From the IMG/VR virus record IMGVR_UViG_3300021197_000193, positions 1-41,833 of that record: 41,833 nucleotides of DNA; one strand, written 5' to 3'. The position numbers were made by a program, and so were the translations under genes. Under the pieces are notes generated by a model that was not told the origin of the DNA, ran no database searches, and saw only the letters and a program-made list of their open reading frames with translations. How positions within the stretch are numbered: the first letter of the stretch is position 1; every line of letters begins with the position of its first letter. Positions 1 to 41,833 of this stretch are shown piece after piece. The DNA is from a virus.

Positions 1-845
1 TTACATACTATTTCTGAGTTGTCCGCGAACTTAGACAACGTATTCCATCCCCACCCATATTTGTTACCGCCAACGGCATCAGATACTTCGTCGCGTATCC
101 GCTTTGCATATTCGTGATCCCTGTAAGGTAGCAACGGATACATGGTGAACGCCCACTCGCGGAACTCAGCAATAGCATCCTTCATTTTGGCTTTGGCTTT
201 CTTATCTACCCGAACCTTGGGCGCAACAGGCACCCCCTTACCACCATCCACAAAAGATATTTTGTCGTCGTCAACACGAAACGTCAGCGCCACACCATCA
301 TCACGGGATGTTAAGTCGTTAGTCCACCGATTTTTCCGTGCATCGTCAGGCAGCGCCCACGCAGCTACCGTGTTACTTTTGGCAAGATAGTATTCCTTGT
401 ACGTGGTGCCGTAACCCAACGATATAAAGTGTTTACCGTTGCGAACGATGAACCGCATACCCTTTGGTAAGTGTCTGTCTAAGAAACTATACCGACCGTT
501 GTGTGCACCTTGACCTGTACCGTTACGCACCTTGATTGTCGTCGTACCATCCCTGTGTCTGCGCCACACGATTGGTGCAAGGTTAATCATTTCTGCTTCG
601 GTTGGTGTACCTGTGTTACCACCGTAACCCCAACCCCTAAACACATCGTCACCAGTGTAATACCCATCTGTCAGCACATAGCAGTTGTTGTTGATCTTTT
701 TGATCCGTTCCTGTTTACGCGCACGGTCACCAAGAGGACGCACGTTGTCGTTCTTGTGTTTACCTCGCAGGGGTTTGATAGCATCGTATACTGCTGCTAC
801 TTTGTCGAAGGACATTAGGTGTCTGTTTTGCCAATATAAGGCCAT
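1..845 (-). CDS. Unrecognised phage protein, C-terminus cut by window edge
   Basis: The frame is open from ATG at 845 down to the left edge, giving at least 281 residues, so the end of the gene is outside the window. The start follows GGAGAAATACA-ATG, the ribosome-site pattern shared by several genes of this operon. The protein is basic in its first 50 residues (RARKQERIKK around 40-50), then Gly/Tyr/Asp-rich (TDGYYTGDD), with no signal peptide, membrane segment or catalytic motif that I recognise. It is the last visible gene of the leftward operon, and a palindrome copy lies about 45 bp upstream. I cannot assign a function. The coding call rests on continuous, sensible codon use over 280 codons. 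Confidence 0.8.
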   Translation of the reverse strand, partial: MALYWQNRHLMSFDKVAAVYDAIKPLRGKHKNDNVRPLGDRARKQERIKKINNNCYVLTDGYYTGDDVFRGWGYGGNTGTPTEAEMINLAPIVWRRHRDGTTTIKVRNGTGQGAHNGRYSFLDRHLPKGMRFIVRNGKHFISLGYGTTYKEYYLAKSNTVAAWALPDDARKNRWTNDLTSRDDGVALTFRVDDDKISFVDGGKGVPVAPKVRVDKKAKAKMKDAIAEFREWAFTMYPLLPYRDHEYAKRIRDEVSDAVGGNKYGWGWNTLSKFADNSEIVC

Positions 846-865
846 TGTATTTCTCCATTTGTTAT

Positions 866-886
866 GGGGTGACACCACGCCACCCC
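866..886 (-). other. Intercistronic hairpin GGGGTG/CACCCC
   Basis: A 6-bp perfect stem (866-871 with 881-886) lies between the stop at 905 and the start at 845. No U-tract follows it, so it is more likely a leader or mRNA-processing structure than a terminator. Its function is unknown. Confidence 0.3.
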
Positions 887-891
887 TTTCA

Positions 892-909
892 TTTAGGGAA
901 GTCCCTAAT
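892..909. promoter_or_regulatory. Palindrome copy 1 (TTTAGGGA-NN-TCCCTAAT)
   Basis: This is one of seven copies of the dyad TTTAGGGA-NN-TCCCTAAA, here with one mismatch in the last base. It overlaps the stop codon of the 905-1681 gene and lies 47 bp upstream of the next start (845). It is probably a protein-binding operator, though an RNA hairpin is also possible. Confidence 0.7.
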
Positions 910-1681
910 ACGTTTTACCCACGTACCACGCAGCGGCTACCAACACCGATACCAGTACCGCAGCAACAAGAACCTTTGGTACGCGAATAATGTATACGTG
1001 CGCATCGGCGTCACGCTGCGCGGCTGTTGAGTTGCCTACAGCAACAGTTGGATTACCTACAGCAGTAGTTTGGTTACCTGTAGCTTTGACGGTCACACTT
1101 GCTTTCTTCTGTGTGACACGTTTTGGCTTGGGCTTTACGTCCACCCGGTCCGGGGAAGGTTCGTCAGCAGGCACAAACGTAAGCCATTTGTTCTTACTTT
1201 TATTATCAAGGTAGCCGTACTTGGTAGGGCCAAACGCGTCAATCAACGCTTCACGATCTGCGCCAATCAGAGTGTCGGGCACAAACCAACACTTACCATC
1301 CCAACGTGCGCCCATCGCCTTGGCATGTTCCTTATTCTCAAATGGCGCATTGTACAGGTAGTGTTTTGGCTTGCCATTGGTTTTAACTTCTTCTTCGTCA
1401 GCTTCAGCAAAAGCCGCGTCAACAATGGTGCCCAATGGCTCGTCACCAAACTCATCGTCACCAAACAAATCGGTAAGATCAAATGGCTTTGCGTCTGTTA
1501 CCACAACAGCTTCTTTTGTACGTTTCACTTGTCCTCTTAACTTGTTTAACTTTACCTCGACAGCTTTAGACGTGCGCCCAAGGCGCAGCCCAATATCCTC
1601 GCGTGGTACTCCTGCCGCTGAAAGGTCTAAGAGTATTTGCATCTCTTTAGCCGACCACGGCTTATTGCTTCTAGTTTCCAT
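905..1681 (-). CDS. Predicted HTH + DUF5710 protein with C-terminal membrane anchor
   Basis: 258 residues in three parts. Residues 8-50 (WSAKEMQILLDLSAAG...) look like a GcrA/Myb-type helix-turn-helix with a 'GRTSKAVEVKLNKL' recognition segment. Residues 107-135 contain KEHAKAMGARWD...CWFVP, the signature of DUF5710, a small domain common in mobile elements. Residues 233-254 form one hydrophobic membrane segment, after a low-complexity stretch in which a 'VGN' motif recurs with 7-residue spacing (about 202-220). A DNA-binding-like head on a membrane tail is unusual; it could tether DNA or act as a membrane-bound regulator, but that is inference. The ATG at 1681 follows GGAGATGACAA. It overlaps the 3' end of the upstream 76-residue gene. 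Confidence 0.8.
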   Translation of the reverse strand: METRSNKPWSAKEMQILLDLSAAGVPREDIGLRLGRTSKAVEVKLNKLRGQVKRTKEAVVVTDAKPFDLTDLFGDDEFGDEPLGTIVDAAFAEADEEEVKTNGKPKHYLYNAPFENKEHAKAMGARWDGKCWFVPDTLIGADREALIDAFGPTKYGYLDNKSKNKWLTFVPADEPSPDRVDVKPKPKRVTQKKASVTVKATGNQTTAVGNPTVAVGNSTAAQRDADAHVYIIRVPKVLVAAVLVSVLVAAAWYVGKTY

Positions 1682-1901
1682 TTGTCATCTCCTTTGGCCT
1701 TGCTTTTGGCCTTATTGTTTTGGACAGTATGTTTGTCCGTTCACATTGAGCCATGCTATCTTTATCGAAAGCATAGATCGGTTCGTAGTATGCAGGTAAC
1801 GCATCACCACATGCTTGCGCACTGGGGAAGATGATACGTGATTGAAGGTATTCCCCTTGGACATGATAACTTAGTATCATTATCGTAAAGTATTCTATCA
1901 C
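1671..1901 (-). CDS. Small conserved-looking phage protein
   Basis: 76 residues with a GTG start that overlaps the upstream stop as GTGA, the coupling pattern seen elsewhere in this operon. The C-terminal half (DSMAQCERTNILSK followed by a KARP-type tail) resembles small uncharacterised proteins of marine phages. The N-terminal part is moderately hydrophobic (IEYFTIMILSY) but short for a membrane helix. An internal ATG at residue 8 is a possible alternative start. The function is unknown. It overlaps the downstream HTH-DUF5710 gene by 11 bp. Confidence 0.65.
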   Translation of the reverse strand: MIEYFTIMILSYHVQGEYLQSRIIFPSAQACGDALPAYYEPIYAFDKDSMAQCERTNILSKTIRPKARPKEMTNGN

Positions 1902-2065
1902 CAGTCAGGTTCTCCATTTTCGTCTAGTGTTGGCATTTTAAAGGTGAAGTCACGCTCCACCTTCGGCTCTGGTTCTTCAGGTTCCAAGGGCACTACGCCT
2001 ATGGCTTTTAGTGCTGCGTCTAAGAACTTAGGTAGAACATCAGACACAGGTTCACCCGTCGTCAC
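1898..2065 (-). CDS. 55-residue acidic small protein
   Basis: This short gene is easily missed. A GTG at 2065 is preceded by GGGGAG at a spacing of 9 bp. The frame reads VTTGEPVSDVLPKFLDAALK and ends PTLDENGEPDW, with stop TGA at 1900-1898 overlapping the GTG of the next gene. The start overlaps the 3' end of the upstream zinc-motif gene by 14 bp. It is acidic and proline-rich (LEPEEPEPKVE). The function is unknown. Support comes from coupling on both sides and from filling an otherwise unexplained 150-bp gap. Confidence 0.6.
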   Translation of the reverse strand: MTTGEPVSDVLPKFLDAALKAIGVVPLEPEEPEPKVERDFTFKMPTLDENGEPDW

Positions 2066-2258
2066 GTTCTATCTCCCCTAGCCCGTTGCAGTTGTCACAC
2101 TCCGCTTGGTATTCTTCCAAGTATCCATACGGATTTGTGAACCCCATTGGCACAGCGCGTTCCATTGTTTGTTCCCCTGTACCTTTGCACTCAGGGCAAA
2201 CAATGAACGGATTATCCACAAACAAGTTTTTCAATGTAGACGCCCCTTTTGCACACAA
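2052..2258 (-). CDS. DnaJ-type zinc-motif small protein
   Basis: 68 residues with two CxxCxGxG-like motifs, CPECKGTG and CDNCNGLG, about 30 residues apart. This is the same spacing logic as one zinc-binding unit of the DnaJ cysteine-rich domain. It has no J domain. Small proteins with this unit are common in phages, and their targets are generally unknown. It overlaps both neighbours in the leftward operon (28 bp upstream, 14 bp downstream), so it is co-translated with them. Confidence 0.7.
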   Translation of the reverse strand: MCAKGASTLKNLFVDNPFIVCPECKGTGEQTMERAVPMGFTNPYGYLEEYQAECDNCNGLGEIERDDG

Positions 2259-2518
2259 CGCGCCAAGAATTTCTCCGCGTCCTTCGCCGCTTCAACGGCT
2301 TCGTTTTCTTCGTGCGCATCTGCAAATATGTCAGAGCCATGGTCTTGCATAAACGTACCCAAGACATCCATCATGCACAGAAGCATAGATGCTTTGGTTT
2401 GCGTGTTTGCTTCTGTGAACCCATCCATAAACTCCACAGTGACAGATACTTCTTCACCGCCTTGGCTACGGGTTTTAATGTCCGCGTACAGTTCAATTAT
2501 CTTTACCTTCTTGGCCAT
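2231..2518 (-). CDS. Small unknown protein of the left operon
   Basis: 95 residues. I chose the ATG at 2518 because it overlaps the upstream stop as TGATG; a GTG two codons earlier is possible. It begins MAKKVKIIELYADIKTR, a beta-strand-like start, and has an acidic, Ala/Glu-rich C-terminal half (DAHEENEAVEAAKDAEKFL) likely to be helical. It has no cysteine motif, no membrane segment and no recognisable family. It lies between a basic 49-residue peptide and the zinc-motif protein. Confidence 0.65.
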   Translation of the reverse strand: MAKKVKIIELYADIKTRSQGGEEVSVTVEFMDGFTEANTQTKASMLLCMMDVLGTFMQDHGSDIFADAHEENEAVEAAKDAEKFLARCVQKGRLH

Positions 2519-2667
2519 CACTTACCCTTTCGTTTCATTGCAGTCATAGCTCGCCTGTCGTTACGGTTAAGAGGTTTTGACATATCCATGTCAGCCAACC
2601 TACGTTTCTGGCGTAAAGAGTTCGGCTTCGGCTTCGGGCCTCGTCCCTTTTTGTTAAGGTTTGCCAT
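2518..2667 (-). CDS. 49-residue strongly basic peptide
   Basis: A short gene with an ATG overlapping the upstream stop (TAATG at 2669-2665) and a stop overlapping the next start (TGATG). It begins MANLNKKGRGPKPKPNSLRQ and ends AMKRKGK, with a net charge far above neutral. It contains no tryptophan or cysteine. Such peptides often bind nucleic acid or are very small virion or host-interacting proteins, but no family is recognised. Coupling on both sides is the main evidence that it is real. Confidence 0.65.
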   Translation of the reverse strand: MANLNKKGRGPKPKPNSLRQKRRLADMDMSKPLNRNDRRAMTAMKRKGK

Positions 2668-3890
2668 TATAAATCCTCCGATTGTACATGCACCGTCACA
2701 CCGTGATCGGGCTTGGCGTTCTTGTTATCCACGATCACCCACAGCACAGGATGATCCCACGTACCCCAACCATTGTAGAGGTAGCCATCTGTAAACACGA
2801 TAGAGGCTTGCGGCTTGATGTTATGCTCGCGCATATACTCAGGCACACAACACACATCAGTGCCGCCACCACCCACAGGGTTCGTCTTGGATGCCACGGT
2901 ATCCAGTTCGTCGTTGGTATACTTCTCATACCCACAGACTTTCGTGTCCCAATAACTTACGTGCAATTCTTCGGGCTTGACCGCTTCACAGATACCAACC
3001 AACTCGCTAATCATTATCTGCTGTTCACGTTTACCGATAGAGCCAGACATATCGTTGTGTTCTGCAATGCACGTAACTTGTTCTGAGATACCGCTAGGCA
3101 TGTAGATACCAGTTCCTATGTAACGCCTGTTAGGTTTCTTCCACGTCGAGTAATCTTTACCTGCGCACGTTGTTTGCACAAACTCACGCAGCACCTCGCG
3201 CCAATCCACCTTGGGCTTCAGCAATTCTTCCATGTCACGATTGCCACCGCTGCCCATTTTACCTGCAACCAGTGAGCCTTGACGTATGGCCTCGTCCACC
3301 TCGCGTTGTATCTCACGCTGCTCGTCGGGCGTCATGTCTTGTGCGCCTTCCCAATCGTGATCGTCGAACCCTTGGGGATGTCCATCGTCACACTCTGGAC
3401 ATACATCTTCACACATACACTTGCCACGGCCACCGCCGCCGCCATCTTCTTCTTTGTAGATATCCCAGAAGATTTTAGCTGTACCCCACCCCTTGTACTT
3501 GGGGTCATAGCATCCACCCTTGGGCATCGTGACCCAACCATCTTGGCCATACTCGTCAATGATCTTGCCATTGATATCGTAGTCCATTGCGATGTTGGCA
3601 GTGCGCGGACATATCTTCCACAGGTGTGCCCACGTTACCAAGTGACGATACATCTTGTGAAACACCTCATGTATCACGACGAACCGTAGCTCTGGATCGT
3701 TATGTGCAAACACGAACCCTCTACCGTACCATTCGTCACGTCCGTTGGTACAGGCTGTTGGCACCGTGTCATCAATCGTACGTTCACCGATCATCAGCAA
3801 CCCCGATATCTCAGGGATGCGTGGCATGATATCAACGACCGCTTTGGACAGCCGTTGTTCTTCCGTTAGTTGTTTACCTATTGCTAACAT
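2667..3890 (-). CDS. Putative metallopeptidase/VWA-like protein (DUF2201-type)
   Basis: 407 residues. The start is set at the second ATG (3890), which sits 7 bp after GGAG, rather than 3896. The N-terminal region has HEVFH (about residues 74-78), the HExxH zinc-protease motif. A Gly run and a cysteine cluster (CMCEDVCPEC, about 158-167) follow. The C-terminal third has a VWA-type metal-binding pattern: DMSGS (DxSxS, about 280-284) and GGGGTD (about 340-345). This layout matches DUF2201-type putative metallopeptidases with a VWA-like domain, which usually pair with a MoxR AAA+ ATPase. That partner is encoded just upstream (3920-5020). Proteolytic activity is not shown, and the motif could be structural. 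The stop overlaps the next start. Confidence 0.82.
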   Translation of the reverse strand: MLAIGKQLTEEQRLSKAVVDIMPRIPEISGLLMIGERTIDDTVPTACTNGRDEWYGRGFVFAHNDPELRFVVIHEVFHKMYRHLVTWAHLWKICPRTANIAMDYDINGKIIDEYGQDGWVTMPKGGCYDPKYKGWGTAKIFWDIYKEEDGGGGGRGKCMCEDVCPECDDGHPQGFDDHDWEGAQDMTPDEQREIQREVDEAIRQGSLVAGKMGSGGNRDMEELLKPKVDWREVLREFVQTTCAGKDYSTWKKPNRRYIGTGIYMPSGISEQVTCIAEHNDMSGSIGKREQQIMISELVGICEAVKPEELHVSYWDTKVCGYEKYTNDELDTVASKTNPVGGGGTDVCCVPEYMREHNIKPQASIVFTDGYLYNGWGTWDHPVLWVIVDNKNAKPDHGVTVHVQSEDL

Positions 3891-3902
3891 TGTCATTCTC
3901 CA

Positions 3903-3920
3903 TTTAGGGAGTTCCCTAAT
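3903..3920. promoter_or_regulatory. Palindrome copy 2
   Basis: TTTAGGGA-GT-TCCCTAAT, one mismatch from perfect. It sits exactly between the stop of the AAA+ gene and the ribosome site (GGAG, 3901-3898) of the VWA gene. Its placement could affect both transcription and ribosome access. Confidence 0.75.
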
Positions 3921-5020
3921 TAAGTTTTATCCGCTGCGAACATGTAGTTGTTCTGCATTGCCCATGTGGTGAACTTCTTGTTCTTCATCACCATTGACTG
4001 CTTGCTGTACTTGGGCGCACGTACACCATTGGCGAACATACCCTGTGCCTCGGTGTCCAAACGTGGCATGTAGTCCATCCACGCGTTGAGCCAGTCACCT
4101 TCGATAGATGCAAGCGTACGATAGACAACCATACAGATAGCCGCAGCACTGTCAGGCACCTTGGCGTTCTTCGGATCGTCCTTGATAGATTGTAGGCTTG
4201 GCAGTTGATCCGACAGTTTGACAAACGCCATCAAGTCCATAGCACCACGATCACCAATAGTACCCATCAGCGCGGCAGTGAGTGTCTGATCGTCAAACGC
4301 ATGACGTTGCTGTAAGATATCAGACGCAGAGTGCAACGAACGCGGTGTCACAAACGCAGCGCGTAGCGGCCCTGCCAATGGATGGAATATGTATGGGTTC
4401 TCGTCGGGGTCTTTCACATCTTCAAACGAATAGAACAGTTGGGGGTTATCTTTACACCAACCAAGTAGGGTGTGGTCAATACCATTGTTGATACCCCATT
4501 CGATCCATTCCATGTTAGTAGACTTGCGAACCTGTACCACGGTCATGCGGTTACGCGCGTGTGGTGGTAACATGTCACCCACACCCTCAGACCCTTTGTT
4601 GGTTGTCGCATACACAATGCTATCAGGGTGCAGCGTGTAGCTGCCGATCTTACGCTCCAGTATCAAGCGTAGCAGTGCAAGTTTAACGGATGGGTTAGCC
4701 TTACCGAACTCGTCAATCATAATGATGACAGGCCCATCTGTGTGCAGCCCCAATTCTTCGTTGGTGACGTAGCGAACGAACTTACTGTTCTCGTCAATCT
4801 CCATAATCATTGGGATCATAATGTCGCCAAGGTCAAGGCTCGTACAGTCTACATAGAACATCCTATGGTTAGGCTTCAGTTTACCCAACTCAGGCAGTGT
4901 GGATGATTTACCGTTACCGATGTCACCCTGCATGAGGACGGTACGTTCGTGGCCGATGGCTCCGATCAGTGTTATACATTGGTCAAGGCTCAGTGCGTAC
5001 ATTTGTTGTGCGTTATTCAT
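3920..5020 (-). CDS. MoxR-type AAA+ ATPase
   Basis: 366 residues. Walker A is GDIGNGKS (32-39), Walker B is VIIMIDEF (98-105) and sensor 1 is ATTN (138-141). An arginine pair follows in PPHARNRM (about 153-159), as expected for an arginine finger. The 'IDEFGKANPSVKLALLRLILE' stretch and the overall order are those of MoxR-family ATPases, which remodel or load metals into partner proteins through VWA domains. The predicted partner is the downstream HExxH/VWA protein. Start: ATG 8 bp after GGAG. It belongs to the leftward operon, downstream of a palindrome copy. Confidence 0.88.
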   Translation of the reverse strand: MNNAQQMYALSLDQCITLIGAIGHERTVLMQGDIGNGKSSTLPELGKLKPNHRMFYVDCTSLDLGDIMIPMIMEIDENSKFVRYVTNEELGLHTDGPVIIMIDEFGKANPSVKLALLRLILERKIGSYTLHPDSIVYATTNKGSEGVGDMLPPHARNRMTVVQVRKSTNMEWIEWGINNGIDHTLLGWCKDNPQLFYSFEDVKDPDENPYIFHPLAGPLRAAFVTPRSLHSASDILQQRHAFDDQTLTAALMGTIGDRGAMDLMAFVKLSDQLPSLQSIKDDPKNAKVPDSAAAICMVVYRTLASIEGDWLNAWMDYMPRLDTEAQGMFANGVRAPKYSKQSMVMKNKKFTTWAMQNNYMFAADKT

Positions 5021-5038
5021 TTGTCATTCTCCAGTTTG

Positions 5039-5056
5039 TTTAGGGACTTCCCTAAA
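5039..5056. promoter_or_regulatory. Palindrome copy 3
   Basis: A perfect TTTAGGGA-CT-TCCCTAAA dyad between the 31-residue peptide gene and the ribosome site of the AAA+ gene. The downstream stretch to the start (CAAACTGGAGAA...ACA) is shared almost letter for letter with copy 4. Confidence 0.8.
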
Positions 5057-5064
5057 TGGTTAAG

Positions 5065-5160
5065 TTAAATCCAGTTTAGTGATACGGATATCATCCATAC
5101 CAGAACCACCGCGACGATCACCGCCGCAATAGTCCAGTCTTGCCAATCACCCCAGTCCAC
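5065..5160 (-). CDS. 31-residue single-pass membrane peptide
   Basis: A tiny gene. GTG at 5160 overlaps the upstream stop as TAGTG, and TAA lies at 5067-5065. The N-terminus is MDWGDWQDW, acidic and tryptophan-rich, followed by about 20 hydrophobic residues (TIAAVIVAVVLVWMISVSL), a clear transmembrane helix. It lies between the DUF3150-like and AAA+ genes and is probably co-translated with the former. It could anchor or signal for the AAA+/VWA machinery at the membrane, which is inference. It is too short for most gene callers. Confidence 0.6.
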   Translation of the reverse strand: MDWGDWQDWTIAAVIVAVVLVWMISVSLNWI

Positions 5161-6134
5161 TACATATCCAGACTTGGTAGGGCAGCGATAGCTGCGGTGA
5201 TTTTTGTGCGTGTCTCTTCACGCAGTGTCGGGCTGTTCTTGATCTGATCTAGGTTCAAGCTGCGTTCACCCGACACATGAAACGCTTGTTCCAATCGTTG
5301 GCGCATGGCCTCCATCTGGCTATCTTGTGTCACGTTACATGTACGCAACATCTCGGTCAGCTCGATAGCGCGGTCAAACACTGTGTCAAACAAACGATTG
5401 CCCTTGCCTTCCTCGTTCACGTCGAGTTGTCGCGCAAGCGTGGTCAGATTGTCATGCAGCTTTTGCCATATGTCATTCATCGCGGTCTTGATGGCTTGCG
5501 TGTAGTGTGTTTCATATTGGGTTCGCAGTGTGACCATAGCCTCGTTGCCAATGTCAATACGAAAGTCACCGCTATCAGGCAGAGGCACGTAGGATACACG
5601 GAACCCGAACTTGTCACGCAGACTGTCGCGCGTTGGATACTCGTCACGGTGAAACATAGCACCTAGCTTGGCTTGGGCGTCCATGATCTTCCACTCGTAC
5701 ACGTTCAGGAACTCGTCCACCAACCGCTCGAACTCATACTGTAGGTCGGTCATAACTTCGTGATACTTGAAATACTGCATGGTGGTCAGCAGTCGGGAGC
5801 CGTTGTCTGACCATGGCATAGTCATACCATAGTGTAGGTTACGTGTGTTACCTGCGAACTTCTGGACGGCGCGTAGCTCGTCGCAGTCACCTAGTAAGTT
5901 CTTAGTCACATTGGCCACGCCCTTGTCCGCGGCGTTCATGTTGGTGACATCATCCGATGCCTTGCGGTCTTTCTTACGTGCAGTCCATACGGACGCGTTG
6001 AAGTCCACGGTCATTGCCGCTGAACTGATTGACGGTGCTTGGGCAACGCAGTCGCCAACGCCATTCCAATAATCTTTTGCCATTGTCTCTGCGTCTTGCA
6101 GTAATTCGTTGTTAATCTCGTGATCCATGTTCAT
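5160..6134 (-). CDS. DUF3150-like protein, partner of AAA+/VWA pair
   Basis: 324 residues, mainly helical and charged, with no cysteine cluster or membrane segment. The central part (YFKYHEVMTDLQYEFERLVDEFL... RDKFGFRVSYVPLPDSGDFRID) and the gene order next to a MoxR ATPase and a VWA protein fit DUF3150. I recall that family from phages and mobile elements beside exactly such genes, but I could not run a profile search. The biochemical role is unknown. Start: ATG 7 bp after GGAG. It overlaps the GTG of the downstream membrane peptide by one base. Confidence 0.65.
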   Translation of the reverse strand: MNMDHEINNELLQDAETMAKDYWNGVGDCVAQAPSISSAAMTVDFNASVWTARKKDRKASDDVTNMNAADKGVANVTKNLLGDCDELRAVQKFAGNTRNLHYGMTMPWSDNGSRLLTTMQYFKYHEVMTDLQYEFERLVDEFLNVYEWKIMDAQAKLGAMFHRDEYPTRDSLRDKFGFRVSYVPLPDSGDFRIDIGNEAMVTLRTQYETHYTQAIKTAMNDIWQKLHDNLTTLARQLDVNEEGKGNRLFDTVFDRAIELTEMLRTCNVTQDSQMEAMRQRLEQAFHVSGERSLNLDQIKNSPTLREETRTKITAAIAALPSLDM

Positions 6135-6151
6135 TGTCTTTCTCCAGTTTG

Positions 6152-6169
6152 TTTAGGGAGTTCCCTAAA
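6152..6169. promoter_or_regulatory. Palindrome copy 4
   Basis: A perfect TTTAGGGA-GT-TCCCTAAA dyad upstream of the DUF3150-like start. The flanks match copy 3, so a cassette of palindrome plus ribosome site appears to have been duplicated. Confidence 0.8.
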
Positions 6170-6178
6170 TGGTTTAGG

Positions 6179-6442
6179 TTAGTCATTCTTAGCGTCTTCG
6201 ATAAGTCTTACGATATGTTCAAACGCTGCCCACGCGTCACAGCATGAGCACCCGCAGTCTTCACCGTCTGCGGATATTTCCAAATCCTTGCGGATGTCAC
6301 CAGAGCCGTGCTCGCTCCACGCCTCATAACAAGGCTCACCCACATAACTTGTAAGGAACATCTTTACGACACGTAGCGCGGCCTCCGATTTATGTGCCAA
6401 CTTCGCTTCGCGTGTAGTACCATGTTGGTTTGATCCCGACAT
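6179..6442 (-). CDS. Unknown Cys-containing small protein
   Basis: 87 residues. The start at 6442 follows GGTGCGGTGAT, one base past the upstream stop. The C-terminal half holds a tight cysteine group (DCGCSCCDAW) that could bind a metal. The rest is helical and charged. There is no recognised family. It is the second gene of the left operon, between a zinc-ribbon protein and the DUF3150-like protein. Confidence 0.65.
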   Translation of the reverse strand: MSGSNQHGTTREAKLAHKSEAALRVVKMFLTSYVGEPCYEAWSEHGSGDIRKDLEISADGEDCGCSCCDAWAAFEHIVRLIEDAKND

Positions 6443-6443
6443 A

Positions 6444-6644
6444 TCACCGCACCTTTTGATTTAGGTGCAGCAAGTCGTCCTTGCGTGTTACGAGCGTGTA
6501 GCCTTGCTTGGGCAGCGGTACTGTGCACCAACTGGCACGTTGCTCTGCGGCTACCAAGTCACCGCAATTTAGGCATACGTTGTATCCAAGCGCGCGGCGC
6601 TTGACTGGGAATAGTTCCCCGCATGATTGACATTCTGCTGACAT
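6444..6644 (-). CDS. Zinc-ribbon small protein, first gene of the left operon
   Basis: 66 residues with two CxxC knuckles, CQSCGELF and CLNCGDL, about 20 residues apart, as in zinc ribbons. The C-terminal half is basic. Start: ATG after CCGGAGGACAAAAC. It is the first gene after the left promoter (6774-6746), with palindrome copy 5 in the leader. A regulatory or nucleic-acid-binding role is plausible but unproven. Confidence 0.7.
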   Translation of the reverse strand: MSAECQSCGELFPVKRRALGYNVCLNCGDLVAAEQRASWCTVPLPKQGYTLVTRKDDLLHLNQKVR

Positions 6645-6662
6645 GTTTTGTCCTCCGGTGTA

Positions 6663-6680
6663 TTTAGGGAGTTCCCTAAA
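6663..6680. promoter_or_regulatory. Palindrome copy 5, in the leader of the left operon
   Basis: A perfect TTTAGGGA-GT-TCCCTAAA dyad, about 66 bp downstream of the left promoter -10 and 19 bp before the first gene. It is well placed as an operator or roadblock for the whole operon. Confidence 0.8.
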
Positions 6681-6745
6681 TGGTTAGTGTGATACGCGAG
6701 ACACACGGGTGCCTCGGTAGCTAACTGCGCGCTAACTACTCTGTA

Positions 6746-6774
6746 GTTATATCACAAGTAGCGAGAAATGTCAA
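6746..6774 (-). promoter_or_regulatory. Left operon sigma70-type promoter
   Basis: Reading leftward: TTGACA (6774-6769), a 17-bp spacer, then TATAAC (6751-6746), preceded by a TG extended -10 element. That is six of six and five of six consensus bases at optimal spacing. It would start transcription near 6739, about 95 bp before the first start codon. A GCTAACT direct repeat (about 6719-6736) lies around the expected start site and could bind a regulator. Confidence 0.75.
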
Positions 6775-6863
6775 TAGGTATCAGAAACTATCGTGTGGGG
6801 GGTATTTGTATCATGTGACACCATGTGACGTTGTGGGTAGCTGTAAGTCACTGATGTTAAACG

Positions 6864-7081
6864 AATGTTCCGATGTTCCAATGTTCCGTAAGGGATATGT
6901 CTAGATTTATGAAGTGGTTTTTACGCCCACGACCCCTTCTTACCCCTCCCAATAAAATCTATATATATACTCTTCTAAAAACGGAACAACGGAACATTTG
7001 TTTGTTTTCAAGCACTTAACTGCCATATGCTACGGAACATGGACGGAACATACGGAACATTCGTTTGTTTTCAATGACTTA
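6864..7081. repeat. Opposed 8-bp iteron arrays around an AT-rich core (candidate origin)
   Basis: This is the middle of a 664-bp stretch without genes (6645-7308). Three tandem 8-mers ATGTTCCG/ATGTTCCA/ATGTTCCG run over 6865-6888. The reverse complement CGGAACAT (or -AA) occurs five times at 6982-6989, 6990-6997, 7033-7040, 7044-7051 and 7053-7060. Between the arrays is an AT-rich run with TATATATATA (about 6960-6969). A 25-bp near-repeat (acatt..gtttgttttcaa..actta) lies at 6994-7018 and 7057-7081. Iterons flanking an easily melted core is the layout of many initiator-dependent origins. An autoregulatory site of a DNA-binding protein is the alternative. Confidence 0.6.
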
Positions 7082-7091
7082 GCATTTGCGT

Positions 7092-7265
7092 GACGCGAGG
7101 CGCTGATGGGATACTGGTATCAGATCATTTAGGGAGTTCCCTAAACGTGGGGGGCTATGCGCTAACCCCAACGTCACATAACATTCTATGGCGATGCGTG
7201 GCGCTACTGGGATACTGGTATCAATCTGCGGTGACGCGTAACGCTACTGGGATACTGGTATCAAT
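7092..7265. repeat. Three copies of a 33-bp repeat centred on GATAC-TG-GTATC
   Basis: Copies at 7092-7124, 7193-7225 and 7233-7265 share the pattern GACGCG..GCTACTGGGATACTGGTATCA. Copies 2 and 3 are 40 bp apart; copy 1 is more divergent. Each contains the 12-bp dyad GATACTGGTATC. GGTATCA half-sites also occur at about 6776 near the left promoter. They are probably binding sites for a regulator or replication protein. Confidence 0.7.
7128..7145. promoter_or_regulatory. Palindrome copy 6, inside the repeat region
   Basis: A perfect TTTAGGGA-GT-TCCCTAAA dyad between the first and second 33-bp repeats, with no gene start nearby. The preceding TATCAGATCA is also found in similar form (TATCAGATGTCA) before copy 7, so the two share extended flanks. 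Confidence 0.75.
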
Positions 7266-7270
7266 GGGCA

Positions 7271-7301
7271 TAAAAAAATGGGGAAACCTTTCGGCTTCCC
7301 C
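7271..7301 (-). terminator. Intrinsic terminator of the small leftward unit
   Basis: Reading leftward: GGGGAAGCC, a GAAA tetraloop, GGTTTCCCC, then ATTTTTTTA. It is a 9-bp GC-rich stem (one G-U pair) with a seven-U tract, a textbook rho-independent terminator. It sits just after the stop of the 7309-7539 gene and isolates that unit from the control region. Confidence 0.9.
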
Positions 7302-7308
7302 TGAGATG

Positions 7309-7539
7309 TTACAAGAAGTAGTCTTCCATGTCGTCGTCTTCATAGCCTGCCCACTCTGCCATGAGGCGGACATCGCGGTTATGTTTTGCCTTATCGACTA
7401 TTTTGCCAACAATGCCGCCAACAGGTTGCCATGGGTCTGGCGTGGGTTCAAGATTGGCAAACACGTTGTTTGTCCGCGCCTCATCTAGTGCACGATCAAT
7501 TGTTTTTTGATCGTATGTATATGCTCGAGTTCTAGTCAT
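7309..7539 (-). CDS. Unknown small acidic-tailed protein
   Basis: 76 residues. I chose the ATG at 7539 because TTGGAGGAAACCAA precedes it; the frame stays open 11 codons further upstream. It begins MTRTRAYTYDQKTIDRALDEAR and ends in an acidic tail, YEDDDMEDYFL. It has no membrane segment, cysteine motif or known family. It is the last gene before a strong terminator, in a unit with the 179-residue gene upstream. Its position next to the control region would suit a regulator, but that is only context. Confidence 0.65.
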   Translation of the reverse strand: MTRTRAYTYDQKTIDRALDEARTNNVFANLEPTPDPWQPVGGIVGKIVDKAKHNRDVRLMAEWAGYEDDDMEDYFL

Positions 7540-7561
7540 TTGGTTTCCTCCAAGGTTAATT

Positions 7562-7582
7562 GGGGCAGACAATGCCTGCCCC
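7562..7582 (-). other. Intercistronic hairpin GGGGCAG/CTGCCCC
   Basis: A perfect 7-bp GC-rich stem with a 7-base loop between the stop at 7590 and the ribosome site of the next gene. No U-tract follows in the leftward direction, so partial attenuation or mRNA stabilisation is more likely than full termination. Confidence 0.4.
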
Positions 7583-7589
7583 TGATATG

Positions 7590-8129
7590 TTATCGTTTGA
7601 TTGACAGTGTATCGAATACTGTCAAAACCGCTTTGCGCGTAGGCTTGTAATTTTTGCCTAATTCTGACTCATTCTTTTCAACCCAATTCTTAAGATTGTT
7701 TATGAGCTGGTCGCGCATCTGGATCGACGTTAGCTTGTCGGCCTTTTTGACCTCGGCCTTGCCGTCTGTCACTTGCGTGATCTTGTTTAACTTGCCGCCA
7801 GTATCAGCAAACAGTTTTGGTGCTTGGCGGCGCATCAAGGCGTCTTTAAGATCGGCTATAGTAGAACCAATGTCGGTGCTTTCATGGGCACGCTTCTTAG
7901 TTTTAAGAATGTCACCAAACAATGCTTTTAATTCATCATAACCCTCTTTGGTTGCGGTTGATTTACCGCTTTCAAGGTTATTTTTGGTAGGCGCAACGGC
8001 ATCTGTCCATCGCATATGCTTTGATACGCTGTCGACGTGCGTTTCAAACTTAGTCTCGCCATTTAGCTTGGCATACCAAGCTTCTTTGATTGAGGCCAGA
8101 GCAAGCACATTATTAAGAACATTAGACAT
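7590..8129 (-). CDS. Unknown helical protein, first gene of the small leftward unit
   Basis: 179 residues from ATG 8129, which follows AAGGGATATAAC. A longer open frame to 8189 lacks a ribosome site. It begins MSNVLNNVLALASIKEAWYA. The protein is Lys/Asp/Thr-rich and probably helical, with no cysteine, membrane segment or motif that I recognise. The C-terminus (KPTRKAVLTVFDTLSIKR) is basic. It lies downstream of the inverted repeat at 8200-8215 and is divergent from the packaging genes. That is a classic place for an early regulator or host-takeover gene, but no function can be assigned. Confidence 0.7.
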   Translation of the reverse strand: MSNVLNNVLALASIKEAWYAKLNGETKFETHVDSVSKHMRWTDAVAPTKNNLESGKSTATKEGYDELKALFGDILKTKKRAHESTDIGSTIADLKDALMRRQAPKLFADTGGKLNKITQVTDGKAEVKKADKLTSIQMRDQLINNLKNWVEKNESELGKNYKPTRKAVLTVFDTLSIKR

Positions 8130-8199
8130 GTTATATCCCTTCAAGATATACGGCGCGAAACCCATTGCTTCGCTGTCCCGATAAAACACTTATGCCATG

Positions 8200-8215
8200 G
8201 TGTAACGTGTTACAC
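8200..8215. promoter_or_regulatory. Inverted repeat GTGTAAC-GT-GTTACAC
   Basis: Perfect 7-bp arms around a 2-bp centre. Read leftward, it sits between a weak TTGTGT and CATAAG pair with 17-bp spacing, which could be a poor promoter for the 179-residue gene. An operator is the likeliest reading. Confidence 0.5.
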
Positions 8216-8261
8216 AATAGATAGAACCGCACCGGATGGCACTGGATGTTATCAGATGTCA

Positions 8262-8279
8262 TTTAGGGACTTCCCTAAA
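8262..8279. promoter_or_regulatory. Palindrome copy 7
   Basis: A perfect TTTAGGGA-CT-TCCCTAAA dyad in the divergent region, about 135 bp before the rightward promoter. It is the rightmost copy I found. None occurs in the structural arm. Confidence 0.75.
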
Positions 8280-8413
8280 TAGGCTATAGCGCAGCACCAC
8301 CCCCCTACCACCCCCCGCGCTGTTCTATGGGACTCCACATACACATATACATACTATTACAGACGAATTTATGGCACATTTTTGAAAACCCCCCACCCCT
8401 TTTTCCAAAACCC

Positions 8414-8442
8414 TTGTCAAAAAATTTTTTGTAACCTATTAT
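8414..8442 (+). promoter_or_regulatory. Rightward promoter of the packaging/head operon
   Basis: TTGTCA (8414-8419), a 17-bp spacer that is an A/T run, then TATTAT (8437-8442). Each hexamer has five of six consensus bases. The predicted transcript starts near 8449, about 25 bp before the small terminase start at 8474. It would be read by host sigma70 polymerase. Confidence 0.7.
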
Positions 8443-8473
8443 TACGTTATCGGTTAACAACCTGCGACGTATT

Positions 8474-9070
8474 ATGACACTGAATGTCACCCCAGAGCTA
8501 GGGATACCCCTAGAAGATGAGGTAAACCAAATACCTCTACCGGAGCGTGCAGCCGCACTGGACAAAACCGTTGACGAATTAGAAAAATACGGTGCGGACC
8601 TTGAACCTACCGAGGCAGACAAAGAAGTTGCAGCTACATTAGCCACCGCATATGCCCAAGACCCTGATAAAACGTCTAAAAAAGTTACCCACAAGCGCGC
8701 CGCGGTGCTAACACCTGCATCTGTGCGCCTGACACAGGGTATTATAGAAGAATTTAACCATTCTGTAGTGGAATCATCGAAGCAATTACGTAATCTGGTG
8801 ACTAACAAACTGGTCATCGAGTCCGAAAACCCTGATCCAAGGGTACGTATGCGTGCATTGGAGCTTCTAGGTAAGATATCCGACGTAGGGTTGTTCACTG
8901 AGAAGTCTGAAGTGACGATCACACACCAAACAACTGACGACATTAAAGAAAAACTACGTGGTAAACTTGCAAAACTTGTAAATCCACCGCCAGAAATAGA
9001 AGACGCTACTGTTATTGAAGAGCAAATGCTTGATACCGACGAAGAATTTGGGTTCGACGACGATGACTGA
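8474..9070 (+). CDS. Probable terminase small subunit
   Basis: 198 residues directly before the large terminase. Small terminases recognise phage DNA and load the ATPase motor. Here the identity comes mainly from position, size and charge. The N-terminus is acidic. The middle has 'LTQGIIEEFNHSVVESSKQLRNLVTNKLVIESENPDPRVRMRALELLGKISDVGLF', reminiscent of small terminase-like proteins of marine phages, and the C-terminal tail is very acidic (DTDEEFGFDDDD). No clear helix-turn-helix is seen. There is no good ribosome site before ATG 8474. Its end overlaps the large terminase start. Confidence 0.7.
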   Translation: MTLNVTPELGIPLEDEVNQIPLPERAAALDKTVDELEKYGADLEPTEADKEVAATLATAYAQDPDKTSKKVTHKRAAVLTPASVRLTQGIIEEFNHSVVESSKQLRNLVTNKLVIESENPDPRVRMRALELLGKISDVGLFTEKSEVTITHQTTDDIKEKLRGKLAKLVNPPPEIEDATVIEEQMLDTDEEFGFDDDD

Positions 9071-10613
9071 AGCGTTAGACTTCGACGAGGCCGATATTGA
9101 GGCTATGTTGGCTAATTTAGACGCGTTTAGTCCAGAAGAAGTAGCAGAAATTGATCGTATGGTAGATGAATTGCATAATCGTGCGGTAAATTCATCTGCG
9201 TATGACGACCTAATAGAGTTTTGTAAGCTGATGATGCCTGATTTTATTGTGGGCAAACACCATCGTATATTGGCTAACATGTTAATGGGTATTGAACGTG
9301 GGGAGAAAGACCGTGTTTGCGTAAATATACCCCCTAGACACGGTAAGTCTCAGCTTGTTTCTATATTCTACCCAGCGTGGTTTTTAGGTAGAAATCCGGG
9401 CAAAAAAGTTATGATGGTATCTCATACCACGGACTTAGCGGTGGATTTTGGACGTAAAGTGCGTAACTTGATCGCTACAGATCAATATCGTTCTATATTT
9501 CCTACAGTCCAACTGGCACAGGATAGTAAGTCAGCAGGACGTTGGAATACAAATGTAGGGGGCGAGTATTATGCGTGTGGTATTGGGTCTGCTCTTGCTG
9601 GTCGGGGCGCTGACCTCCTGCTCGTTGACGATCCCCATTCTGAACAAGACGTCATCAACGGGAACTTCGACGTGTTTGAAAAAGCCTACGAATGGTTCAC
9701 GTTCGGTGCCCGTACTCGTCTTATGCCGGGAGGTCGGGTAGCGATTATTCAAACGCGTTGGCACATGGATGATCTTACAGGGCGTGTTGTACGGGATATG
9801 ACCCAGAACGAACGTTCTGACCAGTATGAGGTTGTAGAATTTCCTGCAATATTGGAGGTTATGAATAAGAAAACAAAGAAAGAGGTACAGAAACCGCTGT
9901 GGCCTGAGTTCTTTGACCTTAATGCGTTACTGCGTACCAAGGCGTCTATGCCTACGTTCCAGTGGAACGCCCAGTATCAGCAACAACCTACCGCGGAAGA
10001 AGCCGCCATCGTCAAGCGAGAATGGTGGCAGGAATGGACTTCCGAGCGGCCTCCTACCTGTGAATATGTTATCATGTCGTTGGATGCCGCAGCCGAGAAA
10101 CATAACCGCGCAGACTATACAGCGCTTACTACATGGGGTGTTTTCTTGAACGAAGATACCTCTGCGTACAATATTATATTGTTAAATAGCATAAAACAGC
10201 GTATGGAGTTTCCAGAGCTTAAGCAGCTTGCCATGGACGAATACATGGACTGGGAACCGGATTCGTTCATAGTGGAGAAGAAAAGTTCTGGGGTGGCCCT
10301 GTATCAAGAGATGCGGCGTATGGGGTTGCCTATATCAGAGTACACCCCACACAGGGGATCAGGGGACAAGACAGCACGTCTTAACTCTGTAGCAGACATA
10401 ATTGCATCCGAGCTTGTGTGGGTGCCGCAGACACGATGGGCAGAAGAAGTTGTCGAAGAGATTGCAGGATTCCCGTTTATGAGTAATGATGACCTTGTAG
10501 ATTCGACAGTAATGGCCTTAATGCGTTTCAGGCAAGGTGGGTTTATAAGACTGCCCACCGACGAACCAGAAGAGCAACGGTACTGGAAGCGGCGTAGTGG
10601 CGGATATTATTAA
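9063..10613 (+). CDS. terL: Terminase large subunit
   Basis: 516 residues from ATG 9063, which overlaps the small terminase stop by 8 bp; a TTG 16 codons earlier is less likely. The ATPase part has Walker A PPRHGKS (90-96) and Walker B LLLVDD (185-190), with HTTDLAVDFG and QTRWHMDDLTG typical of the family. The nuclease part has acidic residues in SLDAAA (D341) and RADYTALT (D351), E405 in FIVEKKSSG, and DDLVDS (476-481). All expected RNase H-fold positions appear intact. It cuts and pumps DNA into the prohead through the portal. Confidence 0.95.
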   Translation: MTEALDFDEADIEAMLANLDAFSPEEVAEIDRMVDELHNRAVNSSAYDDLIEFCKLMMPDFIVGKHHRILANMLMGIERGEKDRVCVNIPPRHGKSQLVSIFYPAWFLGRNPGKKVMMVSHTTDLAVDFGRKVRNLIATDQYRSIFPTVQLAQDSKSAGRWNTNVGGEYYACGIGSALAGRGADLLLVDDPHSEQDVINGNFDVFEKAYEWFTFGARTRLMPGGRVAIIQTRWHMDDLTGRVVRDMTQNERSDQYEVVEFPAILEVMNKKTKKEVQKPLWPEFFDLNALLRTKASMPTFQWNAQYQQQPTAEEAAIVKREWWQEWTSERPPTCEYVIMSLDAAAEKHNRADYTALTTWGVFLNEDTSAYNIILLNSIKQRMEFPELKQLAMDEYMDWEPDSFIVEKKSSGVALYQEMRRMGLPISEYTPHRGSGDKTARLNSVADIIASELVWVPQTRWAEEVVEEIAGFPFMSNDDLVDSTVMALMRFRQGGFIRLPTDEPEEQRYWKRRSGGYY

Positions 10614-10623
10614 GAGGTAAGTT

Positions 10624-13101
10624 ATGGCTATCGAAAAAGGATTATATTCTGCCCCGCTTGGGTTGGACGACAGTATCTCCGACATGGAAGAAATGGAAGT
10701 GCCCGATCTGGAGATTGAAATTGTAGACCCAGAGGCTGTAACCCTATCCGATGGGGGTATGGAGATAACCTTAATTCCCGGCACCGAAGCAGATTTTACC
10801 GAGTTTGGTATGAATTTGGCAGAAGTGTTGGACGAAAGCCACCTTAACGAGCTGTCAGACGAGCTTATGGGCCAAGTGCAATCAGATACGGACAGCCGCA
10901 AAGACTGGGCGGACACGTTTGTTAAAGGTCTGGACGTACTGGGGTTTAAATATGAAGAACGTACTGACCCTTGGGAAGGAGCTTGTGGCGTTTATTCTAC
11001 GGTACTTGCTGAAGCGGCTATTAGATTCCAAGCCGAAACTATGTCTGAGACTTTTCCCGCCGCGGGGCCAGTAAAGACTAAAATCCTTGGCGAAGAGACT
11101 AAAGACAAAGAAGAAGCCGCCGCACGGGTCAAAGCGGATATGAACTACGAGCTTACCGAGCGTATGGTGGAGTATAGGCCCGAGCACGAACGTATGCTGT
11201 ATAGCCTTGGGTTAGCGGGTTCGGCGTTTAAGAAGGTGTATTTTGACCCTAATCTGGGCAGACAAGCCGCTATTTATATATCCGCAGAAGACGTGATTGT
11301 ACCCTATGGGGCGTCTAACATAGAGTCCGCGGAACGTGTTACGCACATTATGCGTAAAACAAAGAATGATCTGAAGAAACTACAGGCCGCTGGGTTCTAC
11401 CGTGATGTGGAGCTAGGTGACCCTGAAGCGTTTCATACTGACATAGAAGAGAAAAAAGCTGAAGAAGGCGGGTATTCGTTAAGCAACGATGACCGCTATG
11501 CTGTGTATGAAATCCATGCTGACCTTCTTATTGAAGGTGTCGATGACGACGATGATATTGCTCGACCATACGTTGTCACTATTGAGCGTGGAAGCGGCGA
11601 AGTGCTGGCGATCCGTAGAAACTACGAGGAGGGAGACCCATTAACCCTCAAACGCCAGCACTTCGTCCACTACGTATATGTACCGGGATTCGGGTTCTAC
11701 GGACTCGGCCTCATACATATTATCGGTGGTTACGCTAAAGCAGGGACTTCCTTGATACGTCAGCTTGTTGACGCTGGTACGCTCTCCAACCTCCCGGGAG
11801 GGTTAAAGTCCCGTGGACTACGTATCAAGGGAGACGATACACCGATTGAACCGGGTGAGTTTAAAGACGTAGACGTACCGTCTGGTAGCATCCGTGACAA
11901 TATTATGCCGTTACCGTACAAAGAGCCTAGCCAGACTCTTCTCGCCCTGTTGAACCAGATTACGACTGAAGGTCGTAGATTGGGCGCGATTAGCGATATG
12001 GATATCTCAGATATGTCCGCTAACGCTCCAGTGGGTACTACACTGGCACTACTAGAACGTACGTTGAAGCCTATGGCCGCAGTACAGGCGCGTGTACACT
12101 ACGCTATGAAGCAGGAATTTAAGCTGCTGAAGGCTATTATGGCGGAATATGCGCCCGCAGAGTACGCGTACGAGCCGCTGAGAGGCGAAGTGACCGCCAA
12201 GCAGGCTGACTACATGATGGTTGATGTGATCCCTGTAAGCGATCCTAACAACTCTACGATGGCACAACGCGTAGTACAGTACCAAACTGTACTGCAGATG
12301 TCCGAAAAAGCCCCACAGATATACGACCTGCCGCAACTACACAGGCAGATGATAGAAGTATTGGGGGTTAAAAACGCGGATAAACTGGTCCCTACAAAAG
12401 ACGATGCGAAGCCTACAGACCCAATAAGCGAGAATATGGACGCGTTGATTGGCAAACCGATGAAAGCGTTCATCTATCAGGATCACGAAGCGCATATTGC
12501 GACCCACGTATCGTTCATGCAAGACCCTATGATGGCCCAGATGATCGGGCAGAACCCACAGGCAAAACAGATTATGGCGTCTCTGCAGGCGCATATTGCC
12601 GAACACCTTGGTTTCTCTTACCGCAAAAAGATCGAAGAGAAGCTAGGCGCGCCGCTACCTGCACCGAACGAAGAACTACCAGAAGATATGGAAGTACAAC
12701 TGTCCCGTCTAGTCGCAGATGCAGGCAAGCAGCTTACACAAGCAAACCAACAACAGGCAGCGCAGCAGAAAGCGCAGCAACAACAGCAAGACCCAATCAT
12801 CCAAATGAAGCAGGCAGAACTGCAGATCAAACAGGCAGAGCAGCAGCGTAAAGCCGCGAACGACCAAGCGGATGCCCAGATCAAGCAAGCAGAAGTACAG
12901 CTTAAACAACAAAAAATGATGATTGATGCGAAGATTGCGTCTGAACAGATCAATGTAGATAAGGCCGAGTTGGCTATAGACGCGAAACGGCAAGGCGTAA
13001 AAGATGCCACAGCTAAACGTGTAGAAGACAACAAGATCGACTTGGAGCTGGCCAAATTAGTCCAGTCGGCTAAAAATGTACAACCTAAAAAGGAGAGTTA
13101 A
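10624..13101 (+). CDS. Portal protein (long P22-type)
   Basis: 825 residues, near the upper size range for P22-type portals (P22 itself has 725). The acidic N-terminus is followed by the core motif region TDPWEGACGVYSTVLAEAA (about residues 115-135), which is common in portals of marine podoviruses. The C-terminal 140 residues are glutamine- and alanine-rich (QQQAAQQKAQQQQQ, repeated KQAE units) and predicted to form a long coiled coil, like the P22 portal barrel that senses packaged DNA. It forms the dodecameric ring at the packaging vertex. It lies 10 bp after the terminase gene. Confidence 0.9.
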   Translation: MAIEKGLYSAPLGLDDSISDMEEMEVPDLEIEIVDPEAVTLSDGGMEITLIPGTEADFTEFGMNLAEVLDESHLNELSDELMGQVQSDTDSRKDWADTFVKGLDVLGFKYEERTDPWEGACGVYSTVLAEAAIRFQAETMSETFPAAGPVKTKILGEETKDKEEAAARVKADMNYELTERMVEYRPEHERMLYSLGLAGSAFKKVYFDPNLGRQAAIYISAEDVIVPYGASNIESAERVTHIMRKTKNDLKKLQAAGFYRDVELGDPEAFHTDIEEKKAEEGGYSLSNDDRYAVYEIHADLLIEGVDDDDDIARPYVVTIERGSGEVLAIRRNYEEGDPLTLKRQHFVHYVYVPGFGFYGLGLIHIIGGYAKAGTSLIRQLVDAGTLSNLPGGLKSRGLRIKGDDTPIEPGEFKDVDVPSGSIRDNIMPLPYKEPSQTLLALLNQITTEGRRLGAISDMDISDMSANAPVGTTLALLERTLKPMAAVQARVHYAMKQEFKLLKAIMAEYAPAEYAYEPLRGEVTAKQADYMMVDVIPVSDPNNSTMAQRVVQYQTVLQMSEKAPQIYDLPQLHRQMIEVLGVKNADKLVPTKDDAKPTDPISENMDALIGKPMKAFIYQDHEAHIATHVSFMQDPMMAQMIGQNPQAKQIMASLQAHIAEHLGFSYRKKIEEKLGAPLPAPNEELPEDMEVQLSRLVADAGKQLTQANQQQAAQQKAQQQQQDPIIQMKQAELQIKQAEQQRKAANDQADAQIKQAEVQLKQQKMMIDAKIASEQINVDKAELAIDAKRQGVKDATAKRVEDNKIDLELAKLVQSAKNVQPKKES

Positions 13102-13107
13102 CGCCTC

Positions 13108-13305
13108 ATGGCTAAAACCGTCTTTGACGTGCTGAAAGATAGAATCAACGACGATATATCGTCTGCACAGAGTTTCCTAGCTGCGGGTTCGCCCAAAGAA
13201 TACGCAAGTTACAGGGAAGTTGTTGGCTTAATTCGGGGTCTCGAAGCCAGCAAATCGTATGTAGAAGACCTCTCGCGTAATTATATGGAAGACGATAATG
13301 ACTGA
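13108..13305 (+). CDS. Small head-operon protein
   Basis: 65 residues, helical and acidic at the C-terminus (YMEDDND), with VGLIRGLEASKSYVEDLSRNY in the middle. Small proteins of this style commonly sit between portal and scaffold genes in marine podoviruses; none has a firm function that I can name. Start: ATG about 12 bp after GGAG. Its stop overlaps the next start (ATGACTGA), so it is coupled to the co-chaperonin gene. Confidence 0.7.
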   Translation: MAKTVFDVLKDRINDDISSAQSFLAAGSPKEYASYREVVGLIRGLEASKSYVEDLSRNYMEDDND

Positions 13306-13672
13306 AGCAGCAGTTAAGATCAGCGAAGCTGAATTTGAACTACAATTACCAAAACCTGTGGGATATCGTGTGTTAATCGCGCTACCCCAGCCAGAAGAAA
13401 CTATTGCGGGTACGTCTATTATTAAGACAGATACCGCAAAAACGCAGGATCATATTATGTCTATCATTGGGTTAGTGGTAGATATAGGCGATCAAGCGTA
13501 TAATGACGAGGAACGTTTTCCTACGGGACCGTGGTGTCAGGTAGGCGATTACGTCATGTTTCGCATGAACTCGGGTACGCGCTTCACTATTGAAGGCGTT
13601 GAATATCGGCTTATGAACGACGATTCTATTGAAGCCGTTGTAGCTGATCCATCAGGCATACAAAGGGCGTAA
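13298..13672 (+). CDS. GroES-like co-chaperonin
   Basis: 124 residues against about 97 for GroES. The Cpn10 pattern is clear. GYRVLIALP corresponds to GroES 'HDRVIVK'. It is followed by a flexible loop (TSIIKTDTAKTQDH), then IGLVVDIGDQAY, which matches 'GEVLAVGNG'. VGDYVMF matches VGDIVIF, and EYRLMNDDSIEAVV matches the C-terminal strand. T4 gp31 is the known precedent for a phage co-chaperonin that helps host GroEL fold a capsid protein. Placement between portal and scaffold, before the capsid gene, suggests the same job. The roof-loop region is longer than in GroES. Confidence 0.85.
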   Translation: MTEAAVKISEAEFELQLPKPVGYRVLIALPQPEETIAGTSIIKTDTAKTQDHIMSIIGLVVDIGDQAYNDEERFPTGPWCQVGDYVMFRMNSGTRFTIEGVEYRLMNDDSIEAVVADPSGIQRA

Positions 13673-13674
13673 TC

Positions 13675-14700
13675 ATGGCTTTTCAAAAAGTAGAATTTGA
13701 GTTTCCAGATGAAACTGATGAAGCGATTGCCATCGAAGATACTGGAGCTGTTGAAATTGATGTTACAGGTAAAAAAACTGCTGAAGACTTTGCGGATGAA
13801 TCCAGACCTGAAGCTGAAGCTGAAAGTGAAGTGGATACTACAGACAACGACGTGGAAGTTGAAGTGGTTGACGATACGCCGAAAGCTGACAGGAACCGCA
13901 AGGCTTCGGAACCTCCAACAGATGTTACCGACGAAGAATTGGAAGACTATTCGGACAAAGTTCGCAAGCGCATCCAGCACTTCAGCAAAGGTTACCACGA
14001 CGAACGCAGGGCAAAAGAAGAAGCCTTACGTCAAAGCCAAGAGCTGGAGCGCGTCACTAAGCAGCTTATGGACGAGAACCAGAAGTTAAAGGGCAGTGTC
14101 TCTAAGAATCAAGCGGCTTTACTTGAGCAAGCCAAAAAGAATGCCGCGATTGAAGCAGAAACCGCAAAAACAGCCTATAAAGCAGCGTATGAGTCCGGGG
14201 ACTCAGATGCGGTGCTCGCAGCGCAAGAAAGTTTAACATCTGCTAAGTTAAAGGCTGATAGGCTAGCAAACTTTAAATTACCTGCTTTACAGGCTACCGA
14301 AACTCCTGTACAACCAGAACCAGAACCCGCTCCGGCAGTACAAGTCGATGAACGGGCCGCAAACTGGCAGCAAGCCAATTCGTGGTTCGGCAACGACGAT
14401 GAAATGACAAGTTTAGCGCTGGGGCTGCATAATAAACTTGTCAAACAGGGCGTAAGCCCGCAAAGTGATGAATACTACGAGACTATAGATTCTCGTATGC
14501 GTCAGGTCTTCCCAGATAACTTTGAGGAGGCTGAACCACAGCGAAAGAAGACTTCAGTGGTCGCCCCCGCTACGCGGAGCACTGCACCTAAAAAGGTGAA
14601 ACTGTCCAAAACTCAAGTTCAAATCGCTAAACGGTTGGGGTTAACGCCGCAACAATACGCCAAACAGGTTGCAATAGATATGAGGAAACAAGATGGCTGA
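13675..14700 (+). CDS. Probable scaffolding protein
   Basis: 341 residues between portal and major capsid, where scaffold genes lie. The N-terminal 80 residues are strongly acidic (EAEAESEVDTTDNDVEVEVVDD). Residues about 95-195 form a charged coiled coil (ERRAKEEALRQSQELERVTKQL). Proline/glutamate-rich linkers and a basic C-terminus (KKVKLSKTQVQIAKRLGL) follow, the usual capsid-binding end. No protease motif is seen. Its last bases overlap the next start (ATGGCTGA). Confidence 0.8.
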   Translation: MAFQKVEFEFPDETDEAIAIEDTGAVEIDVTGKKTAEDFADESRPEAEAESEVDTTDNDVEVEVVDDTPKADRNRKASEPPTDVTDEELEDYSDKVRKRIQHFSKGYHDERRAKEEALRQSQELERVTKQLMDENQKLKGSVSKNQAALLEQAKKNAAIEAETAKTAYKAAYESGDSDAVLAAQESLTSAKLKADRLANFKLPALQATETPVQPEPEPAPAVQVDERAANWQQANSWFGNDDEMTSLALGLHNKLVKQGVSPQSDEYYETIDSRMRQVFPDNFEEAEPQRKKTSVVAPATRSTAPKKVKLSKTQVQIAKRLGLTPQQYAKQVAIDMRKQDG

Positions 14701-15142
14701 AAACCGTATAGACCGTGAATTAAAGACACGAGAACGTACCGTTCGTAAAAAGGCTTGGACGCGCCCAGAGGTGTTACCATCTCCAAATCCCCAGCCGGGT
14801 TACGAATTTCATTGGGTCCGCGTGAGCACGCAAGGACAAGTGGACGCCACTAACGTTTCTTCAAAACTTCGTGAAGGTTGGGAGCCTGTAAAGGCAACAG
14901 ACCATCCAGAGATTACCATGGTTGCGATTGAACAAGATCGTTTCAAAGACAACGTGGTTATTGGTGGATTGATGTTGTGTAAGGCTCCAGTAGAGTTGGT
15001 AGAGGAACGGAATGAATACTATTCAGGCCAAGCCAAAGCCCAAATGAACTCTGTAGACAACAACCTTATGAGAGAAAGTGACCCGCGTATGCCTATCTTC
15101 AATGATAGAAAAACGAATGTCACTTTTGGTAAAGGAACTTAA
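14693..15142 (+). CDS. Head-operon protein of unknown role
   Basis: 149 residues, basic at the N-terminus (RELKTRERTVRKKAW). It is followed by a compact region, YEFHWVRVSTQGQVDATNVSSKLREGWEPVK, and a C-terminal tail ending in TNVTFGKGT. This form is familiar to me from uncharacterised proteins beside the scaffold and capsid of marine phages. It is coupled to the scaffold gene by an 8-bp overlap. A head-assembly or minor capsid role is inferred from position only. Confidence 0.7.
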   Translation: MAENRIDRELKTRERTVRKKAWTRPEVLPSPNPQPGYEFHWVRVSTQGQVDATNVSSKLREGWEPVKATDHPEITMVAIEQDRFKDNVVIGGLMLCKAPVELVEERNEYYSGQAKAQMNSVDNNLMRESDPRMPIFNDRKTNVTFGKGT

Positions 15143-15157
15143 TCTTAGGAGCTTAAT

Positions 15158-15757
15158 ATGGCTTATCCTACCGTGGACGCCCCCTATGGGCTGAAACCGA
15201 TCAATTTGATCGGGGGTCAGGTTTTTGCTGGGGCAACTCGACAAATCCCTGTCGCTTCAGGTTATAACACAAATATCCTTAACGGAGACCTTGTGAAACT
15301 TGTAGCTTCTGGCACACTTGAAAAAGATGCTGGAACCGCAACTGCTACACCCGTGGGTGTATTTCTTGGCTGTCGTTATACAGACCCTAACTTGGGTTAT
15401 GAATTGTATAGCCAGCATTATCCTGCAAACACTGTAGCAAGTGACATCGTTGCTTATGTAGCAGACGATCCTGACCAGCTTTATAAAGTTGCCGTTGTGT
15501 CTGGCACAACTGTAATTGCTGGTGTAGGTCGCACTGCTGTAGGTAACAACGTCTCACTTGTTCAAAACGCAGGTTCCACCGCAACTGGGAACTCGAAGGT
15601 CGCTGTACTTTCGACTTCAGCAGCCACTACGAACACTTTGCCAATTCGCGTCATTGACGTGGTGGCCGAGACAGCAACCGCTGCAGACACATATGTCGAG
15701 CTGGTTGTTAAGTTCAACTTTGGTATGCACCAGTATCAACGCGCACTTGGCGTATAA
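15158..15757 (+). CDS. Candidate capsid decoration protein
   Basis: 199 residues, rich in Ala, Thr, Val and Gly, beta-sheet in character, directly before the major capsid gene. It begins MAYPTVDAPYGLKPINLIGG and ends NFGMHQYQRALGV. Decoration or auxiliary head proteins often lie here and have this composition. The good ribosome site (TAGGAGCTTAAT-ATG) fits a highly expressed virion protein. No specific family motif was recognised. Confidence 0.65.
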   Translation: MAYPTVDAPYGLKPINLIGGQVFAGATRQIPVASGYNTNILNGDLVKLVASGTLEKDAGTATATPVGVFLGCRYTDPNLGYELYSQHYPANTVASDIVAYVADDPDQLYKVAVVSGTTVIAGVGRTAVGNNVSLVQNAGSTATGNSKVAVLSTSAATTNTLPIRVIDVVAETATAADTYVELVVKFNFGMHQYQRALGV

Positions 15758-15769
15758 GGAGATTAACTA

Positions 15770-16675
15770 ATGGCTATTTCACGCGCCCAGCTACTTAAAG
15801 AGCTGCTCCCCGGCCTAAACGCCTTGTTTGGTCTGGAATACGCAAAGTACGGTGAAGAACACGCTGAAATCTACGAAACCGAATCATCAGATCGGTCTTT
15901 TGAAGAAGAAACCAAATTATCCGGTTTTTCAGCGGCACCTGTCAAAGACGAAGGTTCTGCCATTGAGTATGACAACGCTCAAGAAGCATGGACCGCACGC
16001 TACACACACGAAACAGTGGCAATGGGTTTCTCAATCACTGAGGAAGCTATTGAAGATAACTTGTATGACTCATTGTCAGCACGTTATACTAAAGCACTTG
16101 CTCGTGCGATGGCGTACACCAAACAAGTTAAAGCTGCGGCCATCCTAAACGGTGGTTTTGCAGGTACAACTTATGGTGACGGACAGACGTTGTTCTCCAC
16201 TGCGCATCCGCTTATTTCTGGCGGCACAAACTCAAACCGTCCTACTGTTGCAGCGGACCTTAACGAAACTTCTTTGGAAGCGGCTGTTATTGGTATCGCG
16301 GCATGGACAGACGAACGTAGTTTGTTGATTGCAGCGCAACCACGTAAATTGATTATCCCACCTGCCCTGCAATTTGTTGCTACGCGCTTGTTGGATACCG
16401 ATGGACGTGTTGGCACTGCAGATAATGATATTAACGCATTGCGTAACAATGGGTCTATCCCAGAAGGTTATGCAGTCAATCATTATCTAACTGACAGCAA
16501 CGCTTGGTTCTTGACCACAGACATTCCAAACGGTCTGAAACACTTTACACGTAGCCCAATGTCTACTTCTATGGATGCAGACTTTGATACGGGTAACAGT
16601 CGTTATAAAGCCCGTGAGCGTTATTCGTTTGGTGTATCCGATCCCTTGGGTATTTACGGTTCCCCCGGAGCCTAA
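15770..16675 (+). CDS. Major capsid protein (Mu gpT-like type)
   Basis: 301 residues. It has features of the Mu gpT-like head protein family: an N-terminal 'LLPGLNALFGLEYAKY' segment, ARYTHETVAMGFSITEEAIEDNLYDSL, a YTKQVKAAAILN motif, and a 'PTVAADL...LEAAV' to 'PRKLIIPP' domain expected of an HK97-like fold. The strong ribosome site AAGGAGATTAACTA and the terminator immediately after the gene fit the most abundant virion protein. No separate protease gene is visible nearby. Confidence 0.88.
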   Translation: MAISRAQLLKELLPGLNALFGLEYAKYGEEHAEIYETESSDRSFEEETKLSGFSAAPVKDEGSAIEYDNAQEAWTARYTHETVAMGFSITEEAIEDNLYDSLSARYTKALARAMAYTKQVKAAAILNGGFAGTTYGDGQTLFSTAHPLISGGTNSNRPTVAADLNETSLEAAVIGIAAWTDERSLLIAAQPRKLIIPPALQFVATRLLDTDGRVGTADNDINALRNNGSIPEGYAVNHYLTDSNAWFLTTDIPNGLKHFTRSPMSTSMDADFDTGNSRYKARERYSFGVSDPLGIYGSPGA

Positions 16676-16697
16676 AACATTCCAAACAAATAAAATT

Positions 16698-16729
16698 AGG
16701 GGCAGCTTCGGTTGCCCCTTTCTTTTTGG
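16698..16729 (+). terminator. Intrinsic terminator after the major capsid gene
   Basis: GGGGCAGC, a UUCG tetraloop, GTTGCCCC, then TTTCTTTTT. A perfect stem (one G-U pair) on the most stable type of loop. It would end most head-operon transcripts or trim the capsid mRNA, and it separates head from tail genes. Confidence 0.9.
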
Positions 16730-16740
16730 TTCTTTCTGTG

Positions 16741-16779
16741 TATAATATGTTTATCCCTGACAGCTACGTGGTGTAGCTG
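16741..16779 (+). promoter_or_regulatory. -10 element and leader hairpin before the tail genes
   Basis: A consensus TATAAT lies at 16741-16746 right after the terminator; the -35 (16718-16723, CTTTCT) is poor. A perfect 7-bp hairpin CAGCTAC/GTAGCTG (16761-16779) follows in the presumed 5' leader, 23 bp before the start codon. The pair looks like a restart of transcription with a structured, possibly stabilising, leader. Confidence 0.5.
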
Positions 16780-16802
16780 ACCAACCCAGACAGGAGATCG
16801 AC

Positions 16803-17273
16803 ATGGGTACAACTACTTTTTCCGGTCCTATTCGGGCAGGCAACATCCGTAACACTAATGGCACTACCGTAGGCTCTGATGTAGCCAATGTAGGATATGT
16901 TGTTATGGCTCAAGCGCACACAGCAGACCTATCAGGCGGCGCACTTACAGCTTCTGTTACAAACATTGTTATTCCAGCTAACTCCAAAATCGTAAACATT
17001 GTGGTCGATATGGAGACAGCAGCTAATGCAACTTCAAATATTAGCGTTGGACAACAAGGCGGTAACAACAATACGTTCATCAACGCGCTTGCTTCGGGTA
17101 CAACTGCGGGGCTAAAAACTATCACGACCCAAGGTGGTGGTACATTGGCGTGGAAAAACACAGGCACATCCGACCTTCGTTTGACTGTTACCACAAGCGC
17201 AGCAACTAACGCAGGTTCTGCCGTAATCACTGTAATGTATTGCCAAGCGTTTAATACAGCAGTCCAACCGTAA
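16803..17273 (+). CDS. Beta-rich virion protein, first tail-side gene
   Basis: 156 residues, Ala/Thr/Asn/Gly-rich, begins MGTTTFSGPIRAGNIRNTNG. Such N-termini recur in marine phage virion proteins. The stretch VTNIVIPANSKIVNIVVDMETAANATSNISVG suggests a jelly-roll-like fold. It has a good ribosome site (CAGGAGATCGAC). It is probably a decoration or fibre-like structural protein. It has no membrane or catalytic signature. The next gene has similar character and may be a partner. Confidence 0.65.
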   Translation: MGTTTFSGPIRAGNIRNTNGTTVGSDVANVGYVVMAQAHTADLSGGALTASVTNIVIPANSKIVNIVVDMETAANATSNISVGQQGGNNNTFINALASGTTAGLKTITTQGGGTLAWKNTGTSDLRLTVTTSAATNAGSAVITVMYCQAFNTAVQP

Positions 17274-17285
17274 AGAGGTGCTACT

Positions 17286-17570
17286 ATGGCTGCTAATTTA
17301 GTACGCGCATTTAATGTTGCACAAGGTGACGCCGCTGCACTTGTTGGACCTAGCCGTTCTCGTATTTTAGGGGTGTTGGTTAATGCCGCTGCCGCTTGTG
17401 CGTTTACACTACGTGACGGTAGCGCCACTGGTACTATTCTTCTGGACCTTACGTTGCCTGTAGGGTGGAATGATGTGTACATCCCCGCAGACGGTATTTT
17501 GGCCGAGAACGGTTGTTATGTAGCCGCGCTTACAGGTTCAAACAACAAGATAACTATTCTGTTGGAGTAG
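17286..17570 (+). CDS. Small beta-rich virion protein
   Basis: 94 residues, probably a single small beta domain: SRILGVLVNAAAACAFTLRDGSATGTILLDLTLPVGW. It follows the previous gene after 12 bp with an AGAGGTGCTACT ribosome site. It is likely structural by composition and context. The exact role is unknown. Confidence 0.65.
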   Translation: MAANLVRAFNVAQGDAAALVGPSRSRILGVLVNAAAACAFTLRDGSATGTILLDLTLPVGWNDVYIPADGILAENGCYVAALTGSNNKITILLE

Positions 17571-17573
17571 GCT

Positions 17574-17882
17574 ATGCGGGCATATTACAAAAAAGGTGGG
17601 GGCGTAAAATCTCCCGCTTGGACCCGCAAAGAAGGCAAAAGTGAATCTGGTGGCCTAAACGCTAAGGGAGTTGCTAGTTATCGTAAAGCAAACCCCGGCA
17701 GTAAGTTAAAAACTGCGGTTACTACTAAGCCTAGCAAACTTAAAAAAGGGTCTAAAGCTGCCAATCGGCGGAAGTCTTTCTGCGCACGCATGAAGGGCAT
17801 GAAGAAGCGCAACACAAGCTCAAAGACGGCTAACGACCCTAACAGCCGTATTAACAAGAGCTTACGAAAGTGGAACTGTTAA
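17574..17882 (+). CDS. Basic small virion-type protein (DUF6321-like)
   Basis: 102 residues, about one-quarter Lys/Arg. It carries the pattern WTRKEGK..SGGLNAKGVASY near residues 16-37, KPSKLKKGSKAANRRKSFCARM (about 57-78) and a final SLRKWNC. I recognise this from small basic proteins of cyanophages and other marine phages, filed as DUF6321 to my recollection. Its role is not established. The charge suggests DNA contact or a minor virion component. Confidence 0.75.
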   Translation: MRAYYKKGGGVKSPAWTRKEGKSESGGLNAKGVASYRKANPGSKLKTAVTTKPSKLKKGSKAANRRKSFCARMKGMKKRNTSSKTANDPNSRINKSLRKWNC

Positions 17883-17899
17883 CAATGGATAGGACTAAT

Positions 17900-18223
17900 A
17901 TGGAAAGTTCATTACGCCCAAAGGCCCGCCCTAAGTCTCTGACTAAGAAAAAGAAGAAATTAGCGCCGTCTATGAGCCTTCGCCCTAAAAAACGCCCTGA
18001 AGGACAACCTATAAAGCAGCGTATGAGTCCGGGGACTATGCCAACAATGGAAGAAGGCGCAGCTATTGAACGTGGCAACCGCGCGGCACAGCGTGAAGCG
18101 TACGATCAGCGCACGTTAGCGGGAGGCATGGCGCATGGCGGTAAAGTCAAAAAGATGATGGGTGGAGGCAAGATTCGCGGTTACGGTATGGCTCGTGGCG
18201 GTAAAGTTTGTAAGATGCGTTAA
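17900..18223 (+). CDS. Lys/Arg/Gly-rich small protein
   Basis: 107 residues from ATG 17900, which has AGGACTAAT before it; ATG 17885 or GTG 17870 in the same frame are possible. It has a basic head (RPKARPKSLTKKKKK) and a C-terminal glycine-basic repeat: MAHGGKVKKMMGGGK, then MARGGKVCKMR. Such GGKV tails occur in several small proteins of marine phage head-tail regions. The function is unknown. The stop overlaps the next start (TAATG). Confidence 0.65.
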   Translation: MESSLRPKARPKSLTKKKKKLAPSMSLRPKKRPEGQPIKQRMSPGTMPTMEEGAAIERGNRAAQREAYDQRTLAGGMAHGGKVKKMMGGGKIRGYGMARGGKVCKMR

Positions 18224-18402
18224 TGCGTAGGTACTACAAATCCGGTGGTTGTGGCTGTTCTTCTCGTAGCAAAGGTTACAAGAAGGGCGGCTCTGTTAAG
18301 GATGCGTGTTACCGCAAAGTAAAGGCAAGCTATAAGGTGTTCCCGAGCGCGTATGCAAGTGGGGCCATTGCAAAATGTAGAAAGAAGAAGGCGGGCAAGT
18401 AA
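18223..18402 (+). CDS. 59-residue Cys/Lys-rich basic peptide
   Basis: A short gene bounded by TAATG overlaps on both sides. It begins MRRYYKSGGCGCSS and contains CYRKVKASYKVFPSAYASG followed by AKCRKKKAGK. That second block is a widespread signature of tiny basic phage proteins, whose role I cannot name. Cysteines at both ends of the block could bind a metal. Confidence 0.75.
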   Translation: MRRYYKSGGCGCSSRSKGYKKGGSVKDACYRKVKASYKVFPSAYASGAIAKCRKKKAGK

Positions 18403-18680
18403 TGGCTGTTCGCAAGACCGCAAAAGGCGCAGCACTAAAACGCTGGTTCAAGGAGGACTGGAAGGATGTTAAGACGGGTAAGCCATGCGGTCGTAAAAAA
18501 GGTGAAAGCCGTGGTACGCCGTATTGTAGACCATCTAAACGAATTTCTAGCAAAACTCCAAAAACTAGCGGGGAAATGACGAAAACAGAAAAAAGCAAAC
18601 GTATAGCGCAGAAAAAACGTTTGGGGCAACCCGCAGGTAAACCTAAACGCGTAGCACCGTTAAAAAGGCGTAAGAAATGA
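18402..18680 (+). CDS. Basic small protein, DUF5872-like
   Basis: 92 residues, very basic. The N-terminal block LKRWFKEDWKDVKTGKPCGRK followed by TPYCRPSKR resembles a family of small phage and algal-virus proteins that I recall as DUF5872. The C-terminal half is a lysine-rich tail. It forms a translationally coupled run with the two preceding basic genes and overlaps the following adaptor gene by 4 bp (ATGA). Its role is unknown. Confidence 0.7.
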   Translation: MAVRKTAKGAALKRWFKEDWKDVKTGKPCGRKKGESRGTPYCRPSKRISSKTPKTSGEMTKTEKSKRIAQKKRLGQPAGKPKRVAPLKRRKK

Positions 18681-19366
18681 CGACATCAGGCACCACAGCG
18701 TTTAACATGGACTTCACCGAGATAGCGGAAGAAGCATGGGAACGTGCGGGCCGTGAGTTACGTTCTGGATACGACCTACGCACCGCTAGACGTTCTATGA
18801 ACCTAATGACTATAGAATGGCAGAATCGTGGCATTAATATGTGGACCATAGATTCTGGCACTGTAAACCTAGTGCAGGGCACTTCACGATACCAGTTGCC
18901 AGCAGACACTATAGATTTGCTTGAACATCAAATACGTACTAACAGTGGTAACGCGGCGACACAATCTGACCTTACCATAAGCAGAATTAGTGTAAGTACG
19001 TACGCATCTATACCTAACAAGTTAACACAAGGGCGTCCCATACAAATGTACGTAGAGCGCCTTAGAGCGGAGCCGCATGTAAACGTGTGGCCTGTGCCAG
19101 ATAACAACAACTATATTCTCTATTATTGGCGTATGCGTCGTATACAGGACGCAGGTGCGGGCGTAGAAACCGCGGATATGAACTTTAGGTTCTTGCCGTG
19201 CTTAGTAGCGGGCCTCGCATACCACATTGCTATGAAGGTTCCTGACTTAGCGGAACGCGTCCCCATGCTAAAAGCTGCTTACGAAGAACAGTTTGAGCTA
19301 GCTGCAGGGGAAGACAGAGAAAAAACGCCTGCACGGTTTGTTCCTAGAATAGGGAGAGCTGTGTAA
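18677..19366 (+). CDS. Head-to-tail adaptor (P22 gp4/T7 gp11 class, probable)
   Basis: 229 residues. The helical N-terminal half, FTEIAEEAWERAGRELRSGYDLRTARRSMNLMTIEWQNRG, resembles adaptor proteins that close the portal in short-tailed phages. The TIDLLEHQIRTN region follows, and RPIQMYVERLRAEPHVNVWPVPD is a beta part. Size and position, with the second adaptor-like gene at 19925, support the call. P22 gp4 also has peptidoglycan-cleaving activity; no such motif is evident here. Confidence 0.75.
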   Translation: MTTSGTTAFNMDFTEIAEEAWERAGRELRSGYDLRTARRSMNLMTIEWQNRGINMWTIDSGTVNLVQGTSRYQLPADTIDLLEHQIRTNSGNAATQSDLTISRISVSTYASIPNKLTQGRPIQMYVERLRAEPHVNVWPVPDNNNYILYYWRMRRIQDAGAGVETADMNFRFLPCLVAGLAYHIAMKVPDLAERVPMLKAAYEEQFELAAGEDREKTPARFVPRIGRAV

Positions 19367-19731
19367 TGACCGAACGGTTTGCTTCTTCTAAAAATGCTTT
19401 GGGCCTGTGCGATGTGTGTGGGTTCCAGTACAAGCTAAAAGAGTTGCAACCTTTGTTTGTTAAGGGGCGCAACACGCACATGCACGCGTGTGAAGAATGT
19501 TGGAGTCCCGATCACCCGCAACTAAAACTAGGGGAATTTCCAGTAAATGACCCGCAGGCTATACGAAACCCACGCCCAGATCAAAGTTTAGGGGCGTCTG
19601 GACCGTACAGCAGTCGTGGGGTGCAGTGGGGGTGGAATCCTGTAGGGGGTGGCTTTGATCCGTTTAGTCTTGTACCAAACACGTTAGTTGGTACTGGATT
19701 TGTGGGCACAGTTACTGTAACAACAACATAG
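19366..19731 (+). CDS. Zinc-binding tail-region protein
   Basis: 121 residues. CDVCGFQYKLKELQPLFVKG and CEECWSPDHPQLKLGE give a CxxC...CxxC zinc knuckle. The DPQAIRNPRPD motif after it is typical of an uncharacterised protein found beside the adaptor genes of many marine phages. The C-terminus is Gly/Val/Thr-rich. The start overlaps the previous stop (TAATGA). A structural role is probable. Confidence 0.75.
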   Translation: MTERFASSKNALGLCDVCGFQYKLKELQPLFVKGRNTHMHACEECWSPDHPQLKLGEFPVNDPQAIRNPRPDQSLGASGPYSSRGVQWGWNPVGGGFDPFSLVPNTLVGTGFVGTVTVTTT

Positions 19732-19741
19732 GAGGTGTATA

Positions 19742-19921
19742 ATGCCTAAAGTTGGAAACAAAATGTTTGGCTACGATGCCGCGGGAAAGAAAGCCGCCGC
19801 TAAAGAAGCAAAGAAATCTGGTCAGTCTATGACTAGCGCGTACAAAAAAGGTGGGCAGATTAAAGTTCGCGGTACGGGCGCGGCTACAAAAGGGCTGTAT
19901 GCCCGTGGCCCAATGGGGTAA
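19742..19921 (+). CDS. 59-residue basic Gly/Lys-rich peptide
   Basis: This short gene has a strong ribosome site (AGGAGGTGTATA-ATG). It begins MPKVGNKMFGYDAAGKKAAA and has a KKGGQIKVRGTGAATKGL tail. That tail echoes the GGKV tails of the other small basic proteins here, and KVRGTGAA...G motifs are frequent in such phage proteins. It is probably a minor virion component. Confidence 0.75.
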   Translation: MPKVGNKMFGYDAAGKKAAAKEAKKSGQSMTSAYKKGGQIKVRGTGAATKGLYARGPMG

Positions 19922-19924
19922 AAT

Positions 19925-20554
19925 ATGAACTATACCGAGCTGAAAACTAATATAGAAGACATCTGCGAAAGTTCTTTTACAGATGCCCAGCTCGCTATGT
20001 TTACAGAGCAGGCCGAACAGAAAATATATAACACCGTACAAATACCTGCTTTACGCAGGAATGTTACGGGGGCTGTAACGGTTAATAACAAGTACCTAAC
20101 CATGCCTACTGATTTTTTGTACACATACTCCCTTGCGTTAGTGGATGCTGATGGGGGCTATAATTACCTTATAAACAAAGACGTAAACTTTATTAGGGAA
20201 GCATACCCTACTCCTACGTCTGTGGGGTTTCCTAAACACTACGCATACTTTGATGATAGTTCGTTTATTCTAGGTCCAACACCTAGTGGAAACTACACCG
20301 CGGAACTTCATTATGGATATTACCCGCCTTCTATAGTTACTGCGGGTACTACATGGTTGGGTGAAGAGTTTGATTCTGCGTTGATGAACGGCGCGTTGAT
20401 TGAGGCTATCCGGTTCTTAAAAGGTGAACCAGATGTTGTTCAGAATTATGAAAAAATGTACTTACAGTCTGTGACCCTGTTAAAAGGGCTTGGAGATGGT
20501 AAACTACGTGAAGACGCCTATCGCTCGGGACAGTTCCGAGTGCCAGTAAGCTAA
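19925..20554 (+). CDS. Phage adaptor protein (gp11-like)
   Basis: 209 residues. MNYTELKTNIEDICESSFTDAQLAMFTEQAEQKIYNTVQIPALRR is the helical start of 'phage adaptor protein' homologues in marine podoviruses. The middle strand region includes YLTMPTDFLYTYSL and a FDDSSFILGPTPSGNYTAELHYGYYP module, followed by helices EAIRFLKGEPDVVQNYEKMY. It should sit between portal and nozzle. It starts 3 bp after the preceding peptide gene. Confidence 0.8.
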   Translation: MNYTELKTNIEDICESSFTDAQLAMFTEQAEQKIYNTVQIPALRRNVTGAVTVNNKYLTMPTDFLYTYSLALVDADGGYNYLINKDVNFIREAYPTPTSVGFPKHYAYFDDSSFILGPTPSGNYTAELHYGYYPPSIVTAGTTWLGEEFDSALMNGALIEAIRFLKGEPDVVQNYEKMYLQSVTLLKGLGDGKLREDAYRSGQFRVPVS

Positions 20555-20566
20555 AGGAGATTAGAT

Positions 20567-21004
20567 ATGGCTATAACACAGGCGATGTGTACCAGTTTCA
20601 AGCAAGCCCTGCTTGATGGTGAAATGGACTTCAGCAGCAATACAGCGCAAACATTTAAAATCGCGTTGTATACTTCATCCGCTTCTTTGGCTGCGGCTAC
20701 TACTGCGTATACCACTTCTAATGAGGTGTCGGGTACGGGGTATAGCGCAGGTGGGAACACGTTGACTATATCGACGAACCCAACAAATGGTGGATCAGGA
20801 ACTACCGTGTTTTTGAGCTTCGGCACAAGCACATGGTCTTCATCTACAATAACCGCTCGCGGTGCGTTGATTTACAAATCAGGTGGTGGGAACCCATCTG
20901 TAGCGGTGCTTGATTTTGGCGCGGACAAATCTTCTTCTAATGGAGATTTTCAAATCCAATTCCCAACAGCAAACGCTACAAGTGCTATTATTCGTATTGC
21001 GTAA
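20567..21004 (+). CDS. Beta-rich tail/fibre-associated protein
   Basis: 145 residues. It begins MAITQAMCTSFKQALLDGEMDF, then a Ser/Thr/Gly-rich beta domain that includes TFKIALYTSSASL. The form recurs in marine phages upstream of fibre genes. The strong ribosome site AAGGAGATTAGAT precedes it. It is likely a small structural or fibre-attachment protein. No enzyme motif is seen. Confidence 0.7.
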   Translation: MAITQAMCTSFKQALLDGEMDFSSNTAQTFKIALYTSSASLAAATTAYTTSNEVSGTGYSAGGNTLTISTNPTNGGSGTTVFLSFGTSTWSSSTITARGALIYKSGGGNPSVAVLDFGADKSSSNGDFQIQFPTANATSAIIRIA

Positions 21005-21023
21005 ACTATAGAGGTGGTCGTAT

Positions 21024-23918
21024 ATGCCTGTTTTAAAAAATAGAGCCTACGTTTCGACAGGTACTACCGGGACAGGCGCGATAACTCTGGGTAGCCCTGT
21101 TTCAGGGTATCAAAGTTTTGCAGATGCAGGGGTGTCTAACGGTAATTCAGTTAGGTACACTATAGAAGATGGCACAAACTGGGAAATTGGTGCTGGCACA
21201 TACACAGCTTCTGGCACTACATTGTCTCGTAGTCCAATTGACAGTTCAAGTTCGGGGTCTGCTATTAACTTATCAGGTAGCGCCCGCGTGTTCATTACCG
21301 CCGCTGCCGAAGATATATTACAGCCGTCCAATAACCTGTCCGATTTAGCCAACGCGTCCACTTCTCGTACAAACCTTGGGGTAGCTATTGGCTCAAACGT
21401 ACAGGCGTACGATGCGGATTTAACCGCGTTAGGTGGGTTAGCAAAAGCTGATGGTAACATTATCGTCGGTAATGGTTCAACGTGGGTCGCTGAAAATGGG
21501 GCCACTGCTCGAACTTCACTGGGTTTAGCCATTGGTACAAACGTGCAGGCGTATTCCACTGTCTTACAAAACACTACAGCGTCTTTCCTCACCGCGGATA
21601 AAACTAAGCTAGATTACATTACTGTCACGCAGGCAGTTAATCTTGACCAAATGGAGACCGATATTGCCGCGCTTGAGAACGGCATGGTCTATAAGGGCGA
21701 CTGGAACGCGGGTTCAGGTAGTTTTCCGGGCGGTGGCTCTGCTCAAACGGGTTGGTTTTACTACGTTTCAGGGGCAGGTACGGTTAATGGTGTGACATTT
21801 GCTGTAGGTGACAATGTAGTTGCTACAACAGATAATGCCTCTACAACCACATACGCAGGAAACTGGTCCAAACACGATCAGACAGATGCTGTTCAAGCTG
21901 TTGTAGGTTTAACTGGTTCAATTTCAAAAAGTTCTCTTTTGTCTGCATTAAACGTGGAAGATGGCGCAGACGTAACGGATGCAGGCAACGTAAATCCGCT
22001 TGTAGATGCGCACATAAACGTAAGCAGTGCGAGCAGTGGGCAATACCTTAACTGGAATGGTTCGGATTACGCTTGGGGTAGTATAGACACCTCTACCTTA
22101 ATGCCTAAAGCTGGTGGAACTTTTTCTGGCGCGGTTACATTTACGGATGCTGTAACCCTTGACGGGTCAATTGGTGGGCGCGATGTTGTTTGGGACAGAC
22201 CGAATAACTCGTTAATCTTTAACGACAACGCCAAAGCTAAGTTTGGAACAGGCCAAGATTTAGAAATATTTCATGGCTCCGACAGCAGTTATATAGATGA
22301 GGTGGGCGGCGGCTCTTTATTTATACGGACTAACGGCCCCAATGTGTTTATCGGCAAATACACGGGCAGCGAGTATATGGCCGTTTTTACGCCAGATGGC
22401 GCAGTGTCCCTTCGGTATGATAACGCCACGAAGTTTGAAACGACCAGTAGCGGTATAAACGTCACAGGCACGGTTACAGATGACGGTGCTACTCACGATG
22501 GTGATGTGACCTTCACGGGCGCAAGCTACAATGCTGTATGGGATAAGTCGGACAATGCCCTAGAGTTTGCGGATAACGCCAAAGCGAAGTTTGGAACTGG
22601 TGGTGATTTAGAGATTTATCACTCTGGTTCGGATAGTTTTATCAAAGACGTTGGTGACGGCGCGTTAAATGTATACAGCAATGCAGTTGATTTCTTTAAT
22701 GCGGCAGGCTCAGAGCGAACCGCAAGGTTTATCGGTGGCGGCTCAAACATTTTATTTAATGCGGGGGCTATTAAACTACAAACAAACGCAACAGGTATAG
22801 ACGTTACTGGAGTTATAACTGACGACGGCGCTACTCACGATGGCGACGTGACCTTTACGGGCACTTCCTACAACGCTGTATGGGATAAATCACAAAACTC
22901 CCTAGAGTTTGCCGATAATGCCAAAGCCACTTTTGGGGACAGTCGTGATCTACAAATATACCACGATGGAAACTCTGTCATAAGGGACGATGGTGGTGGT
23001 GATCTTGAGTTGCGTGGTTCCAACACCATTTCCTTAATGAACGCTGCGGGCACAGAGTATAAGCTACGGGCTTATACAGACGGTGCGGTTAATTTATATT
23101 ACGATAATGCCGTGAAGGTCGCAACGACTTCATCAGGTATTAGTGTAACAGGCAGTGTTGTTGCAACCACACATGAAAGTTCTGGTGCTCTTACTCTTAA
23201 AAGTGCTTCTGGTAGTGATCTCACTATAAATCACGGTGATAGATTAAACCTTGCGTATCAGGGTTTGCAGTACGGTGAGATTTATAGATCATCAGGCTTT
23301 AATATTGAAAACAAAGAGCAAGACGCAGATATAATCTTTAAAGGTAATGACGGTGGTAGCACCATTACCGCCTTGACCCTTGATATGTCTGATGCGGGTA
23401 CAGCAACATTTAACCATGATGCTAAATTCGCAGATAACGGCAAAGCTACATTTGGCGCAGGTGCGGACGGATCAATTTACTCTGACGGCAACAACTTTAT
23501 TATTGATGGTACAACAACAGGTATTTATCAAACTCTCATACAAGGCACAACAGGCGTAAAGCTGCGGAACAACGGTGGCTCTGGTGGGTATGCAGATGGA
23601 TTGATTGTAGACGGTGCCAACTCCGCGTCCACAAGAGTAAGGGCACAATATGGCACAACAACTCGCCTTGAGACAACATCATCTGGTGTAACGGTAACAG
23701 GCACCGTTGCCGCAACAGCCGTAACAGGCGATGGATCGGGGCTTACTAACCTACCTGCGGCGGCTGCTAGCGGTGTGTTTTATGAAAACGACACTAACGT
23801 ATCTTCTAATTACACTATTACATCAGGTAAAAACGCTATGTCGGCGGGTCCGATTACGATTGACAGTGGTGTAACTGTAACGGTTCCTTCGGGTTCAGCT
23901 TGGACGGTGGTAGCATGA
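21024..23918 (+). CDS. Large tail fibre with repeated modules
   Basis: 964 residues. The N-terminal 200 residues include TNLGVAIGSNVQAYDADLTAL and a second LAIGTNVQAYS copy, as in many phage fibres. From about residue 380 a module of roughly 105 residues repeats three times: VVWDRPNNSLIFNDNAKAKFG, YNAVWDKSDNALEFADNAKAKFG, then YNAVWDKSQNSLEFADNAKATFG, each followed by a D-L-(E/Q)-I-(F/Y)-H strand. A fourth, shorter copy (KFADNGKATFGAGADGS) follows. The C-terminus has GNGL-type 'GDGSGLTNLP' and ITIDSGVTVTVPSG motifs. It binds the cell surface. The next gene starts inside its stop. Confidence 0.88.
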   Translation: MPVLKNRAYVSTGTTGTGAITLGSPVSGYQSFADAGVSNGNSVRYTIEDGTNWEIGAGTYTASGTTLSRSPIDSSSSGSAINLSGSARVFITAAAEDILQPSNNLSDLANASTSRTNLGVAIGSNVQAYDADLTALGGLAKADGNIIVGNGSTWVAENGATARTSLGLAIGTNVQAYSTVLQNTTASFLTADKTKLDYITVTQAVNLDQMETDIAALENGMVYKGDWNAGSGSFPGGGSAQTGWFYYVSGAGTVNGVTFAVGDNVVATTDNASTTTYAGNWSKHDQTDAVQAVVGLTGSISKSSLLSALNVEDGADVTDAGNVNPLVDAHINVSSASSGQYLNWNGSDYAWGSIDTSTLMPKAGGTFSGAVTFTDAVTLDGSIGGRDVVWDRPNNSLIFNDNAKAKFGTGQDLEIFHGSDSSYIDEVGGGSLFIRTNGPNVFIGKYTGSEYMAVFTPDGAVSLRYDNATKFETTSSGINVTGTVTDDGATHDGDVTFTGASYNAVWDKSDNALEFADNAKAKFGTGGDLEIYHSGSDSFIKDVGDGALNVYSNAVDFFNAAGSERTARFIGGGSNILFNAGAIKLQTNATGIDVTGVITDDGATHDGDVTFTGTSYNAVWDKSQNSLEFADNAKATFGDSRDLQIYHDGNSVIRDDGGGDLELRGSNTISLMNAAGTEYKLRAYTDGAVNLYYDNAVKVATTSSGISVTGSVVATTHESSGALTLKSASGSDLTINHGDRLNLAYQGLQYGEIYRSSGFNIENKEQDADIIFKGNDGGSTITALTLDMSDAGTATFNHDAKFADNGKATFGAGADGSIYSDGNNFIIDGTTTGIYQTLIQGTTGVKLRNNGGSGGYADGLIVDGANSASTRVRAQYGTTTRLETTSSGVTVTGTVAATAVTGDGSGLTNLPAAAASGVFYENDTNVSSNYTITSGKNAMSAGPITIDSGVTVTVPSGSAWTVVA

Positions 23919-24988
23919 CACTAAAAGTAGACACAATAACCAACTTAGCGGGTACAGGCGCACCGAACATTCCTGACGGGGTATCCATAGCAGGCACCGC
24001 GTTAGCTTCTACTTCGACAATGCAGTACGCGGCTTCTGGTTCAGAGCCGTCTTCTCCAGAAGATGGGGAGCTTTGGTTTGATACGTCAAGCAACGAGTTT
24101 AAAATGTACGTTAACGGAGGTTGGTACACGGTTACTGTTACGGCACCCCCTGCTTGGTATGGAACTCGCTCTCTTGTAGGAGGTGGACATCCAAACACTA
24201 ACCAAATACAATATTTTGCTAACGCTAGTAACACAAACGCGCAAGACTTTGGAGACCTATTAACATCTAGGTACGGACTTACCGCAGCGTCTAATGGAAC
24301 ACGCGGTCTATTTGCTGGTGGGGGAACGCCTTACATAAACGTAATAGAATATGTCACTATAGCAAACACAGGTAATTCAGTAGATTTTGGAGATTTAACC
24401 GAAGTAAGATTTTATTTTACAGGTTGCGGTAACGGAACATACGCTTTTTTCCTAGGGGGTGTTAACGCAGGAGCTAATATTGATTATGTAACAGTTTCAA
24501 CTGCCGCAAATGCAGGGGACTGGGGTGATCTTAATACATCACCAGTATACAATGGTGCTTGGTCAGCGGCAAATGAATCTCGTCTTTTGTCTGGATATGA
24601 CAATCAGCAAAATAATCGAATACAATATGTTTCTTCAACAACTCCGGGGAACGCGCAAGATTTTGGAGACATGGTTGCTGGTACTGACTTTGCTGCTGCC
24701 GTAAATGACGCCACAAGAGCGGTTTACGGAGGTGGAGGTGCCACTGATACTAATGCTATGGGGTATGTAACAATAGCAACAACTGGCAATGCTACAGATT
24801 TTGGAGATTTAACTTCTAATAGAGGCCGCTGCGCTGTTTCGGCAAGTTCCACTAGAGGATTTTGGTGCGGTGGCGGCAATAGCGTTAACAACATTGATGT
24901 TGCTACAATCCAAACCCCCGGCAACGCTACTGATTTTGGTGACTTAACCAATTCAATTACTTATGCCGGGGGAACGGCGGGGAGCTAA
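23915..24988 (+). CDS. Propeller-like tail protein, paralogue 1
   Basis: 357 residues. The ATG overlaps the fibre stop as ATGA; a TTG five codons earlier is less likely. The N-terminus (TLKVDTITNLAG, then EPSSPEDGELWFDTSSNEFKMYVNGGWYTV) is a fibre-tip attachment module. Six repeats of about 45 residues follow, each with an (N/G)-A-x-D-(F/W)-GDL core preceded by IEYVTI-like strands and a GGG turn. Six Kelch-like repeats point to a six-bladed beta-propeller, an inference. The repeat cores in this copy are the most diverged of the three. Confidence 0.75.
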   Translation: MTLKVDTITNLAGTGAPNIPDGVSIAGTALASTSTMQYAASGSEPSSPEDGELWFDTSSNEFKMYVNGGWYTVTVTAPPAWYGTRSLVGGGHPNTNQIQYFANASNTNAQDFGDLLTSRYGLTAASNGTRGLFAGGGTPYINVIEYVTIANTGNSVDFGDLTEVRFYFTGCGNGTYAFFLGGVNAGANIDYVTVSTAANAGDWGDLNTSPVYNGAWSAANESRLLSGYDNQQNNRIQYVSSTTPGNAQDFGDMVAGTDFAAAVNDATRAVYGGGGATDTNAMGYVTIATTGNATDFGDLTSNRGRCAVSASSTRGFWCGGGNSVNNIDVATIQTPGNATDFGDLTNSITYAGGTAGS

Positions 24989-24991
24989 ACA

Positions 24992-26080
24992 ATGAGTACC
25001 TTCAACGTTGGTAATATAGAAAACAGGTCCGGTGGAGCACCAGATTTTAGCCAAGGTCTTACCGTTGGTGGTACAGACATTAGCACTTTGGTGACGATGA
25101 CCGAATATCACACAGGCGCTAGTGCGCCTTCGTCCCCCGCAAACGGCGCGATTTGGTATGATGGGACGGTTATAAAACAATACATTAATGATGGTTGGTA
25201 CACACTTAGTGCGGCTTTGCCCCCTGCTAATTCAGGTAATAGAGGTGTCTTTGGGGCAGGGAATTTATTACCAAGTTATGCTGCTTCAAACGCAATGGAT
25301 TATATTACTATATCTACGACAGGTAACGCTACAGATTTTGGAGACATGGTTGCAAACAACAGTATTTATGGGGGATGCTCTAATGGCTCTAGGGGTTTAT
25401 TTGGAGGTGGTTATCCTAATAATAGTGGCAATACTACCACGATAGATTACATCACTATAGCCACAACAGGTAATGCTCAAGATTTTGGTGATCTTACAGT
25501 CGCAAGGCGATCACTTGCCGCACTTTCAGATGGCACGAAGGGGGTTTTTACTGGTGGTTTTGTGAGCGGTGATACTAATACTCTAGACTACGTTACCGTA
25601 GCTACAACGGGTAATGCTCTTGATTTTGGTGATCTAACGGTTGCTGGACAACAAGGTGGATGCTGTGCCGACTTTGTTCGGGGTGTAATTCGGCAACAAT
25701 ATTCAGCAACCAATGCGTACAGTTATATTACGGTTGCTACTACGGGCAATGCTACTGTTTTTGGTAACTCTACGCTATTTGGTAATCAAGGAAACAATGG
25801 TTGTGCAGATGCGACTAGGGGTATTTTTGCAGTATATAACAAGATTATAGAATATATTACAATTCAAACCGCTGGGAACGCTACGGACTTTGGCGACCTT
25901 ATAATAACTAACAGTAATAATTCCGGCGCTGTTGCCAATAGCACAAGGGCTGTTTGGGCTGGAGGTCAATCGGGCCTAAATGCAATGAACTATGTCACTA
26001 TTCAAACACTAGGTGATGCCGCAGACTTTGGCGATTTAGCGTTGGCAAGATATGGTCTTGCTGGAGCATCTGGAGAATAA
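24992..26080 (+). CDS. Propeller-like tail protein, paralogue 2
   Basis: 362 residues. It has the same design as its neighbours: an N-terminal module (TFNVGNIENRSGG; SSPANGAIWYDGTVIKQYINDGWYTL) and then six repeats around TTGNATDFGD or close variants. The fourth repeat is altered (NATVFGNSTLFG) and lacks the usual aspartate. It starts 3 bp after paralogue 1. It is probably a receptor-binding tip or adhesin, by analogy and context. Confidence 0.75.
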   Translation: MSTFNVGNIENRSGGAPDFSQGLTVGGTDISTLVTMTEYHTGASAPSSPANGAIWYDGTVIKQYINDGWYTLSAALPPANSGNRGVFGAGNLLPSYAASNAMDYITISTTGNATDFGDMVANNSIYGGCSNGSRGLFGGGYPNNSGNTTTIDYITIATTGNAQDFGDLTVARRSLAALSDGTKGVFTGGFVSGDTNTLDYVTVATTGNALDFGDLTVAGQQGGCCADFVRGVIRQQYSATNAYSYITVATTGNATVFGNSTLFGNQGNNGCADATRGIFAVYNKIIEYITIQTAGNATDFGDLIITNSNNSGAVANSTRAVWAGGQSGLNAMNYVTIQTLGDAADFGDLALARYGLAGASGE

Positions 26081-26083
26081 ACT

Positions 26084-27166
26084 ATGAGTACGTTAAAAGT
26101 AGACTCCATTAAGAACAACGGTAGCGCCGTTAATTTTACAACCAACATCCAATCGGGAGATGGTCTGGTTAAACGTGATTACTACGAACAAGCGTCTGAA
26201 CCTTCGGGGGCACCGAACGCGGCTGTTTGGTACGATACTGCGGATGAACAGTTAAAGTTAAAGGTTAACGACAAGTGGTACAATGTTACGGCGGAGGCAC
26301 CTTTAACAGTCTGGTACGGATCAAGGGGAGTTTTTGCAGGGGGCCAAAGTAGCTATTTTAATGTAATAGAGTACATTACCATAGCCAATACAGGTAATGC
26401 TACAGACTTTGGAGATTTAAGCGCTAATAAGGTTGGTGTAGGTGCGGTATCAAATAGTGTTAGGGGAGTTTTTGGAGGAGGTACTGTACAGTATTCCAGT
26501 GTAACAAATGTGATGGAATACATTACTATAGCCACCACGGGAAATGCTACAGACTTTGGGGATTTAACAGTAGCAAGGCAAACAAAGGGCGCAAGTAACG
26601 CTGAAAGAGGTGTTTTTGTTACTTATAGTCCCGCGGGTAATGTAATAGACTATATTACCATAGCCACCACAGGGAATGCTACTGACTTTGGTGATTTAAG
26701 TAGCTCAAAGTCTAATACAGCAGCAGCTAGTGGTAGTGTAAGGGCGTTGTTTGCTGGTGGTTTTTCTAGCCCCAATAGATTAAATGTAATAGAATATATT
26801 ACTTTAGCTACCGCAGGAAACGTTACGGACTTCGGAGACTTATTAGCAGGAGTCAACGGTATGGGGGCTTGCTCAGATTTAACAAGATGTGTTTTTGCTG
26901 GGGGATACACTGGTTCAAACTCAAATGTTATGCAATATGTTACTACAGCTACGACAGGTAACGCTACAGACTTTGGAGATTTACTTACTGGAATAAACCA
27001 GACTGATGGTACTTCTAATGGGGTAAGGGGAGTTTTTGCTGGGGGTACTACTGGTAGTGACATTAACACTATTCAGTATATTACCATCCAAACTCCCGGT
27101 AATGCCGCCGACTTTGGTGATCTTACAGCGGCTAAATACGCCGTGGGAGCTTGTTCAGGGAATTAA
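26084..27166 (+). CDS. Propeller-like tail protein, paralogue 3
   Basis: 360 residues. The N-terminus is TLKVDSIKNNGSAVNF, with SGAPNAAVWYDTADEQLKLKVNDKWYNV. Six repeats with well-conserved cores follow, four reading TGNATDFGDL exactly. The repeat DNA is also similar within the gene, suggesting recent expansion or gene conversion. It starts 3 bp after paralogue 2. A short gene follows immediately (27168). Confidence 0.75.
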   Translation: MSTLKVDSIKNNGSAVNFTTNIQSGDGLVKRDYYEQASEPSGAPNAAVWYDTADEQLKLKVNDKWYNVTAEAPLTVWYGSRGVFAGGQSSYFNVIEYITIANTGNATDFGDLSANKVGVGAVSNSVRGVFGGGTVQYSSVTNVMEYITIATTGNATDFGDLTVARQTKGASNAERGVFVTYSPAGNVIDYITIATTGNATDFGDLSSSKSNTAAASGSVRALFAGGFSSPNRLNVIEYITLATAGNVTDFGDLLAGVNGMGACSDLTRCVFAGGYTGSNSNVMQYVTTATTGNATDFGDLLTGINQTDGTSNGVRGVFAGGTTGSDINTIQYITIQTPGNAADFGDLTAAKYAVGACSGN

Positions 27167-27167
27167 C

Positions 27168-27986
27168 ATGAAAAAAGAACTAACAACAACTGATGAAATA
27201 ACGTTTAGCTTGCCAGCAATGTCTGCGGATAAAATTAACGCGGCTGCGGTAGCTAAAGTAAACAAACATTTGCCTGAGTTAGAGCAAAAAACTCGTGCGT
27301 TTGATCGTAATAATAGCCAACATACGTTGTCGCTGATGACGCTTACAATGCTTAACGGGCAGTCGCCTATGCGTATGATGCGTCAGATTATGGCGGAAGT
27401 TGAAAAACGTAAATCAGCTTTGGCAGAAGCACAGGTAAATCACGCTAAGACCACCCAAGAAATAGAAAAATTAGCGGCAAAAAATGATCCTGTGTCTATG
27501 GCAGAACATCGGCAAAAACGTTTCAATCTAGATATGCTAGAGTCAAAAATAAATGGCTCGTTTAAAGATATCGCTACGTTGATTGACGCTTATGAAAACA
27601 TCAAAGCAAAACATGGTATTGATGATTGGGACGAAGAGACGTTTGAAAAAGAAGAAAAACGTCATCATGTTCGCCGTGGCTTTGAACTTATGTATCGTAA
27701 TCTGCTTGATGGTGGTCGAGCCAATACAGCTACAATTGAATACCTACAGCAGTATGGTGTTCATCCACAGGTATCTTTGACTGAAGTAACTGGATACATT
27801 CAACACACCACTAAACAAATTAGTGAAGGCACAATACCGCACGCTAATGACCTTGAAGGTTTTTTAGATCATATGGCGGACAAATATTGTGCTTGTGTAG
27901 ACATGACAGCGGAACGCTTGTTTGGTAAAGCTGACTTTATGAACACGGAGTATATGCTCCGATTGGAGGTAAAAGATGATTCTTGA
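27168..27986 (+). CDS. Helical protein downstream of the adhesin genes
   Basis: 272 residues from ATG 27168, a few bases after the previous stop; a longer open frame into the preceding gene was rejected. It has an N-terminal 'TTTDEITFSLPAMSADKINAAAV' segment, then a coiled coil (AEVEKRKSALAEAQVNHAKTTQEIEKLA), and a Leu-rich C-terminal half with TAERLFGKADF. Its helical nature and position after the fibre genes would suit a fibre-assembly chaperone, but I recognise no family. Confidence 0.65.
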   Translation: MKKELTTTDEITFSLPAMSADKINAAAVAKVNKHLPELEQKTRAFDRNNSQHTLSLMTLTMLNGQSPMRMMRQIMAEVEKRKSALAEAQVNHAKTTQEIEKLAAKNDPVSMAEHRQKRFNLDMLESKINGSFKDIATLIDAYENIKAKHGIDDWDEETFEKEEKRHHVRRGFELMYRNLLDGGRANTATIEYLQQYGVHPQVSLTEVTGYIQHTTKQISEGTIPHANDLEGFLDHMADKYCACVDMTAERLFGKADFMNTEYMLRLEVKDDS

Positions 27987-28278
27987 ATATATGTTAGTCC
28001 GTGAAGCAGGTGCCAAACGTGCGCCGTCATGGGTAGAAGACGGTGGGTACTTTCCAAACCCCGACAATAACACAATGGTTGGGTGGTCCCCAGACCTTGC
28101 GGATCGAGACTATTATGTTCCTGATAGTGTCACGGAACTTACCCGCGCGCAGTTAAAGACTAGAGTTCGTGGTATTGATTCTAATTATCCAATGTTAGAT
28201 GCAGAAGGCAACGAGTTGTCTGACTCTGCTATTGATGCGAGTGTAGACGCATGGTGTGACGCTCACGGAGCGTCTTAA
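27976..28278 (+). CDS. Small unknown tail-region protein
   Basis: 100 residues overlapping the upstream gene by 11 bp (ATGATTCTTGA). It begins MILEYMLVREAGAKRAPSWVEDGGYFPNPDNN. Trp, Asp and Tyr are frequent (WSPDLADRDYYVPDS). It has no cysteine motif or membrane segment. It is translationally coupled to the helical protein, so the two may act together. No function is assigned. Confidence 0.65.
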   Translation: MILEYMLVREAGAKRAPSWVEDGGYFPNPDNNTMVGWSPDLADRDYYVPDSVTELTRAQLKTRVRGIDSNYPMLDAEGNELSDSAIDASVDAWCDAHGAS

Positions 28279-28281
28279 ACT

Positions 28282-28914
28282 ATGCTCGGTTTCTTTCCCC
28301 TTACAGGCGCGCCACTAGCGTCTACATTTGAGCAGAACATTGCTCGGGTGTCGGGGGTAGAAGCCGCGGCCTTACTAAACTCTGTCACTGTACGCGGTAC
28401 AGCCTTAATAGAACCCTCGGGTCTTATTGCCACAGGTGCCATAGGTTCTGTAAGTGTCATAGGTACAGCCAACGTATCGTTAACAGGTGTTGCTACTACT
28501 ACCGGAATAGGCAACGTAATTATATCTGCGGATGCAAATGCTTCAGTTGTTGGTGTATCTGTAACTACCGGACTCGGCACTGTAACTATTAAAGGCGCTG
28601 CGACTATAATTCCTACGGGACTAGAGCTTGCCAGTGCTATAGGAAATGTAACCGTAAGTGGCGCGAGTAACACTACTGTTAGCGGGGTGCAAGGCACTGG
28701 CGCTGTAGGCACCGCAAGTATAGCTACAAATGCGATATTCCAAGTTGTAGGTAATTCCGCTACACTGACATTAGGTGATGTTACTGTAGCTATTAACGCG
28801 ACAATAGACGTAACAAGCGTGACCGCTACCGCAGAACTAGGTAGACTGCTCGTATGGCAAGATATAGATGATTCACAGACACCCAACTGGGTAGACGTGT
28901 ACGACAAACAGTGA
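28282..28914 (+). CDS. Short-repeat beta protein
   Basis: 210 residues built from about eight copies of a roughly 22-residue repeat with the skeleton G-x-(A/V)-T-(T/A)-x-(I/L)-G-x-(V)-x-(I/V). Examples are TTGIGNVIISADANASVVGV and TTGLGTVTIKGAATIIPTGL. It ends in LLVWQDIDDSQTPNWVDV, a tail seen in marine phage proteins of this kind. It is probably a beta-helix-like fibre component. A long antisense frame exists and was rejected as a shadow of the repeats. Confidence 0.7.
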   Translation: MLGFFPLTGAPLASTFEQNIARVSGVEAAALLNSVTVRGTALIEPSGLIATGAIGSVSVIGTANVSLTGVATTTGIGNVIISADANASVVGVSVTTGLGTVTIKGAATIIPTGLELASAIGNVTVSGASNTTVSGVQGTGAVGTASIATNAIFQVVGNSATLTLGDVTVAINATIDVTSVTATAELGRLLVWQDIDDSQTPNWVDVYDKQ

Positions 28915-28921
28915 GGCTAGT

Positions 28922-30451
28922 ATGACAACTTATACACCATTATTAAAATTAGCTCTCCCTGTGCAGGGCGCTTTAGACGGTACATGGGGCGATACAGTTA
29001 ACAACAACATAACCTCTATGGTAGACGAAGCAGTTGCGGGCCGTGCGGTTATAAACTCTTGGACAGCTAACGCGCACGCATTAACAAGTGCTAACGGCAC
29101 AACCGCAGAATCTCGTGCAGCCATACTGGAGCTTACAGATACAAACAGTCAACTTTCTGGCAACGCTACAGTGACGTGCCCGGCGTTGTCAAAATTGTAC
29201 GTAATAAGAAATACTGTAGGAAGTAATAGGTCCGTTACGGTTAAAACAGCCGCAGGTACTGGTATCGTTGTACCTAATGGGACAACTACTATTTTGTTTT
29301 GTGATGGCACAAATGTGGTGTCGGCGTTAACAAACAGTAGCACCCTTGCGGTAAATGGTAACTCTTTATCTTTAGCGGGTAGTTTAACAACTGCAGGGGC
29401 GTATGCGCTTACTCTTACAACCACAGGGGCTTCAAATGTAACTTTGCCCACCACGGGCACTATAAGCACTCTGGCGGGCGCTGAAACGTTGACTAACAAG
29501 ACGCTTACAACCCCCACAATAAACGGTGGAGCTATAACAGGTATTACTGATTTAGCAGTGGTAGATGGAGGTACGGGTGCTTCCAGTGCTAGCGCAGCGC
29601 GAAATAATCTTGGCGCTCTTGGGGCACTTGTAGACGATACGTCTCCACAATTAGGTGGTGATTTGGATGTTGATGGCAATAATATAACGTTCGGTGCGTC
29701 TAACATCGCCCAGTTTGGTTCTGGTAACGAGCTGCAGTTATACCAAGATGGGCAAGCATACATTAAAAACGCTACCTCCAACCTTAATATTCAGTCGGAT
29801 GCGATTAATCTGCAGACTGTTACAGGCACGGAAAATATGGTTACGGGCGCAGTAAGCGGCGCAGTTACTTTATTTTACGATAACGGCGCGCGTATAGCTA
29901 CAAGTTCTGGTGGGGTCACTGTGTCTGGGGACATTGCGGTGACAGGCACAGTAGATGGACGTGACCTACAGGTTAATTTACCCGCAACGCTAGGGACCGC
30001 AGGGCAGAACCTTACCGTGAACGCCGCGGGTAACGCCGCAGAATGGGCGGATGCTAGTATAGCAGGGCGCTACATACTAACTGCTACTACGTCTAACGCT
30101 ACACAAACTATCGCCACAACAGACGGCGGTGCAGGGTCTACAAGCAACCAAATATTTCTAGCTGTTAGTTCCGCAATCATTTTTACAGGTACAGCAATCG
30201 TTCGACAACAGAGTAGTCAAGGCTCATCGGTATCTGCGTGGGATATTAAAGGCGTTGCACGTAGGGAGGCTTCTGGAAACGCAGTTGTTGTGGATAGCGA
30301 CATAACAGCAAGGACTAACGGTGGCGGGTATGGTATTGCTATATCAGCCTCGACTTCTGACGCAGGCGCACTTGAGGTAGCTGTAACTGGAGCATCGGCC
30401 AACCTTAAATGGGTCGTAGATATCCAAACAACTGATGTGGTGTATTCGTAA
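28922..30451 (+). CDS. Second tail fibre
   Basis: 509 residues. The N-terminus YTPLLKLALPVQGALDGTWGDTVNNNITSMVDEAV is a common virion-attachment segment of marine phage fibres. The repetitive middle has 'TTTGASNVTLPTTGTISTLAG', 'NKTLTTPTINGGAITG' and a 'NITFGASNIAQFGSGNELQLYQDGQAYIKN' module related to the repeat of the first fibre. It has a beta-rich C-terminal domain. Its stop overlaps the next start (TAATG). Confidence 0.85.
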   Translation: MTTYTPLLKLALPVQGALDGTWGDTVNNNITSMVDEAVAGRAVINSWTANAHALTSANGTTAESRAAILELTDTNSQLSGNATVTCPALSKLYVIRNTVGSNRSVTVKTAAGTGIVVPNGTTTILFCDGTNVVSALTNSSTLAVNGNSLSLAGSLTTAGAYALTLTTTGASNVTLPTTGTISTLAGAETLTNKTLTTPTINGGAITGITDLAVVDGGTGASSASAARNNLGALGALVDDTSPQLGGDLDVDGNNITFGASNIAQFGSGNELQLYQDGQAYIKNATSNLNIQSDAINLQTVTGTENMVTGAVSGAVTLFYDNGARIATSSGGVTVSGDIAVTGTVDGRDLQVNLPATLGTAGQNLTVNAAGNAAEWADASIAGRYILTATTSNATQTIATTDGGAGSTSNQIFLAVSSAIIFTGTAIVRQQSSQGSSVSAWDIKGVARREASGNAVVVDSDITARTNGGGYGIAISASTSDAGALEVAVTGASANLKWVVDIQTTDVVYS

Positions 30452-30684
30452 TGGGGATGGACGTAATTTGGAGCGCGGCGTTAACTGCGGTGATCGCCTT
30501 CATTTTATGGTGGATAAAGGCGCAACATGACGAATTAAAACGCGTTCAAATACTGCTTAATCGTACGAGAGAGGAACTAGCTAAGGAATACTCGACGAAG
30601 GTCGAGAGTAACACGTCCATCGACCGAGTTATTGCTAGGTTGGATGCTCTCGACGCTAAAATGGACCGGATGTTAGAGCGGTAA
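30451..30684 (+). CDS. Single-pass membrane protein with coiled coil
   Basis: 77 residues. A transmembrane helix (residues about 5-22, IWSAALTAVIAFILWWI) is followed by a charged coiled coil, KAQHDELKRVQILLNRTREEL...RLDALDAKMDRMLER. It is the first of four small genes leading into the lysis module. It could be a spanin-like or holin-accessory protein; without a lipobox or a two-gene spanin pair this stays open. Confidence 0.7.
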   Translation: MGMDVIWSAALTAVIAFILWWIKAQHDELKRVQILLNRTREELAKEYSTKVESNTSIDRVIARLDALDAKMDRMLER

Positions 30685-30701
30685 GTAACGGATGCGTGGT
30701 T

Positions 30702-31169
30702 ATGATAGAAGTATTAGCGTTAGCAGGTGCAGTCACTAAAATTGCTGGGGGTATAACTAGCGCTGTGCAAGCGGGTAGAGATGTTAACTCTTTGATGCCG
30801 CATTTTGGGAAGCTAGCTAAGTTAGAAGCAGACATTAATCTAGCAGAACAAGGAAAACACAAAGGTCCGTTAGGCCGTCTAACATCTTCAGAGGAAGAAG
30901 GGTTTGCCATAGCGCAAGCGAAGATGGCACACAAACAAGCTATGGATCAGCTCCGCAGCGCGTGCATGTTGTACGGACCCCCCGGAATGTGGGACTTGGT
31001 GGTACGCGAGCAAGCCGCGGCACGAACCAGACAAAAAGAAGCGTTAGAAGCGGCGGCGGCGGCACGGGATAGGCTTTTCTGGGGAATATCCCTTGTGCTG
31101 GGATTAGTTGTTTTTGTTGGTGGAATCGCACTTATGGTGTATACTGCAGATAAATTAGCAAACGGGTAG
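30702..31169 (+). CDS. Membrane-anchored helical protein
   Basis: 155 residues from ATG 30702 (MIEVLALAGAVTKI), preferred over GTG 30696 because related phage proteins begin with MIEV. The N-terminal helical region is followed by a charged helical middle (EQAAARTRQKEALEAAAAARDR) and one C-terminal membrane segment (WGISLVLGLVVFVGGIALMVY, about 128-148). I have seen this form in cyanophages and related marine phages, next to a 60-residue two-helix protein like its neighbour here. It is a candidate holin or spanin partner. Confidence 0.7.
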   Translation: MIEVLALAGAVTKIAGGITSAVQAGRDVNSLMPHFGKLAKLEADINLAEQGKHKGPLGRLTSSEEEGFAIAQAKMAHKQAMDQLRSACMLYGPPGMWDLVVREQAAARTRQKEALEAAAAARDRLFWGISLVLGLVVFVGGIALMVYTADKLANG

Positions 31170-31172
31170 GCT

Positions 31173-31361
31173 ATGGAAAAAATACTTGCTTGGAAAATTA
31201 TGCCGCGTCTGATGATGCTGGTTATGACAATAATGTACATTCGTGTTTTGGAGTGGGGGATGAATCTCGACGACTTGTCAACGCAGCAAAGTGCAATGAT
31301 ATCAATATGTTCTGGGGCGCTTACGGGCGCGTTTGCCGTGTGGTTGGGGTCTGAGAAATGA
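31173..31361 (+). CDS. Two-helix small membrane protein
   Basis: 62 residues. LAWKIMPRLMMLVMTIMYIRVLEW is one hydrophobic segment, and ISICSGALTGAFAVWLG is the second. The pattern WKxMPRLMM...STQQ...GAFAVWLGSE is familiar from small marine phage proteins. It overlaps the holin start by 4 bp. It is probably part of the lysis set, perhaps an antiholin or second holin. Confidence 0.75.
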   Translation: MEKILAWKIMPRLMMLVMTIMYIRVLEWGMNLDDLSTQQSAMISICSGALTGAFAVWLGSEK

Positions 31362-31747
31362 GTATTTTTACCGCTGCACTAGGGCCAATAGCCGACCTTG
31401 CGGGAAGTTGGCTGCAAGGTAAAGCAGACAAAAACGCTGCGGAAGCACGACTTAAACTTACTGAGGCCGAGGCGAAAGCAAAAATATTATTGTCAAAAGA
31501 AACAAGCGTTGCCGATTGGGAACGCATTATGGCGGAAGGCGCAAAATCAAGTTGGAAGGACGAATGGTTTGTGATTATTTTGTCTATCCCATTGATTTTA
31601 TGTTGGATTCCGGGCGCTGAAGGTTGGGTTGATCGTGGCTTTGAACAGCTTAACAAAGCGCCGGATTGGTACTTTTATAGCCTTGGAATTGCGATTTCAG
31701 CCAGTTTTGGTGTGCGCGGGGCACAGGCATTTTTTAAAAGGAAGTAA
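31358..31747 (+). CDS. Holin of the 3TM type (GTA-like)
   Basis: 129 residues. It has a short N-terminal hydrophobic stretch, a charged Ala/Glu/Lys helix (AEARLKLTEAEAKAKILLSKE) and two strong membrane segments (FVIILSIPLILCWIPG and WYFYSLGIAISASFGVRG). This matches the family of 'holin of 3TMs' known from gene transfer agents. It releases the endolysin through the inner membrane. It is coupled upstream (ATGA overlap) and followed directly by the endolysin. Confidence 0.8.
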   Translation: MSIFTAALGPIADLAGSWLQGKADKNAAEARLKLTEAEAKAKILLSKETSVADWERIMAEGAKSSWKDEWFVIILSIPLILCWIPGAEGWVDRGFEQLNKAPDWYFYSLGIAISASFGVRGAQAFFKRK

Positions 31748-31748
31748 C

Positions 31749-32210
31749 ATGAGTTTTAAACTAAGTCAGCGCAGTTTGGACCGTATCGAAGGTATAGACG
31801 ACGAATTGTATACCCTTGTGCGTGCGGCTATACACAACACCCCGTATGATTTTGGTATTCCGCATCTAGGTGGCCTTAGAACCATAGAAGAGCAACGCAC
31901 CTTGGTAGATTCAGGCGCATCAAAAACTATGAAAAGCAAACATTTAGAAGGCAACGCGTTTGATTTTATGGTTTTTCTAGGGCCACGCGTGTGCTGGGAG
32001 TTAAAATTCTATGACGATGTTGCTGACGCTATTGTAAAAACCGCCAAAGAGATGGGCATCAAACAGTTAAAGTGGGGCGGTGCTTGGCATATAGACAATA
32101 TACTAGAGTGGGACGGCACAATGTTAGATGCTTACAACGCTTATGTAGACCTTCGGCGTAGCCAAGGACGTACACCTTTTGTAGACATGCCACATTTTCA
32201 GAAAGGGTAA
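31749..32210 (+). CDS. Endolysin, M15-type peptidoglycan peptidase
   Basis: 153 residues from ATG 31749, one base after the holin stop. Zinc-site motif SKHLEGNAFD gives His65 and Asp72. The C-terminal DMPHF gives the catalytic Asp146 and third ligand His149, as in the T5 endolysin (SxHxxGxAxD...DxxHF). A WGGAWH segment is followed by an extra stretch of about 30 residues (DNILEWDG...LRRSQGR) before DMPHF. It cleaves peptide cross-bridges (L-Ala-D-Glu or DD-type) of the cell wall. No signal sequence is visible, so it relies on the holin. Confidence 0.9.
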   Translation: MSFKLSQRSLDRIEGIDDELYTLVRAAIHNTPYDFGIPHLGGLRTIEEQRTLVDSGASKTMKSKHLEGNAFDFMVFLGPRVCWELKFYDDVADAIVKTAKEMGIKQLKWGGAWHIDNILEWDGTMLDAYNAYVDLRRSQGRTPFVDMPHFQKG

Positions 32211-32212
32211 TT

Positions 32213-32425
32213 ATGCGCGTTGAGAATAAAGCCAAAACACTAGAAAACGGTGCAGTAGACCCTGCGCATGTAATACACCAAGTGTGCGCTGCATGTGGGT
32301 ATGACCTAGATGAAGCAGAGTTGGCCGCAGATACTTGCGCTGATTGTGGGGCGGCACTAAACTTAAAACAACATATAGCTATAAGCGTTACTACGTTTCC
32401 CCCCGTGCTCGCTGAAACATCATAG
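32213..32425 (+). CDS. Zinc-ribbon small protein
   Basis: 70 residues. CAACGYDLDEAELAADTCADCG is a compact zinc ribbon (CxxC, 13 residues, CxxC). The flanks have no known motif. It starts 3 bp after the endolysin stop and ends 8 bp before the nozzle gene. It could be a minor virion protein or a late regulator, not decidable here. Confidence 0.7.
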   Translation: MRVENKAKTLENGAVDPAHVIHQVCAACGYDLDEAELAADTCADCGAALNLKQHIAISVTTFPPVLAETS

Positions 32426-32432
32426 GTGCAAT

Positions 32433-34298
32433 ATGCCGTTCCAAAAACTTATTTTTAAAGCGGGTATTAACGACGAACGTACAAGCTATTCTTCGGAAAA
32501 TGGTTGGTACGAGGGCGATAAAGTTCGTTTTCGTCAAGGGTTTCCTGAAAAAATAGGTGGCTGGAACAGGATATCTACGTCTACGTTTCAAGGCGTATGT
32601 CGTTCCTTGATGAACTGGGTTACCTTATCAGGGTTTAACCTTGTGGGTGTTGGCACCAACTTAAAGTTTTACTTGGAACAGGGTGGCGCGTATAACGACA
32701 TAACCCCTATTCGCGCTACTACGACTAACGCAGCGACTTTTGCAGCTAGTAATGGGAGCGCTGTTGTAACTGTAACTGATGCTAGTCACGGTGCGTCTAT
32801 TAATGACTTTGTTACTTTTAGCGATGCAGCGTCTTTAGGCGGCAACATCACCGCGGCGGTCTTAAACGTAGAACATCAGATAACAGCGGTCACTAGCGCC
32901 AATGCGTACACTATAACAGTGTCAGTCACAGCAAATTCATCTGATACGGGTAATGGAGGTTCTGCTACTGATGCAGCATACCAGATAACCACAGGGCAGT
33001 CGTCGGTTGTGCCGCTTACAGGTTGGGGCGCAGGTACGTGGGGCGGCGGTACTTGGGGTAATGGTCTAGCTTCTAACGAGGCTATTCGGCTTTGGAGTCA
33101 AGCCAACTTTGGGGAAGACTTGTTGTTCGCTGTGCGCGGCGGTTCCATATACTACTGGGACGCCACAAATGGTGTGTCAAATCGCGGGGTGCTTTTGTCT
33201 AGTCTTGGGGGCGCGTCTAACGTACCAACAATACAAAACTTACTACTGGTATCTGATATTAATAGGTTTGTGTTCTGTTTTGGGTGCAACAGCCTTGGTA
33301 GCGCTACGCAAGACCCCATGCTTGTACGTTGGTCAGATCAAGAAAGCGCGGTTAATTGGACCCCCGCTAGTACAAATCAAGCAGGTGGGCTTAACTTGTC
33401 TCGTGGTACAGAGATTGTAGCCGCCAAACAAGCCCGTCAAGAGGTTCTAGTTTGGTCTGACTCCGCGTTGTATTCCATGCAGTATGTAGGAGCACCCGCG
33501 GTCTGGGGCGCGCAGCTTGTAGGAGACAACATATCTATTGCTTCTCAAAACAGTGTGGCTTTTGCTAATGGCGTTGCGTACTGGATGGGTAAAGATAAGT
33601 TCTACAAGTATGATGGGCGCACACAGCCGCTACGCTGCGACATAAAAAGACATATATTTAACGACCTTAACACTTTGCAGTATGACCAGTTTTTTGCAGG
33701 GACTAACGAAGCGTTCCATGAAATATGGTGGTTCTATTGTTCTACAGGGCAGACAGAAATTGATCGTTATGCCATATACAATTACTTGGAGGATACTTGG
33801 TACTATGGTTCTTTAGGGCGCACTGCGTGGCTAGACTCTGGTCTTAGGAACTTTCCGCTTGCAGCTACCTACTCAAATAACTTGGTCAACCATGAAGATG
33901 GTATTGATGATAACGAGACAGGTGCAAACGCGGCAATAGCTGCAAACATATCGTCTTCTCAATTTGATTTGGGGGACGGCAGCAGGTTTTCTTTAATAAG
34001 TCGCGTGCTTCCTGACATGACATTTGAAGGGTCTACAACGGGCGCACCCGCGGCCACGCTTACACTGCAACCCATGGCAAACTCAGGGTCAGGATTTAAC
34101 AGTCCATTATCTGAAAGCGGCAACAGTGCAGGGACAATAACTCGTACGGCTACCGCACCTATAGAACAATACACAGACGAGTTATACATGCGCGTGCGGG
34201 GGCGACAGATGGTGATAAAAATAGAATCTACGGGGCAAGGAGTTATGTGGCAACTTGGAACACCTCGTTTAGATACTAGGCCAGACGGACGGCGTTAA
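32433..34298 (+). CDS. Tail nozzle protein (P22 gp10/T7 gp12 class, probable)
   Basis: 621 residues. It begins MPFQKLIFKAGINDERTSYSS then WYEGDKVRFRQGFPEKIGGW, typical of the nozzle ('packaged DNA stabilisation protein') of marine podoviruses. A beta-rich insert (about 95-185, VTVTDASHGASINDFVTFSD) may be an added surface domain. It has a Gly/Trp run GWGAGTWGGGTWGNG, and a C-terminal RxRGRQMVIKIESTGQGVMWQLG motif as in nozzle proteins. It closes the short tail below the adaptors. The stop overlaps the next start. Confidence 0.8.
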   Translation: MPFQKLIFKAGINDERTSYSSENGWYEGDKVRFRQGFPEKIGGWNRISTSTFQGVCRSLMNWVTLSGFNLVGVGTNLKFYLEQGGAYNDITPIRATTTNAATFAASNGSAVVTVTDASHGASINDFVTFSDAASLGGNITAAVLNVEHQITAVTSANAYTITVSVTANSSDTGNGGSATDAAYQITTGQSSVVPLTGWGAGTWGGGTWGNGLASNEAIRLWSQANFGEDLLFAVRGGSIYYWDATNGVSNRGVLLSSLGGASNVPTIQNLLLVSDINRFVFCFGCNSLGSATQDPMLVRWSDQESAVNWTPASTNQAGGLNLSRGTEIVAAKQARQEVLVWSDSALYSMQYVGAPAVWGAQLVGDNISIASQNSVAFANGVAYWMGKDKFYKYDGRTQPLRCDIKRHIFNDLNTLQYDQFFAGTNEAFHEIWWFYCSTGQTEIDRYAIYNYLEDTWYYGSLGRTAWLDSGLRNFPLAATYSNNLVNHEDGIDDNETGANAAIAANISSSQFDLGDGSRFSLISRVLPDMTFEGSTTGAPAATLTLQPMANSGSGFNSPLSESGNSAGTITRTATAPIEQYTDELYMRVRGRQMVIKIESTGQGVMWQLGTPRLDTRPDGRR

Positions 34299-34915
34299 TG
34301 GCTAACGAAATTGACCAAGTTGACCCACCTGCGTTACCCCTAGCACCGGACACGTACAACAGACCGTTCACCGACCAACAAAGTAACGTTCTGCGCTTGT
34401 TTTTTCGACGGCTTACAAATGTGGTTACTACTCTAACCGCAACAGATGTAGGTGGTAAATTTCTGTACACCCCGTGCGCATCATTCTACAGTACGCAAGA
34501 TCAAACGGCTGGGTCTATTAACACAGGGTATGCGGTTACCTTTAATAACACTGCGTACAACAGCGCCGTTACGCTATCTAACAATAGTCGGATAAATGTA
34601 CAAAACGCAGGTGTATACAAGTTTGATGTTACACTGCAGTTAGAACACAACAACTCAAGCGAAACACCTGTAACTGTTTGGGAACAAAAGAACGGTAGCG
34701 CTGTAGCATATTCTGGTCATATGTTTGACGTAAAAGGTAACGACGATTACGTTATACACTGGGGTTTTACTACTGCGTTAGCTGCAAACGACTACGTAGA
34801 AGTCTATTGGGCAACAGGGGACACCCAGTTAAATTTGCACACAGAAGCAGCCACCTCTCCACATCCCGGCATCCCGTCTGCGTCTATAGACATATCCTTT
34901 GTAAGCAATGTATAA
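34298..34915 (+). CDS. Fibre or tail-tip protein with jelly-roll-like domain
   Basis: 205 residues. It has a short N-terminal attachment part, ANEIDQVDPPALPLAPDTYNRPFTDQQSNVLRLFFRRL, then a beta-rich domain (FYSTQDQTAGSINTGYAVTF, SRINVQNAGVYKFDVTLQLE, DYVEVYWATGDTQLNLHTE) resembling C1q/TNF-like sandwiches common in marine phage tail tips. It is coupled to the nozzle gene (TAATG). Its stop codon lies within the promoter of the acyl carrier gene. Confidence 0.75.
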   Translation: MANEIDQVDPPALPLAPDTYNRPFTDQQSNVLRLFFRRLTNVVTTLTATDVGGKFLYTPCASFYSTQDQTAGSINTGYAVTFNNTAYNSAVTLSNNSRINVQNAGVYKFDVTLQLEHNNSSETPVTVWEQKNGSAVAYSGHMFDVKGNDDYVIHWGFTTALAANDYVEVYWATGDTQLNLHTEAATSPHPGIPSASIDISFVSNV

Positions 34916-34916
34916 T
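34887..34916 (+). promoter_or_regulatory. Promoter of the ACP-ketosynthase pair
   Basis: TAGACA (34887-34892, five of six) is followed by an 18-bp spacer, then a consensus TATAAT (34911-34916) that contains the TAA stop of the preceding tail gene. The predicted start lies near 34923, about 23 bp before the ACP start codon. It would allow expression of the pair independent of the late operon. Confidence 0.6.
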
Positions 34917-34945
34917 AACCGCACCCTTAACAGCGAGGTGCGAAA

Positions 34946-35233
34946 ATGGACTTTATTGAATTATTTGATGCGTGCGTGCGTGACCACAAACCACGATTAG
35001 ACAAGTATACTAAACCTACATCCTTAGATGTTACTCTAGCAGAAGAAGATATTGGGCTAGACAGTTTAGATGTAACACTTACATTTGTTTTGTTGTTTGA
35101 AATATACGGAATACCAGAAACAGAAGACTTTAATGTGCCTACAGAATCATTACGCCATGTACGAGATTACATGTGGGAAAACAAAAGCCGTGATTTTGAT
35201 ACAGTAGAAGCAGCCATGGAGGTTGTGGCGTGA
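34946..35233 (+). CDS. Acyl carrier protein
   Basis: 95 residues. EEDIGLDSLDVTLTFVLLFEIYGI (about 33-56) is the helix-II region of acyl carrier proteins. Ser40 in DSLD is the site for 4'-phosphopantetheine, as in E. coli AcpP 'ADSLD'. IPETEDFNVPTESLRHVRDYMW matches the helix III-IV end. The N-terminus is basic and longer than usual, and the C-terminus is about 15 residues longer than AcpP. No phosphopantetheinyl transferase is visible in the window, so a host enzyme (AcpS or Sfp type) would be needed. The last base of the stop is shared in a GTGA overlap with the ketosynthase start. Confidence 0.88.
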   Translation: MDFIELFDACVRDHKPRLDKYTKPTSLDVTLAEEDIGLDSLDVTLTFVLLFEIYGIPETEDFNVPTESLRHVRDYMWENKSRDFDTVEAAMEVVA

Positions 35234-36342
35234 TATATTTAACTAAAATATACAGTAATTACGCCGAAACTCCTACACTGGTTGACGATGTGCCGTACCC
35301 ACAACATGCGTATATAATCCCCGAAACCTTTAAACGAGCTAAATCTGGGTTAAAATATCCCCCACATACGCTATTAGATACGGTGATTACCGACGAAGCT
35401 ATACAGTACGTGTTAGACAACCCTGTAACAGGCAAGACTGGGTTTATTTTTGCTGCGGGCAATCAAGGATGGATGGGCAACAACGGGCGTTATGATAAAG
35501 ACGACACTACGGAACTTCACTATAAAGTAAAATTACCTTTTATTGTACTAACAAACATATACGCAGGGCGTGTGGCTAGCATGTTTCATGTACACGACCA
35601 CGTATCTACGGACGCTAGCGCGTGCGCGTCCAGCTTAAAGGTAATGATGGACGTACAAAACCTTATGAACAATTTTGGGTTTGATCGCGTTATTGTGCTT
35701 AGTGGCGAAGATGCAGTCAACAACCTAACCTTAGAGTTTTTTGGTGAAGCAGGTGCGAGCCTGCAGTACAAAGATGAAGACCGCGTAAAACCATCTGCGT
35801 TCGACACAGTTAACCAAGGGTTCTTTCTAGGGCAAGGTGCAACGCTATGTATATTTGAAAAAGAACACGCGGTAGGACATGAACCGAAAGGCGCGTTTTT
35901 AGGTGCGTACACGTCCGCGGAAGATAACACAAACCCTCTTGGGCAACGATCTGATGGTGAAGGTTATTCTAAAGCTATAGAAGGCGCACTGCATATTTCT
36001 TGTACGCCTCCGTCTCTTGTGCAAGTTGTTAAGACCCACGGAACAGGTACAGAAGTTAACAACAAAGCAGAAAAAGCGGCGCTGCAACGTAGTTTGAGAG
36101 AATTTGTTGCTACATCGTACAAACCACGCATAGGACATACTATGGGCGCTAGCGGGTTATTAGAGACAGGGTTGTTGCTAAATGACCTTAAGTGCGGTAT
36201 AGTACCAAAAATCCTCAATAGGACCGAAGACGATAATGTGTTCTTATCCTATGATGCGCCAGCCCCTAAAGGGCCATTTCTTAGTCTAGCCGCTGGCATG
36301 GGTAACATCTATTCAGCCGCAATTTTTTCTACGGAGGTGTAG
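35230..36342 (+). CDS. Beta-ketoacyl-ACP synthase (FabF/FabB-like)
   Basis: 370 residues from a GTG coupled to the ACP stop. Active-site Cys132 lies in STDASACASS. His270 is in THGTGTEVNNKAEK, Lys298 in KPRIGH, and His303 in GHTMGASGLLE. Spacings (Cys to His 138, His to Lys 28, Lys to His 5) closely match FabF (140, 32, 5), so it looks catalytically complete and not a chain-length factor. It is about 40 residues shorter than FabF, mainly before the cysteine. The glycine-rich gatekeeper near the end is altered (AAGMGNIYSA instead of GFGG-type). It should condense a malonyl unit with an acyl chain on an ACP. It sits in a late virion operon, far from any fatty-acid gene. Confidence 0.88.
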   Translation: MIYLTKIYSNYAETPTLVDDVPYPQHAYIIPETFKRAKSGLKYPPHTLLDTVITDEAIQYVLDNPVTGKTGFIFAAGNQGWMGNNGRYDKDDTTELHYKVKLPFIVLTNIYAGRVASMFHVHDHVSTDASACASSLKVMMDVQNLMNNFGFDRVIVLSGEDAVNNLTLEFFGEAGASLQYKDEDRVKPSAFDTVNQGFFLGQGATLCIFEKEHAVGHEPKGAFLGAYTSAEDNTNPLGQRSDGEGYSKAIEGALHISCTPPSLVQVVKTHGTGTEVNNKAEKAALQRSLREFVATSYKPRIGHTMGASGLLETGLLLNDLKCGIVPKILNRTEDDNVFLSYDAPAPKGPFLSLAAGMGNIYSAAIFSTEV

Positions 36343-36343
36343 G

Positions 36344-36811
36344 GTGGCGACTGTAATTGATAGCAAAACTACGCAGCTTGAGCCTGCGCAAGTCGTCATG
36401 GAATTTTCAGGTAGCTATAACACCACTAATCTTCCTCCCGCCGCGTTTGGGGCAGCGTTAATTAAAGAGTTTTCCATGCCCAATACAGATATAGTGCAAT
36501 ATGGAAATACAGTGTTTATAGGGCATCGTGGTACAGGAAAAAACAAACACCAAATGTGGGGTCGTGGTTTAACAGTAGATACGGCGCAAAACTTCATTGT
36601 TGCAGGGTTAAAATACTTTACACATTTGCAGGATTTGGGTGTAACGCATTACAGAACGCAATACGATGGTAACATTTATGACAGCGCTTTTCGTGCGTGG
36701 AAACGATACGCAGACAGGGCGGACACTAAAGTAGCGGCAGGGCGAACTGCTTCAGGGAAGACTCAAGGGTTTGTTATGCTAGGCAAAATACCCTTAACAG
36801 AGGTGGTGTAG
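36344..36811 (+). CDS. Unknown protein between ketosynthase and giant virion protein
   Basis: 155 residues from a GTG preceded by GGAGGTGTAGG, one base after the ketosynthase stop. It has a YGNTVFIGHRGTG strand, a 'KNKHQMWGRGLTVDTAQNFIVAGLKYFTHLQDLG' helix and strand-like ends (VTHYRTQYDG; TQGFVMLGKIPL). The beta-strand, long-helix, strand order and its place just before the internal virion protein recall the T7 gp13 slot, a GNAT-like fold; I cannot confirm this. No acetyl-CoA P-loop motif is obvious. It could be a virion protein or an acyltransferase partner. Confidence 0.55.
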   Translation: MATVIDSKTTQLEPAQVVMEFSGSYNTTNLPPAAFGAALIKEFSMPNTDIVQYGNTVFIGHRGTGKNKHQMWGRGLTVDTAQNFIVAGLKYFTHLQDLGVTHYRTQYDGNIYDSAFRAWKRYADRADTKVAAGRTASGKTQGFVMLGKIPLTEVV

Positions 36812-36812
36812 T

Positions 36813-39800
36813 ATGTCTTTTGTTATAGAAGCCGTTGAAGACGTAGTTGACACTGCAGTAGATTTTGTTGAAGACGTTACAGGTAATATTGCTGACGTTG
36901 TTGAAGATGCTGTTGAATGGGTTATGGATGAAGTTGTTCAGCCTGTAGTTGATGGTGTAGAAAACGTTGTAGAGTATGCGTTAGATAATCCCATTGAGGC
37001 AATTGCTACCGTTACCGCTGCAGTTATGACCGCAGGTGGCAGTCTTACATTAATGCAAGGCGCGTTGATAACAGGGGCTGGCGCAGGGACACAAGCGTTA
37101 GTTGATGGAGAAAGTTTAGAGGACGCGGTAAAAGCCGCGGTTATCAGCGGTGCAGGTACTTATGTAGGCGGGACAGTCGGTAACTATGTAGGCCCATCCA
37201 TAGAGGCAGGAACCGCAGCGGTATTTGCTAACCCTAAGTTAGCTTCTACAGTAGCCACGGCGTTAACCGCAGGGGCAGAAGGTGCCGCAAGGACGTACGT
37301 AGCAACAGGTGACCTAGAGCAGGCGGGCAACGCGTTTTTAACTGCCGCTGCAGTATCTGGCACGCAGGCGGGGGTGGATGCCGCCACAAATAAAATTATG
37401 GGTAACGTTGGGTACGAGCTAAACGAACTAGGCAACGTTGAACTAGACGGGGTGTCTGCAGGCATTAAAAACGCGGTCAGTGCGGGGATATCTGCAGAAT
37501 TGCTAGGGCAAGACGTGTCTAGCGCCATGTTATACGCAGGTGCAGGAGACATACTTTCTGATATTGGTAGTTCTGAGTTCCTAGAAAAATATGTAACTGA
37601 TACCGCGTTTGTTCAAAGTATTGTAGACAAATATACCCCTGTAGTTGAGTACATGCAGGAGTTTGTGGACAGCGTTGAAGCGTCCGCAAAAGAAAATTTA
37701 ACTGATGCGCAAATAAAAGTTATAACCGATGCTACTGTTGCAGCGTTCGATGTAGCTAAACAGGGTAACCCTGAACTAGCAGGAGAAACATTTTTTGGTA
37801 AAGATGGTTTAGGTAAGTCCGCGTATGATACGATGTACGACTTTATTACCGATCCAATTAACTCTGCGTTAGACGATTTTACTGGTAATACCGCTACTAC
37901 AATTGAAAAAGCTACAGCAATAAATGAGGCTGTAGAAGAACAAAAAAATGTAGTAGCTGCGCATAATGCGCGGGTCGCTGAGTACAATGTACTATGGGAC
38001 ACTTATGATACGTTTGCCTACGTACGAGATCAGAGGCTTGCGGAGCACGAAGCCAACCCCACTCAAGCCACTTTAGACGCGCTCAATACCGCAACACAGG
38101 ATTTAAATGCCCAAGCTGCGCGAATAAACGCAGAAGCGCCCGCGTTAAAAAATCAAATCGACGCTGGGCTAACGGCGGATGGCCCTATTGCTGCTGCTAA
38201 CGCCGCGGTTGACGCCGCTAACAAAGATTATCAAGACACATATCAATACATTTTAAGTGATTTTGAAGACCTAGACGCCGCGCTAGTCCCCATGAAACAG
38301 GAGGCAATTAAACTAGCCGCAACATCTTTAATACCTGATCTAGCAGTAGATGAGTATGGAAATTTTTATGGTTTATCTCCTGATGAGGTGTATGAAAACG
38401 CACTGCAAAACTTTACCAATAGACCCACTACAGAAAGCTCTATTCGTAGCGCGTTAGACACAGCAAGATTTTCCGCGGTAACCAAGGCTCTCGCAGATCA
38501 AGGCATAGATATTTACAGTCTAAGTAAAGATCAGATTGGCACATTGCTGAACTACGCGAACAACGAACTGCAAACATTTGCGGATATTGTGCCGCAGCCG
38601 GGAGATGCTCCTATAGCAGGAACGCAGGAGTTTTCTAACAACCTGTTTAACTTGCTGCGAAATGATACTTCAGATGCAACTCCTGAATTTAAAGCCTTTA
38701 TAGAAGCGTCTGGTTTTGACATTGGTGATGATGATTACCAACCTTTTTTAAACGGCGAGTACATACAAACTACTGACGGTAGTGTCATAGCCACGGAGGG
38801 GATGAGCGAAGCAAACTTACTTTACGCGCTAGAAAATAATAACATATCGGTAGATGAACTTGAATACGCAGGTCCAGCCGCGCAAGCCAAATTTGCAGAG
38901 TTATTATCATCAGGTATGAGTTACAGTGGTGATATCCCGGGAATAGGTGCGGCGTTGCTTCAAAATGCAGAAGCACAGACTGATGGTTTTGCGTCTGCGC
39001 AGGATAACAGAATACCTTTTGACGATGGGGTTACCGCAGAAGACTTGCTTTCGGGTGAGGCAGTAATCACTAATAAAAACGGCCAACCTACATGGACTTT
39101 AGTTGACACTGTTGTGGCCGATGGTGATGGCGTTGTCACAGTTGCAAATAATGACGGTACGGTAGACCTTCTAACTGGCACTTTAGACGCAATAGTTATA
39201 ATGGAAAACAGCGCTACATTATCCTTGTTAGTAACAAACAGAAACCCAAAGTCATTGTTGTCGCCAGAGTACCTTGAAGGTCTTTACGGCACTACCGTAG
39301 GGTCTGAAATTAAAACAAGTTTACTACCCCCACCGAACGGTGCAGCGTGGATGCAGACTGTGTTAGACCTTACAGCAGAGCAAGGTGCGCAACTGGATGA
39401 GCAAGTTGGTAGTCCTTTCCACAAAGCCTTTAGTCGTTTGTATGAAGTGTACAAAAAAGAAACGCCTGAAGACCAACAGAAAGCATTTACGAACGCCGCA
39501 AGCGTAGTGACGGGGGCTAGTGGAGAATTACTAACCGCAGCGGCGTTTCTAGGTGGATTGGCTTTAGATGTAGATGTAGAAAACAACGCGGTGCTATCAG
39601 TCGCAAAAGACATGGTTAAACTTAGCGGAGATTTACGGACCGACGAGTGGAAGGCAGGCGCGGCTGATATGCAAGCGCGGTCACAAAACTACGATGCAGA
39701 GTGGCGAGCTAACAACCCCGGCAAAGAACCTACCCTAGCAGACAAAGGTTATTTAAAAGCACAGGCAATATGGGGGAACCTTACTGAGCACCCCGTGCAA

Positions 39801-41833
39801 TTTCTTGCTGAAAATGTGGGCAGTGAAATACTTCAAGAAGTCCCAATATTTTTGGCATCAGGTGGTACAGCTAACGTAGCCAAAGCAGCATTGATAAACG
39901 GCGGAGAAGCCTATGCTAAACGAATAGCTACGCGTGCCGCAGTGGGGACCGCGCTAGTTCTTGACGCAGGAGAAGCCTTTGGGGGCACCGCGGCTGCATC
40001 GTTTGATGAAACTTTTGCTACCGCTATGGCTGCGGTAAACGACGATGGATCACAACGGTTTACAGAACAAGAAGCCACTGATCTAGCTATGGAAACAGCC
40101 ACAAATGCGGGTATGATTGCAACGCTTACTACGTTAGCTACCGCAGGGATCGGAGGACAGGCGCTAGCAAAAAACATTCTTGGGGATAACGCTAGCGAAT
40201 TTGCAGGTGACTCTTTAGACATACTGGTTAAACGAGTTAACGACGGGTCAAAAGTTGTAATAAAAGAAGGTAGCACTGAGTTTGTAGAAGAAGCGCTACC
40301 GCAACTGTATACCGCGACTGTAAATTCACAGATTGATCCTGAATACGATGTGGCGGGGTCTGTTTGGGAAACTGGATTTATGGGGGTTGCTTCGGGTACG
40401 GGCGTTGCGGCGACGTTGTATTCTGGTAATGCTGTAGCAGACACGCTATTGCGAACAAATCCTAATGTTCGAGACGCGGTAAAAAATGCTGCAACGCCAG
40501 AAATGGCCTCTCAAGTGCTAACTGATTTAGGTGTTACAGACACCACAGTTTTGAACAACGTGTTAAACTCTACATATGACACGTTATATGTAAGCACTAA
40601 AGAAGCAGAGAAAATATTTGCTGACCAGAATCCAGACTATCAACCCACCCAAGCAGAAATAGAGTCGTTTGTATCCAAGAGCGCGGAGTCTAATGTAGCA
40701 ACAGCGGTTGCAGCGTACATAGACCCAAAGTTTCTAGATGCAGACGAAATACGTGCCGCGGCTGCTGATGCGGGGTTAACCCTTACAGACGAACAGGTTG
40801 CCAATTCCGTAGGGAAAGTCGATGACGAAACTTCCAGCCTTGCGTCATTAATAGATGCTTTGCGTACCGCCCCCGCAACACAAGGGGACATAGTTGACGC
40901 AATAAGCAATTTAGATTTAAATGCTGCGTCTACTGAAGCAGTTAAAGAAATTGTAGATAGCGCCATAGCGAGTATACCCGCAGGTGTGAGTACAGAAGAT
41001 GTTAGCAACGCTATAACCACGGCTATATCCGAATTACCTGCGGGTGTGAGCACAGAAGATGTTAGCGATGCTATAAACACAGCGCTAGGTTCACCTGCAA
41101 CAGTAGATGAAGACGGTAATCCTGTCGAAGCTACAGGTATATACAAGGTAATAGACGATTTACCTGAAGGGTTAAGCACAGAAGATGTTAACTCTGCAAT
41201 ATCTGACGCGTTAGAAGATATGAACAACTTGTCTACAACAGACGTAGATAAAATTGTAAGTGATGCACTGGGTTCACCTGCAACAGTAGATGAAGACGGT
41301 AATCCTGTCGAAGCTACAGGTGTATACAAGGTAATAGACGACTTACCTGAAGGGTTAACCACAGAAGATGTTAGCGAAGCTATAACCACTGCGATAGCAG
41401 ATATACCTGAAGGGTTAAGCACAGAAGATGTTAGCGATGCTATAAACACAGCGCTAGGTTCACCTGCAACAGAAGACGATCCTGCTACAGGTATATACAA
41501 GGTAATAGACGATTTACCTGAAGGCTTAAGCACAGAAGATGTTAACTCTGCAATATCTGACGCGTTAGAAGATATGAACAACTTGTCTACAACAGACGTA
41601 GATAAAATCGTAAGTGATGCACTGGGTTCACCTGCAACAGTAGATGAAGACGGTAATCCTGTCGAAGCTACAGGTGTATACAAGGTAATAGACGACTTAC
41701 CTGAAGGGTTAACCACAGAAGATGTTAGCGAAGCTATAACCACTGCGATAGCAGATATACCTGAAGGGTTAAGCACAGAAGATGTTAGCGATGCTATAAA
41801 CACAGCGCTAGGTTCACCTGCAACAGAAGACGA
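36813..41833 (+). CDS. Giant internal virion protein, C-terminus cut by window edge
   Basis: The frame is open from ATG 36813 to the right edge, at least 1673 residues. Ribosome site: AGAGGTGGTGTAGT. It begins MSFVIEAVEDVVDTAVDFVED and has an amphipathic, Ala/Gly-rich hydrophobic region (about 60-130, AIATVTAAVMTAGGSLTLMQ) that could insert in membranes. Long helical, Ala-rich segments follow, including AAANAAVDAANKDYQDTYQ. The last 230 residues form a repeat array of GLSTEDV and SDA(I/L) units. Size, position after the nozzle region and composition fit ejection proteins of podoviruses. No lytic transglycosylase motif is evident in the visible part. Confidence 0.8.
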   Translation, partial: MSFVIEAVEDVVDTAVDFVEDVTGNIADVVEDAVEWVMDEVVQPVVDGVENVVEYALDNPIEAIATVTAAVMTAGGSLTLMQGALITGAGAGTQALVDGESLEDAVKAAVISGAGTYVGGTVGNYVGPSIEAGTAAVFANPKLASTVATALTAGAEGAARTYVATGDLEQAGNAFLTAAAVSGTQAGVDAATNKIMGNVGYELNELGNVELDGVSAGIKNAVSAGISAELLGQDVSSAMLYAGAGDILSDIGSSEFLEKYVTDTAFVQSIVDKYTPVVEYMQEFVDSVEASAKENLTDAQIKVITDATVAAFDVAKQGNPELAGETFFGKDGLGKSAYDTMYDFITDPINSALDDFTGNTATTIEKATAINEAVEEQKNVVAAHNARVAEYNVLWDTYDTFAYVRDQRLAEHEANPTQATLDALNTATQDLNAQAARINAEAPALKNQIDAGLTADGPIAAANAAVDAANKDYQDTYQYILSDFEDLDAALVPMKQEAIKLAATSLIPDLAVDEYGNFYGLSPDEVYENALQNFTNRPTTESSIRSALDTARFSAVTKALADQGIDIYSLSKDQIGTLLNYANNELQTFADIVPQPGDAPIAGTQEFSNNLFNLLRNDTSDATPEFKAFIEASGFDIGDDDYQPFLNGEYIQTTDGSVIATEGMSEANLLYALENNNISVDELEYAGPAAQAKFAELLSSGMSYSGDIPGIGAALLQNAEAQTDGFASAQDNRIPFDDGVTAEDLLSGEAVITNKNGQPTWTLVDTVVADGDGVVTVANNDGTVDLLTGTLDAIVIMENSATLSLLVTNRNPKSLLSPEYLEGLYGTTVGSEIKTSLLPPPNGAAWMQTVLDLTAEQGAQLDEQVGSPFHKAFSRLYEVYKKETPEDQQKAFTNAASVVTGASGELLTAAAFLGGLALDVDVENNAVLSVAKDMVKLSGDLRTDEWKAGAADMQARSQNYDAEWRANNPGKEPTLADKGYLKAQAIWGNLTEHPVQFLAENVGSEILQEVPIFLASGGTANVAKAALINGGEAYAKRIATRAAVGTALVLDAGEAFGGTAAASFDETFATAMAAVNDDGSQRFTEQEATDLAMETATNAGMIATLTTLATAGIGGQALAKNILGDNASEFAGDSLDILVKRVNDGSKVVIKEGSTEFVEEALPQLYTATVNSQIDPEYDVAGSVWETGFMGVASGTGVAATLYSGNAVADTLLRTNPNVRDAVKNAATPEMASQVLTDLGVTDTTVLNNVLNSTYDTLYVSTKEAEKIFADQNPDYQPTQAEIESFVSKSAESNVATAVAAYIDPKFLDADEIRAAAADAGLTLTDEQVANSVGKVDDETSSLASLIDALRTAPATQGDIVDAISNLDLNAASTEAVKEIVDSAIASIPAGVSTEDVSNAITTAISELPAGVSTEDVSDAINTALGSPATVDEDGNPVEATGIYKVIDDLPEGLSTEDVNSAISDALEDMNNLSTTDVDKIVSDALGSPATVDEDGNPVEATGVYKVIDDLPEGLTTEDVSEAITTAIADIPEGLSTEDVSDAINTALGSPATEDDPATGIYKVIDDLPEGLSTEDVNSAISDALEDMNNLSTTDVDKIVSDALGSPATVDEDGNPVEATGVYKVIDDLPEGLTTEDVSEAITTAIADIPEGLSTEDVSDAINTALGSPATED
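41131..41833 (+). repeat. 354-bp tandem repeat in the giant gene
   Basis: A 354-bp (118-codon) unit begins at about 41131 and recurs at about 41485, running to the right edge. I see only two mismatches, both silent (GGG/GGC and ATT/ATC). Each unit contains smaller repeats: 'LPEGLSTEDV', 'SDALEDMNNLSTTDVDK' and 'GSPATVDEDGNPVEATG'. A divergent, shorter version of the units precedes it (about 40990-41130). Confidence 0.9.

Follow-up and report, generated by a model that had tools for sequence, protein, structure and literature searches.

The left end of the virus record IMGVR_UViG_3300021197_000193 carries one palindrome again and again among its leftward genes, which raises the question of what these sites do and what recognizes them. 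The window analysed here, which spans bases 1–41,833 of the 65,104-bp record, had been described in an initial annotation as holding seven copies with 8-bp arms, five of them between a stop codon and the ribosome site of the next gene and two in gene-free control regions. The sites and the genes among which they lie are:

892..909, no strand assigned: palindromic site 1, TTTAGGGA AG TCCCTAAT, overlapping the stop of the 905–1681 gene
905..1681, minus strand: HTH protein gene, with a match to a D5-like regulator and relatives in type A and type B contigs
2667..3890, minus strand: DUF2201 metallopeptidase-like/VWA gene (homology match)
3903..3920, no strand assigned: palindromic site 2, upstream of the VWA/DUF2201 gene
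3920..5020, minus strand: MoxR-like AAA ATPase gene (homology match)
5039..5056, no strand assigned: palindromic site 3, upstream of the MoxR-like ATPase gene
5160..6134, minus strand: DUF3150-like gene (match below Pfam's cut-off)
6152..6169, no strand assigned: palindromic site 4, upstream of the DUF3150-like gene
6444..6644, minus strand: first operon gene, zinc-ribbon/DksA-like (weak matches)
6663..6680, no strand assigned: palindromic site 5, upstream of the first operon gene (zinc-finger-like)
7128..7145, no strand assigned: palindromic site 6, in the control region, with GATACCAGTATC a few bases further on the leftward strand
8262..8279, no strand assigned: palindromic site 7, 132 bp upstream of the candidate repressor (CR) gene

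A search allowing up to three mismatches returned exactly these seven copies, as the initial annotation had them, against a mean of 0.12 and a maximum of 1 in 100 dinucleotide-preserving shuffles of the window. The arms are perfect in five; at 892 and 3903 the outermost pair is broken (TTTAGGGA..TCCCTAAT), so that 8-bp arms do not hold for all seven. Outside the window, the record contains a perfect copy at 60,620 and one with two mismatches at 64,710, both amid leftward genes of the replication arm. The structural arm, already described as free of copies, has none at up to two mismatches across the whole record. The palindrome set is real and confined to the early arm. A position after one gene's stop and before the following ribosome site, together with a common GGAGAA..ACA ribosome site, is borne out for 892, 3903, 5039 and 6152 but not for 6663, which precedes the first operon gene and has GGAGGACAAAACATG. 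The copy at 7128 does lie in a control region, gene-poor rather than gene-free, and that at 8262 lies upstream of the gene at 7590–8129. A scan of positions 1–9000 for σ70-like promoters was uninformative, with 12 found and 12.0 expected.

The motif search that the initial annotation had proposed found palindromes at the same places in related phages, but of differing sequence. A palindrome lies upstream of the MoxR gene in 70 of 80 relatives, compared with 9 of 80 when each was shuffled once, and the spot homologous to 5039..5056 is occupied by different palindromes; MoxR genes that are 95% identical can have different ones. The versions include TTTAGGGANNTCCCTAAA, TTCGGGCANNTGCCCGAA, GTTAGTG(N3-4)CACTAAC, TTTACGGAATTCCGTAAA, GTAGTG(N3)CACTAC and others. 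Each contig uses essentially one sequence, although in G002 two sites of G014's type persist. Ten contigs of 52–65 kb have 7–13 own-type sites each, clustered in the early arm, by a stricter pattern that gives 8 sites in G000, or 9 with the 64,710 copy. Arms are tightly kept, as suits a dyad in the DNA itself, with a single arm mismatch in total among 44 type-B sites. Some copies fall inside genes, and gene boundaries and the control region are preferred; only 91 of 192 sites were classed as lying between codirectional genes because simple ORF calling laid spurious ORFs over many sites.

The first 20 kb has no near-identical named phage, all matches of MoxR to isolate phages are below 60% identity, and TerL is 45–47% identical to that of several isolates, including Pelagibacter phages HTVC027P and HTVC023P. 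Genome contigs scanned for a host with MoxR and the T-type CR yielded no relative.

The sequence of the palindrome follows one gene, which lies next to the control region in a leftward unit. The features in and around this unit are:

7110..7262, minus strand: three GATACCAGTATC elements (7110, 7211, 7251), the control region's second repeated element
7280..7301, minus strand: intrinsic terminator-like hairpin and T run, closing the CR unit
7309..7539, minus strand: small gene downstream of CR, with a homolog in only one (G007) of 21 contigs, among the matches listed
7590..8129, minus strand: CR gene, encoding an uncharacterised 179-aa protein, the proposed cognate DNA-binding protein, whose allele tracks palindrome type
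7824..7880, minus strand: codons of CR residues 84–102, a helix tracking half-site sequence

CR, which is about 170–210 residues long in relatives, was found in 18 of 21 contigs, none of the palindrome clades examined lacks it, and its clades share a motif; the three contigs in which it was not found (G003, G013 and G015) start or end inside the operon. The palindrome of the protein's own clade occurs in the same locus for 115 of 118 distinct CR alleles, a count that merges alleles identical in their C-terminal stretch and skips L001–L009. The type A component of this figure (29/29) is partly so by construction, because many type-A loci were found via the palindrome itself. No listed site turned up in L246, L183 or a cut piece, L214; L033 has B sites plus one A site. 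Loci found only through their CR proteins carried the predicted palindrome in 79 of 80 cases (44/45, 12/12, 22/22 and 1/1), near-duplicates included; for the GTAGTG clade, where an optional base may cause sites to be counted twice, presence alone was used. In addition, 17 of 18 contigs have an own-type site, with no more than one mismatch, 112–161 bp upstream of where CR starts; G010 has no site there. This position makes 8262..8279 the probable autoregulatory site of the CR gene.

Other genes follow the palindrome too, less completely than CR. When 11 of the 80 loci, whose palindrome was not seen three times, were left out and the rest dereplicated to 45 by MoxR, CR was comparable in 34, and in all 29 that had a second member of their own type the nearest neighbour by CR had the same palindrome type. 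The corresponding figures are 31/40 for MoxR, 32/40 for VWA, 34/39 for DUF3150, 24/27 for the zinc finger and 22/25 for TerS, and in 24 loci with CR, DUF3150 and the zinc finger, CR scored 21/22 and the zinc finger 20/22. Linkage thus explains part of the CR–palindrome association.

The segment of CR most likely to carry specificity is the helix at residues 84–102, located on an AF2 model with a mean pLDDT of 91.1. Among segments it has the highest ratio of same-site to different-site identity (1.99), and CR proteins of clades C and A, which have the half-site TTTAGGG in common, are 39% identical in the helix and 3–17% elsewhere. B and B5 CR use the same palindrome, yet share only 27% of the helix. 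Searches for a known family returned little: when 60 CR proteins were scanned against Pfam and NCBIfam, nothing but scattered weak matches came up (best 0.00054 and 0.00095), three representatives failed to match any of 50,697 isolate phage records at E ≤ 0.01, and a PDB sequence search with CR gave nothing better than E 0.05. Foldseek returned nothing at E ≤ 0.001, whether given the full model or the T-type domain. In VIA structure comparison the top scores were Z 5.3, for an alignment of 44 residues at the C-terminus, and, with the T-type domain, 4.2. For predicted models, an absent Foldseek match and low VIA scores do not show the fold to be new.

The reading that we consider probable, on the strength of this co-variation, is that the palindromes are dispersed operators of a phage-encoded DNA-binding repressor, CR, which would act at its own promoter region, in the control region and at scattered positions beyond. 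Binding of CR to the sites as DNA, mainly via helix 84–102, is strongly suggested by the allele and helix patterns. CR would be made from its own leftward unit, ending at the terminator-like hairpin, and would bind, probably as a dimer, in its own promoter region (8262) and in the control region of the early operon (7128, 6663), as well as at sites that lie in the gaps separating early genes or, in some cases, inside those genes (892, 3903, 5039, 6152, 60620, 64710). Bound CR would most likely repress initiation and block elongating RNA polymerase, as L5-type stoperators do, so that early and replication genes are limited or shut off. Dimerization, repression, the roadblock and autoregulation are what we infer from this arrangement. 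The variable spacer of the GTTAGTG genomes, 3 or 4 nucleotides, is not what a rigid dimer would favour.

The nearest precedent is the L5 clade of Cluster A mycobacteriophages, where many copies of phage-specific sites co-diverge with a repressor (PMC6550527, PMC9283540, as far as their accounts of the sites extend). The likeness covers a phage-specific site repeated many times, often in short gaps between genes, joint divergence of site and repressor (here CR), and, judged by position (17 of 18 contigs), a site upstream of the repressor gene. In the temperate phages of the L5 type the sites are asymmetric 13-mers, all oriented alike relative to transcription, to which a monomer with an HTH plus a Stoperator domain binds, whereas the sites here are palindromic and CR matches no listed family or fold. 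None of the 18 contigs, which include fragments, matched the integrase, resolvase or ParB_N domains (PF00589, PF00239, PF02195). Because the sites are palindromic, the 18 contigs show no integrase and CR has no listed family or fold, the system is not filed as L5-type. The SAS/ESAS repeats of Cluster K mycobacteriophages resemble it in being confined to the non-structural arm and close to start codons (PMC3203893, in its account of the repeats). SAS, though, is an asymmetric 13-mer typically 3–7 bp from those codons, whereas the sites here are palindromes, occur in control regions and inside genes as well, and co-vary with a protein. In the Nostoc cyanophages A-1 and N-1 there are likewise tens of motif copies, typically between ORFs and suggested as possible stoperators (PMC4916379), which differ in being asymmetric and for which the account of the motifs names no binding protein.

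If the palindromes acted instead as hairpins in the leftward mRNA, folding beside ribosome sites and bound or cut there, CR would be an RNA-binding protein and the effect would be control of translation or of mRNA processing. Many sites do lie 12–20 nt before a start codon, 7-bp stems with 3–4-nt centres could fold, centre length varies in the GTTAGTG genomes, and type A operon sites show a sense-strand bias in their central dinucleotide (AA 40, TT 3). However, 43 of 44 type-B and 41 of 43 type-A matches retain the inner A-T pair round the 2-nt centre, which could not pair in RNA, so the RNA-processing signal proposed in the initial annotation is not supported. Nor is there an excess of G-U-compatible changes (G-U 2 and A-C 2 in type A, 1 and 0 in type B, 2 and 15 in type T), some copies lie within genes and control regions away from ribosome sites, and the type A centre differs in orientation between operon and control-region sites; type B centres occur in both orientations. 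We regard an RNA role as unlikely. A terminator role, also raised in the initial annotation, fared no better: intrinsic-terminator scanning called 3 of the 7 palindromes, all on the plus strand, opposite to the genes, and none on the minus strand.

Recurrence of the sites along one transcription unit, in several relatives directly after a terminator-like hairpin with a T run, might also reflect activation or antitermination, in which CR at the sites or their transcript would keep polymerase going through the long operon, as in nut systems. Those systems need few copies, the site upstream of CR and the intragenic copies fit this poorly, and nothing in the analysis shows activation; we judge it quite unlikely.

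It is also rather improbable that the sites belong to another factor, a host protein or another phage gene, with CR linked by position only. CR adjoins the control region, the zinc finger and TerS also follow type fairly well, and other ORFs switch along with it: between contigs of differing type several small ORFs are also unmatched (in G012 versus G011 larger ones too), and a gene of about 70 aa occurs only in the four type-B contigs, among the matches listed. Against mere proximity stand the breadth of CR across clades, the loci found by CR alone and the helix pattern. The HTH protein at 905–1681, considered as the binder, was set aside, having a match in only 3 of 20 contigs, of type A (G007, G012) and type B (G001). 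A primary role in partition, replication or compaction, with gene control secondary, is very improbable: KorB/ParB-type operators are likewise dispersed palindromes with one cognate protein, and about ten sites per genome with a dedicated protein recall them, but ParB_N is absent from all 18 contigs, no sites were seen in the late arm, and gene boundaries and the control region are preferred.

Returning to CR as a dispersed-operator repressor, the regulon suggested by the initial annotation is supported by a motif confined to the early arm, recurrent in relatives and matched in sequence to the allele of one phage protein. A bolder extension, possible but doubtful, is that a new DNA-binding family whose fold is unrecognised controls whole operons through operator networks, in phages that have no detectable lysogeny genes. 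CR and nearly all its genomic sites would change specificity together, and the pair would serve as a type mark through which an infecting phage could silence co-infecting phages of its own type. We recognised no description of the CR–palindrome system in the titles and opening abstract lines of the open-licence PMC literature. If the repressor reading is true, CR would stand for a regulator family, as yet uncharacterised, that this analysis met in uncultured phages only. The family would have no fewer than seven site specificities, and its natural chimeras point to a single helix. Two questions would then become testable, how a regulator and some ten scattered sites change specificity together, with the two foreign-type sites of G002 a case to compare, and why phages in which no lysogeny genes were detected need dispersed operators.

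The TTTAGGGANNTCCCTAAA palindrome (type A) occurs exactly seven times in the window at up to three mismatches, against a mean of 0.12 and a maximum of 1 in 100 shuffles. The initial annotation had given all seven copies 8-bp arms; five are perfect, while the outer pair is broken at 892 and 3903. Two further copies, at 60,620 and 64,710, lie beyond the window's 41,833 bases in the 65,104-bp record, within a leftward arm whose genes match DNA polymerase, DNA helicase, primase/helicase, exonuclease and endonuclease families. The claim that the structural arm lacks copies holds for the record, where none is found in that arm, which begins at gene 8474, ahead of TerL. Apart from about 1 kb that seems, from site spacing compared with a relative, G007, to be missing between them, the two termini of the record (1 and 65104) would form a single leftward arm.

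Other features of the window
842-891: second hairpin (GGGGTGGCGTGGTGTCACCCC) separating the 892 palindrome from the next ribosome site, recurring in relatives
5065-5160, minus strand: ORF for a 31-aa hydrophobic, membrane-helix-like peptide ahead of the MoxR palindrome, its start overlapping the DUF3150-like gene stop; similar sequence in loci L121, L127 and L128
40900-41833: tandem repeats within a very long ORF starting at 36813

An exact scan of viral contigs yielded 94 stretches containing the TTTAGGGANNTCCCTAAA motif, 39 of them with at least two copies within two mismatches. Because choice by motif was to be avoided, relatives were also picked via the MoxR-like ATPase gene (best 80 of 309) and the region directly upstream was read. 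Palindromes whose arm length, less three for each mismatch, was 6 or more were present there in 70 of the 80, compared with 9 of 80 in one shuffle each, and comprised many different sequences. The proposed search across related phages recovers the palindrome but with a varying sequence, and each fetched contig has essentially one.

Palindromes of fetched contigs (G000 is the window's own record)
TTTAGGGANNTCCCTAAA (type A): G000, G007, G009, G012
TTCGGGCANNTGCCCGAA (type B): G001, G005, G008, G011
GTTAGTG(N3-4)CACTAAC: G002, G003, G004, G010
TTTACGGAATTCCGTAAA: G014
GTAGTG(N3)CACTAC: G006

Own-type copies number 7-13 per contig in ten contigs of 52-65 kb and are concentrated in the early arm; the pattern used gives 8 in G000, the ninth copy (64,710) being more diverged.

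The initial annotation had read the palindromes as a regulon or RNA-processing signal. Type-B arms contain one mismatch in total across 44 sites, affecting the inner pair in a single case, and most type-A mismatches are in the outermost pair. The A-T pair nearest the centre, whose bases have two others between them and cannot pair in RNA, is retained in 43/44 type-B and 41/43 type-A sites. G-U-compatible mismatches show no excess in the arms, and intragenic copies occur, for example, in the DNA polymerase gene of G003 and G004, as well as in a small gene flanked by MoxR and VWA, whose peptide differs with the palindrome. The retained inner pair, the lack of a G-U excess and the intragenic copies therefore favor recognition as duplex DNA. 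Operon sites of type A have a centre biased on the sense strand, and GTTAGTG genomes have centres of both 3 and 4.

Genes matched between G014 and G002 share 43-96% identity. One gene of approximately 200 aa, here called CR and lying between the control region and the terminase genes, has no match; several small ORFs and one of 128 aa are likewise unmatched. Between G012 and G011, CR is again unmatched, as are other ORFs, and CR was singled out because of its distribution. It was found in 18 of 21 contigs; G003, G013 and G015, in which it was not, each have an end inside the operon. The four type-A CR proteins share 60-70% identity and, among the matches listed, have no BLAST hit to other types, whereas TerS, MoxR and DUF3150 have hits across types. 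A motif around [ST]TDxxSPKxK..STAS.E is common to CR proteins of most types.

The nearest neighbor by CR had the same palindrome type in 29/29 cases, compared with 31/40 for MoxR, 32/40 for VWA, 34/39 for DUF3150, 24/27 for zinc finger and 22/25 for TerS. In the 24 loci with CR, DUF3150 and zinc finger genes, CR scored 21/22 (the single miss being clade C), zinc finger 20/22, DUF3150 and VWA 17/22 each and MoxR 13/22; with CR and zinc finger scores so close, this test alone cannot separate control-region linkage from cause. Different palindromes lie beside MoxR genes 95% identical (L127/L128, L121/L128), and in L121 and L128 the exchanged palindrome sits within recognizably similar upstream flanks. 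An own-type palindrome was found in the locus of 115 of 118 distinct CR alleles, a survey in which type A is not independent because many of its loci were located via the palindrome itself; of the exceptions, L246 and L183 lack a listed type and L214 is a cut piece.

Loci located by the CR protein only, near-duplicates counted in, had the predicted palindrome in 44 of 45 cases for clade T (at least two copies in 32), compared with 0 of 103 earlier loci (nine being pieces of the own record), and in 12/12 for B, 22/22 for the GTAGTG clade and 1/1 for the TTTACG clade; these last 35 had none of the other four palindrome types tested. Relative to the CR start, 17 of 18 contigs have a site of their own type, with one mismatch or none, 112-161 bp upstream; G010 has none there.

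Off-type copies in the allele survey were one in L186, two in L195 (G002) and one in L033. Those in G002, a GTTAGTG-type genome, are TTTACGGAATTCCGTAAA sites at 49418 and 49689, where G014 has them, and look like relics of a former specificity. L033, with a type-B CR protein, B palindromes and one perfect type-A palindrome at 146, is possibly a recombinant or relic.

The predicted structure of the window's CR (mean pLDDT 91.1, pTM 0.71) is helical apart from a short strand pair. Helix 84-102, containing an IGSxIKDLKN-type segment, has the highest ratio of same-site to different-site identity among distant CR pairs (1.99, compared with 0.93-1.62 elsewhere) and is the candidate site-reading part of the protein. 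Clade C, whose half-site is TTTAGGG as in A, is T-like outside this helix (38% identity with T and 3% with A in the mid helix) but within it is 39% identical to A and 29% to T. CR of L143 and L147 is T-like up to the helix and nearer B in its C-terminal part (41% vs 18%); their palindrome is of T type. As a counter-example, B and B5 share one palindrome, yet the helix identity is just 27%.

CR had no convincing family match in Pfam, NCBIfam or PHROG, and no solved fold was matched at usable significance. Three representative CR proteins matched no isolate phage record, no description of the family was found in the sources searched, and integrase, resolvase and ParB_N domains were found in none of 18 contigs, some being fragments.

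Control region of the window
8262: palindromic site upstream of the CR gene (7590-8129, minus strand)
7301-7280: terminator-like hairpin closing the CR unit
7128: palindromic site, with GATACCAGTATC copies, beyond that hairpin
6663: palindromic site before the first operon gene

A palindrome followed a few bases on by GATACCAGT or a near variant recurs in the control regions of many relatives, whatever the palindrome type. This second repeated element (7110-7262 in the window), GATACCAGT(ATC) and then a partly conserved stretch (..AGTAGCGCCACGCC), is retained when the palindrome type changes and may be a promoter or origin element. Repeated CGGAACAT/ACGGAACA units occupy 6970-7070, and some relatives have similar GTTCC repeats.

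By analogy with the L5 stoperators (PMC6550527, PMC9283540), CR would be an autoregulated repressor gene with site 8262 upstream, the control region would bear operators and the other sites along the operon would serve as roadblocks. On this analogy, CR and its palindromes would work like an operator/stoperator system, one lying outside the L5 definition.

What the first reader, a model, noticed from the sequence alone, without database searches (positions are those of the whole stretch)
34887..36342. Phage-encoded acyl carrier protein coupled to a complete beta-ketoacyl synthase
The two genes overlap by GTGA, so they are made together. The ACP has the DSLD serine, and the ketosynthase has Cys132, His270, Lys298 and His303 at FabF-like spacing. 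Phages rarely carry fatty-acid condensation enzymes, and here the pair sits inside the tail/virion operon. It may redirect host fatty-acid or polyketide-like chemistry, make an acyl group for membrane remodelling at infection or lysis, or acylate a virion protein. The first part is read from the sequence; the roles are inference.
Basis: partly seen in the sequence, partly recalled or inferred. Interest (0 to 1): 0.9.

Follow-up and report, generated by a model that had tools for sequence, protein, structure and literature searches.

The report
Phage three-gene acyl-carrier and acyl-transfer module
Hundreds of uncultured viruses of bacteria carry their own acyl carrier protein and chain-building enzyme beside a predicted acyl-transfer enzyme in the virion-gene cluster, which suggests that they make a fatty-acyl group and attach it to something during infection; no cultured phage in the collection searched has the pair.

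Summary
Window 34946-35233 encodes an acyl carrier protein (ACP; Ser40 in DSLD). Window 35230-36342 encodes a ketosynthase (KS) with Cys132, His270, Lys298 and His303; the genes overlap by GTGA. This is not host contamination. At least 573 viral contigs encode the KS, the viral KSs form one deep clade, and its four catalytic residues are invariant in 104 distinct copies. All 206 KS-bearing loci scanned also have the ACP. All three genes evolve under strong purifying selection.

The next gene (36344-36811) has a confidently predicted GNAT acyltransferase fold without the usual CoA-binding loop. After removing duplicates, 83 of 85 ACP-KS loci with enough downstream sequence have it next. In 11 further loci, placed at several points of the GNAT tree, ACP is followed by the GNAT gene with no KS between. 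The ACP therefore looks tied to the acyltransferase, with the KS an optional chain-builder.

Best reading: a dedicated ACP/KS/acyltransferase module, working like rhizobial NodF/NodE/NodA or ACP-dependent toxin acyltransferases. The acyl group and its target are unknown; a nearby virion or ejection protein is one candidate. Catalysis is inferred, not shown.

The parts
34946..35233 (+). Acyl carrier protein, 95 aa; predicted 4'-phosphopantetheine site Ser40 (DSLD)
   Evidence: ORF; family profile finds PDB ACPs, E 6.7e-6; hhalign to AcpP 92%; Asp-Ser-Leu in 100/100 distinct copies
35230..36342 (+). Beta-ketoacyl synthase (KAS I/II type), 370 aa; Cys132, His270, Lys298, His303; FabF gate motif GFGGTN replaced by GMGN; about 40-50 N-terminal residues shorter than FabF
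   Evidence: Pfam and NCBIfam; structure model and PDB match Z 40.8; conservation; alignment to FabF and FabB
36344..36811 (+). Predicted GNAT-fold acyltransferase-like protein, 155 aa, lacking the usual CoA P-loop motif; third member of the module
   Evidence: AlphaFold pLDDT 92.5; listed top PDB matches are GNATs, Z 11.4; [RQ]xxGx[GA] found in 2/113; next to ACP-KS in 83/85 distinct loci with room downstream
34887..34945 (+). Leader of the module: promoter-like TAGACA-18-TATAAT (34887-34916), then an inverted repeat GCACC...GGTGC (34921-34941) that overlaps the ACP ribosome-binding site
   Evidence: 11/12 promoter match (the number of promoter-like sites in the region is no more than chance); similar elements upstream of ACP in relatives; exact repeat motif once in each of 67 loci, single exact hit in the window; RNA fold z -3.4
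32433..34298 (+). Upstream virion gene (phage stabilization / tail-hub-like, 621 aa); context
   Evidence: phrog_3287 E 5.9e-67
34298..34915 (+). 205-aa protein of unknown function between the hub gene and ACP; context
   Evidence: ORF; weak match only to a minor tail protein family, E 0.013
36813..41833 (+). Very large repeat-rich protein directly downstream (runs past the window end, at least 1678 aa), hydrophobic/amphipathic N-terminus; possible acyl target, untested
   Evidence: ORF in L002; no PHROG match

Best explanation
The ACP and KS are two parts of a dedicated three-gene viral acyl module, ACP - KS - GNAT-fold acyltransferase. Shown: gene order, conservation, folds (predicted) and catalytic residues. 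Inferred: a host phosphopantetheinyl transferase loads the viral ACP at Ser40; the KS docks on it and adds a two-carbon unit, giving a 3-oxoacyl chain or an extended chain once host FabG/FabZ/FabI have acted; the GNAT-fold protein takes the acyl group straight from the ACP, not from CoA, and attaches it to an amine or hydroxyl of a target. In variants without KS the ACP would be charged by host enzymes alone. The module's place among virion genes and directly upstream of a very large protein makes a virion or ejection protein one plausible target, but a host lipid or a small molecule is equally open.
For: The gene after KS is predicted with high confidence as a GNAT fold; the listed top PDB matches are GNATs. 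After removing duplicates, ACP-KS-GNAT occurs in 83 loci, ACP-GNAT without KS in 11, and ACP-KS without GNAT in only 2 with room. KS never occurs without ACP (206/206 loci). ACP-GNAT without KS lies at several points of the GNAT tree (6 changes, at least 4 forced by well-supported branches), and KS is absent from one such 62-kb record that has the GNAT gene. The GNAT lacks the CoA P-loop motif in 111/113 copies, as reported for acyl-ACP-dependent toxin acyltransferases, which have a GNAT fold without CoA-contact elements (PMC8339906). All genes are under purifying selection, dN/dS KS 0.04, ACP 0.12, GNAT 0.07. KS catalytic residues and the ACP serine are invariant.
Against: GNAT-fold proteins sit among virion genes in phages without ACP or KS (20-21 distinct loci here; an annotated GNAT in Roseobacter phage CRP-902), so this one may have a structural or other role and the adjacency may be operon convenience. 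One lineage (L072, L132) has ACP-KS with no GNAT on 12-13 kb contigs. GNAT residues conserved where ACP is present (Arg74, Phe116) vary in copies without ACP, but this is confounded by ancestry. No target, product or activity is shown. Docking of ACP with either partner was not modelled.
Confidence: 0.5

Rival explanations
1. Auxiliary metabolic gene pair: viral KS and ACP add elongation capacity to the host fatty-acid synthase, changing membrane lipids or supplying lipids during infection; the neighbouring GNAT is unrelated to it.
For: KS catalytic residues and ACP serine are invariant. The ACP-KS pair occurs without GNAT in the L072/L132 lineage, in L072 in a non-virion region. acpP and fabF have been proposed as auxiliary metabolic genes in roseobacter prophages (PMC8224337), and acpP in an Alteromonas podovirus (PMC11705849).
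Against: KS is only about 25-31% identical to the best KSs in plasmid records and forms its own deep clade, unlike a recently borrowed host gene. FabF Phe400 is Met and GFGGTN is GMGN in every copy. No FabG, FabZ or FabD in ten virus records. ACP is kept beside GNAT without KS.
Confidence: 0.25
2. The GNAT-fold protein is a virion assembly or ejection protein in the position of T7 gp13, without acyltransferase activity; ACP-KS happens to be inserted upstream of it at a tolerated site.
For: GNAT-fold or annotated GNAT genes occur at similar places in phages without ACP-KS. T7 gene 13, an internal virion protein of similar size, lies at the head of the internal-virion genes.
Against: No sequence relation to T7 gp13 or CRP-902 gp35 was found. 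The T7 gp13 fold was not predicted here. ACP remains beside GNAT when KS is missing, at several points of the tree.
Confidence: 0.17
3. KS has lost condensing activity and acts as an acyltransferase or a structural scaffold that moves an acyl group from or to the viral ACP.
For: Gate residues are changed in all copies (FabF Phe400 to Met, GFGGTN to GMGN) and about 40-50 N-terminal residues are missing.
Against: Cys, both His and Lys are all retained in 104/104 copies, the full set used for decarboxylative condensation.
Confidence: 0.08

Closest known systems
KAS I/II beta-ketoacyl-ACP synthases (FabF, FabB)
   Same: Thiolase fold, Cys-His-Lys-His set at near-identical spacing, Z about 40 to FabF structures
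   Different: About 20% identity in structural alignments; own deep viral clade; about 40-50 N-terminal residues missing; GFGGTN gate motif is GMGN; always paired with its own divergent ACP
NodF/NodE/NodA of rhizobia
   Same: Specialised ACP (NodF) and KS (NodE) that set a special acyl chain, used by a dedicated N-acyltransferase (NodA) (PMC9048898)
   Different: No match to the NodA family in the Pfam scan; viral, among virion genes; target unknown
Toxin-activating acyltransferases (HlyC, CyaC, ApxC, CdiC)
   Same: GNAT fold without CoA-binding elements, donor is acyl-ACP (PMC8339906); CdiC acylates a large delivered protein encoded next to it (PMC8510554)
   Different: No match to the HlyC family in the Pfam scan; from general knowledge, those systems use the cell's own ACP and bring no KS
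acpP/fabF reported in roseobacter prophages
   Same: ACP and KS genes in phage-assigned DNA of marine bacteria (PMC8224337)
   Different: There the order fabG-acpP-fabF equals that of the bacterial operon; here no fabG, a far diverged KS, and virion-gene neighbours
Siphoviridae sp. ctpbd312 (MW202545) and phrog_35856
   Same: Only annotated phage record found with the KS (about 53% identity), the ACP and the GNAT-fold gene in the same order; phrog_35856 matches the KS at 2e-37
   Different: The record names only the KS; the ACP and GNAT are 'hypothetical'; the PHROG family has no function assigned

Membership tests
KAS I/II ketosynthase | Pfam KS N and C domains above curated cut-off | tested here: met
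   36.8 and 56.5 bits against 20.8
KAS I/II ketosynthase | Catalytic Cys, His, Lys, His | tested here: met
   Invariant in 104/104 distinct copies, aligned with FabF C163/H303/K335/H340
KAS I/II ketosynthase | Thiolase fold | tested here: met
   Model pTM 0.88; Z 40.8 to S. pneumoniae FabF, 356 residues, rmsd 3.0
KAS I/II ketosynthase | GFGGTN gating motif with Phe400 | tested here: not met
   GMGN[IV]Y; Met357 and Asn359 invariant in 104/104
FabF equivalog (NCBIfam TIGR03150) | Curated equivalog score | tested here: not met
   99 bits against 493.75: a KAS homologue, not a FabF
KAS I/II ketosynthase | Decarboxylative condensation of acyl-enzyme with malonyl-ACP | not testable with these tools
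   Needs biochemistry
Acyl carrier protein | Asp-Ser-Leu phosphopantetheine site | tested here: met
   DSL in 100/100 distinct copies
Acyl carrier protein | Family-level sequence similarity | tested here: met
   Profile hits PDB ACPs, E 6.7e-6, all 60 listed are ACPs; single sequence below Pfam threshold; 8/22 relatives match PF00550 weakly, best 8e-4
Acyl carrier protein | Strongly acidic | tested here: met
   Net charge -7 to -21 in 22 relatives, window -13; AcpP -15
Acyl carrier protein | Phosphopantetheinylation in the host | not testable with these tools
   No viral phosphopantetheinyl transferase found; a host enzyme would be needed
GNAT superfamily (window 36344-36811) | GNAT fold | tested here: met
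   pLDDT 92.5; listed top PDB matches are GNATs, Z 11.4, 128 residues, rmsd 2.5
GNAT superfamily (window 36344-36811) | CoA-binding [RQ]xxGx[GA] loop | tested here: not met
   Present in 2/113 copies
HlyC-type toxin-activating acyltransferase | Sequence family (Pfam) | tested here: not met
   No such match at E up to 1
HlyC-type toxin-activating acyltransferase | Catalytic His/Asp pair | tested here: inconclusive
   Asp79 invariant, His61 in 74/82 ACP-KS copies, but equivalence of position was not examined
NodFEA-like module | Adjacent ACP and KS genes with a dedicated acyltransferase | tested here: inconclusive
   Gene order met in 83 distinct loci; that the third protein is an active acyltransferase is unproven
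NodFEA-like module | NodA sequence family | tested here: not met
   No NodA match at E up to 1
Host-derived fatty-acid auxiliary metabolic gene | Close similarity to a bacterial host gene | tested here: not met
   Best plasmid KS matches about 25-31% identity; 99 genomes of one phylum give E no better than 5e-27 apart from the phage-like contig itself; viral clade separate with full support. Only these collections were compared

The most novel reading that the evidence does not exclude
Hundreds of uncultured phages encode a self-contained lipid-modification system: their own ACP, a re-gated ketosynthase that makes a special (perhaps 3-oxo) acyl chain, and an acyl-ACP-dependent GNAT-fold transferase that lipidates a virion/ejection protein so that it enters the host membrane during genome delivery.
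Probability: 0.18. Interest if true: 0.92.

Novelty: new variant of a known kind. Interest (0 to 1): 0.74.

Why it matters
Phage lipid genes are usually read as borrowed host metabolism. Here the KS is a virus-specific branch seen in at least 573 viral contigs, tied without exception (in the loci scanned) to a viral ACP and nearly always to a predicted acyltransferase, among virion genes. If it works as proposed, phages make a dedicated acyl group and transfer it, which would be a new means of modifying virions, host membranes or signals. The claim is directly testable with three small proteins. It also gives a likely function to proteins now labelled 'hypothetical' or of unknown function (phrog_35856, the ACP and the GNAT-fold gene).

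Tried and rejected
Host contamination: rejected (viral flanks, 206 loci, one viral clade). Chance ORFs: rejected (profile E-values, dN/dS, invariant residues). GNAT family by sequence: PDB profile search gave one chance hit, E 3.7; PHROG scan of 23 members gave only weak scattered matches. Further viral lipid genes: none found for FabG, FabZ, FabD (ten records) or phosphopantetheinyl transferase (window's record only). Host: not settled; the only genome-collection hit is a phage-like contig in a Balneolaceae MAG, possibly misbinned; nearest cultured phages by terminase and hub infect Pelagibacter, gammaproteobacteria, Roseobacter or cyanobacteria, and none gave a KS or ACP match of this family. 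An association of GNAT Arg74 and Phe116 with ACP presence was seen but is confounded by ancestry, so it is not used as proof. Counts use loci returned by similarity scans that were capped at 80, so they are not unbiased frequencies.

Full report
What is there. The window is part of a 65,104-base virus record. Terminase, portal, tail-hub (phrog_3287) and endolysin genes surround the finding. ACP is 34946-35233, KS 35230-36342, with the GTGA overlap at 35230-35233.

KS. It passes both Pfam ketosynthase domains and matches many KAS models, the best being fabF at 2.4e-28, though far under the equivalog cut-off. PDB sequence matches are mostly FabF-type enzymes. An AlphaFold model from 22 relatives (pTM 0.88; some loops low) matches FabF structures. 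Aligned to E. coli FabF and FabB, Cys132, His270, Lys298 and His303 correspond to C163, H303, K335 and H340; about 40-50 residues of the FabF N-terminal segment are absent, and the GFGGTN gate is GMGN. In 104 distinct viral copies the four catalytic residues, Met357 and Asn359 are all invariant. The 23 viral KSs examined form one fully supported clade apart from nine cellular FabF/FabB-type enzymes.

ACP. One sequence alone is not recognised by Pfam. The family profile recovers ACPs from the PDB and aligns with AcpP. The ACP is much more variable than the KS, but Asp39-Ser40-Leu41 never varies.

Distribution. A KS scan of IMG/VR gave 75 related loci. Among 50,697 annotated phage records only MW202545, a metagenome-assembled 'Siphoviridae sp.' from Manatee Spring, has a close KS (53%) and an ACP match. 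One bacterial-collection hit lies in a Balneolaceae MAG on a phage-like contig.

The third gene. The next gene (36344-36811) has no sequence match of note. Its AlphaFold model is confident (pLDDT 92.5) and the listed top PDB matches are GNAT acyltransferases. It lacks the GNAT CoA-binding loop motif in 111 of 113 copies.

Linkage. In 278 loci scanned with profiles, all 206 KS-bearing loci have ACP. After merging identical copies: 83 ACP-KS-GNAT, 11 ACP-GNAT, 21 GNAT only, 8 ACP-KS cut by the contig end, 2 ACP-KS without GNAT. Inspection shows ACP running directly into GNAT in the ACP-GNAT loci. On the GNAT tree the ACP-GNAT state needs six changes, at least four forced by well-supported branches. 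The two exceptions (L072, L132) carry the pair on 12-13 kb contigs; in L072 it lies beside a helicase-like gene. A close hub relative, L149, has the GNAT-like gene starting right at the stop of the 205-aa gene, where others carry leader plus ACP, so ACP(-KS) behaves as an insertable cassette.

Selection. Median dN/dS is 0.04 for KS, 0.045 for the hub, 0.07 for GNAT and 0.12 for ACP.

Mechanism. Inferred chain: a host phosphopantetheinyl transferase loads ACP; KS extends an acyl chain on it; the GNAT-fold protein moves the chain from ACP to a target. Precedents: acyl-ACP-dependent toxin acyltransferases have a GNAT fold without CoA-contact elements (PMC8339906); CdiC acylates the large effector encoded beside it and strengthens target-cell binding (PMC8510554); NodF/NodE supply a special chain for Nod factors (PMC9048898). 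No step is shown for the viral proteins. FabG, FabZ and FabD were not found in ten virus records, six of which carry the KS, so further chain processing, if any, would be by host enzymes.

Limits. Scans were capped and similarity-driven, so the counts show association and not frequency. Host, product and target are unknown. The GNAT fold is a prediction, and GNAT-fold genes occur at this place without ACP, so a structural role is open.

Noticed in passing
window 34887-34945: Promoter-like element and a GCACC...GGTGC inverted repeat over the ACP ribosome-binding site; the repeat motif is found once in each of 67 loci, at the ACP start in those checked, is kept in L242 (ACP without KS), and is absent upstream of GNAT in loci without ACP. 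Possibly a regulated leader that travels with the ACP cassette.
   Followed up: partly
window 23900-27166: Three consecutive proteins of about 360 aa look like paralogues with repeated 'TGNATDFGDL' motifs, perhaps propeller-like virion proteins.
   Followed up: no
window 36813-41833 and L002:813-7921: Very large protein with long near-identical repeats (STEDVSDAINTALGSPAT...); a run of N in the record interrupts it, probably an assembly gap in the repeats.
   Followed up: no
L072:3267-4680 and L132: Diverged ACP-KS pair with no GNAT-fold gene on the contig; in L072 it follows a helicase-like gene in what looks like a replication region of another phage lineage.
   Followed up: partly
L081 (JAGYJQ010000016.1): Phage-like contig with ACP-KS-GNAT inside a Balneolaceae MAG; host link or misbinning not resolved.
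   Followed up: partly
L291:9894-10328 (Roseobacter phage CRP-902): An annotated GNAT gene downstream of a related hub gene, with no detectable sequence relation to the window's GNAT-fold gene; may point to a wider habit of GNAT-fold proteins among podovirus virion genes.
   Followed up: partly
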